Shown here piece by piece: positions 1 to 37,535 of a stretch of DNA of 37,535 nt; within the stretch, counting starts at the first letter, position 1, and every line of letters starts with the position of its first letter. Source of the DNA: a virus; the IMG/VR virus record IMGVR_UViG_3300036859_000606, positions 1-37,535 of that record; one strand, 5' to 3'. The notes below the pieces were generated by a model. That model did not search any database. It worked only from the letters and a program-made list of their open reading frames with translations, and had not been told where the DNA came from. Made by a program: the position numbers and the translations under genes.

Positions 1-293
1 TCGGGGGGCCGATTCTTGAAGGCGAGGCCCTTCTCGTCCTCCGAGAGCTCGAGCGTGCCCGACTTGTTGCGCCCCAGCACCAGGTCGTTCTCGTGGTTCC
101 AGAGGGCCCGGATGTCGTGCAGGCCGATCGTCTCGGTGAAGGCCCCGGGCGCGATCCTCTCGCGCCAGCCGCCGAAGTCGTCGGAGAGTTGCCCGAAGAC
201 GGCGATGTAGCCGGAGAGCACCGGCGCCTTGTCGTCGCCCGACAGCCGCAGCTCCGTGCCCTTCACGAACCGCGTTTCCAGTTCCCTCAGCAT
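1..293 (-). CDS. Prohead protease, HK97 type, N-terminal part (cut by window edge)
   Basis: The minus-strand frame starts at an ATG (293-291) 5 bases after AGGAGG and stays open to the window edge, giving 97 residues. The product shows the N-terminal pattern of caudoviral prohead serine proteases: SGYIAVFGQLSDDFGG, then ERIAPGAFTE, then ALWNHENDLVLGRNKSGTL. The His of the NHE motif (about residue 67) fits the catalytic His of the family; the Ser region lies beyond the edge. The enzyme cleaves the capsid delta domain and scaffold during head maturation. Its start overlaps the end of the upstream small gene by 7 bases. The capsid gene is at the other end of the window, which is the usual next gene, so the missing C-terminus probably lies between the two window ends. 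Confidence 0.88.
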   Translation of the reverse strand, partial: MLRELETRFVKGTELRLSGDDKAPVLSGYIAVFGQLSDDFGGWRERIAPGAFTETIGLHDIRALWNHENDLVLGRNKSGTLELSEDEKGLAFKNRPP

Positions 294-475
294 GGCTCTC
301 CTCCTAGGCCACGACGCTCAAGCTCGGCCCGTACGTCATCAACCATCTCGCAGCAGGACCGCGCGACGACGCGGCCGTCTTTCTCGATCTCGAGCAGGTC
401 ACCATGCGATTCATTAGCATCTTCGTGACAGCTCGGGCAGCAGTGCGCCCCTATAAGATCCCCGCAGATGATCAA
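287..475 (-). CDS. Small Cys-rich protein between portal and protease
   Basis: This 62-residue frame starts at TTG (475-473) with an AGGAG about 7 bases upstream, 9 bases after the portal stop, and ends inside the protease start. The N-terminal part contains HCCPSCHEDA, and a second CC pair follows near residue 41, so a small zinc-binding fold is plausible. The remainder is charged and helical. I do not recognise a family. The tight coupling to portal and protease suggests that it is expressed with the head genes. Confidence 0.6.
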   Translation of the reverse strand: MIICGDLIGAHCCPSCHEDANESHGDLLEIEKDGRVVARSCCEMVDDVRAELERRGLGGEPC

Positions 476-484
476 GGCGCTCTC

Positions 485-2572
485 CTAATCCGCCACGATA
501 TCGCATTCGCAGTGGTCGTGAAGGGGCGGGTGGCCGATGTCGTCGCTTGGCTTCATCGGGCCGTCCGTCCCCTCGCCCCCGTCGACGCCCTGGCCGGCGT
601 TGACGAAATTCTGCTGCACCCCCGCCACCCTGCCGTCCATCGCCGAGCAGAACGGGCAAGCCCCGGGGTTCGCGACCCAGCGCAGCACTGTGACGCCGGC
701 GGCGACATAGAGGACCTTCGCGACCGCAGCCATGGCGCGCGTGGCCTCGATGTCGGCGATCTTCCCCGGGCGCTTCTCCTTCCATTCCCCCAGCCGCGTG
801 CTCATCGCCAGTGCGATCGCCTCTTCGTCCCCCTCCTCCATCAGGGCGAGCAGCTGCAGCCGGCCCTCGGAGGCCTCGCGGACGCCGAAGCGCTTGGCGT
901 AGTCGGAGATGAAGCGATCGAGCTCGGGCGACGGGTCGTCCTCCGGGTCGAGGCCGAGCTCGTCGGCCATGGCGCCGGCGATCAGCTCCCCGTACGCCTG
1001 GTAGATCGGATGCATCTTCTTCCCGGCCCAGCCGGCGTGCTCGTCGTAGAAGTCCTCGATCGCCTTGCGCAGCCCCGGCAGGTCGCGGCGGCTGCGCGGC
1101 GAGGCCTCCAGCTGCGCCTTCAGCTCCTTCTCGATGGCGCCGATCTCACGCGTGATGATGACGCGCGCCCGGTCCTCGAGCTGCTGCCTCTGGGTCTTGC
1201 GGATCCGGCGCCTGAGCCGCAGGCTCCGGAGACTCCGTGCCGCCCGGTCCTCGAGCTGCGGCGGCGAGGCCGGCGCCGGAGGCAGCTGGCGCTGCGAGGC
1301 CTCCCGATTGGCCATCAGGTAGAGGAGCTGCCGAGCAACCAACGCCGGCTGGGACCCGCCCCCGTCGACGAGCTCCTGGGCGTTCGCCATGTTGATGGGG
1401 GTCAGGTAGACGTCGCCCCCAGGGCCGATGTCCGGCTGGTTCTCGAGCGCCCGGATGTCGTTGGCCGAAAGGTAACCCCACTGGCGGCCGGCCTGGTAGA
1501 ACGTGGTGCGCGCCGCCGCGTCGCCGCGCATCAGGCCGTCGGCGTTGAACTCGAAGTAGTAGCGGACCCGCTCCGCCGGCAGCAGGAGCTTCCGGTTCAG
1601 CTCCTGTTCCCACCGGACGAAGTACTGGCGCATGGTGTAGATGACGAACTCGAGCGACTGCATTTCGATGTTGCTGAAGGTGGCGCGATCCAGGTCGTAG
1701 AGCAGGTGCGGGGGCACTCCGAGCACGCGGGCGATCTCCGGGACCGAGAACTTGCGGCTCTCCAGCCACTGTGAATCGTTCGGCGAGATGCCGGCCGCCG
1801 TGTACTTCATGCCCTTCGGCAGGAACGCCACCTTGTGCCAGTCCTCCCCGCGGCCCGACAGCCAGGTCTCCTCGAGGTTCTTCTTGTTGTCCTTGTTGAT
1901 CGTCGGCATCTGCGTCTCGACGACGCCGGGCGGGCGCCCCCCGCTCCGAAAGAAGGTCGCGCCGTAATCCTGCACAGCCACCCCCGAACCGATGACGTCG
2001 CGCGCGGCCGACAGGACCGACTTGCCGTGGAGGCCGTCGAAGCTGATGCCGGGCACGTGCAGGATGTCGCCCGGCCCCCATTCCTCCCGCGTGCCGTCCG
2101 TCAGGGTCACGAAATAGGAGAGCCGGCCCGCGGTGCGTCTCGGTTCGACCTGGCTGCTCCGGAGCGGCCAGATCTGCCGGATATTTCCGCCGCCGTCCCG
2201 GCGGATTGCGCCGTAGCCGTCGCCGACGGTGACGAGCTGCGCCTGCATGCACTCACGCATGAAGAACGACGTCATGTCGGGGTTCGGCTCGTCGTGCAGC
2301 AGACGGAAGAGCGGATGCTCCATTGCCTTCCGGCGGCCGCGGGGCTCCTGGCGCTCGTACAGGCAGAGCGGCACGGAGGCCAGCGTCTCGGAGAGCAGGC
2401 GCACGCCGCGCCAGAACGCGGATAGTCTCGTCGCGGAGTCCTGTGTGACGAGGATCCCGCTCTTCGACATGCTGCCGCTCATGGCGTCGAGGATCGATTG
2501 ATACCAGGGGGAGTTCGGGTTCTCGATCGAGCGGCGGGCGAAGTCGATGGCGCGGGAGAGGGTCTGGATCAT
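485..2572 (-). CDS. Portal protein fused to MuF-like head morphogenesis domain
   Basis: The 695-residue product has an HK97-family portal in its first ~410 residues: SATRLSAFWRGVRLLSETLA, PLFRLLHDEPNPDMTSFFM, GDILHVPGISFDGL, ARVLGVPPHLLYD and LNRKLLLPAERVRYYFEFN. The portal is the dodecameric ring through which DNA is packaged and the tail joins. A basic, Arg-rich linker (about 420-470) leads to a C-terminal domain like SPP1 gp7/Mu gpF minor head proteins, with RWVANPGACPFCSAMDGRV and the closing HPPLHDHCECD, the usual Cys/His signature. Portals of this family are usually around 400-500 residues and MuF is usually a separate gene, so this is a natural fusion. The start overlaps the upstream membrane peptide by ATGA. 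Confidence 0.93.
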   Translation of the reverse strand: MIQTLSRAIDFARRSIENPNSPWYQSILDAMSGSMSKSGILVTQDSATRLSAFWRGVRLLSETLASVPLCLYERQEPRGRRKAMEHPLFRLLHDEPNPDMTSFFMRECMQAQLVTVGDGYGAIRRDGGGNIRQIWPLRSSQVEPRRTAGRLSYFVTLTDGTREEWGPGDILHVPGISFDGLHGKSVLSAARDVIGSGVAVQDYGATFFRSGGRPPGVVETQMPTINKDNKKNLEETWLSGRGEDWHKVAFLPKGMKYTAAGISPNDSQWLESRKFSVPEIARVLGVPPHLLYDLDRATFSNIEMQSLEFVIYTMRQYFVRWEQELNRKLLLPAERVRYYFEFNADGLMRGDAAARTTFYQAGRQWGYLSANDIRALENQPDIGPGGDVYLTPINMANAQELVDGGGSQPALVARQLLYLMANREASQRQLPPAPASPPQLEDRAARSLRSLRLRRRIRKTQRQQLEDRARVIITREIGAIEKELKAQLEASPRSRRDLPGLRKAIEDFYDEHAGWAGKKMHPIYQAYGELIAGAMADELGLDPEDDPSPELDRFISDYAKRFGVREASEGRLQLLALMEEGDEEAIALAMSTRLGEWKEKRPGKIADIEATRAMAAVAKVLYVAAGVTVLRWVANPGACPFCSAMDGRVAGVQQNFVNAGQGVDGGEGTDGPMKPSDDIGHPPLHDHCECDIVAD

Positions 2573-2760
2573 CGCTTCCTCGGCGCGCCCAGGATGCCGA
2601 CCGTCACGCAGGCCAGGCCGGCGATGATGAGGCCCGCGCCCGAATGAAAGAGCCCCGCGCCCACGGCGAGCAGCAGGACGCCGGCCGCGACGAAGTAGGT
2701 GGAGGACTCGGCCGGGCCGGTGGCCGCGGCGGGCGGATCAGAGGGTTTCGATTCGGGCAT
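2569..2760 (-). CDS. Small two-segment membrane protein between terminase and portal
   Basis: The 63-residue product has a Pro/Ala/Ser-rich N-terminus, then two hydrophobic stretches (about 22-38 and 42-58) separated by a Gly, and ends in a basic RKR tail. It overlaps the large terminase end by 23 bases and the portal start by ATGA, so it sits inside the packaging operon. No family is recognised. Small membrane proteins at this position are common in phage genomes and have no agreed role. Confidence 0.7.
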   Translation of the reverse strand: MPESKPSDPPAAATGPAESSTYFVAAGVLLLAVGAGLFHSGAGLIIAGLACVTVGILGAPRKR

Positions 2761-4471
2761 CCTCGAGCGTTCCCTCGCTCACAAGCGCGCGCGCCAGCGC
2801 ATTGACCAGCGCGACAATACCATCAATTCTCTCACGGCTTTTTTTCTTGGACGGCTTCCAGTTCCCGTACGGATCCTGGTCGAGCGTCACGTTGTCGGCG
2901 CACCAGGCGAGCACCGGCTGCCCCCCGTGCCGAATCTGCCGTCGACGGTACAGCATGTCGAGCTCCTTCGTCGGGGCGCTCAGCGATCCGAATCCCTGGC
3001 TGACCCGGGCGATGGTGAACCCGTCCTCCTGCTCGAGCTCGGTGATCAGCTTGTGGGCGTTCCAGGCATCGACGGCGACCTCCTGGATCAGATAGTCCTG
3101 GCCGAGGTCGTTGATCTTCTTCCGGATGGCGCCGTGGTCGACGGCGTCCCCTTCAGTCGCGGTCAGCCATCCGTCGCGCGCCCAGACGTCGTACGGCATG
3201 CGGTCCTTCTTCGCCCGGATCCGGATCCCCTCCTGCGGGCACCAGAACCAGCTGAGGACGTCATAGCTGGGGAGGGGATCCCCATACTCGAAGCCCGGCA
3301 CCTTTGGCGCATGCGGGTCCGCCTCGAGCTCCTCCTCGGACGGGTAGTCCGCATCGTCCGGATCGATGCAGCTGTCGAAGAGCAGGACCAGGGCGGACAG
3401 GTCGGTGACGGTCGAGAGGTCGAGGCCGGCGTAGCAGGCGCGCCCCTTCAGCCGCTCGAGCAGCTCCTGGTACTCGAGGGCGCCGGCGCAGGCCGCCCAC
3501 TTCTTCTGGTCGATCCACCGGAACTCCTGCTGCACCCACTCGTTCAGGTAGTAGCGCCGGAAGGTGTTCTGGAAGGCGGGCGATTCCTTGGCCTCGCGGT
3601 ACTGCTGCTCGAGGAACTCCGGCTTGACCGACACGCCCAGGTTCGGGTTGCAGCGCCGCCAGACCTTGCGGTCCTCCCAGTCGTCCCCCTTCTTGCTGGC
3701 GTAGACCACCGGCAGGAAGCTGTCGTCCTCGACCAGGCCGTCCCGCACGGCGAGGGCCTTGTCGTGCACCTCGCCGCAGAGCGTCTTCTTGCTGAACCCC
3801 GCGGTCGTCATGGCGATGGTGATGGGCTGGCGCCGGGCGCCGCCGCCGGTCCGCATGGTGTCCCAGAGCTCGCGGTCGTCCTGGACGTGCAGCTCGTCGA
3901 ACAGGATGGCGTGCGGGTTCAGCCCCTCCTTGGTCGGGACGTCCGCGCTGAGGACCCGGTAGAAGCCCCCCGTCGACGGCACGAAGATCTCGCGCCGCAG
4001 GATGACGCTGCGGGACTTGAGCTTCGCGCTGGCGCGCGACATCTCCCGCGCGACGTCGAACACCACGGCGGCCTGGCCGCGGTCCTTAGCCAGGCTGTAG
4101 ATCTCGGCCCCCGGCTCGCCGTCGCAGTGCAGGAGGTACAGGCCGATGCCGGCGACGATCGCGGACTTCCCGTTCTTCCTGGGGATCTCGACGTAGACCA
4201 GGCGGTAGCGGCGCAGGCCGTCGGCGCGGCGCTTCCAACCGAAGAGCGGCCGGATGATCTCGTTCCGCTGCCACTTCTCCAGCTCGAATGGCTGCCCCGC
4301 CCACTCGGCCTTCGTGTGGACCAGGAACCGGGGGAAGAATTCGCAGGCCCGATCGGCGGCGGCCTTGTCGAACCAGTAGGGTCCCTGGACGTTACGTCGC
4401 GGGGCTGGGGGGCGGCGCCGGCCGCGGGCCGCCGAAGAACTTCTCGTCTTCGTCTTCGCCTTCATCGGCAC
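2738..4471 (-). CDS. terL: Terminase large subunit
   Basis: This 577-residue packaging motor drives DNA into the prohead with ATP and cuts concatemers. The N-terminal ATPase carries a Walker A variant, RKNGKS, near residue 100 and Walker B ILFDELH near residue 188, followed by a coupling-motif-like TTAGFS. The C-terminal RNase H-like nuclease begins at CYAGLDLSTVTDLSAL (about 345), with further acidic residues around 455-475 near DYLIQEVAVDAWN. The reading frame opens at GTG 4471 and has an ATG two codons later. Either start leaves a 74-80 base overlap with the small terminase gene. Length and motif order are typical of Terminase_1-type large subunits. Confidence 0.95.
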   Translation of the reverse strand: MPMKAKTKTRSSSAARGRRRPPAPRRNVQGPYWFDKAAADRACEFFPRFLVHTKAEWAGQPFELEKWQRNEIIRPLFGWKRRADGLRRYRLVYVEIPRKNGKSAIVAGIGLYLLHCDGEPGAEIYSLAKDRGQAAVVFDVAREMSRASAKLKSRSVILRREIFVPSTGGFYRVLSADVPTKEGLNPHAILFDELHVQDDRELWDTMRTGGGARRQPITIAMTTAGFSKKTLCGEVHDKALAVRDGLVEDDSFLPVVYASKKGDDWEDRKVWRRCNPNLGVSVKPEFLEQQYREAKESPAFQNTFRRYYLNEWVQQEFRWIDQKKWAACAGALEYQELLERLKGRACYAGLDLSTVTDLSALVLLFDSCIDPDDADYPSEEELEADPHAPKVPGFEYGDPLPSYDVLSWFWCPQEGIRIRAKKDRMPYDVWARDGWLTATEGDAVDHGAIRKKINDLGQDYLIQEVAVDAWNAHKLITELEQEDGFTIARVSQGFGSLSAPTKELDMLYRRRQIRHGGQPVLAWCADNVTLDQDPYGNWKPSKKKSRERIDGIVALVNALARALVSEGTLEDARIETL

Positions 4472-4886
4472 CTGGTGCGTGCACGCGTGCGCGCGCCGCC
4501 GGCGTGAAGCCGAACTCCGCGGCGAACTGCCGGATCTTCTCCATCGCCGCCCTCTTGATCACCAGGGCCGGGTGCTGGATCTCCGTGCCGTTCCCCGCCA
4601 CCACCGTCAGCGGGCGGTTCGCCAGGACCCGCTCGGCGCGCTCGAAATCGGACCAGGCCGAGCAGTACGACGCCAGGGAGGCCCGGTCGATCTGCGTCAG
4701 GAGCCCCAGCCGCTTCAGCTCGGGGACGATGCGGTTCCATTCGGCCTTCGCCTGCTTCGTGAGGAACGTCGGGCAGGTCGCGCCGGGCGTGGGTTTCACG
4801 ACCGGCTTCTGCAGCGGCCGCTTCCCGGGGTTGCCGAGCAGGAGCTTCAGCTCGGTCGGCTTGGGCGGCGGGCCCGGGCGGGCCAT
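4392..4886 (-). CDS. terS: Terminase small subunit, P27-like
   Basis: The 164-residue product begins with the Pro-rich leader MARPGPPPKPTELKLLLGNP followed by GKRPL, typical of the P27 (Terminase_4) small subunits. A helical core follows (AKAEWNRIVPELKRLGLLTQ, DRASLASYCSAWSDFERAE), then NGTEIQHPALVIKRAAMEKI and a C-terminal acidic run before a Pro-rich end. It recognises phage DNA and delivers it to the large subunit. It lies directly upstream of terL and overlaps it. Confidence 0.88.
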   Translation of the reverse strand: MARPGPPPKPTELKLLLGNPGKRPLQKPVVKPTPGATCPTFLTKQAKAEWNRIVPELKRLGLLTQIDRASLASYCSAWSDFERAERVLANRPLTVVAGNGTEIQHPALVIKRAAMEKIRQFAAEFGFTPAARARVHAPGADEGEDEDEKFFGGPRPAPPPSPAT

Positions 4887-5012
4887 CAGCGGTCACCGGC
4901 CAGGCCCCGGAGGTCGGCCCCGGCCCGGAGGGGGGCCCCCCCCCTAACCTGCGGCCGCGCGCGCGAGCCCGCTCGGCCGGTCTTCCGGCAGAGCCCCAGA
5001 GATTCGATCCCC
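4887..5012. other. GC-rich gap between HNH and small terminase genes
   Basis: This 126-base gap has no gene that I can support. It holds runs of G and C around 4930-4944 and an alternating GC stretch at 4954-4965. Its place beside the terminase and HNH genes is where cos sites often lie, but I see no direct cleavage signal. Confidence 0.3.
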
Positions 5013-5363
5013 CTATCCCCCCTGGAGCGCCCTACGACGTGCACGGTCATGCCTCCCTGTCTTCACCGAGTGGTGCGTCTTGCACAGCGACTGGAGGTTG
5101 CTCTCGTCATCAGGCCCGCCCGCGCTGAGCGGCACGATGTGATCGACCTCGCTGGCTGGGTCTCCGCAGTTCACGCAGTCGGGATGGTCAGCCAACCAGG
5201 CGGCGCGCCGCACCCGCCAGTCACGAGTGTACCCACGCGCATGGGCCGATGGCCGGCCCTCGTCCTCGCGCTTCCTGGCCTGGCTGCGATGCGCCGAGCA
5301 GTAGCCCGAGCCGCCGCGGATGAGCGTGCCGCAGCCGGGGTAGCGGCAGGGGTGCGGACTCAT
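5013..5363 (-). CDS. HNH endonuclease beside the terminase
   Basis: The 116-residue product is an HNH nuclease. The core is VDHIVPLSAGGPDDESNLQS followed by LCKTHH, with the DH pair at 74-75, the central Asn at 89 and the last His near 97-98. Cys pairs at 63/66 and around 94 give the zinc site common in this family, and an N-terminal C6/C11/C22 plus H25 set looks like a second zinc knuckle. HNH proteins encoded next to terminases are known to assist cos cleavage and packaging, and the location here supports that role. The start overlaps the RusA-like gene by ATGA. Confidence 0.88.
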   Translation of the reverse strand: MSPHPCRYPGCGTLIRGGSGYCSAHRSQARKREDEGRPSAHARGYTRDWRVRRAAWLADHPDCVNCGDPASEVDHIVPLSAGGPDDESNLQSLCKTHHSVKTGRHDRARRRALQGG

Positions 5364-6010
5364 CCAGGGCAGGGGAGGTCCTCGATGTCGATGATAGTGC
5401 CGGGTGCATCGCCCCGGACCTGGTGGTACTCGAAGCGCGAGACTTCCTTGCGATCATCGAGCACCATGCCCAAGCCACGCTTCTTCTTCGTCCCGACGCA
5501 CAGCAGGTCCCGGATGGGCTTCAGGCCGCCCTTCAGATTGTCATCGTCGTATTCCCGCTCCCGTGGCCCCATGACCCGGATGAAGCGAACCAGCCGCGGG
5601 CCGGAGAGCGTGCGCCTGGCCGCAGCCACGATGTCCGGCCGGAACCAACGGAGCCACTGCCGGCGCACCATCAGCACGGCGATGTGCGGGCGCCTGGCCA
5701 TGCGCCTCAGGTCGTTCGTCGAGGGAGGACGGAGGGGGATATTGAAGCGGAACGCACGGGGGAATTCGTCAGTCATGCCGCCCCCCTTCGGGAAATCGGC
5801 GATATCGCTTCGCGGCTCGGGGTGTTTTTTCCATCTTATGTTGAGGCAGCCTCGACAAAGCGCCAGGCCACCGACGGCCACCTCCTCACCGCACGCCCCG
5901 CACAGCCCGAGGGCGCGCCGTTCCTCCCACTGCCTGGCGATGCGGGCCCGCTCCTGTCTCAGACTGGCCATGTGCACTTTGCAGCGGCAGGTGTGCCGCG
6001 GGCGCGGCAT
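5360..6010 (-). CDS. RusA-like Holliday junction resolvase with N-terminal zinc ribbon
   Basis: The C-terminal ~135 residues match the RusA pattern: IPLRPPSTND near 91-100, an acidic DDDNLKGGLKPIRD at 155-168 and a second acidic site GMVLDDRKEV near 181-190. RusA enzymes resolve four-way junctions during recombination and replication of phage DNA. The first ~75 residues are an in-frame extension holding two CxxC pairs (C37/C40 and C52/C55), a zinc ribbon not present in classical RusA. The start at 6010 is supported by a TGATG overlap with the upstream HTH gene. An internal ATG at 5776 with a G-rich upstream stretch could instead give a conventional 138-residue RusA, so the fusion is likely but not proven. 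Confidence 0.78.
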   Translation of the reverse strand: MPRPRHTCRCKVHMASLRQERARIARQWEERRALGLCGACGEEVAVGGLALCRGCLNIRWKKHPEPRSDIADFPKGGGMTDEFPRAFRFNIPLRPPSTNDLRRMARRPHIAVLMVRRQWLRWFRPDIVAAARRTLSGPRLVRFIRVMGPREREYDDDNLKGGLKPIRDLLCVGTKKKRGLGMVLDDRKEVSRFEYHQVRGDAPGTIIDIEDLPCPG

Positions 6011-6573
6011 CAGGCGGCGCCGCTGAACCGGCTGGCCGGCCGGAAGAACTGGCAGCCCGACGCGCCCCTACGGCAGTCCTGGCAGGAGAACCGGAGAGCA
6101 TCGTGCCGCTTCCGTGGACTGCCACAGATGCAGGCTTCATTCTCGTCGACGGCGCCTCGGGGCAGGGGACAAGTGCGCGTTCGGGTCCGTGGGCCTCGGC
6201 GCCGCGGCGCCGGCGAGTAGAGCGGCCGCGCTACAACGGTCTGCGCTTGCGGGGCAGGGCGGGAGGCGGCTTCGGCGTCAGGAGCGGGGGCGGGCGCCAC
6301 GGCCGGCTGTGCGACCTCGACGGGCGTCGCGTTAGCCACAGCGCGATCAGGAACAGGAACATGATGCGCCAGTCGCCCATTGTTTCCCCCCGACTCCTTC
6401 AGCTGCTTGATGAGCTCGAGGATCCGCTCGTCGGTGATGTTCCCCTTGCCCGTCTCATAGACGCTGATGGTGCTGGGCCGCAGGCCGAGGATCTCGGCCG
6501 CCTCGCGCTGCTTCAGCCCCAGGTCCTCCCGCAGTGCCCGGAACTCTGCCAGCAGGAGCGCCGTCGGCGTCAT
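6010..6573 (-). CDS. XRE-family HTH protein with C-terminal Cys-rich domain
   Basis: Residues ~7-60 are an XRE/lambda-repressor-type helix-turn-helix: LREDLGLKQREAAEILGLRP then STISVYETGKG. A long Ala/Pro linker (about 75-125) leads to a C-terminal segment with CICGSPRKR, SCQDC and a last Cys (GASGCQFF), a probable zinc ribbon. The protein is therefore a DNA-binding regulator with an extra metal-binding tail. It is in the middle of the early operon, not beside the integrase, so it is not an obvious lysogeny repressor. Both ends overlap their neighbours (ATGA upstream, TGATG downstream). Confidence 0.8.
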   Translation of the reverse strand: MTPTALLLAEFRALREDLGLKQREAAEILGLRPSTISVYETGKGNITDERILELIKQLKESGGNNGRLAHHVPVPDRAVANATPVEVAQPAVAPAPAPDAEAASRPAPQAQTVVARPLYSPAPRRRGPRTRTRTCPLPRGAVDENEACICGSPRKRHDALRFSCQDCRRGASGCQFFRPASRFSGAA

Positions 6574-6800
6574 TCTAGCGGCCCGCAGATCAACGGGCCG
6601 CCATGGAGTGACGACGTCTCCGGTCCATCAAGGAGTGCGCCCTCGACATAGCGGAGGTGGAAGCGCCGGCTGTGGAAGAGCGTCAGGAATACGCGCGCCG
6701 AGGATCCTTCGCCGCCTTCCCAGTCACGAAGTCCCGGCGCGAGCATCGGCATCGCCCTCCCTTCGTCGACCTCCTGGTGGCAGGCCGCGCAGTGCATCAT
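6570..6800 (-). CDS. Small protein with N-terminal CxxC
   Basis: The 76-residue product starts MMHCAACHQEVDEGRAMPM, with a CxxCH that resembles a zinc knuckle. The rest has no motif that I recognise. It is joined by ATGA-type overlaps to the ATPase gene upstream and the HTH gene downstream, which is the main support for its being real. Function unknown. Confidence 0.62.
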   Translation of the reverse strand: MMHCAACHQEVDEGRAMPMLAPGLRDWEGGEGSSARVFLTLFHSRRFHLRYVEGALLDGPETSSLHGGPLICGPLE

Positions 6801-8488
6801 CGGAACAGCGCTTCCTTCGGAGCGATGGGGCCGCGCTCCGTGATGATGCCCATGGTACGCAGGCGCGCCAGGTCCGAACCGAAGCGCCCCCCATTCGGAT
6901 GAATCCCCAGGGACTCCGCCAGGCTGTCGCGAGTCAGCCCGTGCTGGTCGTTCGCCGCCTTGACGATGGCGTCGAGAATCCGCTTCTGGGTCCCCTCGAG
7001 GAACTCGAGGGCGCCGTCCAGGCCGCGGGTGCGCTCCCGGCAGAGTTCCCGGCCGGCATCGGTTGGGGTCCCGCCGCTGAGGTAGCCGCCGGCGCGCAGC
7101 GCGGCCAGGTCGCTGCCATATCGGCCGCCGTTCGGGTGGATGTCGAGCCAGCGCGCGATCGCGTCCCGGGTGGGGGTGATGCCCCGCTCGTAGAGGTCGC
7201 CGGCGACGTCGAGGATCTTCTGCTGCGTGCCGGTCAGGTGGCCGTTATTCCCCACCTCGAGGGGCCGTGGTGCGCTGCGGGGCGCCGCCGCCGGCCGCGG
7301 CGAGGGAGCAGGCGCCGGCCTCGAGGGCGCAGGGATGTGGCGGTGCGCTGCGATGGCCGCGCGCAGTAGCCCCGCCTCCGTCACGATGACCTGTTGCCGC
7401 TGCGCCAGCTGGTCCGCCGCGGCGTAGACCTTGGCGATCGCGTCCTCGAGCCGCTTCACCTGCGCATCGGCCAGGATGGGCACCTCGACGCGCTCTGTCT
7501 TCGCCGGGAGGGCCGCCGCGGGCTTCTTGGCCAGCTCCTTCTTTAGCTCGGCGATCTGCCGGCGCAGCGCCCCGGGGTCGTCGGCCTTGGCCTTCTCGAT
7601 GGTCGAGGCCATGCGGCTGCGCAGGACCTCCAGGTCTACGTCGGCGAGCGTCGCCGGCGGGGCGTTCCCCTTCAGTAGGACCGGGGTCGCCCCGGAGTCG
7701 AACGTCCGCCGGCGGTCGAACGTGACGCGCCGGCTGTCGCGCAGCCAGGCCGGCGAGATGACCCAGCCCTCGCCATCCTGCAGGGTCGGGAGCGAGGCCA
7801 CGATGTCGGCGCCGGCGTTGTGGTACTCGACCCAGCCCCGGACGGCGTCGCGGTCGGCTTTCCCGGTGACGCGCATTGCGATGAGGGCCTCGGCCTGATA
7901 GAGCGTGTCCTTGTTGAGCGAGGCGTTGCGCTGGGTGATCTGGCTCGAGCCGATGCCGCGGAAGCGGCCGCGCTTCACGAGGCGCTGCCAGACCCCCAGG
8001 CATTTCGGCAGGTTGCCCTTCTCGCTCGTCCGCTGCGGCAGGTATTCGTCGCATTCCTCGAGGAAGAGGTGCAGGGCTTGGCGGTTGCGGCGCAGCAGGG
8101 TGTCGCCCAGGTCGATCAGGAAGCCCCACATCTGCTGCCGCTCGGCGAACTCGGAGACGTCGAGGACGCAGGTCAGGCGCTGGTCGACGATGAGGTCCCC
8201 GATGACGCGGCCGGCCGTCGGCTCGAGAGGGATGTCCCCGTGGAGGCCTCCGAAGATGGGGACCGGCAGCCCCGGCCCCATGCCGTCACGGCTCGAGCGG
8301 ACGCCCCACCAGTCGCCCTTCGGGTCGATCGCCACCCAGGGGATACCGGCATCGAACATCCGCTCGGCGAGGACCACCGCGGTGTTCGACTTGCCAGCGC
8401 CGGACATCGCCAGGATCGCCAGGCGCCGGGTGACCACCTCGAGGGGGAGGTCGAGCCCCGGCGCCAGGTGCAGGGTCTTCGGCGTCAC
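6797..8488 (-). CDS. HerA/FtsK-like ATPase with coiled coil and tandem winged helices
   Basis: The 563-residue product has a HerA/DUF87-type motor domain: Walker A SGAGKSN at 29-35, AIDPKGDWWGVRS at 53-65, Walker B LFLEECDEYL at 141-150 and GIGSSQITQRNASLNKDTL at 178-196, the sensor region seen in HerA/VirB4-like enzymes. A charged coiled coil follows (about 300-375), then a Pro/Ala linker. The end holds two winged-helix repeats starting at ~420 and ~499, which share the block IHPNGGR.GSDLA.LR. The likely role is ATP-driven movement along or loading onto phage DNA, with the winged helices giving DNA contact. The start is GTG in a GTGA overlap with the upstream HTH gene. It is not the packaging terminase, which is separate. 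Confidence 0.85.
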   Translation of the reverse strand: MTPKTLHLAPGLDLPLEVVTRRLAILAMSGAGKSNTAVVLAERMFDAGIPWVAIDPKGDWWGVRSSRDGMGPGLPVPIFGGLHGDIPLEPTAGRVIGDLIVDQRLTCVLDVSEFAERQQMWGFLIDLGDTLLRRNRQALHLFLEECDEYLPQRTSEKGNLPKCLGVWQRLVKRGRFRGIGSSQITQRNASLNKDTLYQAEALIAMRVTGKADRDAVRGWVEYHNAGADIVASLPTLQDGEGWVISPAWLRDSRRVTFDRRRTFDSGATPVLLKGNAPPATLADVDLEVLRSRMASTIEKAKADDPGALRRQIAELKKELAKKPAAALPAKTERVEVPILADAQVKRLEDAIAKVYAAADQLAQRQQVIVTEAGLLRAAIAAHRHIPAPSRPAPAPSPRPAAAPRSAPRPLEVGNNGHLTGTQQKILDVAGDLYERGITPTRDAIARWLDIHPNGGRYGSDLAALRAGGYLSGGTPTDAGRELCRERTRGLDGALEFLEGTQKRILDAIVKAANDQHGLTRDSLAESLGIHPNGGRFGSDLARLRTMGIITERGPIAPKEALFR

Positions 8489-8904
8489 CGGCTATTCTCC
8501 AGCCTGCGCATGACCTCGTCGATGCGCACCGAGATGCCGTTGTGCCCCTTCTCGATGTTGTAGACCATGGCCGCGGAGATCCCGATCTTGGCGGCCAAAT
8601 CGCTGCTCTTGAGCCGGAGCTGATCGCGCAGCGCCTGCATCCTGAGCGCGGCGGCCTTCCCCGCGGCCGTGTGCACGCTGCGCGGAGCCCGGCGCGTCGG
8701 TGATCCGCTCGGCCCCGCAGCCCGGGGCTCGGCTGGGGCCACGGCGACCGGCGGCACCGACCGGACCGGGTAGCCGAGCCGGACCCGGCAGTCCCGGACC
8801 TCGGCCTCGAGGCGCTGCAGACACGACTTGATGTCCGTCAGCAGCCGGATGACTTCGGGCGAGACCGCAAGAACTATCTGCGACATCGCCCCCCCCCCCC
8901 GCAT
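8485..8904 (-). CDS. HTH protein with N-terminal helical region
   Basis: The frame gives 139 residues from ATG 8904, or 133 from ATG 8886. The N-terminal ~45 residues are helical (VIRLLTDIKSCLQRLEAEV), followed by a Pro/Ala linker. The C-terminal ~60 residues form an XRE-type HTH: LRDQLRLKSSDLAAKIGISA then AMVYNIEKGHNGIS. Placing the HTH at the C-terminus is the reverse of the usual XRE layout. A run of twelve G (coding strand) separates the two candidate starts. The gene is coupled by GTGA to the ATPase, so the pair may work together, for example in choosing the DNA site used by the motor. Confidence 0.78.
   Translation of the reverse strand: MRGGGAMSQIVLAVSPEVIRLLTDIKSCLQRLEAEVRDCRVRLGYPVRSVPPVAVAPAEPRAAGPSGSPTRRAPRSVHTAAGKAAALRMQALRDQLRLKSSDLAAKIGISAAMVYNIEKGHNGISVRIDEVMRRLENSR
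8889..8900. repeat. Homopolymer tract, 12 C on plus strand
   Basis: Twelve consecutive C (G on the coding strand) lie between the two possible start codons of the HTH gene that ends at 8485. Tracts this long slip in replication and sequencing. A change of length would put the ATG at 8904 out of frame but would leave the ATG at 8886 usable; the G run may also act as a crude ribosome-binding site. Confidence 0.85.
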
Positions 8905-8919
8905 TTCTGACCTGGTCGA

Positions 8920-9153
8920 TCATCGCTTCGCCCCTTTCTTCCTGGGTGAACTGATGCGCGGCCGATCGTCGAGCACGAAGATCAGACGCATCGTCCTGTT
9001 CCAGGCGCCTGCGGCGGCCCAGGCGGAATGAAGGATCGGCCCTGAAGCCTCGCAGCCTGAGCTGCACGACACCGCCTTACCCTCGGATGTGCGTTCGGTA
9101 CTGATGGTGATGATCTCCGGCGTGCCGCCGCAGAAGCCACAGCGGAGCAGCAT
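8920..9153 (-). CDS. Lar-like restriction-alleviation family zinc ribbon protein
   Basis: The 77-residue product begins MLLRCGFCGGTPEIITIS and continues with CSSGCEASGP and AWNRTMRLIF. This is the layout of the Lar (restriction alleviation) family: CPFCGG, a second Cys pair near CGA, then an AWN motif. Family members are small phage or prophage zinc ribbons; Lar of Rac modulates type I restriction, though most members are untested. The ATG at 9153 forms a TGATG with the ParB-like gene stop. The longer frame running upstream is out of register with coding sequence and is not used here. Confidence 0.75.
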   Translation of the reverse strand: MLLRCGFCGGTPEIITISTERTSEGKAVSCSSGCEASGPILHSAWAAAGAWNRTMRLIFVLDDRPRISSPRKKGAKR

Positions 9154-10865
9154 CACTTCTTCGATCCCTTCTTGGCCCCCTTCTTCCGGGCCTTGCGGAC
9201 CATCTGCTTGCCGGCGGCCTCGAGCTCCGCCGGCGTCGCGCAGGTGCTGCAGAGGGTCTGCTTGCGATCCACCCAGGCGCAGCCGCCGGCGCAGGCGTTG
9301 TCCTCCGTGCAGCCGCACTTCCGGCAGGTCCCCGGCTCGCCCTTTGCAGACGTCTGCACTTTCGCAGCCGGCGCCGCCTGGTCGAGGATCTTCCGGGCGT
9401 CGACGTTCAGCGCCTTGGCGATGGGTAGGAGCTCGTCCTCCACGCGCCAGCCGTTGCCCCCCTGCGACCGGATGACGATCATCGCGGCGTGGCGGACCAG
9501 GTCCTCCGCCGACGTCCCGCGCGGCACCAGCTTCTCGACTTGCTTGCTGGTCGCCTCGTAGCTGTACAGACCATCGAGGAGCAGCTGTGCGAGGTAGCCA
9601 TTCGCCCGGGTGGGCGCCTTCTTCACGGCTTCGGCGAGGGCGGCGAAGACCGCCGGCAGCGCCTTCGCCCAGCGGGCCCGCTTCGCTTCCGCGGCTGCCT
9701 CCCTGGCGCGGTACTCCTCCTGCTGCTTCTGCTCTTGGAGGCGGCGCTTGCCCATGGACGGGGTCTCGCCGCTAGAGGCCGCCTTCTCGCGCTTCTGCTT
9801 CTCGCGCACGCGATCCGCCCAGTGCACCGTGCACTTGTCCTTGTTGATGCAGACCATGAAGGCCTGGCCCTGCCCCTCGTCGCACGCCACGAACCCGACG
9901 CGCGACCAGTCGCAGGTCTTCGACCGCTCGTTGCCGTCGGCGCGCTTCCAAGCGTTCTGGCCGTAGATGGGGTCCTTGCCGGCGTGACGGACGTCGCGGC
10001 TGGCCATGTAGCCGTTCGTGATCAGGATCGGCTTCAGCTTGTCCCCCTGGCGGGCCTCCAGCAGCGCCTTGGTCTCGGGGAACAGGAAGCCGTCGACGTG
10101 TCCGGGCTCGGCGCGCACCCGGTCCTGGATCCAGGCCTGTAGCTCCCGGACGCTGACCGTCTTCAGGCCGGCGTATGGATCCTTCTTCGCCTTCGGGTCC
10201 GGCTTCTCGGCATCCTCCCCTTCGAGCGGCAAATGGGCGTGTTCTTCGGCGAAGAGCCCGCCAATCGGGTAGCTCTTGCCCGTGTCCCCGCGGTCGATGG
10301 CCCGCTCTTGGTCGCCCGGCTTCAGGCGCGCCAGCAGGACGGCGTGTCCGGCGGTGAATTTCCCCTCGAGGAACAGCTGTTGCGCGTCCGGGACCAGCTG
10401 CAGCAGCTTCATCCGGTCGTAGACATACTTCACCGACCGGCCGACGCGCGCCGCGATCCGCGCCACGTCGTACCCCTTCGTGGCGAGCAGCTGCTGGTAG
10501 CCCCGGGCCTCCTCAAGCGCATGCAGGTCGCGGCGCTGCAGGTTCTCGATGACCTGGATTTCGAGGACCTCCTGGTCGGTCAGCACGCGCACCGACGCCG
10601 GCACCGCCTCGAGGCCGGCGAGTTTGGCGGCGCGCAGCCGGCGCGCGCCGCAGACCAGCTCGTAGCCGCGCACTCCGTTCGGCCGGACGACGATGGGCTG
10701 CAGCAGGCCCTTGGTCCGGATGCTCTGGGCGAGTTCGTCGAGCGCGCCGGGGTCGAACTCGCGCCGCGGGTTGCTCTTCGACTCCCGGATGGTGTCGATT
10801 GGCAGGGCGTTCTCGAAGTGGCCCGGATCGGCCACGGGTTCCTGGGCGGTCAGTTCGCTGGACAT
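9153..10865 (-). CDS. ParB/Spo0J-like DNA-binding protein with C-terminal zinc motif
   Basis: The 570-residue product has a ParB/Srx N-terminal domain: PIDTIRESKSNPRREFDPGA, then LAQSIRTKGLLQPIVVRP, the arginine box CGARRLRAAKLAGL and ENLQRRDLHALEEARGYQQL, followed by an HTH (RIAARVGRSVKYVYDRMKLL). These are the CTP-binding and parS-binding regions of ParB proteins. A long middle part holds a charged coiled coil (about 370-400). A Cys cluster near 525-550 (CRKCGCTEDNACAGG, then CSTC) forms a zinc motif known from large phage ParB-like proteins, and the end is Lys-rich. AAGGAGG precedes the ATG closely. No ParA gene is in the window, so its role may be in replication or DNA marking, not classic partition. 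Confidence 0.88.
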   Translation of the reverse strand: MSSELTAQEPVADPGHFENALPIDTIRESKSNPRREFDPGALDELAQSIRTKGLLQPIVVRPNGVRGYELVCGARRLRAAKLAGLEAVPASVRVLTDQEVLEIQVIENLQRRDLHALEEARGYQQLLATKGYDVARIAARVGRSVKYVYDRMKLLQLVPDAQQLFLEGKFTAGHAVLLARLKPGDQERAIDRGDTGKSYPIGGLFAEEHAHLPLEGEDAEKPDPKAKKDPYAGLKTVSVRELQAWIQDRVRAEPGHVDGFLFPETKALLEARQGDKLKPILITNGYMASRDVRHAGKDPIYGQNAWKRADGNERSKTCDWSRVGFVACDEGQGQAFMVCINKDKCTVHWADRVREKQKREKAASSGETPSMGKRRLQEQKQQEEYRAREAAAEAKRARWAKALPAVFAALAEAVKKAPTRANGYLAQLLLDGLYSYEATSKQVEKLVPRGTSAEDLVRHAAMIVIRSQGGNGWRVEDELLPIAKALNVDARKILDQAAPAAKVQTSAKGEPGTCRKCGCTEDNACAGGCAWVDRKQTLCSTCATPAELEAAGKQMVRKARKKGAKKGSKK

Positions 10866-11749
10866 GGGACCTCCTTCGTGAGGGTCGCTTCGTAGGCGGC
10901 GCGCAGCTCCGGACGGAGCTCGTCGAGCTTCTGCCGGTAGCGCTCAGGAGCCTTCTGCCGCAGGACGTTCAGGTAGCTGAACAGGGCATCATCGGGCGAC
11001 TGCTGGTTCGGGGCCCGGGCGGGCGGCCCCCCGATCTCGTCCTCCCAGCGGCGCTGGTGCAGCCAGCTCGCCGGGTTGCACCACTCCGGAACCCATTCCC
11101 CCTGGCGCGTCTTCGCCGCGCGCAGCTCGATCTGCCCGGTCAGGGCATCGAGCAGGACCTGGAGCGTCACACCGGCCTTCCGGGCCTTGATGAATTTCTC
11201 CTCGGCCTTCCGCTTGGCCGTGCGGTGGCCTTGGGGGTATGCCTGCCAGAACGTCTGAAACTCGGCCAGGTGGAGAGAGCGCGCCGCGCCGTTCTGTGGC
11301 GCGGAGGGGGTAGGGGGTAGTACTGAAGATCCTGTAGATCCCGTTAAAGAAGATCCCGGCGGAACGTACATTGCCTGCCGCGGCATTTCGTTGCCTGCAA
11401 TTGCCTTTCGCGGCACAGCCGTAAGTGACGGAGGCGGCGGTATTTCGTCGGACGGCTCTTTCGGGTGCGGGTGCTGGTGCTCGCTGAAGGCGTTGATCTG
11501 GATGTACCGGTGCCCGTCCACCTCGTACCGGGTGAGGAACCCCCCGTCATGCAGCTCCTGGAGGGCGGCGTTCATGTCGATCCGGTCGAACGGCAGGATC
11601 TCGGCCTTGAGGCGCCCGGGCCGGTCCTCGAGGCGGCCGTGCCGGTCGGCCCTGCACCAGGTCCCCTGGAAGGCGATCCGGATGAGCGGGGCGAGCCTGG
11701 CCAGGTCCTCATTCGTGAAGAACGAGGGCTTCAAGATCCGTTGTCGCAA
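10850..11749 (-). CDS. Phage replication-initiation-like protein (O/DnaD type)
   Basis: The chosen start is TTG 11749 with GGAGGA about 6 bases upstream, giving 299 residues beginning LRQRILKPSFFTNEDLARLA. That N-terminal winged-helix-like region (IRIAFQGTWCRADRHGRLED, then RPGRLKAEILPFD) is widespread in phage replication modules. The middle is Pro/Ser-rich. The C-terminal region with FQTFWQAYPQGHRTAKRKAE and NPASWLHQRRWEDE matches the end of lambda O-like or primosome-loading proteins. The probable role is recognising the origin or recruiting helicase. The open frame extends further upstream but that part is low-complexity and overlaps another gene. The end overlaps the ParB-like gene by 16 bases. 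Confidence 0.8.
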   Translation of the reverse strand: MRQRILKPSFFTNEDLARLAPLIRIAFQGTWCRADRHGRLEDRPGRLKAEILPFDRIDMNAALQELHDGGFLTRYEVDGHRYIQINAFSEHQHPHPKEPSDEIPPPPSLTAVPRKAIAGNEMPRQAMYVPPGSSLTGSTGSSVLPPTPSAPQNGAARSLHLAEFQTFWQAYPQGHRTAKRKAEEKFIKARKAGVTLQVLLDALTGQIELRAAKTRQGEWVPEWCNPASWLHQRRWEDEIGGPPARAPNQQSPDDALFSYLNVLRQKAPERYRQKLDELRPELRAAYEATLTKEVPCPAN

Positions 11750-11763
11750 CGACTGTCCTCCGG

Positions 11764-12201
11764 TTAGTCGCCGGCGGCGGCCGCGCGCGGGTCGCGCTGG
11801 GCCGCCGTGCGGTTCTTCTTGCTGGCGGCGCTCGCCCCCGAGCACGTGGCGAAGTGGCTGACGTAGTTGCTCGGGTTGAGGCCGCTCCCGACGTCGGCGC
11901 CGGCGCGCTCGATGACGTAGACGCCGGACTCCTGGTCGAATCGGACGATTCGGTAGACCGGTGCGACGGGGTCGAGCGGAATGCGCTGGCCCTTCTCGTC
12001 GATGCCCCAGACGATCTTCTTCGGGCAGTATCGGCACGGCCTCAGAGCGTCGATGCCGCACCTCCCCGGGACGGCCCCGGACACAGCCAGAAACAGACCC
12101 GGCCGCGCACCAGATGGTCGAGCCAGCCGGTGAAGGCACAGCGCAGGCACTTCAACGCGGATCCACATGGTGCCGGCCTGGCCACCAGAGGGACATCCCA
12201 T
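11764..12201 (-). CDS. Conserved phage Cys-motif protein, start uncertain
   Basis: The convincing part is the C-terminal ~90 residues: PCRYCPKKIVWGIDEKGQRI, PLDPVAPVYRIVRF and NPSNYVSHFATCSG. This pattern (CxxC, IxWxxxxxGxRIPLDP, SHFxTC) is common in small phage zinc proteins of unknown role. The upstream part (to 12201, or to ATG 12168) is less protein-like and overlaps a better small frame. A GGGAGG at about 12064-12069 suggests that translation may really begin near 12058, but no ATG, GTG or TTG stands at the right distance there. Confidence 0.62.
   Translation of the reverse strand: MGCPSGGQAGTMWIRVEVPALCLHRLARPSGARPGLFLAVSGAVPGRCGIDALRPCRYCPKKIVWGIDEKGQRIPLDPVAPVYRIVRFDQESGVYVIERAGADVGSGLNPSNYVSHFATCSGASAASKKNRTAAQRDPRAAAAGD
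12042..12155 (-). CDS. Candidate 37-residue Cys-rich peptide
   Basis: A TTG at 12155-12153 overlaps the stop of the upstream gene (TTGA) and opens a 37-codon frame beginning LKCLRCAFTGWLDHLVRGRV, then CFWLCPGPSRGG. Four Cys in two pairs fit a minimal zinc knuckle. It overlaps the doubtful N-terminus of the 11764 gene in another frame, so only one of the two readings is likely to be right. The coupled overlap and the Cys pattern favour this peptide. Confidence 0.42.
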   Translation of the reverse strand: MKCLRCAFTGWLDHLVRGRVCFWLCPGPSRGGAASTL

Positions 12202-12520
12202 GCTCCTGACCGTCTGCGTGGATGGCGCCGATTGCCTGCAGGGTGCCGGTGCGCCGCCCCAGCTTCAGGCGCCAGCGGTAAGGGTCACCCCCGCGCATGG
12301 CCGCGGCGAGCGCGCCATAGCCGGCCATGGTGCCGCCCGGGTGCCTCTCGATGAGATCGACCAGGTAGGCCGCATCGTCGAGGACCGCCCCGCTCGCGCG
12401 CACCGCCTCCGCTGCCTTCCTCGAGGTGGCCGGATCTGTGTTGCCGACCAGGCGCTCGATCGGCGGCGCGAAGAGCGGGCCGAAGCCGGTCTCGTGCACG
12501 TCGGCGCGCTGCCGGCTCAT
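12152..12520 (-). CDS. Conserved phage early protein, winged-helix-like
   Basis: From ATG 12520 (ATGA overlap with the upstream gene) the product is 122 residues. It carries NTDPATSRKAAEAVRASG, a signature of a widespread phage family in replication regions, then YLVDLIERHPGGTMAGYGAL, a helical region, LKLGRRTGTLQAIG and a final SLWWPGRHH. The family is thought to be winged-helix-like, but its function is not established. The longer upstream frame (to 12640) overlaps other genes and is rejected. Confidence 0.75.
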   Translation of the reverse strand: MSRQRADVHETGFGPLFAPPIERLVGNTDPATSRKAAEAVRASGAVLDDAAYLVDLIERHPGGTMAGYGALAAAMRGGDPYRWRLKLGRRTGTLQAIGAIHADGQEHGMSLWWPGRHHVDPR

Positions 12521-12726
12521 CCGGCGTTCCTTCGGCGGTACAGGAGTCGGGCCGCCTGCAGCGCGCGCTCCCGCGCGATCTCCCCCTCGCACCCGTAGTG
12601 CAGCGCGACGTCGGTCGAGGTCTTCAGCGGCGCGAGACACTCGGGGCAGATCCCCGGGCGCAGGGGCGCGGCCTTGCGCGCCGGCAGCTGGTAGACGTTC
12701 TTCGGGCGCGGGCCGACGAGGCTCAT
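12517..12726 (-). CDS. Small zinc-knuckle protein
   Basis: The 69-residue product contains GICPECLAPL and, about 22 residues later, HYGCEGEIARERALQAARLL. The CxxC plus H/C layout suggests one zinc site followed by a basic helix. It is coupled by ATGA at both ends inside the early operon. Function unknown. Confidence 0.68.
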   Translation of the reverse strand: MSLVGPRPKNVYQLPARKAAPLRPGICPECLAPLKTSTDVALHYGCEGEIARERALQAARLLYRRRNAG

Positions 12727-12953
12727 CGATTCAGTTCCTCGGCGACGGCCTTGGCGATCTGCCGTGCGAGTTCCTCGCGCTCTCTGCGTTCTCGACGGGC
12801 CCGCAACGCCGACAGTCGGATATCGGCCGGTACGTAGTGACAATCGACTTCGTCGTGCCTCTTCCCGTCGAAGCACTTCAGGCACCCGAACCATGTCGCG
12901 AGCCACCGACGGAACCGGCCAGACTTCGGCGGCCGCGCGCGGATGACGAACAT
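12723..12953 (-). CDS. Small basic protein with CxxC and C-terminal coiled coil
   Basis: From ATG 12953 the product is 76 residues. It begins MFVIRARPPKSGRFRRWLAT, has CLKCFDGKRHDEVDCH (a probable Cys/His metal site) and ends in a charged helix, LRARRERREREELARQIAKA. The start overlaps the upstream stop as TGATG and the end overlaps the next start by ATGA. No family is recognised. Confidence 0.68.
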   Translation of the reverse strand: MFVIRARPPKSGRFRRWLATWFGCLKCFDGKRHDEVDCHYVPADIRLSALRARRERREREELARQIAKAVAEELNR

Positions 12954-13135
12954 CACACTGCCTCCCTGATGTCGTAGTCCGGGTTCGGGCAGGCGACGTC
13001 GTCGTGCCGGGAGCAGTGCACCTTGCAGATGCGGCAGACGAGGACCAGGTCGCCGAGGCGATCCGTCCGGCGCCGGTCCGGGCACGGGCAGGACATGAAG
13101 TCGATCTCATGGATGGAGCACCAGGAGGGGGTCAT
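12953..13135 (-). CDS. Small Cys/His-rich protein
   Basis: The 60-residue product has Cys or His in many positions: WCSIHEIDFMSCPCPDRR, then LVCRICKVHCSRHDDVACPN. Eight Cys and three His suggest two zinc sites. It is coupled by TGATG to genes on both sides. Function unknown. Confidence 0.68.
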   Translation of the reverse strand: MTPSWCSIHEIDFMSCPCPDRRRTDRLGDLVLVCRICKVHCSRHDDVACPNPDYDIREAV

Positions 13136-13635
13136 CAGGACTTCCCGCTGTTGTCGCAGACTTCGAAGCGGATCGGCGTGTCAGGGGCGTGCTCGTCGCA
13201 AATCGCCGTGATGCAGCCCCACCCGTTGTCGAACGTGCCGAAGATGCCGTTCAGGATGCCGAGCAGGCCGACCTCGTAGCCCCCCACGCCCGTCGATCGA
13301 GACAGGCGCCTGCCACCGATCTTTCCGGTTTGAATGGTCGGATGCTCGCCGAGGGCGGCGTTGCACTCCACGCGGGCCGCAATCAGGGCCCGCACAGCCT
13401 TCGCGTCCTTGGTTGAAGCGTCGTTCAGCAGGTCGACCACGTCCTGAGCGAAGACCATCCTGCTACGCGGATCGGGCTTGGCGTTCGAATCGGGAGCCAG
13501 GCCGATGCCGTGCATGTCGATTTCGGTGTTGCCCTGAAAAGCCTGCTGATAGCCCGCCTTCATCAGCTTCTGCGCGATCTCGTTAAACGCCGGGGTGGAG
13601 ATTTCCAGCAGAGCGTAGGTGTGCGTTCGGGTCAT
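13135..13635 (-). CDS. Hypothetical phage protein
   Basis: From ATG 13635 (ATGA overlap with the small gene upstream) the product is 166 residues. The N-terminal MTRTHTYALLEISTPAFNEI continues into AQKLMKAGYQQAF, typical of small phage proteins of unknown role, and the middle holds DLLNDASTKDAKAVRALIAA. The C-terminal half starting NAALGEHPTIQTGKIGGRRL has a different character and two further Cys. I cannot assign a function. Confidence 0.72.
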   Translation of the reverse strand: MTRTHTYALLEISTPAFNEIAQKLMKAGYQQAFQGNTEIDMHGIGLAPDSNAKPDPRSRMVFAQDVVDLLNDASTKDAKAVRALIAARVECNAALGEHPTIQTGKIGGRRLSRSTGVGGYEVGLLGILNGIFGTFDNGWGCITAICDEHAPDTPIRFEVCDNSGKS

Positions 13636-13781
13636 CGGAACAGCCCCCGCAGCCAGCGCTTGAACCTGAACCACCGAACCACCCAGCCGAACCGCCAGAG
13701 GAGGAAGCGGACGCGCCAGAACGATCGACGGCGGATCTGGGCGCGGAGCCGGACGTCGATGACCGCCGCGTCTCGGCTCAA
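13632..13781 (-). CDS. 49-residue Arg/Trp-rich cationic peptide
   Basis: A TTG at 13781-13779 overlaps the upstream stop (TTGA), and the frame ends with a TGA that overlaps the next ATG (ATGA). The product begins LSRDAAVIDVRLRAQIRRRS and ends RFKRWLRGLFR. I count about 14 Arg, 5 Trp and 5 Phe in 49 residues. The central FWRVRFLLWRFGWVVRWF stretch alternates aromatic and basic residues like an amphipathic membrane-active helix. The coupled overlaps at both ends support a real gene. Function unknown. Confidence 0.58.
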   Translation of the reverse strand: MSRDAAVIDVRLRAQIRRRSFWRVRFLLWRFGWVVRWFRFKRWLRGLFR

Positions 13782-14005
13782 TGGACCACCCCGAGCGCCA
13801 TCCCCAGCGCCAGGCTGAGCGCGCAGAGCGTGATGAGGCCCATGAACTTGAGGACGTCCCCCAGTTCATCTGGCTCGCGCTCGGGGAAGAAGAGCAGGAC
13901 CCACCCGAGCAGCGCATGCGCCCAGCGCTTCGACCACAGCCAGGCCTCGAACCGCTCGGTGCGCGTCAGGAGCAGCCGGTCGGGGGAGAACAGGAGGCGG
14001 TTCAT
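13778..14005 (-). CDS. Small membrane protein
   Basis: From ATG 14005 (ATGA overlap upstream) the product is 75 residues. The N-terminal half is basic and aromatic (RTERFEAWLWSKRWAHALLG), followed by the hydrophobic WVLLFF, a charged PEREPDELGD turn and a strong C-terminal membrane segment, LITLCALSLALGMALGVV. The longer upstream frame is out of register with coding sequence. Role unknown. Confidence 0.66.
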   Translation of the reverse strand: MNRLLFSPDRLLLTRTERFEAWLWSKRWAHALLGWVLLFFPEREPDELGDVLKFMGLITLCALSLALGMALGVVH

Positions 14006-14658
14006 GCGGCGGGGTACAGCGCCGCGAAGGCGTCCGTCAGCTGCTGCAGGTGGCTGAGCGCGCCGTTGCCGTCCTTCTCGGCGGCCTGGCGCAGGATGGG
14101 AAGCCCCGATTCGACCGACTCCAGGACCTCGGCGCGGGTCGCCGTCCGGCCCTCGCGCCACCATTCGACGCGCAGCGCCGGGCCCATGCGCAGGAGCGGC
14201 CGGCCCTGGCCGTCATCGAAGACGCCGTAGTCGTTGCAGACCCATAGGAGCGTGACCCCCGGGTTCCGCTTGATCATGTCGCCGGCGACGTTCGCCTCGC
14301 ACGACCTGGTCAGCTCGTCCTCGCGCCTGACCATCTGCGGCCGGCTCATGAACGGGCAGTTCCGCACCGACCACTGGGCGCACTGGAGGTGCGAGGGTGG
14401 CTCCGACGTCGTGCGGTTGATGCCGCACATCGGCCCGACGACGAAGACCAGGTAGACGCCGAGCGGATGACCGCAGACCCAGCAGCGCCGCTCGCGCACG
14501 GCCAGGACGAACTTCTTCGGATCCATCGCTCGAAACTCGGGTTTTCCCCCGACCCAGGCGAGGAACCAGGGGACCGGATAGCCGCGGTCGTCGACGGGCA
14601 GCCGGCGCATCCGCGGCGGGAGCGCCTCGAGCTCGGGCCTCAACAGCGGCGCCGTCAC
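14002..14658 (-). CDS. Conserved phage protein with Cys cluster
   Basis: The 218-residue product begins with a Pro-rich leader, then MRRLPVDDRGYPVPWFLAWV, CWVCGHPLG, VGPMCGINRTTSEPPSHLQC and NCPFMSRPQMVRRE. This motif string is shared by a widespread family in phages and in bacterial genomes, probably a zinc-binding protein whose role is untested. The C-terminal half is helical. It is coupled to both neighbours. Confidence 0.78.
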   Translation of the reverse strand: MTAPLLRPELEALPPRMRRLPVDDRGYPVPWFLAWVGGKPEFRAMDPKKFVLAVRERRCWVCGHPLGVYLVFVVGPMCGINRTTSEPPSHLQCAQWSVRNCPFMSRPQMVRREDELTRSCEANVAGDMIKRNPGVTLLWVCNDYGVFDDGQGRPLLRMGPALRVEWWREGRTATRAEVLESVESGLPILRQAAEKDGNGALSHLQQLTDAFAALYPAA

Positions 14659-14972
14659 GATTTCACCTTCGCGATGGCGGCAATAGCGTCAGGCATCCAG
14701 CACCCAGTGATGTGCCCGCTCTCACGTTCAGAGATGGAGCAGGAGCATTGTGCGGCCTCCAGCGCGGCGAGAAGGTCGGGGGCGGCGGCCACGAGGCGGG
14801 CGTTGGCGCCCGTCGGGTTCGGTCCTGCCTCAGGCCCGAACACGATCGCCACCCCGCGCTGCCCACCGAGCGTCTGGCTGACCTGCCAGTGCTTTCGCCT
14901 GCAGGTGATGTCGCGCGGCCCCGTATGCTCTGTAAGGCCCCATGGACCTGGCGTGTGCTTGGTTTCGTTCAC
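14655..14972 (-). CDS. Small phage protein of the HTPGPW type
   Basis: The GTG start (14972-14970) overlaps the upstream stop as GTGA. The 105-residue product begins NETKHTPGPWGLTEHTG and has GANARLVAAAPDLLAALEAA near residues 57-76. The pairing of an N-terminal HTPGPW with ANARLxAxAPDLL is a familiar signature of phage early proteins of unknown function. The C-terminus is short and has a CSC motif. Confidence 0.78.
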   Translation of the reverse strand: MNETKHTPGPWGLTEHTGPRDITCRRKHWQVSQTLGGQRGVAIVFGPEAGPNPTGANARLVAAAPDLLAALEAAQCSCSISERESGHITGCWMPDAIAAIAKVKS

Positions 14973-15646
14973 GATTCCCTCAGGGCCGCCCCGCGGGCGA
15001 TCTCATTCGTCACGGGGCGGCCTACAGAGCTGATCGCCGGCGGTAGCTCGACGATCCGGATCCCTGGTGAGAGACCCGCGGGCGGGACGGCCGCCCGGGC
15101 CGGTTGCGTCAGGTGACGCGCACGTGATGGCGCGCCCGTCCCGGCAGCCCGTGAAACCGGAACGGACGCGCCGCGCCCTCTGGAGGGGGTCCGCCTGTAG
15201 AGACTCCGCAAGCGGGAGGGACGCAGCTGGTGCCTGCCCCGGGAGTCGAACCCGGCTATGTGGGTTATGAGCCCGTTGACCGTCCGATGGTCCTGGCTGT
15301 TGCGATGGCCCCGCGCGATCGCCTGGCGCACGAAGACCCCGATCGCCTGGCGCAAGCCGTCGGCCTGGGCCTCGGCGAGGCGCCGGGACAGCTTCTCCTC
15401 GTTCCCGATGTCCGCGCTGATTTGCGCCAGGACGGCTTCGGCCTTGCGCCGGCGCTCGGCCGGATCCTTGAGCGCGGCCGCCTCGACCAGGTGCTTCAAG
15501 TGGAGAGCGACCTCGGCGAACGCCTCGTCGCGAGCCCGGGTGGCCGCCTCGTCCATCAGCTGCAGCGCGAGCTCGACCGCGGCGATGCGGCCGTAGACCT
15601 CCCCCATGCGGCGGCTGACGTCGGCTCGCAGGTCCTCACGCTGCAC
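14969..15646 (-). CDS. Helical protein whose reading frame crosses a tRNA-derived att-like core
   Basis: The start is GTG 15646-15644 with AGGAGG 6 bases upstream. Residues 1-115 are a convincing alpha-helical protein (LRADVSRRMGEVYGRIAAVE, then LALQLMDEAATRARDEAF). From about residue 124 to 140 the frame translates the tRNA 3'-half at 15228-15274 (NGLITHIAGFDSRGRH), and the remaining ~85 residues are Arg/Pro-rich and less protein-like. The frame still ends in a GTGA overlap with the next gene, so translation may really run through. If this core recombined with a host tRNA, the gene would be split and its C-terminus replaced. Function unknown. Confidence 0.6.
   Translation of the reverse strand: MQREDLRADVSRRMGEVYGRIAAVELALQLMDEAATRARDEAFAEVALHLKHLVEAAALKDPAERRRKAEAVLAQISADIGNEEKLSRRLAEAQADGLRQAIGVFVRQAIARGHRNSQDHRTVNGLITHIAGFDSRGRHQLRPSRLRSLYRRTPSRGRGASVPVSRAAGTGAPSRARHLTQPARAAVPPAGLSPGIRIVELPPAISSVGRPVTNEIARGAALRES
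15228..15274 (-). other. 3' half of a CAU-anticodon tRNA, att-like core
   Basis: On the minus strand the sequence reads as a tRNA from the anticodon loop (CTCATAA, flanked by GGG and CCC) through a perfect T arm (5-bp stem, TTCGACT loop), the 3' acceptor strand GGCAGGC, a discriminator A and an encoded CCA. The 5' half (matching acceptor strand and D arm) is missing: the bases upstream do not pair. Such 3' halves are the usual form of a phage attP core that restores a host tRNA gene on integration. The identity could be Met, initiator Met or Ile2, all of which have CAU. It lies inside the 14969-15646 gene, about 0.9 kb from the integrase end, and is probably a second or former att site. Confidence 0.65.
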
Positions 15647-15797
15647 GCCGCACCTCCTGGCCCGCCGCCCCGGTGCTGCGGATTGCCCGGGCACACGTAT
15701 TGCACTGCAGCGACCCACCGACTCGAGGCGCCGGCGCGCACGACAGCCGCGAGACGGCGATTTGGGCGGGGAACGCGGGGGCGGGGCGGCGGGCCAT
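15636..15797 (-). CDS. Candidate small CxxC protein
   Basis: A 53-residue frame starts at ATG 15797 and ends 11 bases inside the next gene, whose AGGAGG lies within its 3' end. It has LQCNTCARAIRSTG near the C-terminus, a CxxC like those of the neighbouring early proteins. There is no good ribosome-binding site upstream, and the frame is also open far beyond, so the call is tentative. If real, it is the first gene of the early operon. Confidence 0.4.
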   Translation of the reverse strand: MARRPAPAFPAQIAVSRLSCAPAPRVGGSLQCNTCARAIRSTGAAGQEVRRAA

Positions 15798-15880
15798 CAC
15801 GAAGGAGCGACGTGCACGATCTGAAACGTGTTCTCCGGCGAACACCCGGACGTACGTACGTGCAAATACGGTCAGTACCT

Positions 15881-15907
15881 GAGCACCGGAGTGGGAGTCC
15901 GGTGCTC
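15881..15907. repeat. Perfect 10-bp inverted repeat with 7-base loop
   Basis: GAGCACCGGA (15881-15890) and its complement TCCGGTGCTC (15898-15907) flank GTGGGAG. There is no T run on either side, so it is not a typical intrinsic terminator. It may be an operator, an excision-factor site or an RNA stem at the end of the integrase transcript. Confidence 0.7.
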
Positions 15908-15984
15908 GACGCACGAGTAAATCTAGGGGTTCAAAAGCCGGTACAGAATCGGTGATCCGCCACGCATCGGATACGGGGACCGAC

Positions 15985-16029
15985 GCGTCCCCCCCCACCT
16001 GCGCGCGCATCGCGCGGGGGGTCCGACGC
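15985..16029. repeat. GC-rich nested inverted repeat
   Basis: Arms GCGTC/GACGC and a C run/G run enclose an inner stem GCGCG/CGCGC with loop CGCAT (16006-16010). The stem is imperfect around the C run. No T tract follows on the minus strand. It lies between the integrase-proximal att core and the hairpin at 15881. Confidence 0.5.
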
Positions 16030-16060
16030 ATGGAGCACCGATTCCGAAGGTCCGGCAGGG

Positions 16061-16105
16061 TGGTGCGCCCAGCAAGACTCGAACTTGCGACCTTCGGATT
16101 CGTAG
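16061..16105 (-). other. 3' half of tRNA-Arg(ACG), probable attP core
   Basis: On the minus strand the sequence starts at the anticodon loop CTACGAA (anticodon ACG), continues with TCCGA, the variable bases AGGTC, a perfect T arm (GCAAG, TTCGAGT, CTTGC), the acceptor strand TGGGCGC, A and CCA. The bases before the loop (ACTTT) do not pair with TCCGA, so the 5' half of the tRNA is absent. It lies 51 bases downstream of the integrase stop codon, the usual place for attP. I infer that the phage integrates into a host tRNA-Arg(ACG) gene at the anticodon loop and rebuilds it. Confidence 0.75.
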
Positions 16106-16155
16106 AAAGTCCATAGGGACACCGATCACCAGGGGCATGACGTCGGGAGCACGGC

Positions 16156-17034
16156 TTAGGGCTGGTCGTCGTCCTCCACGCTTCGGACGCGGGGCGGCCC
16201 GATGAACCGCACCCCCTGGCTCCGGAACAGCGGTGACAGGTGGATGTAGATAAGCGTCTGCTCGAGCGAGCTGTGCCCCAGGTACTCCTGCAGCCGCTTC
16301 GGGTCTCCGCCGTTCTCGATGTACCAGCTGGCGAAGGTGTGGCGCAGGGTGTGAAAGACGACGTCGTCGCTGAGCCCGGCCTTGAGGCGCGCGCTCTCGA
16401 AGGACGTCCGGACGCTCCGGAGGGCCTTGCCGCCGTACTCGAAGACCGGCTCGCTCGGCCGTCCGGGCCGCAGGTCCCGCAGGACCGCCGCGAGGTCGTC
16501 GTGAATGGGGACCTGGCGCTCCTTGCCGTTCTTGGTCGTCTCGCGCCGGAAGTACAGGACCCCGTGCTCGAGGTCGATGTCGCCCCAGCACAGCCCCAGG
16601 AGCTCGCTGAGTCGGCCTCCTGTATGCACCGCCGCCACCAGGATCTTCTTGAGATGATGGGCCGCGGCGAGCCGCAGGCGGTCGTACTCATCGGTGGAAA
16701 GGTAACGCAGCCGCCCCCGAGTCTCCCGGAACTTCCGAACCAGGCGGACGGGGTTCGGGCCCGGGTGATAGCCGGCCTCGATCGCCCAGGTGAAGAAGGC
16801 CGATAGGCAGGACCGGTTCCGGTTGATCGTCGGGCGGCCGACGCCTGATCCGAGCCGGGCCGCGATGAAGGCCTGGATCTCCTTCTTGCCGATCGCCGTG
16901 ATCGACAGGTCGCCGAGGTGGCGCTTGAGGATCCGGACATTCGACATGACGGTGCGGCGGTCCCGGGTGTAAATGACCGCATAGGCCAGGAACTCTTCCG
17001 AGCGGACGGCAAACGAATCGGCAGGGGTGGACAT
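16156..17034 (-). CDS. int: Tyrosine site-specific recombinase (integrase)
   Basis: The 292-residue form starts at ATG 17034, with AGAGG 5 bases upstream. An N-terminal SAM-like core-binding domain (about 1-100) is followed by the catalytic domain with Arg141 (HTGGRLSELLGL), the Lys near 168-171 (TTKNGKER), His228 and Arg231 (HTLRHTFASWY), His254 (LGHSS) and the nucleophile Tyr263 (IYIHL). It joins attP to a host attB and acts in excision with a directionality factor not identified here. The frame is open up to 17283, but that start lies on the -35 box of the likely promoter; an ATG at 17145 is a further alternative. The att core lies just downstream. Confidence 0.92.
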   Translation of the reverse strand: MSTPADSFAVRSEEFLAYAVIYTRDRRTVMSNVRILKRHLGDLSITAIGKKEIQAFIAARLGSGVGRPTINRNRSCLSAFFTWAIEAGYHPGPNPVRLVRKFRETRGRLRYLSTDEYDRLRLAAAHHLKKILVAAVHTGGRLSELLGLCWGDIDLEHGVLYFRRETTKNGKERQVPIHDDLAAVLRDLRPGRPSEPVFEYGGKALRSVRTSFESARLKAGLSDDVVFHTLRHTFASWYIENGGDPKRLQEYLGHSSLEQTLIYIHLSPLFRSQGVRFIGPPRVRSVEDDDQP

Positions 17035-17399
17035 GTGGCCTCTGCGCCAGCGCTCAAACACGCGTTGCCCCCCCCGAGCATTGTTTCCGGGTATGTACCG
17101 CCAGAACCCGCGCCAGTCAACCAGAAGCTGGGAGCCCCCGGCCATCCGAGGATGTCGAGGCGGGCGTCCGGCAGGAGTCCGACTCCGCCGGGGGTCCCAT
17201 TCCGTCTGATGGATATCGCATGCATCGCTCGTTACTCCTGCCGTGACGTGGCGGAGTATCGGCCCCCGTACCCGACTTGTCAAGCACTATTTTGGGGGTG
17301 TCCGATGCGTGGCTGGAATGCGATTTATGCTTTGGGCCGCATGAACAGTCTGGCGCGGATTTCCGGGGCATCTGCATGTCCTGGACGGCCTTTCATGCT
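17035..17399. other. Integrase leader and gap to the lysis block
   Basis: This stretch holds the integrase promoter and about 215 bases of possible untranslated leader, in which several frames remain open. In the integrase frame the leader would read ...LVDWRGFWRYIPGNN..., so an N-terminally longer integrase is possible. Between 17284 and 17399 I see no gene that I can support and no clear terminator. Confidence 0.4.
17255..17283 (-). promoter_or_regulatory. Sigma70-like promoter for the integrase
   Basis: On the minus strand a perfect TTGACA (17283-17278) is followed after 17 bases by GATACT (17260-17255), which matches TATAAT at four of six positions. Transcription would start near 17248, upstream of the integrase start at 17034. 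It is the best promoter that I noticed in the window. Confidence 0.6.
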
Positions 17400-17741
17400 T
17401 CAAGGAGGCGGCCAGCCGCGCCATGGCGTCTGGGCGGGCGGCGTACTCGCGGCCGCCGTGGGCGGGTCGACGAAGTCGATGGCGGTGATCTTGGGCAGCC
17501 CCCGGTTGCAAGCAAGCATCTCCCGCGCTCGGCCCCCGTCGACGTCGTGCTGCGTGAACGGCAACAGGCAACACCGGAACCAAACGGCCACGACTTTCCC
17601 GTCATGGAGCTCGACGTCGACCTCCCCGGTGCGGTGGATCGTCCCGTCGTCACCGTAATGCCGGATCCGCCCGGGGAAGAGAGCCCGCTTCGCCAGGCGG
17701 AGCCGGTAGCGGGCGAACGTGAGCCAGGCCAGCGCCCGCAT
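17400..17741 (-). CDS. Hypothetical protein, last gene of the lysis block
   Basis: From ATG 17741 (TGATG with the upstream stop) the product is 113 residues. The N-terminus is basic and aromatic (RALAWLTFARYRLRLAKRAL). The middle reads like a small beta-rich domain, RTGEVDVELHDGKVVAVWFR, then LLPFTQHDVDGGRAREML, and the end is Pro-rich. I do not recognise a family. The long frame upstream of 17741 is a shadow of other genes. Confidence 0.62.
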   Translation of the reverse strand: MRALAWLTFARYRLRLAKRALFPGRIRHYGDDGTIHRTGEVDVELHDGKVVAVWFRCCLLPFTQHDVDGGRAREMLACNRGLPKITAIDFVDPPTAAASTPPAQTPWRGWPPP

Positions 17742-17908
17742 CAGCTCTTCATAGCCTTCAGCGCTGCGGCCGCGTCGACGAGCGCCTGGCCGCCCACGTA
17801 GGTCGGTGTCAGGATGGTCAGGAGCGGGATCGACGCGGGGAAGAGCGCTCCCAGCAGAATCGAGGCGATCGTCACCCAGAGCTTCCTGGACTTCAGCTTC
17901 TCCTTCAT
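17741..17908 (-). CDS. Small membrane protein in the lysis block
   Basis: The ATG at 17908 follows AGGAGG by 4 bases. The 55-residue product starts MKEKLKSRKLWVTIASILLG and has one main hydrophobic stretch (about 10-34) with a Pro near its middle and a short amphipathic C-terminus. The basic start and single membrane span resemble a small holin or a holin partner, and the neighbours (endolysin, XhlA-like protein) agree, but sequence alone cannot prove that. Confidence 0.66.
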   Translation of the reverse strand: MKEKLKSRKLWVTIASILLGALFPASIPLLTILTPTYVGGQALVDAAAALKAMKS

Positions 17909-17916
17909 GGGACCTC

Positions 17917-18339
17917 CTATGGTGCCGCCGGCGGCGGCGTGGCGGACGGTTTGCCAAGCAGGCGTTCCAGGCGGATGCGCATGACCTCGACCAGGTTGTA
18001 GGCGAGGTCATCGCCGAAGAAGTCGGACATGCACCCCAGCCATAGACCCATCTGGGGCGTGTATGGGATCCCGGAGGTCGCCCAGTCGGAGGCCCCCAGG
18101 AATGGCACGACCTGCGCGATCCACTCGAGGGCGACGTCGAGCCCCCCCTGGGCCCAGAGGTAGCAGACGGCCCCATTAACCCCCATGTTGCCGATCAGGG
18201 TGGCTGCTTGAGCGCTAAAGTAGCCGAGCCGCGGCCCGCCCGGGTTCTTGCGCAGCCAGAATCCCCACTGCATCAGTTCGCTGGCCACGATCCCCACGGC
18301 GAACGCTCGGAGCGGCGCGTCGATCACGGCACCACCCAT
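17917..18339 (-). CDS. Membrane-associated protein, possible holin
   Basis: Two starts are possible: ATG 18339, or GTG 18327 in a GTGA overlap with the upstream gene. The product of ~137-141 residues has hydrophobic stretches near the N-terminus (LRAFAVGIVASELMQWGFWL) and around residues 45-65 (AATLIGNMGVNGAVCYLWAQ), then an amphipathic C-terminal half with DLAYNLVEVMRIRLERLL. Its place between an XhlA-like protein and another small membrane protein suggests a holin-type role. No family is recognised. Confidence 0.62.
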   Translation of the reverse strand: MGGAVIDAPLRAFAVGIVASELMQWGFWLRKNPGGPRLGYFSAQAATLIGNMGVNGAVCYLWAQGGLDVALEWIAQVVPFLGASDWATSGIPYTPQMGLWLGCMSDFFGDDLAYNLVEVMRIRLERLLGKPSATPPPAAP

Positions 18340-18542
18340 CTCACGAGGGCCGCGACGGCAGCCCCGAACAGGGCCCCGGTGGCCGCGGAGATCATCCCCA
18401 TCTTCACCTTCTGCACCGTCATGCCCTCCTCGATCTTGCTGAGCCGCACTTCGATCTTGTCCAGGCGCCCGCCGATCTCCGTGAGGCTCGCCAGGACCAG
18501 CCTCCGGTACTCGCTCCATGGACCCCTGACATCAACGTCCAC
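18324..18542 (-). CDS. XhlA-like protein: coiled coil plus C-terminal membrane anchor
   Basis: The 72-residue product has an N-terminal amphipathic coiled coil (LASLTEIGGRLDKIEVRLSK, then IEEGM) and one C-terminal membrane segment (about 50-70, MISAATGALFGAAVAALVRW). That layout matches haemolysin XhlA-type lysis accessory proteins of phages, which act with a holin and endolysin. It overlaps the PAS gene by 11 bases and the next gene by GTGA. Confidence 0.68.
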   Translation of the reverse strand: MDVDVRGPWSEYRRLVLASLTEIGGRLDKIEVRLSKIEEGMTVQKVKMGMISAATGALFGAAVAALVRWVVP

Positions 18543-18984
18543 CGCGCGTCCCTTCGACGGCCAGCAGGATCGAGCGATCCACGTCGGGGTGCACGTAGAC
18601 GCGGCCAGTCAGGAGGGGGCCGAGCTCCCCGCCATCCCGGACCTCGACCTTGAGGATGATGGGGATCTCCTTCCCGTCTCGCCTCAGGCCGACGAGCGAC
18701 AGGTTCCGACCGACGAGCCGACTCGTCTCTCCGGCCGCGATGCGTCTAAGTCCTTCCCGATGCCCCGCGCGGTATCGTTCCGGCATCAGCATCTCGAGGT
18801 TCTCCCCGGTGCCGAGTTTCGATCCGTGCTCGAAAATCTGACAGGCGCCCGGGCTCATGTAGAGGATCTCTCCTTCCAGCGAGGCGACGATGAGGCCGGT
18901 CTGGAGATCGAGCTTCGCGTTCGCGTTGTCGAGCACGTCGATGAGGGCACTGACGTGCCGGAGGCGCTCGAGGGCCTGCTTCAT
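18532..18984 (-). CDS. PAS-domain protein inside the lysis cassette
   Basis: From ATG 18984 (ATGA overlap with the endolysin gene) the product is 150 residues. A short N-terminal helix (LERLRHVSALIDVLDNANAK) leads into a PAS fold: GLIVASLEGEILYMSPGACQ, the LMPERYRAGHREGL helix near 72-85, GRNLSLVGLRRDGKEIPIIL and a final strand. The residues NLEMLMPERYR..H are the classic PAS signature. There is no kinase, cyclase or HTH output domain, so the protein would sense or bind a partner only. PAS proteins are rare in phages, and one between endolysin and holin-like genes is unusual. No conserved haem or flavin residue can be assigned with certainty. Confidence 0.8.
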   Translation of the reverse strand: MKQALERLRHVSALIDVLDNANAKLDLQTGLIVASLEGEILYMSPGACQIFEHGSKLGTGENLEMLMPERYRAGHREGLRRIAAGETSRLVGRNLSLVGLRRDGKEIPIILKVEVRDGGELGPLLTGRVYVHPDVDRSILLAVEGTRGGR

Positions 18985-19451
18985 ACCGCGGCTCCCGGGA
19001 GCGTCCCATCGTAGTTCCGCCATAGGCCGTCGTAGAAGAGCAGACGCTTCTGGACGATCTCCGGGCGCTCGCTCGGGATCGATAGGTGGATGCACTCAGG
19101 CCGGCTGCCCTTATACTCGAGGATGGCCTGCCAGGGGCGGAGGTGCTCCACGCACCAGAGGAAGCACTCCTCAAGGGCTTGCTCGGGGGTCAGGCCCTTG
19201 CGCTCCGGGACGGCGTCGATCGCCTCCCCCAGGACGTGCTGGGAGATCCCCTTCGCCTTCCGGGCGGACCTCGCCTCGTCAAGCGCATAAAGCCCCGCCT
19301 GCTGCGTCATACTGCGGTAGGCGCTCGTGACCATGACGTCCCAAACCTCACCCAGCGGGTTCAGAAGGAAGTGTTCGAGCACGCGGAGACTGTGGGCCTG
19401 ATGGGTGCCCGGCGGGCAATTCTCGAGGAGCCTCGAGGGATTCTTGATCAT
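18981..19451 (-). CDS. Endolysin, peptidase M15 (D,D/L,D-carboxypeptidase-like)
   Basis: The 156-residue product has the M15 zinc site: VTSAYRS at 41-47, SQHVLGEAIDAV with His72 and Asp79, and ECIHLSI with His122. These enzymes cut peptide stems of peptidoglycan, and in phages they serve as endolysins. There is no signal peptide, so release would need a holin, which fits the small membrane genes just downstream. It overlaps neighbours by ATGA at both ends. Confidence 0.88.
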   Translation of the reverse strand: MIKNPSRLLENCPPGTHQAHSLRVLEHFLLNPLGEVWDVMVTSAYRSMTQQAGLYALDEARSARKAKGISQHVLGEAIDAVPERKGLTPEQALEECFLWCVEHLRPWQAILEYKGSRPECIHLSIPSERPEIVQKRLLFYDGLWRNYDGTLPGAAV

Positions 19452-19801
19452 AGGCAGGGGGCCCCGCTAATATTGCCCGCCGCGTCCTTGACCCCGGGTT
19501 CCCAGAACGTCACGCCTCCCAGGGGCGGCGCGTAGACGGCATCGTCCGGATAGCGCGGCTCCACGAGCTCGTCCTCCCCAACCAGGACCGCCGGCCAGTA
19601 GACGATGTTCCAGATGCACGCCTCTTCGCCGGTCTCCGGGTCCCTCGCGCAGTCCTCTCGCCATGCGGCCGGCTCGACCATGGCCTGGACTACGGTGTAC
19701 GTCACGGGCGCCGGCTCCGGGTTCCCCTTGCAGTCGAGCGTGACCGGATCCCAGGACCAGACCAGGGGCGCGAGCACAAGGCAGAAGAGGCGGCGGCGCA
19801 T
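19448..19801 (-). CDS. Secreted protein with Fn3-like fold
   Basis: The ATG at 19801 forms TGATG with the spike gene stop. The 117-residue product opens with a signal-peptide-like stretch (MRRRLFCLVLAPLVWSW), followed by DPVTLDCKGNPEPAPVTYTV and ending in VKDAAGNISGAPCL. The Y.V spacing and the final D.AGN.S are marks of an Ig/fibronectin type III-like domain. Three or four Cys suggest disulfides outside the cytoplasm. It may be a periplasmic or envelope-bound protein expressed with the lysis genes. Function unknown. Confidence 0.65.
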   Translation of the reverse strand: MRRRLFCLVLAPLVWSWDPVTLDCKGNPEPAPVTYTVVQAMVEPAAWREDCARDPETGEEACIWNIVYWPAVLVGEDELVEPRYPDDAVYAPPLGGVTFWEPGVKDAAGNISGAPCL

Positions 19802-21684
19802 CAGACGCAGCCCCCGACGCTCACCGTATTCGACCAAGTGTTTGTCGAAGTACAGACACAGAAGGCCCCGGAGCTGTCCATGTAGGTGTCGCCGATGTTG
19901 CAGGTCGATGGGGCCGTGGAGATGATGGTCTGTCGCATGGAAGCATGTTCGCGGGCACTTCCAGTATTTGCGCTCAGATAATCCACGCCGACAAGATTGA
20001 TCTGGGCCGCCGCATCGTTCGAGAAGAAGTCGCGATTGCTTAAGCCACCCGTGGATCGGTAGAAGCCACCGACAACGTTCATCACGCTGGCGGCCGTGGA
20101 ATTGATGACCACGCCTTGGACAGTCGTATCGTCCACGTCGCTCGCTTGCGTAAGGGCTGTCACGCCAGAGAGGTAGTACTCGTCCACGCCGGCAGCAGCC
20201 TCGGCCCACAAAAAGTTGGCGCTTGAGTTAGCCTGATTAGAGGATGTGTTGCGAATGAACGATGTTGCTCCGTTTATGAATACCCGCGACGTGCCGGAAC
20301 AATCCCCGCTCTGTTCGCCGGTGAAGTAATAGCCATTGATCGCGTAGGGAGTCGCGAGCCCCTGAACGAAATTGATTGTGTCCCCGCTGCTCACGAAGAG
20401 ACACGGGTCGGACGCGAATCGGAACGGGCGACTGCTACCCGTGTTGGTGGCGGCGTTGAGCATCGTGTTGCCGCGGGAATAGACCTCCATGTTTCCGAGG
20501 CCGGCTCCGAAGGTGAAACCGTCGACGGCCGCCAGGGAGCGGTTGTACTCGATGAACAGACGGGAGTTCGCGACGGGATTATCCATGAAAACGGAGTCCT
20601 CATCGGAGTCCGTCTGCTCATTGGTGAACTCGTTGTGTCGGATGACTATCTGCCCGCCACCGACACCAGCCATGTCTGCGTAGAAGGAACGATGTCCGTG
20701 GACGGTGAAGCCCTCGAAGACGTAGTTGGTACTTGTCCCCGGCTTGAACGTGCCATCCGCTCCGTTCACGTTCAGCGCCAAGAGGATCGTGACGCCAGCC
20801 CCCGCTCCCCTGAAGGTCGCATGATCCTCCCCGGAGCATGAAACTTGGCCGGTGTAGCTCCCAGGTCCGACGCTGTAGATAATCGGAAGGGCCGCTGTGG
20901 ATGTTTCTGCGGCGCATGCAGCATTGAGATCGGAATAGTTCCCGCCCGATGTTGCGATCGTCACGACGCGCACAGCCTGCCCGACAGTAGCTCCGTCGTA
21001 CTTCAGCGTGGCGCCAGTTAGGTCGAGAGAATGAACCCCCTCCAAGGCGCTCCCGATAGTCGAGCCTACGGAGCCGGACCGGATCGTTCCGTTGACGATG
21101 TCTAGGTCAATCTTCGCCTTGAAACCCGTCTGGTTCGTGCCAGGATGCACGGTCCCAGAGGAGGAACAACTGCAGGCATAAAGACTCGTCCCCGATGCGA
21201 CGAGAACCGAGTCTAGCGATCCGGATAGGCAAGTCTTTTTAGCGGCGTGGCCATCTGCGGATCCCGAGTAATAAACGATCCACCCGAGGGCCCCGGCCGG
21301 CACGGTTTGCGTGCGCGTGACGTCCGCGCGCCTCAAGCTTTGACCAGTGTGATCCGCGCTTGCAGGGCTCAGGGCCGTCACGCCGGCGAGATTGGCCCAG
21401 GCTGTATAAAAGCGCCACGTCTGCGTTGTGTTGCAACTACCGCCCGCGGCGCTAATGGCGGCCGTCGGCGCAGTCGTCGGGTTGGTAAGCGTGTAGTCCG
21501 TGCCGATCTTCGCTGGCGTGGCCACGCCGCCATTGAACGTCTGGACCTTGCTGAAGATCCAGCTGCGTCCCTGCAGGATGTCCCGCGTGATTGAGAGGTC
21601 CGCCGGCGCGACCCGGGCCAGGCAGAACAGCACCAGGGCGGTCAGGGCGATGTAGACCAGGGCCTTTTCGAGCCTCTTCATCAT
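19801..21684 (-). CDS. Tail spike or fibre-like beta-helix protein with signal-like N-terminus
   Basis: The likely starts are ATG 21684 or the next ATG 21681, after GAGGAG. The ~627-residue product begins with a clear signal-peptide-like segment (MKRLEKALVYIALTALVLFC, then LARVAPADLS). The body is Ser/Thr/Gly/Asn-rich with short strands (IVIRHNEFTNEQ, VYSRGNTMLNAAT, FINGATSFIRNTSS), typical of right-handed beta-helix receptor-binding proteins. The end CTSTNTWSNTVSVGGC has a TW motif often found at C-termini of phage adhesins. Base composition is less GC-rich than in neighbouring genes, a sign of acquisition or host-driven change. A signal peptide on a tail protein is odd; an exported, cell-surface role is the alternative. 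Confidence 0.72.
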   Translation of the reverse strand: MMKRLEKALVYIALTALVLFCLARVAPADLSITRDILQGRSWIFSKVQTFNGGVATPAKIGTDYTLTNPTTAPTAAISAAGGSCNTTQTWRFYTAWANLAGVTALSPASADHTGQSLRRADVTRTQTVPAGALGWIVYYSGSADGHAAKKTCLSGSLDSVLVASGTSLYACSCSSSGTVHPGTNQTGFKAKIDLDIVNGTIRSGSVGSTIGSALEGVHSLDLTGATLKYDGATVGQAVRVVTIATSGGNYSDLNAACAAETSTAALPIIYSVGPGSYTGQVSCSGEDHATFRGAGAGVTILLALNVNGADGTFKPGTSTNYVFEGFTVHGHRSFYADMAGVGGGQIVIRHNEFTNEQTDSDEDSVFMDNPVANSRLFIEYNRSLAAVDGFTFGAGLGNMEVYSRGNTMLNAATNTGSSRPFRFASDPCLFVSSGDTINFVQGLATPYAINGYYFTGEQSGDCSGTSRVFINGATSFIRNTSSNQANSSANFLWAEAAAGVDEYYLSGVTALTQASDVDDTTVQGVVINSTAASVMNVVGGFYRSTGGLSNRDFFSNDAAAQINLVGVDYLSANTGSAREHASMRQTIISTAPSTCNIGDTYMDSSGAFCVCTSTNTWSNTVSVGGCV

Positions 21685-21697
21685 CGCTCCTCGGTCC

Positions 21698-21741
21698 AAA
21701 AGAAAGAGGCCCGTCACGGGTGTTGCGCCCCGCAACGGGCC
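21698..21741 (-). terminator. Possible intrinsic terminator before the spike gene
   Basis: On the minus strand GGCCCGT (21741-21735) pairs with ACGGGCC (21714-21708) and is followed by the T-rich TCTTTCTTTT (21707-21698). An alternative inner stem GTTGCG/CGCAAC lies in the loop. It would end or attenuate transcription between the tail-tip genes and the spike. Confidence 0.6.
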
Positions 21742-21822
21742 CCCTTCGATTGGTTCGGTCATGGCCGGCGAGGCCGCGAACCCCGCCGGCGTGGTACGTC
21801 CTCAGGACTCTAGCATTTCCCC
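21742..21822. other. Short gap between tail-tip gene and terminator
   Basis: No gene is supported here. The frame of the spike gene stays open back to 21762, but the signal-like segment at 21684 with its ribosome-binding site is the better start. Confidence 0.35.
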
Positions 21823-22617
21823 CTAGGCCGCGTCGGCCAAGCCGTCGGCCGCCAGCTCGGTCCGATCAAAGTCATGATTGCAGGTGCTCGGGTTCTGTGA
21901 GGCCGCGAAGAAAGCATGCAGCACCGTCGAGACCGGCAGCTGCGACGTCAGGGTGTCCTTCGTGACTCCGTCGACCTTGATGAGGACCTGGCCGGCGGTC
22001 CACTCGAACCGCAGGACGAACCAGGTCCCGATGCTCGGCTTCGTCCAGTTCACACCATTGTTCCGGGAGCCATTGTAGGAGACCGCCCTCCAGTTCGTGG
22101 CATCGGCGCGCTCGATCCAGATGCCGTTGCGGTCGGTGAGCCGTGGGTTCTCGTCCCGCATCTCCCGGATCCCGTAGATGGGGGCCCCGTCGACACTCAG
22201 CTTGCAGCGCGCCTCGAAGATCAGGGGCGCAGTTACCTGGTCGAACTGCAGTCCGAAGCATGAATACCAGGCGGCCCAGTTGGCGCCGAGGGTTCCCACG
22301 GTGAACCTGGCCACGGAGAAGGCCGGCCTCGTCGGGTTATAGTTGGCGTCGACGAGGCTATCGTTCTCGTTGAACCCGACCCATCCGAAATTCCCATTGC
22401 CGCCGCCGAGGGTGGCCCCCTCGCCATCCGGCGCGCCCCAGGACCGGTTGTTCGTGTCGGTCCGCCAGTTGAAATGATCGAAGAAGCGGAGCCCCGAATA
22501 CAGCTGGTCGACCCGGCTCTTGTGGAAGGCGTCGTTGTCCTTGAGTTTCTTGAAGAACGCCTGGCGCAGCTTGGCCCGGGCGTTGGTCTCGGCGTCGGTG
22601 AAGGCGGAATAGGCCAT
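21823..22617 (-). CDS. Tail-tip protein with lectin-like (jelly-roll) domain
   Basis: The 264-residue product has a charged N-terminal helix (DAETNARAKLRQAFFKKLKD), then an all-beta region of about 200 residues: FGLQFDQVTAPLIFEARCKL, GIWIERADATNWRAVSYNGS, IGTWFVLRFEWTAGQVLIKV. This alternation resembles concanavalin-like/laminin-G sandwiches that bind sugars in tail adhesins. The start forms TGATG with the preceding gene. Confidence 0.68.
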   Translation of the reverse strand: MAYSAFTDAETNARAKLRQAFFKKLKDNDAFHKSRVDQLYSGLRFFDHFNWRTDTNNRSWGAPDGEGATLGGGNGNFGWVGFNENDSLVDANYNPTRPAFSVARFTVGTLGANWAAWYSCFGLQFDQVTAPLIFEARCKLSVDGAPIYGIREMRDENPRLTDRNGIWIERADATNWRAVSYNGSRNNGVNWTKPSIGTWFVLRFEWTAGQVLIKVDGVTKDTLTSQLPVSTVLHAFFAASQNPSTCNHDFDRTELAADGLADAA

Positions 22618-24302
22618 CAGCAGATCTCGTACGGCTCAAGGCCGTCGATCAGGAAGTTCCCGGAGTCGGGAGCGATCCAGGCGGATTCCTTCTCGGCATC
22701 CGTGGCCGAGTTGTAATCGGTCGCCCCGCCGTCTTCGCCGATCCAGGCGGGCCGCGAGTAGTTTCCGGTCTGCAGCACGAACCGGACCTCCCCGGCCGCG
22801 AAGATCTCCTCGCGCTCGACGATCTCCAGACGCTCGCCCGAGAGGCCCCGGGTCCCCGTCCGGGTGTTCGGGATCTCGTCGTGCGTCAGAGCGATGTCCT
22901 CCCCCAGCTCATAGGCCCGCTTCGTCAGCGGACACCAGACCTCGATCTGGGGTGGCGGTACGACGTAGCGCCGCAGGACGACCGCGCCCACGGCCTCGGC
23001 GATCCGCGCCCCCCTGAACGCATCCCGGAAACCGGTGTTGTCCTCCTCGAAGGAGATCGTCTCCTTCGTGGCAGCCTGGTCGGCCGCGTCTTCGACCGTC
23101 GTCCGGGACTGCGGCTCGCCGGTCTCCGGGTCCAGCTCCACCCCCAGGACGCAGCGGTTGACGTGCAGCTCGTGCGCCCGCCGCCAGCGCCACCGCAGGA
23201 TGTCGCTCTTCAGGAGGGTCGGCAGGCCCACTTCTGCGTCGTCCGGCCAGGCGGCCCGCCAGAGCCGGAAGGAGAGCTTCCCGTCGATCGTCGTTCTGGG
23301 GTAACCCAGGAAACGGTAGATCTGCTGCTCGAGGAATTTGAACGCCGGGACCGGCTCCTTGATCTCGAAGCGCCAGATCTCCCAGTCGTAGGCCCGGTCC
23401 CGCTCCTTCTGCAGCCCGGCCCCATCGATCAACCCGGCGGCGATCCCCATGCCCGTCAGCTCCCCCCGCTTCTTGGTCAGAGGGAAGGTGCCGTTCGAGA
23501 AGTCCCCCGTCTGCACTGTATAGAGGATGTTGATGGGATTCCCCTCGATGACGCTGGTCGGCCACCGCACCTCGTCCCCGGCCTTGAAGGCCTTGGTCAG
23601 TGGAATCTCCAGCCCGAGGACGTTGCCGTTCACCGTGTGCACCGTCACCTTCTCCTCCTGGCCGGTGTAGCCCCCGTCGCTCGAGGGCCCCAGGTAGAGG
23701 CCATCCCCCACGCTGCCCTGATCGTTCGAGGGCCCCGAGATGTCGGTGGCGTCCAGGACCGTGATGCTCGTCGCCCCCGCCGCGGCATCGGCCGCCAGCT
23801 TGGTGTTGACCGCCACGGACTGCTTGGCCGAGGCGTTCTCGAAGATGTCATCGTTCTGGTGTCGCCTCAGGTCGACCAGGGAGAACTTCACCGCCAGGCC
23901 GTTGTCGGTCATCTCGACGGCGTCGATCTGGCCGAAGCCGACCGGGGCATAGTCCGATTCGTTCAGGTCGGCGTACCCCGAGTACAGCGTCACGGCCCGG
24001 TTCAGCAGGGTCGGGAAAGTCGGGCTGTTCTTGTCGGTGGCGATCAGGTCCAGGATCTCCCCATCCTTTTCGGTCAGCTCGAAGGAGATCGTGTTGAGCG
24101 AGGCCTTCCCCTGGAGCTGGAAGAGCTTCTGGGCGATATTGTCCGGGACCCGCAGGAGCGGCTTCTTCGTGACGGCGGCGGCGCGGACTGGGCCGGTCGA
24201 GAAGTGCTTGGTGGTCAGCCCTTCGATCGCCATGTAGTACACCGGGTTCTTCGCCGCGGCGAGCGTGCGGGCCGTCCAGTTGGCGTTCGGGTTGAAGACC
24301 AT
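22617..24302 (-). CDS. Tail-tip/baseplate hub-like protein
   Basis: The 561-residue product begins with FNPNANWTARTLAAAKNPVY and has repeated beta-rich segments (PVYYMAIEGLTTKHFSTGPV, GADLN-type turns, PLTKKRGELTGMGIAAGLID), ending VLQTGNYSRPAWIGEDGG. Length, place after the tape measure and beta-rich content fit a hub or central tail-tip protein that opens the tail tube. I cannot assign it to a named family by eye. It is coupled to both neighbours by TGATG. Confidence 0.62.
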   Translation of the reverse strand: MVFNPNANWTARTLAAAKNPVYYMAIEGLTTKHFSTGPVRAAAVTKKPLLRVPDNIAQKLFQLQGKASLNTISFELTEKDGEILDLIATDKNSPTFPTLLNRAVTLYSGYADLNESDYAPVGFGQIDAVEMTDNGLAVKFSLVDLRRHQNDDIFENASAKQSVAVNTKLAADAAAGATSITVLDATDISGPSNDQGSVGDGLYLGPSSDGGYTGQEEKVTVHTVNGNVLGLEIPLTKAFKAGDEVRWPTSVIEGNPINILYTVQTGDFSNGTFPLTKKRGELTGMGIAAGLIDGAGLQKERDRAYDWEIWRFEIKEPVPAFKFLEQQIYRFLGYPRTTIDGKLSFRLWRAAWPDDAEVGLPTLLKSDILRWRWRRAHELHVNRCVLGVELDPETGEPQSRTTVEDAADQAATKETISFEEDNTGFRDAFRGARIAEAVGAVVLRRYVVPPPQIEVWCPLTKRAYELGEDIALTHDEIPNTRTGTRGLSGERLEIVEREEIFAAGEVRFVLQTGNYSRPAWIGEDGGATDYNSATDAEKESAWIAPDSGNFLIDGLEPYEIC

Positions 24303-25468
24303 CAGCCCTTGTCCTCGCGCATCAGGAGCTCGAGCGTCCAGTTGGTCGGGTGCTCGATGACCGGCTCGTCGGCGTCCAGCGCCACCATCTTCGGGAAGTA
24401 GTCGGGGGACCGGAAGCTGTCCCCCGAGACGTATCCGAACTTCAGGTTGCTCTGCGCCACCGCCTTCACGTTCGTCACGATCGACGCCACCTTGATGATC
24501 TCGAATTCGGGCCCCGCCGCCTCGCGCAGGCGGTACTCCTTGCCCACCACGACCGTGGACGTGTCGGCCAGAGGGATGTCCTTCTGGCCGGCCGCGGCGC
24601 TGCCGTTGAGCACCAGGTCGACGACGTCGGCGGCGTCCAGGGCGAAGGCGAACTGCTTGCGCTGCTCGGCCCAGCTCCAGAACGCCTCGAGGTCACTGCG
24701 GAACTGGGCGTCCGTGAACCTGGCGAGCTGCGCCTGAACCTGGAAGTAGTAGTGGTGCAGCAGCCCCGCCACCACGCCGCCCCCGCTGACGTCCGTCTCC
24801 CCGTCGCTCCGGAGCTTGCGCAGATAGTCCGTGAGCGGGCCCGGGAAGACCAAGGTGTTGCCGTTCCAGTTGATCTGCGTGGCGCCCATGGCTATCGGGA
24901 CCTCAACGAAGTCGCGTTCCGGGTCACCGAAGCCGAGCGTGACGTCGCCCGTGCTCTTGACTGGCGGCCTGTCAAACAGCAGCAGGAGGCGCAAGCGGTG
25001 TCCGGGCGTCGGCTTCGGGGCGGCGAACTGGTCGAGCGTGAAACCGGTGAAGACCTTCGCGCCGGTCGTCCCGAGGCTCTGGGGCGCCGATCCGGCGGCA
25101 TAGGCCTCAACCGGATTCCCCTCGCCGTCATACCGGTACAACCCCACCTGCAAGCTGATGTTCGGGTTCGCCACAAAGACGTAGACCTGGACGGTCCAGA
25201 GAAGCCCTCCGGGCCAGAAGCTGTTTCCAGGCTGGCCTGCCGGCGAAAAATAGTAGCCGGCTTCGGTGGCGCCGAACGCGATGGTAACGAGGAACGTGCC
25301 TTCGTTGTCCGGGAAGTGCAGGAGCCTCCGGTTGTAGAGGGTGGGCGCGGGACCCGCCAGGTCGCTGTCCTCGTCATCGAGCGTCCATCTCCATCGCCCC
25401 CGGGTGGCCGGCGGCGCGTCGGGCGTCGGCCCGGTCCACCACCAGAACAGCCAGGTTGCGAGACTCAT
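24302..25468 (-). CDS. Tail-tip structural protein (distal-tail-like)
   Basis: The 388-residue product starts with a Trp-rich stretch (MSLATWLFWWWTGPTPDAPP), which could be a membrane-contacting or packing segment. The middle has beta-rich carbohydrate-binding-like sequence (GLLWTVQVYVFVANPNISLQ). The C-terminal ~120 residues (FAFALDAADVVDLVLNGSAA, then VVVGKEYRLREAAGPEFEII) resemble the tube-like domain of distal tail proteins. It lies between the TMP-side tail genes and the hub. The exact function is uncertain. Confidence 0.6.
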   Translation of the reverse strand: MSLATWLFWWWTGPTPDAPPATRGRWRWTLDDEDSDLAGPAPTLYNRRLLHFPDNEGTFLVTIAFGATEAGYYFSPAGQPGNSFWPGGLLWTVQVYVFVANPNISLQVGLYRYDGEGNPVEAYAAGSAPQSLGTTGAKVFTGFTLDQFAAPKPTPGHRLRLLLLFDRPPVKSTGDVTLGFGDPERDFVEVPIAMGATQINWNGNTLVFPGPLTDYLRKLRSDGETDVSGGGVVAGLLHHYYFQVQAQLARFTDAQFRSDLEAFWSWAEQRKQFAFALDAADVVDLVLNGSAAAGQKDIPLADTSTVVVGKEYRLREAAGPEFEIIKVASIVTNVKAVAQSNLKFGYVSGDSFRSPDYFPKMVALDADEPVIEHPTNWTLELLMREDKG

Positions 25469-25492
25469 GCGTCACGGTGGTCCCTGCCTGCA

Positions 25493-26143
25493 CTACGGTT
25501 CGACGTCGGTCTCCACCTCAGCCCAGCGCGCGCTCACGCCATACAGAGGCGTGGTGCCCGCCCCGGAGAGGATCGCCACGCCCATCGCGTACCCCGGTGG
25601 GATGACCAGGGAGCCGCGCACCTCGAAGGGCTGGTCGCTCTGCCCGAAGTTCGCCGCGGCCAGCTGGAAGCTCCCGCCACTCGAGGACCAGATCGTCCCG
25701 GCGGGCAGAGTCACCGCCGTGCCCCACCGCGCGAAAGAGGCTGCGGCCGCCTGGCCATTGGTCGGCCCCGCCCCGAACCCCGTCGCCATGGCGCCGACGG
25801 CCGTCGCGAGCTTGCCGTTGGAGATGCAGACCCAGAGGGTCAGCCCTGCGGCCGGCGTGCCCGAGACCACGAAGACGTGCAGGTGATCGATGCACAGGAT
25901 CCTGCCGCCGTCCGAGGCCGAATTGTACAGGGCGAGCTTCGCCGTGGTCGTCGGCAGGGCCGTGTCCGGCGCGATGCCATTGGCCGCGAGCTGGAGGCCT
26001 CCGTGGAACATGCGGCCGCTGCGCGCCAGCTCGAGCTGCTCCAGCTCGGTCTGCGCGATCCCGAGGCTCCCGAGGGGCGTGCCCCGGTGTTCGAGACGGC
26101 TGGTGGCCTTGGCGATCCTGCGGATGATCAGCTCTGACAGCAT
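25493..26143 (-). CDS. Tail protein, beta-sandwich type
   Basis: AGGAGG precedes the ATG at 26143. The 216-residue product has an N-terminal helix (LSELIIRRIAKATSRLEHRG) and then an all-beta body (ILCIDHLHVFVVSGTPAAGL, VRGSLVIPPGYAMGVAILSG). The pattern fits small structural or adhesin-like parts of the tail tip. No named family. Confidence 0.62.
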   Translation of the reverse strand: MLSELIIRRIAKATSRLEHRGTPLGSLGIAQTELEQLELARSGRMFHGGLQLAANGIAPDTALPTTTAKLALYNSASDGGRILCIDHLHVFVVSGTPAAGLTLWVCISNGKLATAVGAMATGFGAGPTNGQAAAASFARWGTAVTLPAGTIWSSSGGSFQLAAANFGQSDQPFEVRGSLVIPPGYAMGVAILSGAGTTPLYGVSARWAEVETDVEP

Positions 26144-26154
26144 GGGCGCTCCTC

Positions 26155-26577
26155 CTAGTTCGTGGTCGTCACGTCAATTTCATTGTCGTTGTCGCCGGGC
26201 ATGTCCCGTACGTCCCGGCTGAACCCCAGCCGCAGGGTCTTGAGCTCGCGCAGGATGCCCAGCAGGATCTCGTTCTGCCTGCTGATCGGCTCGTTCAGCG
26301 CCGCGGCGACCGCCGCTGTGATCGCGGCCACCGTGGCGTCCGTGGCCGCACCGGCCGGCAGGGGGAGCGCGGCAGCCGATACGGGCTGCGTCCCGGACGG
26401 GATGTTCCGGACGGGCGAAGCATACTCGCTCCCCGCCGGCGCTGTGTTGATGGGCTCGACAGCCTGGCCGGCCGCCTGGGAGCCCCCGATCTGGACGATC
26501 TGCCGCTCCTTCCCGGAGACGGTCGAGGTGTCGATGATTTTCCCCGTACTGTCCGGCGGGACCTGTATCTGCCCCAT
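26155..26577 (-). CDS. Tail-associated protein with Ala-rich middle
   Basis: The 140-residue product starts MGQIQVPPDSTGKIIDTSTV, has a Pro/Ala-rich middle and a helix with QNEILLGILRELKTLRLGFS near the C-terminus, and ends with an acidic DNDNEID patch. It is 11 bases upstream of the next tail gene. Probably a minor tail or assembly protein; no family recognised. Confidence 0.58.
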   Translation of the reverse strand: MGQIQVPPDSTGKIIDTSTVSGKERQIVQIGGSQAAGQAVEPINTAPAGSEYASPVRNIPSGTQPVSAAALPLPAGAATDATVAAITAAVAAALNEPISRQNEILLGILRELKTLRLGFSRDVRDMPGDNDNEIDVTTTN

Positions 26578-26964
26578 CTATGCCCCCATCGCGGCCCGGC
26601 GTGCGTCGTAGTACAGTCGCCAGTCCGCCTTCAGACCGATCGTCGCGGCCAGGTCGTCGGGGATTAGGGAGCCACGCTTGACCAGCGCTCCCTCCGGAAC
26701 CTCGCCGGAGGCGCGCACCAGGCGCGCCCGCTCTCCAGGCCTCAACTCGTAGCGCCAGCCGTCCACCGCCCAGATCCCCTTCTCGTCGTACGTTCCCCCC
26801 CACAGCAGGCCGGCCAGGTAGTAGGAATCGAACCCCGCCAGGCGCACGCGATCGCCGTCCGCCTGGATGTAGTCGACGACCTGGACGCGGTCGGCCGGCA
26901 GGTCCTCCCACTGGCCCCTCTGCCGCCAGGTCTTCTCGCCGTCGCTGTAGGTGATATCGAAAAT
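26578..26964 (-). CDS. Small tail protein with apparent ATT start
   Basis: The GTG at 26847 would give 89 residues, but good coding sequence continues upstream: FDITYSDGEKTWRQRGQWED, then LPADRVQVVDYIQADGD. The first plausible start is ATT at 26964-26962, 9 bases after GGAGGG, giving 128 residues. ATT starts are rare (infC is the known case). The HNH gene on the other strand begins 32 bases upstream, so its insertion may have removed the original ATG. The product is a beta-rich tail protein with GYDEKG-like turns. It ends next to the 26577 gene. Confidence 0.6.
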   Translation of the reverse strand: MFDITYSDGEKTWRQRGQWEDLPADRVQVVDYIQADGDRVRLAGFDSYYLAGLLWGGTYDEKGIWAVDGWRYELRPGERARLVRASGEVPEGALVKRGSLIPDDLAATIGLKADWRLYYDARRAAMGA

Positions 26965-26995
26965 GCTAGTCGCCCTCCGGGAGTAGAATCCGTGA

Positions 26996-27547
26996 ATGTC
27001 CGAACTGGATCCACCGCCCGCCGCATCCCACCGTTACCGGCCGCCCCGTGCGCGGATCGTTCTCGCTTGCACGGTCTGCATGCGTCCGTATGTTCAACAC
27101 AGATATAGGGCGCTCACTTCGAAGTTCTGCTCGAAGGCTTGCTGGTCCATGCGAGCGCCCAGGCCCGCATGCAGGCATTGTGGTCAGGTCTTCGCCAGGC
27201 GAACATTTCGAAAGACCTATTGCAGCCGATCCTCTAGGCAGAAGGGCATGGTCGGCCCAGACTCCACGCGCTGGATCGATGGACATACGCTCCACCGCGA
27301 GCGAAACCGTTTCAGGGCGGAGCAGAAGCGGTGGAGGAGGGCCGTACTCGATCGGGATGGGCACTCCTGCCAGGATTGCGGATCCACGGAGAGGCTCGCC
27401 GCCCATCACCTCATGTCGTGGAAGGCGGCTCCAGACCTGAGATTCACGGTCTCGAATGGCGTTACTCTCTGTGCCGGTTGCCATGATGTAAGGCATGGCA
27501 GACGCCATGGCAGACGCCACCACGACAAGCAGAAGTCTCAGCACTAG
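26996..27547 (+). CDS. HNH endonuclease on the opposite strand, probable homing enzyme
   Basis: The 183-residue product has an N-terminal pair of zinc knuckles (LACTVCMRP with a later CSKACWS, and CRHCGQVFARRTFRKTYCS). The C-terminal HNH core is LDRDGHSCQDCGSTERLAAH, then HLMSWKAAPDLRF, SNGVTLCAGCHDVRHG. It runs against the surrounding tail operon and is less GC-rich than its neighbours, the usual pattern of a free-standing homing endonuclease that copies itself into intron-less alleles. Its 3' end overlaps the stop of the minus-strand gene at 27544 and its 5' end crowds the start of the 26964 gene. Confidence 0.85.
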   Translation: MSELDPPPAASHRYRPPRARIVLACTVCMRPYVQHRYRALTSKFCSKACWSMRAPRPACRHCGQVFARRTFRKTYCSRSSRQKGMVGPDSTRWIDGHTLHRERNRFRAEQKRWRRAVLDRDGHSCQDCGSTERLAAHHLMSWKAAPDLRFTVSNGVTLCAGCHDVRHGRRHGRRHHDKQKSQH

Positions 27548-27901
27548 ATCGTCCTCCAGGTGGCACCGTCCCAGCTCGAGTGCGCCCCCGTGTCCGTCGC
27601 GATGTAGAGACAGGGGTTCGCCGGCGAGGTCGGGCGGTCCCCCGCCAGCCCTGACAGGAGGACGTCGGCCAGCGTGATGGCCGTCACGCGGTTGACCTGG
27701 TCGTATTCGACCGTCGCGTTGCCGCCCTTGATCTGCACGGGCGCCGGCGTCAGGTACTCGCCCGCCGGCGTCACGACGCTGACCCTCTCCTCGGCGATGG
27801 CCAGGTCCCCGCAGCCGGCGCGCCGCCACGGCCTGCTGGCCCGGCGTCGGTCCTGTCCCGCCGCCACCACCCCCGCCCCCGTCCCCCGGGTTGATGCGCA
27901 T
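27544..27901 (-). pseudogene. Tail protein gene with an apparent +1 frameshift
   Basis: The best start is ATG 27901, with GGAGG 7 bases upstream, reading MRINPGDGGGGGGGG and then TGPTPGQQAVAARRL. The convincing C-terminal part lies in another frame, from about 27830 to the stop at 27544: GDLAIAEERVSVVTPAGEYL, VQIKGGNATVEYDQVNRVTA and SWDGATWRTI. Start and stop are 358 bases apart, so one base must be skipped or is extra. The switch would lie in the GC-rich stretch near 27810-27840. This could be a sequencing error, a mutation or programmed slippage. A tail-tip assembly or adhesin-linker role is a guess from position. Confidence 0.5.
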
Positions 27902-27921
27902 CAGGCGGCCTCCGAAACTGG

Positions 27922-27950
27922 TTGCGCGCAACGCCTCATGGGCGTACGAT
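27922..27950 (+). promoter_or_regulatory. Weak promoter candidate for the plus-strand cassette
   Basis: TTGCGC (27922-27927) and TACGAT (27945-27950) are separated by 17 bases, and the first plus-strand gene begins 37 bases further on. Matches to consensus are three and four of six. The cassette runs against the tail operon, so it needs its own promoter. Confidence 0.3.
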
Positions 27951-27987
27951 TCCGACACATACCGTCAGCCAGGGAGGAGGCTTCCGC

Positions 27988-28410
27988 ATGAAGAAGGTCG
28001 TCGTTGCGATGGGCATCGCCCTGTTCGTCGTGGTGTGGGCCGCAAGGGAGCTGCGCAAGATGCCTCGTCCCACCGAGGAACCGGCGCCGGCGCCCAAGCA
28101 CGAAAAGCGGCCCGATGCTCAGATCACGCAGAACACGCCGAGCGATGGATCCCATCGGATATCCGTAAACCAGTGGCCTGGCTGCGCCGATCGAGAATAT
28201 TTCGGTCAGCTCACGCGCTTTTCGGCTCAGGGAGACCGTGAGGCTTTCAATCGTGGACTTGCCGCCGGCATCGTCAACGGTGAATGCACCCTCTTCAAGA
28301 AGGGTGAGGTCGTGTTCACCGTGGATACTGCTATCTTCTCCGGGCTGGTTAAAGTCAGACGACGAGGCAACGTGCAGGGCTACTGGACCAACCTGGAGGC
28401 AGTTGACTGA
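27988..28410 (+). CDS. Membrane-anchored periplasmic protein, first gene of plus-strand cassette
   Basis: From ATG 27988, with AGGAGG 7 bases upstream, the product is 140 residues. An N-terminal membrane anchor or signal (MKKVVVAMGIALFVVVWAAR) is followed by a Pro/charged linker (to ~50) and a compact domain: GCADREYFGQLTRFSAQGDR, EAFNRGLAAGIVNGECTLFK, then VKVRRRGNVQGYWTNLEAV. The two Cys (near 65 and 98) could form a disulfide. Similar small periplasmic proteins occur in Gram-negative bacteria, with no known role. It lies 12 bases before the PDZ gene. Composition is less GC-rich than in the tail genes, so the cassette was probably acquired. Confidence 0.78.
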   Translation: MKKVVVAMGIALFVVVWAARELRKMPRPTEEPAPAPKHEKRPDAQITQNTPSDGSHRISVNQWPGCADREYFGQLTRFSAQGDREAFNRGLAAGIVNGECTLFKKGEVVFTVDTAIFSGLVKVRRRGNVQGYWTNLEAVD

Positions 28411-28422
28411 GAAGGAGGTCGA

Positions 28423-29214
28423 ATGACTGTTGAACGAATTGCTGCATGCGTTATGGGCCTCGCATCTCTCATCGTCGTATTGCCCCATCCCCTGCGAGCG
28501 GATGATGAGCTCGAGCCCCGTGGAGTCCTGGGCGTCTTCATGACTGACATTCCGCCCGGCCTGGAGGACGTCTTCGGCACGCCCAAGAGCCGTGGAGCCT
28601 TCATCGTCGATGGCATGCCCGTCCCGAGGCTGAACAGCAGCTCCCTGCCCACGAGCGAGACCGATATGGACTACCTGCGATCCGGCGATCTGGTCATTGA
28701 GATGGATGGCATGAAGATTCTGGGAACGGCCGATATGACACGAGAGCTGACCGGCAAGCGCCCTCGCCAGATCGTGCGGCTCACGGTCCTGCGCGATGGC
28801 AAGGAGACGCAGCTGCGATGCCGGCTGTCCGAAGGACCTCCGCTCCGATATGTTCCGGTCGATCTCTGCCTGGTCCCAAGCACCGGCAGCTTCGTCGGTA
28901 TTGCGATGCTTGGCTCGTTGTTCGGCGTCGGACCGGTATGGGGGCTTCCGTATGGCTCTGAACTGACGGGCTGCTCCCACACCGTGCCTGCCTGCTCGGC
29001 GCTCGCCGTCGTGAGGCAGGACGAGACCCGAAGCGTCGTCGAGGTCGGCTCCGCGAACTTCCAGGCCGGCGGCGATTGGCGGCATCACACGCATCGCACA
29101 CCCGAAGAGTGCCAGAAGGAAAAGGCGCACCTGGCTGCGCTGAAGGAGCTGGCTCTCACGTCCGCACCTCGGACGACACCAACCGATACCCCTTCCTCTC
29201 CACGGCCTCGTTGA
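28423..29214 (+). CDS. Secreted PDZ-domain protein, second gene of plus-strand cassette
   Basis: AAGGAGG precedes the ATG. The 263-residue product has a signal peptide (MTVERIAACVMGLASLIVVL, cleavage probably after RA near residue 26). Residues ~32-140 form a PDZ-like domain: RGVLGVFMTDIPPGLEDVFG, SRGAFIVDGMPV, DYLRSGDLVIEMDGMKILGT and QIVRLTVLRDGKETQLRC. No protease domain is attached, unlike HtrA/DegP. The C-terminal ~110 residues hold a Gly/aromatic stretch and three or four Cys. It could bind an envelope protease or an unfolded or outer-membrane protein. Its 3' end overlaps the convergent tape-measure gene by 59 bases. Confidence 0.8.
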   Translation: MTVERIAACVMGLASLIVVLPHPLRADDELEPRGVLGVFMTDIPPGLEDVFGTPKSRGAFIVDGMPVPRLNSSSLPTSETDMDYLRSGDLVIEMDGMKILGTADMTRELTGKRPRQIVRLTVLRDGKETQLRCRLSEGPPLRYVPVDLCLVPSTGSFVGIAMLGSLFGVGPVWGLPYGSELTGCSHTVPACSALAVVRQDETRSVVEVGSANFQAGGDWRHHTHRTPEECQKEKAHLAALKELALTSAPRTTPTDTPSSPRPR

Positions 29215-31096
29215 AGGCGTCGATCAAATCCCGCACGACACGTTGCTTGTCGAGGACGTGAAGATTGAATTGGGCGATGACGGACGATACGTCCGAGGAT
29301 CGCCCCATGGACCGCGGTCGCCTCGCATCGCCAGCCTGCTCAGCGAGCGCGTCGAAGTTCTGCGCGAGATTGCGCGGCAGGACAACCTCTCCTGGCATGA
29401 GCATCGCGGCTACGGAATCACGACCAAGAATCCCTCCGGTGACGAGTCCTCCTTCGGCGGCGGATACAAGGCCGCCGCCGATGCTGGCGCCCCCGGCTCC
29501 GGCGGCCCCGCCAGCAATCTCGCTCCCGCCGCTCGTCGCGATCCCTAGAATGGCCCGCAGGATGAGCGCTTTCGCGATGGCCTTCGCCATATCGGCCAGC
29601 AGTCGCTTGAGAAACTGAGAGAAGGCAACCTTCGCGCCCATGGCCGCATCTATGAGCGCATCGCCTAGCTGCAGGGCACCTTGCGTCGCGGCTTCTCCAG
29701 CGGCCAGCTCGACATCACGCATTACCGAGCTCACGTTGGAAGTGGCACCGGCGGCCGCAGTCAGGTCCGTTATCCACCCTTGGGTCTGCTCGGTGATCTG
29801 AATGAGGGATTCGATGATGGCGTCGTACTGCTCCGGGTTGGCGCTCGTCTCCTGGGCTTCGGCGACCAGGGACAGAGCACGATCCACCGCCCCGGCCTGC
29901 CTCTCGAGCTGCTCGAGCGTGGGGCCGCCGAGCTGCTTCATCACCTCGTCCAGGGCCTCGGCTGCGGTGGTGACGGTCTGCAGATCGGTGCCCACCTGCG
30001 GCACTACCTTCCCGACCCCGACGGTCCCGGTCTTCAGATTCTTGAGGGCGTCGTCCAGGGCCTTGAGCGCTTCTTCGCCGGCATCGCCCAAGCCCCCCAC
30101 GAGAGCCCGTGCCCTCTCGAGGTCCGGGAGTATCTTGGCCATCCCAGCGGCGGCCCGAGCGATGCCCTCTGCGTCGAAGCCGAGCTTCTTTGCGGCGACC
30201 GCGCCCAGGGCGGTCACCAGGGTGCCGAGCGTCACGACGAACTCGGCCGCCCGGATGTTGCTCTCGATCAGCTGGACCTCCCAGGTGGCGAACTGCACCC
30301 CCAGCCGGGTGATGAAAATGGCCCCCTGGGCCCATAGCGTGATGAGCTCCCGGAAGGTGCCCCCGTGTTCCTTCACGATGCCGGTCGCCGCCTTGATCAG
30401 GCCCGAGAACACCTCGATGACCGTGCGGAAGGCCTCGCTCTCGATGATGTTCTTGCCGATCGTTTCCTCGAGGCGCTCGAACTCGATGCCGATCTGCGCC
30501 AGCGCGCCTTCGAATGTCTTCCCCTTGGCCTCGGCCGCGCCGTGCAGGTTCTGGAGCTGGCGGATGACCTGGTTGTAGCGCTCAGCCGATGTTGCCCCCT
30601 CGGCGAACTTGGTGTTGATGCCGGCGAGGCGGCCGGTCCCCTTGACGATGACGTTCGAGAGCTGGGTGGCGGCCGTGACGGCGTCGGTCCCTGTGGCGGC
30701 CGAATAGTCCAGGACCGCCCGGGTCGCCTGCTTCAGGCCCTCCCCCCGGAGCCGGCCGAACTGCGTCAGAAGGGAGAGGACGGAGGAGATGGTCTCGTCG
30801 TTGACCTTGGTCAGATCCTCCATCTCGTCGATGAAGGCGCCGAGGTCCGCACGGGTGGCCTCGGTGTTCTGGCCGACGGTCGTGAGCGCCTGGGCGAGGG
30901 CGACGTCCGACTTCTCCTGCTCGGAGGCGGCGTCGACGACCTTCTTGAACGCGATGGACATGGCGCCGGCGGCCGCCGTGACGCCGATGGCGATGCCGGC
31001 GAACGAGGAGAGCGAGCTCAGGACCGAGTTGAGGGCCTTGCTCGCGTCGTTGCGCGCCTGGATGATGATGCTGACGGAGCGCTTCTTATCGGCCAC
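29156..31096 (-). CDS. Tape measure protein
   Basis: The start is GTG 31096, overlapping the chaperone frame by 11 bases. The 646-residue product starts ADKKRSVSIIIQARNDASKA, typical of tape measures, followed by a hydrophobic segment, long helices (residues ~60-200), further hydrophobic segments (about 265-300 and 500-530) and a Gly-rich region ending GGLVTGGILGRDSVAAMLMP, then GEVVLPRNLAQNF, the conserved C-terminal motif. It sets tail length and crosses the host membrane during DNA entry. By the usual relation of about 0.15 nm per residue the tail would be near 100 nm, so a siphovirus. Confidence 0.92.
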   Translation of the reverse strand: MADKKRSVSIIIQARNDASKALNSVLSSLSSFAGIAIGVTAAAGAMSIAFKKVVDAASEQEKSDVALAQALTTVGQNTEATRADLGAFIDEMEDLTKVNDETISSVLSLLTQFGRLRGEGLKQATRAVLDYSAATGTDAVTAATQLSNVIVKGTGRLAGINTKFAEGATSAERYNQVIRQLQNLHGAAEAKGKTFEGALAQIGIEFERLEETIGKNIIESEAFRTVIEVFSGLIKAATGIVKEHGGTFRELITLWAQGAIFITRLGVQFATWEVQLIESNIRAAEFVVTLGTLVTALGAVAAKKLGFDAEGIARAAAGMAKILPDLERARALVGGLGDAGEEALKALDDALKNLKTGTVGVGKVVPQVGTDLQTVTTAAEALDEVMKQLGGPTLEQLERQAGAVDRALSLVAEAQETSANPEQYDAIIESLIQITEQTQGWITDLTAAAGATSNVSSVMRDVELAAGEAATQGALQLGDALIDAAMGAKVAFSQFLKRLLADMAKAIAKALILRAILGIATSGGSEIAGGAAGAGGASIGGGLVSAAEGGLVTGGILGRDSVAAMLMPGEVVLPRNLAQNFDALAEQAGDARRPRSMGRSSDVSSVIAQFNLHVLDKQRVVRDLIDAFNEAVERKGYRLVSSEVRT

Positions 31097-31262
31097 GTCG
31101 TCCCCTGCGCCGCTGTGCCTCGCGCATGTCGTGCGCGTCCTTCTGAACGCCCCAGTTGTGGGCCCACAGGTCGATCGTCATGGCGACGTATTCGTCCTCG
31201 ACGGCCAGCACCTGAGACGGCAGGACCCCGTACCGCTTCGCGATGGAGTCGAGCCCCTCCAT
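31086..31262 (-). CDS. Tail assembly chaperone, second frame (T-like)
   Basis: The 58-residue frame begins EGLDSIAKRYGVLPSQVLAV, then EDEYVAMTIDLWAHNWG, and ends Arg-rich. This pattern (short, before the tape measure, containing a 'YGVLPSQVL' turn) is that of the downstream half of tail assembly chaperone pairs. The ATG overlaps the upstream stop as TGATG. The same frame is open upstream of the ATG, so it could also be joined to the first chaperone by a -1 frameshift at the G run at 31291-31295. It is too short to be found by length alone. Confidence 0.72.
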   Translation of the reverse strand: MEGLDSIAKRYGVLPSQVLAVEDEYVAMTIDLWAHNWGVQKDAHDMREAQRRRGRRGR

Positions 31263-31699
31263 CACCCGGCGGTCTTGGACAAAGGGAGCACCCCCTCTCC
31301 CACCTCCTGGCTGAACCGCGACAGCGCCAGGATCTCGCGGAAGAGGATGCCCTGCTGCTCGGGCGAGAAGTCGCTCGGGCTCGGGCCGGTGGACCCGTCG
31401 GCGCTGAGCTGGGGAGAGCGCACGCTCGCCAGGATGACCCCCTCCATCATTCGACCGATCGCCTCGCCGGCGGCGAGCTTCTGGTCGGATGATCGCTCGT
31501 CGGTGTCCTTCTCGTCCTGATCCTTCAGGCGCGCGAGCGCGCTGACGTCCGGGATGCCCCGGATGATCTGGGCGAGCTTCGCCTTCCCGACCCGGCGGAT
31601 CTCCACGGTGATGCCGTCGGGCAGCTCCACGACCTTCCGGGACTGGGCCAGCAGCTCGTCGGCGCTGGTCAGACGACCGGCCCCGTTGTTCTCCGACAT
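31262..31699 (-). CDS. Tail assembly chaperone, first frame (G-like)
   Basis: AAGGAGG precedes the ATG. The 145-residue product starts MSENNGAGRLTSADELLAQS, followed by VVELPDGITVEIRRVGKAKL, a beta hairpin and helices common to tail chaperones, and ends LSRFSQEVGEGVLPLSKTAG. Its place between tail tube and tape measure defines its role: keeping the tape measure soluble while the tube polymerises. A GGGGG run lies 27-31 bases before the stop, where a -1 slip would lead into the following frame. Confidence 0.78.
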   Translation of the reverse strand: MSENNGAGRLTSADELLAQSRKVVELPDGITVEIRRVGKAKLAQIIRGIPDVSALARLKDQDEKDTDERSSDQKLAAGEAIGRMMEGVILASVRSPQLSADGSTGPSPSDFSPEQQGILFREILALSRFSQEVGEGVLPLSKTAG

Positions 31700-31718
31700 C
31701 GTGTCCTCCTTCGTTGCG

Positions 31719-32681
31719 TTACGCGATGACCGACTCGCTCGTGCTGACCAGGATCGATAGCATGTCGGCCAGGCCCGTGGTCGGCAGCAGCGCCTCGAAG
31801 GCGAGCGTCGACTTCACGATGCCTGGGGCATCGACCTTGATCGGGTCGCTCACGAGCCGGCACTTGTTCATCAGGAAGTTCAGCTTGTAATTCCCGGTCC
31901 CGAGCACGGCACCGGTATGGTTGAACTCGAGCTTGAAGAGCGTGCCGGCCAGGAACTTCGTCAGATCGGCCTGGACGGCGTCGACCGTGACCTCGCCCGT
32001 GACCTCGACCATGTCCGCCCGGACCGGCTCGTCGATGTTCTTGCTGCCCAGGACGCGCTTGTCGTCGTCCAGGGCGTTGTTGATCGTCAGGGTGGCCGAG
32101 TCGAACTTCCGGACGACGTCGTCGATCTCGCAGCTCAGCTGGTGGCCGGCGACGTAGGTCGAGGTCCCCGGGAACGTCGGCGCCGTGACCGCGACCTGGA
32201 GCATCGCTTTGGCGACGAAGTCGAGCTCGATCTGGCTGTTCCGTTTCGGGTCGAAGCTGAAGGTGCCCTGGCGGATCTTCATGCCGGCGTACTGCTCCTC
32301 CTGAGTCTGGTCCTTGAAGATGTAGCCCGTGAGGCCCTTGCCGGCCATCAGCTCGCCAGCGGCCAGGGTGAAGTTGAACTCGTTCCGGGCGCCGGCGTCG
32401 AAGGCGCTGGCGCTCGGGGAGGTCCCGGTCAGGTGCTCGAGGAGCCGCAGCAGCCCGACGTAGTTCAGCTCGCAGGCGACGGGCCCCGCGCCCCCCTGCT
32501 TCTCGTCATACAGATTCCCCTCGCGCTTGTGCAGCGCGCGGATGACCGGCCGGGCGACCTGGTCGTTGATGCCCTGGAGGCCCTCGGAGACGATCTCGAG
32601 CCACTTGGTCGGCGGCGTGACGGGCGTCCCCCAGGGCGTCTCCTGGACCCACCCGAAGTAGCTGTTTCGGCCTGCACCCAT
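31719..32681 (-). CDS. Tail tube (major tail) protein
   Basis: The 320-residue product starts MGAGRNSYFGWVQETPWGTP, a typical tail tube N-terminus, with KWLEIVSEGLQGINDQVARP, GPVACELNYVGLLRLLEHLT and then beta-rich sequence (SFDPKRNSQIELDFVAKAML, KFDSATLTINNALDDDK). GAGGAGG precedes the start. Its position upstream of the chaperones and tape measure fits. It forms the hexameric rings of the tail tube. Confidence 0.87.
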   Translation of the reverse strand: MGAGRNSYFGWVQETPWGTPVTPPTKWLEIVSEGLQGINDQVARPVIRALHKREGNLYDEKQGGAGPVACELNYVGLLRLLEHLTGTSPSASAFDAGARNEFNFTLAAGELMAGKGLTGYIFKDQTQEEQYAGMKIRQGTFSFDPKRNSQIELDFVAKAMLQVAVTAPTFPGTSTYVAGHQLSCEIDDVVRKFDSATLTINNALDDDKRVLGSKNIDEPVRADMVEVTGEVTVDAVQADLTKFLAGTLFKLEFNHTGAVLGTGNYKLNFLMNKCRLVSDPIKVDAPGIVKSTLAFEALLPTTGLADMLSILVSTSESVIA

Positions 32682-32705
32682 GGACCCCTCCTCGTGAGCT
32701 CGGGC

Positions 32706-32888
32706 TTACTTCGGCGCCCGCGTTCTGGCGCGCGGCGCATCGTCCGCCGGCGCGTAGTTGTCCTCCTGGCTGAGGAGGTTCTTGGCGATGGCCTCGTCCT
32801 GGACCTCGAAGGCGGCCCCGCGCTCCACCTCGCGGCCGTCGTAGAGCACTGCGCTGGGAAACGGTCCCACATACTTCAGTCGGCTCAT
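32706..32888 (-). CDS. Small connector-region protein
   Basis: From ATG 32888 (ATGA overlap with the upstream gene) the product is 60 residues, SRLKYVGPFPSAVLYDGREV followed by ERGAAFEVQDEAIAKNLL. The pattern of a short beta domain with 'VERGAAFEVQDE.A..LL' is frequent between head-tail joining genes; it has no known activity. The C-terminus is basic. Confidence 0.66.
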   Translation of the reverse strand: MSRLKYVGPFPSAVLYDGREVERGAAFEVQDEAIAKNLLSQEDNYAPADDAPRARTRAPK

Positions 32889-33304
32889 GGCGCCCCCCTG
32901 GCGTGCTTGTAGGTGACGTCGACGAAGATGTTCCGCACGTACACCTGGCCGGCGATCGCCACGGAGGTGGCGAAGCCCCCGACGCCCGAGACGAACGCGA
33001 CGTCTGCGAGCCCCCCCAGGCTCGGGTCGTCCTCGATTTCGGTCTCGATCGCCCCCCGCAGGTCGTCGAAGACGTCCTGGGGGTTCTCGCTCTGCAGGAC
33101 GGTGGCGATGCGGAAGCGGCACTCCACCGTCTTCGACTCGGTCGGCTCGAACCGGCTGTCGTCCGAATCGAGGATGACGTAGGCGGCCGGCAGGTTGCTC
33201 TCGTCCTTCCAGAGCTTCGGCTGCGAGCTGACGTGCCCGATGCCCGAGACCTTCTTGATCTCGGTCTCGAGGGCTTCGCGCACTAGCTGGGCCTTGGTCG
33301 GCAT
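32885..33304 (-). CDS. Tail terminator-like protein
   Basis: The 139-residue product starts MPTKAQLVREALETEIKKVS and has LPAAYVILDSDDSRFEPTES, then VECRFRIATVLQSENPQDVF and DDLRGAIETEIEDD. Alternating helix, strands and the late FVSGVGGFATSVAIAGQVYV match the fold of gpU-like tail terminators, which close the tail and join it to the head. Position just upstream of the tail tube agrees. I recognise the pattern, not a named family. Confidence 0.68.
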   Translation of the reverse strand: MPTKAQLVREALETEIKKVSGIGHVSSQPKLWKDESNLPAAYVILDSDDSRFEPTESKTVECRFRIATVLQSENPQDVFDDLRGAIETEIEDDPSLGGLADVAFVSGVGGFATSVAIAGQVYVRNIFVDVTYKHARGAP

Positions 33305-33319
33305 AGCTCTTGCTTCTCC

Positions 33320-33793
33320 CTACTTCGTGTTCAGCAGGACCTCGAACGTTTCGGACGGCGTGGTGCCGACGATGTTCCAGCGGGCCCGGATCACCTGGAC
33401 GGCGGTGTCCGGCGAGACCTTGGCCGAATAGACGGCCGAGGTCGTGACGGCGGTCTCGGCCACCACCTTGATGACGTTGTCCGTGTGCGGGCCGGCCCCA
33501 GTGGTCGTCGCCTTGACGCGATCGTCGACTGCGCACTCGGTGAAATTGGTCCCGTCGATGCTGCATTCGAGCCAGACATCGAAGGTGGTGACGGTTCCGG
33601 AGCCGGCCGTCACCCGCACCACTGCGAAGAAGGTGCGGGCGAGCCCGACGTCTATACCGGCTCCATTCCCGGCTGTGGTCTGCGCGCCCAGCGCCTGGAG
33701 AGTGAGCCGGCCGTCCGCCAGGGCAGGAGAGGCCAGGGAGAGCGCGATCGCGGCCAGGATGGCCAGCAGAACGACAGGGCGGCGCAGTTTCAT
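33320..33793 (-). CDS. Virion-region protein with Sec signal peptide
   Basis: ATG 33793 follows GGAGG by 5 bases. The 157-residue product begins with a clear signal peptide, MKLRRPVVLLAILAAIALSL then ASPALA, with cleavage likely before DGRLTL. The mature part is beta-rich (FFAVVRVTAGSGTVTTFDVW, VQVIRARWNIVGTTPSETFE) with two Cys about 8 residues apart. Similar non-exported beta domains occur as head or tail decoration, but here the signal peptide implies export. It is placed in the connector operon between the gp10-like and terminator-like genes. Function unknown. Confidence 0.7.
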   Translation of the reverse strand: MKLRRPVVLLAILAAIALSLASPALADGRLTLQALGAQTTAGNGAGIDVGLARTFFAVVRVTAGSGTVTTFDVWLECSIDGTNFTECAVDDRVKATTTGAGPHTDNVIKVVAETAVTTSAVYSAKVSPDTAVQVIRARWNIVGTTPSETFEVLLNTK

Positions 33794-33804
33794 CAGAGCC
33801 TCCA

Positions 33805-34173
33805 TCAATTGAGGACGGGGGGGAACCCGACCAGGTCGATGACCTTCTCCTCGGTCGCCTCGAGGGCCGGCTCGGCGAACGGGAACTCCCGGCTGTGGCT
33901 GGTCCCGAACTCGAGGAAATGCGCGAAGAACGCACCCCGGCGCGTTGGACCGATGCGGGCCTCGAAGTCGATGAGGGAGTTGACCTTCACATCGAAGCTG
34001 ACCGCCTTGGCCACCCGCCGGCTATGCGTGCGGGCGCGCATCTCGTCGGCCACCAGGCCGGACGCTTCCTTCAGGCGGCCGCGCTGTCCCTGCTTCAGCT
34101 CGTGGTCGACCTGGCTCAGGAGGGACTGCACCTCCGGGATGCCCAGGACCTTGGTGTCGAGGAAGAAGCTCAT
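33805..34173 (-). CDS. HK97 gp10-like head-tail joining protein
   Basis: The 122-residue product has VADEMRARTHSRRVAKAVSF (about 41-60), GAFFAHFLEFGTSHSREFPF (about 80-99) and EPALEATEEKVIDL. FxEFGT followed by PF.EPAL is the mark of the HK97-gp10/tail-completion family. The start overlaps the connector gene by ATGA. Confidence 0.85.
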   Translation of the reverse strand: MSFFLDTKVLGIPEVQSLLSQVDHELKQGQRGRLKEASGLVADEMRARTHSRRVAKAVSFDVKVNSLIDFEARIGPTRRGAFFAHFLEFGTSHSREFPFAEPALEATEEKVIDLVGFPPVLN

Positions 34174-35120
34174 GCGGCCGCCAGTATGTAGGTCGACAGG
34201 ACCGTCTCGCGCGCCTCGTCCATCTGCTGCGGTCGCATGTAGCTGATGGTCCCGTCCCCCAGGGACTGGCTCAGCAGGTGACCGGTCTCGCGCGTCATCA
34301 GCCGGTAGACGATGTCCTCGGTGGCCAGGCCGACCAGGCCCTCCGGGAGCGGGGAGAACCCGGCCCGATAGGCGGCCTTGTAGCGCCGCGGCCCCGGGGT
34401 GAAGAGGCCTCCGCCGAGCAGATCAACCCGGCCGAGCCCGTAGTAGCGGGTCTGGCTGCGGAGCCCCGCTAGGACGTACGAGCTGCGGGGTACTACCGTC
34501 AGGACCTCGGTGACGCCGCCGGCGCCATCGTCCTGGTAGTCCACCCAGTTGAGCGAACTGAAGGAGACGAGGGGGCCGTTCCCGAGGACCAGGCTGCCCC
34601 GACCCGTGCCGTCCAGGTACTCGACGTAATCGGCCTCGGCGAACGTCCGGCCCAGGCGGCCCTGGTAGGCGTCCGAGACCTCGGAGATCAGCAGGTTGAT
34701 CAGGGCGTCGAACGGATGGCTCTCGCCCGGCTGGATCGGGACCTCGGGGTTGGAGTTGGGCTTCTTCAGCATCATTCGGGCGCGCACGCGATCGAGCGAG
34801 GTCAGGAGGCCCGTGCCGACCGCGACACCCGTGCCGACGAAGACGTCGTAGGGGGTCGTGCGGCCGTCGGCGACCGGATCCGCGGGATTCGTCAGGTGCA
34901 GGGTGTACTGGCCGAGAAGCGGCAGCGTGAGCGTCACCGCGACCCAGCCGGCCACCGCGTAATCGACGAGCACCACCGGGCTGACGGCGTCGACGAGACG
35001 GTCGGGCCCCAGCAGCTGCTTCGTGACAGCAGCCGCCTGGCCGGCGACATAGTTCTCGTTGATGTCCCTGACCGGATGGAACAGGGTCAGCGGAACGCCC
35101 TGCTGTGCCTGGTAGCCCAT
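34170..35120 (-). CDS. Head-tail connector with N-terminal beta domain
   Basis: GAGGAG precedes the start closely. The C-terminal two thirds of the 316-residue product resemble gp6-like adaptors: SLDRVRARMMLKKPNSNPEV, HPFDALINLLISEVSDAYQG, RLGRTFAEADYVEYLDGTGR, and the later RYKAAYRAGFSPLPEGLVGL, ATEDIVYRL. The first ~100 residues are beta-rich (VDYAVAGWVAVTLTLPLLGQ, YTLHLTN) and look like an added Ig-like domain. The adaptor ring sits below the portal. Length is well above a normal gp6 (~100-200 residues) because of this extension. Confidence 0.82.
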   Translation of the reverse strand: MGYQAQQGVPLTLFHPVRDINENYVAGQAAAVTKQLLGPDRLVDAVSPVVLVDYAVAGWVAVTLTLPLLGQYTLHLTNPADPVADGRTTPYDVFVGTGVAVGTGLLTSLDRVRARMMLKKPNSNPEVPIQPGESHPFDALINLLISEVSDAYQGRLGRTFAEADYVEYLDGTGRGSLVLGNGPLVSFSSLNWVDYQDDGAGGVTEVLTVVPRSSYVLAGLRSQTRYYGLGRVDLLGGGLFTPGPRRYKAAYRAGFSPLPEGLVGLATEDIVYRLMTRETGHLLSQSLGDGTISYMRPQQMDEARETVLSTYILAAA

Positions 35121-35130
35121 GAGCTCCTCA

Positions 35131-35164
35131 GGGCCGCCCCGGTCGTCGCAGTCCGGGACGGCCC
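35131..35164. terminator. Strong 12-bp stem-loop after the OMP gene
   Basis: GGGCCGCCCCGG (35131-35142) pairs with CCGGGACGGCCC (35153-35164) around a 10-base loop; on the minus-strand RNA the one non-Watson-Crick position is a G-U pair. There is no T run, so it is more likely an RNA stabiliser or a factor-dependent pause than an intrinsic terminator. It lies between the outer-membrane-like gene and the connector. Confidence 0.5.
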
Positions 35165-35183
35165 CTCGTGGTGGGTCGGTTCC

Positions 35184-35681
35184 TCAGAAGCGCCAGACGA
35201 CCCCGGCATCGAACTGCGTGCCGTCCGGGTCGGTGGTGGCGCCGGCGCTGTCCTTGCTCCAGACCTGGCGTGCCGTCAGCTTGAGGGCGGCGTTCTGACT
35301 GCCGCACTCGAACAGGGCGCGCGCCTCGTAGAGGACGTTCGTCGCATCGGCCGCGTCGCCCGTCGGCTTGTAGGCGGCGGCGCCGAAGCCCGGCCCGCAC
35401 GTCTTCCCCAGATGCACCTCGAACGCCCCACCGAGGGCGCCGGCGTTGTAGCCGGGGCCGTCGCTCAGCTCGCCCGAGGGACCGAAGTAGACGTAATCCC
35501 CGGCCGGGATCAGGTACTCGGCGCGCGCCGTCCAGCTCGAGCCCCCGTCGTTGGGATTGAACAGGGAGGCCGAGAAGGACAGCTCCCCCTTGCCGTCCGC
35601 CGCCAGGACGGGCGCGGCCACGGCCAGGAGGATCGCCACAAGGGAGAGGCAGAGGGCACTACGGGAGACCTTGGACAACAT
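35184..35681 (-). CDS. Exported outer-membrane-like beta-barrel protein
   Basis: ATG 35681 follows a perfect AAGGAGGTGA by 5 bases. The 165-residue product has a Sec signal peptide (MLSKVSRSALCLSLVAILLA, then VAAPVLA, cleavage before ADGKG). The mature part alternates polar and hydrophobic residues (GELSFSASLFNPNDGGSSWT, ALGGAFEVHLGKTCGPGFGA, AALKLTARQVWSKDSAG) and ends FDAGVVWRF, the C-terminal aromatic beta-signal of Gram-negative outer membrane proteins. About eight strands would give an OmpX/Lom-like barrel. Lambda's Lom is the known parallel, a phage 'moron' product. Its role may be in lysogen surface change or exclusion; that is inference. Confidence 0.72.
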   Translation of the reverse strand: MLSKVSRSALCLSLVAILLAVAAPVLAADGKGELSFSASLFNPNDGGSSWTARAEYLIPAGDYVYFGPSGELSDGPGYNAGALGGAFEVHLGKTCGPGFGAAAYKPTGDAADATNVLYEARALFECGSQNAALKLTARQVWSKDSAGATTDPDGTQFDAGVVWRF

Positions 35682-35740
35682 CGTCGTCACCTCCTTCGCG
35701 AGACGGTTCACTGCGCACGTTCACTGCCGGCCGGCCCGTC

Positions 35741-36094
35741 CTACGCCTGGTGCTTGGCGCAGAACTCCGAGCCCGGGACCGGCGCCTTCTTGCACGGGTT
35801 CCCCAGGGTCGTTGTTCCGGCGCAGCTTGCCGCCGGTTCCTTGTCCTCCGGGGTCTCGGGCTTTCGGGCATCGGGTCGCTCGGGCTGCCGGCGCCGCGGC
35901 GGCGGTTCCGGCTCGGACACCTCCTCGAAGAACTCGCCGTCGGTCTCGGCATTCGGGCTCGCCTCGACCGCCATGCCTTCCTCGATCCACTTGGCGCCCT
36001 GTCGGTCGGAGCATTTGATGATCTGGCGCGGCATGAAAAATCCCGCCCCACCGCACCCGGGGCCTGATTGACCCTGCAACAGCTTCACGTTCAT
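35741..36094 (-). CDS. Protein with C-terminal Cys/His zinc motif, after the capsid gene
   Basis: GGAGG precedes the ATG at 36094. The 117-residue product begins MNVKLLQGQSGPGCGGAGFF and has MPRQIIKCSDRQGAKWIEEG, then a Pro/Arg/Glu-rich disordered middle. The C-terminal 27 residues (CAGTTTLGNPCKKAPVPGSE, then FCAKHQA) form a C-x(9-10)-C-x(n)-C-x2-H zinc knuckle found in many phage proteins. The N-terminal part resembles small head-region proteins that follow capsid genes. Function unknown. Confidence 0.68.
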   Translation of the reverse strand: MNVKLLQGQSGPGCGGAGFFMPRQIIKCSDRQGAKWIEEGMAVEASPNAETDGEFFEEVSEPEPPPRRRQPERPDARKPETPEDKEPAASCAGTTTLGNPCKKAPVPGSEFCAKHQA

Positions 36095-36154
36095 CGAGGC
36101 CTCCAGAGGAGAGGATGGCAGGGCGGGACCCGAAGGCCCCGCCCTGCTGAGGAA

Positions 36155-37513
36155 CTACACCAGGTTGTGCGAGAGGAGCCTGAGAGCCCTTCCGGCCCCA
36201 CCGACCATGTCGCCGTCCCAGCGGTCGAACATCACGAAACCGGTCTGGAAGAACTCGGCGTACCGCTCGGCCAGCCGCATCAGCACAGGGTTCAGGGCCC
36301 TGCGGATGATGTAGTGGTTGAAGTCTCCGAAGACGATGCTCTCCTTGTCCTCGGCGACGGTGTTGTCCATGTCCTGGTTGATGTAGATCGGACGGTTGTA
36401 GATCGTCGCCACCGATCCGATGGAATCGTTCGCGGGCCGGAAGATCGGCCGGCCATTGGAGTCGACGATCTTCTCGACGACCTTCAGGATGTCGTCGTGC
36501 ATCATGAACCCCACCCTGTCGCCGGTCCGGTAGGCCGGATCGACGGCGTGGTACAGGTTCACGACGTCGCCGAAGGCGATGGCCGTGGCGGAGGCGGCCT
36601 TCAGCTCGACCGTGTCGGCGAGGATGGCCGTGACGAGGCCCCGCGGCTGGCTCGAGCCGGTCCCGAGGGTCGCGTGGTTGTTCAGGATGCGCCCGAGCCG
36701 GACGCCCAGCGCCGCCGGCAGGAAGGAATCCACCGAGAAGGCGGCGTCCTGCAGGAGCTGGTTGGGGACGCGGACGATCTTGGAGGTGTAGAGAAACGCC
36801 TGCATGGTCACCGCGGCGAGCGTCGGATCCGCGGTGTCGGCTGCCGCGCTGCCTTCGGCGAGAAGGGCGCCGATGTTCCCCGTATCGTCCATGGTCGGGA
36901 ACGGCATGTCGGCGCCGGTTTCGGTGTTGACGACGCGGGCCGCCTGGGCCATGCCCGAGTAGGACTTCAGCGCGACGTCGAGCTCGCGCATGAAGTCCTC
37001 CGCCACGGTCGCGTTGGCGGCCGCGGTCAGGGCGCGCTTCTCGGCGTCGCTGCCGAAGACGTAGCTCCGGCGCCCGGGCAGGACGAACCCGTGGCCCAGC
37101 TGGCGCGCTTCCTGGGGCACGAGCTGCTGGTTCTTGGCGATGAGGGCCCGGGTTTCCTCGTCCCAGTTGGTCGGGGGCTGGGTGATGAAGGCCCGCAGGG
37201 CGCGTTCCTGGGCCTTCCGATCCTGGCTCTTGGCCGCCTCGGGATCGCCCTCCCGGCCGGCGAGCCGGGTGTCGAGCTTGTCCAGCTCCTGCCGGCGGGC
37301 CTCGTGCCGCTGCTGGCGGTCGTGCTCCCTCTCCGCCTCCTCGATCTCCAGGCGACGGGCGTCGTACTCCTGCTCGACCTTGTCCCAGGCGGTCTTCTCC
37401 TCGGGCGTGAGGTCGCGCTTCTCGGCGGCGGCCTTCTTCAGGACGGCGTCGTTCTTCGCCCAGGTTTCCTGGTTCTTGCGGCGTAGTGCCTGGATTTCGG
37501 TGATGGTGAGCAT
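36155..37513 (-). CDS. Major capsid protein, HK97 fold
   Basis: The 452-residue product has an N-terminal charged coiled coil of ~165 residues (EKRDLTPEEKTAWDKVEQEY, DARRLEIEEAEREHDRQQRH), the delta scaffold, then the HK97 fold: AQAARVVNTETGADMPFPTM, AFLYTSKIVRVPNQLLQDAA, FLPAALGVRLGRILNNHATL, GTGSSQPRGLVTAI, FMMHDDILKVVEKIVDSNGR and KESIVFGDFNHYIIRRA. The prohead protease (partial at the other end of the window) would remove the delta domain. GGAGG lies 8 bases before the ATG. The gene ends about 60 bases before the next. Confidence 0.94.
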   Translation of the reverse strand: MLTITEIQALRRKNQETWAKNDAVLKKAAAEKRDLTPEEKTAWDKVEQEYDARRLEIEEAEREHDRQQRHEARRQELDKLDTRLAGREGDPEAAKSQDRKAQERALRAFITQPPTNWDEETRALIAKNQQLVPQEARQLGHGFVLPGRRSYVFGSDAEKRALTAAANATVAEDFMRELDVALKSYSGMAQAARVVNTETGADMPFPTMDDTGNIGALLAEGSAAADTADPTLAAVTMQAFLYTSKIVRVPNQLLQDAAFSVDSFLPAALGVRLGRILNNHATLGTGSSQPRGLVTAILADTVELKAASATAIAFGDVVNLYHAVDPAYRTGDRVGFMMHDDILKVVEKIVDSNGRPIFRPANDSIGSVATIYNRPIYINQDMDNTVAEDKESIVFGDFNHYIIRRALNPVLMRLAERYAEFFQTGFVMFDRWDGDMVGGAGRALRLLSHNLV

Positions 37514-37535
37514 GGGCGGATTCCTCCGGTGAACC

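Follow-up and report, generated by a model that had tools for sequence, protein, structure and literature searches.

In the Islander set of tRNA islands, 3' fragments are found in 3,760 of 3,919 islands, and 5' fragments occur in a small minority of 159 (PMC4383910). A rebuilt tRNA that is expressed from the side of the element is seldom met in bacteria (PMC8371274). The locus described here carries two different tRNA 3' halves next to one tyrosine integrase gene, one of which is a working attP core, and a related phage carries the opposite half of the same tRNA gene.

The window, i.e. the whole stretch of DNA that was analysed, is a virus record of 37,535 bases with 67% G+C. It is the genome of an HK97-type temperate phage, circularly permuted and nearly complete; the phage infects soil Acidobacteria and inserts into an arginine-tRNA gene. 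The large and small terminase subunits, the portal and the major head protein belong to HK97-type families, and a ParB-like protein and a replication initiation protein are also encoded. All structural, lysis, integration, replication and packaging genes are located on the minus strand. A prohead-protease-like gene is interrupted by the ends of the record (window 1-311 and 37514-37535), which nearly join; when they are joined, the start of this gene, with a part missing, comes to lie between the portal and the major head protein. As the ends join across this gene, the genome is taken to be circularly permuted and almost complete, with a short piece missing, and the integrase region is thus internal, as in an attP, and not the end of a prophage. 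The features of the region are listed in Table 1.

Table 1 Features of the integrase region (positions in the window)
Feature	Position	Strand	Details
Next phage gene after the CAU half	14655..14972	(-)	PHROG 1273, unknown function
Second tRNA 3' half (CAU in anticodon position), probable relic	15228..15274	(-)	GGGCTCATAACCCACATAGCCGGGTTCGACTCCCGGGGCAGGCACCA
Orphan coding region, 123 aa	15278..15646	(-)	codon-usage profile
Three TCCGAYGCRT sites (15962, 15979, 16022)	15962..16031		putative integrase arm-type, P' side; motif scan
Inverted repeat	16039..16102		14-nt arms, 93%; phage flank CGATTCCGAAGGTC pairs with the anticodon side of the core; repeat search
attP identity block, 48 nt	16058..16105	(-)	tRNA-Arg(ACG) 3' half: anticodon-loop C32 through CCA, plus CCC
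Tyrosine integrase gene, 291 aa	16156..17031	(-)	probable ATG 17031; longest open frame to 17283
Exact TCCGAYGCRT site upstream of the integrase gene	17301..17310	(+)	

Both 3' halves reported in the initial annotation were found again on the minus strand, in the same orientation and about 0.8 kb apart, at 16061-16105 (tRNA-Arg(ACG)) and 15228-15274 (CAU); the distance of 51 bases between the Arg half and the integrase stop (16156) is exact. Neither ARAGORN nor Rfam detects a complete tRNA anywhere in the window, so they are indeed halves only. A strict motif (T arm, acceptor and NCCA, with a T stem paired at 5/5 positions) has exactly two matches in the window, namely the Arg and the CAU half, compared with 0.0033 expected per dinucleotide-shuffled genome. 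Applied to related viral loci (463 kb in total), it detects a single full tRNA, and a further three 3' halves that are each located at most ~460 bases from an integrase match. A complete, permuted or intron-split tRNA formed from either half was considered and rejected, as there is no suitably placed D arm or GCCTGCC 5' acceptor.

The Arg half is a working attP core: a host MAG contains both attP and attR, and attB is found in relatives. The identity block of attP and attB (CTACGAATCC...CACCACCC) is common to the window, to contigs C82 (attP) and C12 (attR) of the acidobacterial MAG G021, and to the tRNA-Arg gene of the relative G162 (L042); with G001, 45 nt of tRNA are identical. Two acidobacterial MAGs other than G021 match the Arg half exactly (42/42), one in an intact tRNA-Arg(ACG) gene and the other in a displaced 3' half. 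Contig C82 corresponds to window 16198-12988 with 100% identity and zero mismatches over 3,211 bases. Contig C12 is identical to C82 in its first 141 nt, departs from the phage after CACCACCC (window 16057), and, having started at the integrase end and crossed the core, enters the host chromosome, where genes for a histidine kinase, a cytochrome c peroxidase and a glutamine synthetase follow. A gene near its far end (15059-16141) has a counterpart downstream of tRNA-Arg(ACG) in two relatives, G162 and G001, and in G002 it follows the displaced tRNA-Arg half. This synteny places the C12 junction at the tRNA-Arg(ACG) locus, which is intact in relatives.

C82 and C12 start at the same base and have exactly 141 bases in common, and therefore look like the two sides of a k-mer branch point; k=141 is a common largest k of metagenome assemblers. 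One branch would lead from phage to phage (attP), the other from phage to host (attR). No contig spanning attL was found, and no tRNA-Arg(ACG) was recognised in G021, which is expected if the attL junction lies outside the bin. The attP-core form that the initial annotation had attributed to both halves is thus borne out for the Arg half by the attP and attR contigs and by attB in relatives, whereas no arm sites, integrant or matching host tRNA were found for the CAU half. An ordinary attP is now well supported for the Arg half, and attR provides a firm virus-host link for the poorly cultured Acidobacteria.

In this acidobacterial family, the tRNA-Arg(ACG) locus has the appearance of a hotspot for integration. 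In G002 (L105:14870, G002:C64), it contains a displaced 3' half of a different element, and the next conserved gene is located between ~1 and 15 kb away (G002:C64; L101, i.e. G021:C12). A decayed stretch resembling a tRNA 5' half directly follows a 36%-identical integrase in G112:C92 (L104:1220-1260), with an intact tRNA-Arg(ACG) 0.7 kb beyond it. In G162, three related tyrosine recombinase genes are encoded in tandem on one strand (L102, G162:C41:90031-94768), which resembles a recombinase-in-trio.

The integrase has a Pfam Phage_integrase domain (PF00589, 3e-30) and an N-terminal SAM-like domain, and is assigned to the PHROG integrase family. A scan for TCCGAYGCRT that tolerates one mismatch places three sites within 70 bases on the far side of the Arg core and one more upstream of the integrase gene. 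Exact copies number three in the whole window, all of them in the integrase/Arg-core region. Three TCCGAYGCRT sites are likewise found beside the core of the related phage L054 (IMGVR_UViG_3300031949_000097), whose integrase is 63% identical, and the last pair (inverted, 17 bp apart) recurs beside the core in L054/L064.

The CAU half comprises an anticodon loop CTCATAA, a correctly spaced GGG/CCC stem, and CCA. Its T stem and CCA are undecayed, so that it is either recent or under some constraint. The CAU anticodon named in the initial annotation is written in the phage copy, but to show that the donor was a tRNA-CAU would take the source gene. The suggested search of host tRNAs recovered the Arg half exactly; for the CAU half, no tRNA with up to 3 mismatches was found in the searchable genomes (396 Acidobacteriota, the phylum to which the source-tRNA search was confined), and the sole match is the phage contig C82, which is assembled unbroken across it. 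The three CAU tRNAs of the host MAG G021 have T arms and acceptors unlike those of the CAU half. Plasmids, phages and viral contigs searched for its source show similarity at the level of the T arm only; the half is absent from every other viral contig searched, including the viral relatives retrieved via the gene at 14005-14658, and neither a relative nor an ancestor with an attP of the CAU type came to light. Copies of TGCGCCAGGC near the CAU half were considered as old arm-type sites and rejected, as the motif is common genome-wide, also occurs in an open frame, and two of the copies are an in-frame duplication. A degenerate full initiator tRNA at the CAU site was also rejected, since its score of 19.5 equals the shuffle maximum and its acceptor ends are unpaired.

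The CAU half is located between the orphan coding region and an intergenic stretch of ~250 bp. According to the codon-usage profile, the minus-strand coding signal runs from ~15646 to ~15278 and vanishes at the edge of the CAU half. There is no stop codon at this edge, and the frame stays open through the CAU half to 14969. No family and no homologue was found for the 123-aa region. A coding signal that ends at this edge is what would be expected of a recombination scar in which the end of a gene was replaced from the anticodon loop on. Just upstream of the orphan coding region, a perfect 15-base inverted repeat (TGGCCCGCCGCCCCG) is found at window 15658-15672 and 15782-15796.

The reading preferred here, with a probability of roughly 0.65, is that the phage integrates into tRNA-Arg(ACG) by its tyrosine integrase and that the CAU half is an inert scar of an older attP or of another element. 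The integrase would insert the phage at the anticodon loop of the host tRNA-Arg(ACG). At attL, a functional tRNA would be restored from the 5' half of the host and the 3' half that the phage contains in its attP block, and the 3' half of the host is displaced to attR, the junction that was seen. The CAU half would once have been the P' half of an earlier attP, or that of a different element with a tRNA target, and module recombination next to it would have brought in the present int-attP module. Directly in support are attP and attR of the Arg half, the intact attB in relatives, and arm-like repeats at the Arg half only. The likeliest history of the CAU half appears to be that the int-attP module was exchanged next to an earlier attP. 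Since neither a relative with a CAU attP nor a source tRNA was found, we infer the direction of events, as we do the relic status of the CAU half and the module swap.

An origin of the CAU half in illegitimate recombination, as a captured piece of a host or phage tRNA or the attR of a neighbouring island that was never the attP of this lineage, seems rather unlikely. The junction that cuts an open reading frame, the failure to find a CAU source tRNA in the host lineage, and a tRNA-Arg locus that collects elements (as in G002 with its displaced 3' half) would fit such an event. The CAU fragment, however, starts exactly at the anticodon loop, the crossover point of tyrosine integrases, as does the Arg half, whereas a random capture would break anywhere. 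It is quite improbable that the CAU half serves at present as a landing site or a regulatory element, be it an attB-like target, a tRNA-like RNA or a transcription end signal: the intact T arm and CCA and the position ahead of an intergenic stretch would suit this function, but Rfam yields no match at the curated threshold and no other viral contig contains the half. Chance similarity to a tRNA is hardly credible. A partial match of 88% (34 nt) does exist inside a coding gene of Serratia phage Eta, but that stretch has no TTCGA T loop, and against chance stand the motif expectation of 0.003 per shuffled genome and the CAU half's loop, stem and CCA.

Very improbable is a pair of working attP cores by which one integrase would address two tRNA targets. 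Both halves are of the anticodon type in form and share one orientation; against this, their anticodon arms differ in sequence, no TCCGAYGCRT arm-type motif is present within 690 bases of the CAU half, and none of the 396 Acidobacteriota genomes provides a host tRNA that matches it. In G021 the contigs branch at the Arg half but not at the CAU half, although contigs, unlike reads, could let a rare integrant escape. Of the three options that the initial annotation had offered for the second half, a relic of an earlier integrase fits best. Ongoing target switching and a site for a second element are both unsupported, as neither a CAU integrant nor arm sites nor a matching host tRNA was found. 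The CAU half is thus most likely left over from a former attP or from another element, rather than acting as a second working site.

The related phage L054 is unexpected and the more surprising fact compared with the CAU half. About 80 bases past its integrase stop, L054 carries the 5' half of the same tRNA-Arg(ACG) gene on the opposite strand (GTGCGCCCATAGCTCAGCTGGATAGAGCGTCGGACTACG), which stops at the same anticodon bases. It is preceded by a promoter-like stretch, GTGCTAGACTTCCGCCCC, that is close to GTGTTAGACTTCCGCTCC of a host gene in L042; half and stretch together lie at L054:3280-3330. The site is internal to the phage, with tail fibre and sigma-factor genes on one side and replication genes on the other. 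Judged from the sequences, L054 probably uses the same target and the same crossover point with the opposite tRNA half. The orientation of the tRNA relative to the integrase gene is inverted between the two phages, and the copied half is located on the side away from the integrase gene in both, so that, in either case, the far junction would be where the tRNA is restored upon integration. A second tRNA relic in L054 (3765-3812) was rejected; it is D-arm-like but scores 17, compared with a shuffle maximum of 19. Elsewhere in L054, ~1.5 kb of extra DNA (10694-12191) splits the ParB-like gene between residues 247 and 250, and no Rfam intron match was found for this insert.

It is conceivable, and proposed here tentatively, that within one clade of acidobacterial-phage integrases, elements flip between two ways of carrying the same tRNA-Arg gene, as its 3' half or as its 5' half together with the promoter, by way of the dyad symmetry of the anticodon stem, and sometimes keep superseded halves as scars. 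If true, flips and scars would form a readable record of target and orientation switching. To our knowledge, a flip between 3' and 5' halves has not been reported for close relatives; the basic survey (Williams 2002) stands outside this view. How an integrase acquires a new target is known largely from inference on trees. In the window phage, the core in use lies next to what was probably its predecessor, and together with a relative that carries the opposite half these are concrete intermediates that can be tested.

The window phage resembles the tyrosine-integrase prophages and islands of the Islander set in that the tRNA fragment in attP restores the gene after integration, crossover takes place at the anticodon loop, and the displaced fragment marks the far end (PMC4383910). 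It differs from them by a second, unrelated 3' half that so far matches no host tRNA. L054 is similar to integrases that carry a 5' half (PMC4383910), including the archaeal pTN3-like ones (PMC8371274), in having the 5' half of tRNA-Arg(ACG) along with a promoter-like stretch, from which it follows that the rebuilt gene would be driven from the side of the element. In contrast to these, the integrase of L054 is closely related to one with the 3' half of the same gene. An att-like site that remains inside an element after two elements with different targets have recombined is also known from the tRNA-Ile2/fis PICI tandem (PMC10111431). The tandem keeps a large duplicated region and both units, whereas the window phage retains just a tRNA half and perhaps a truncated gene.
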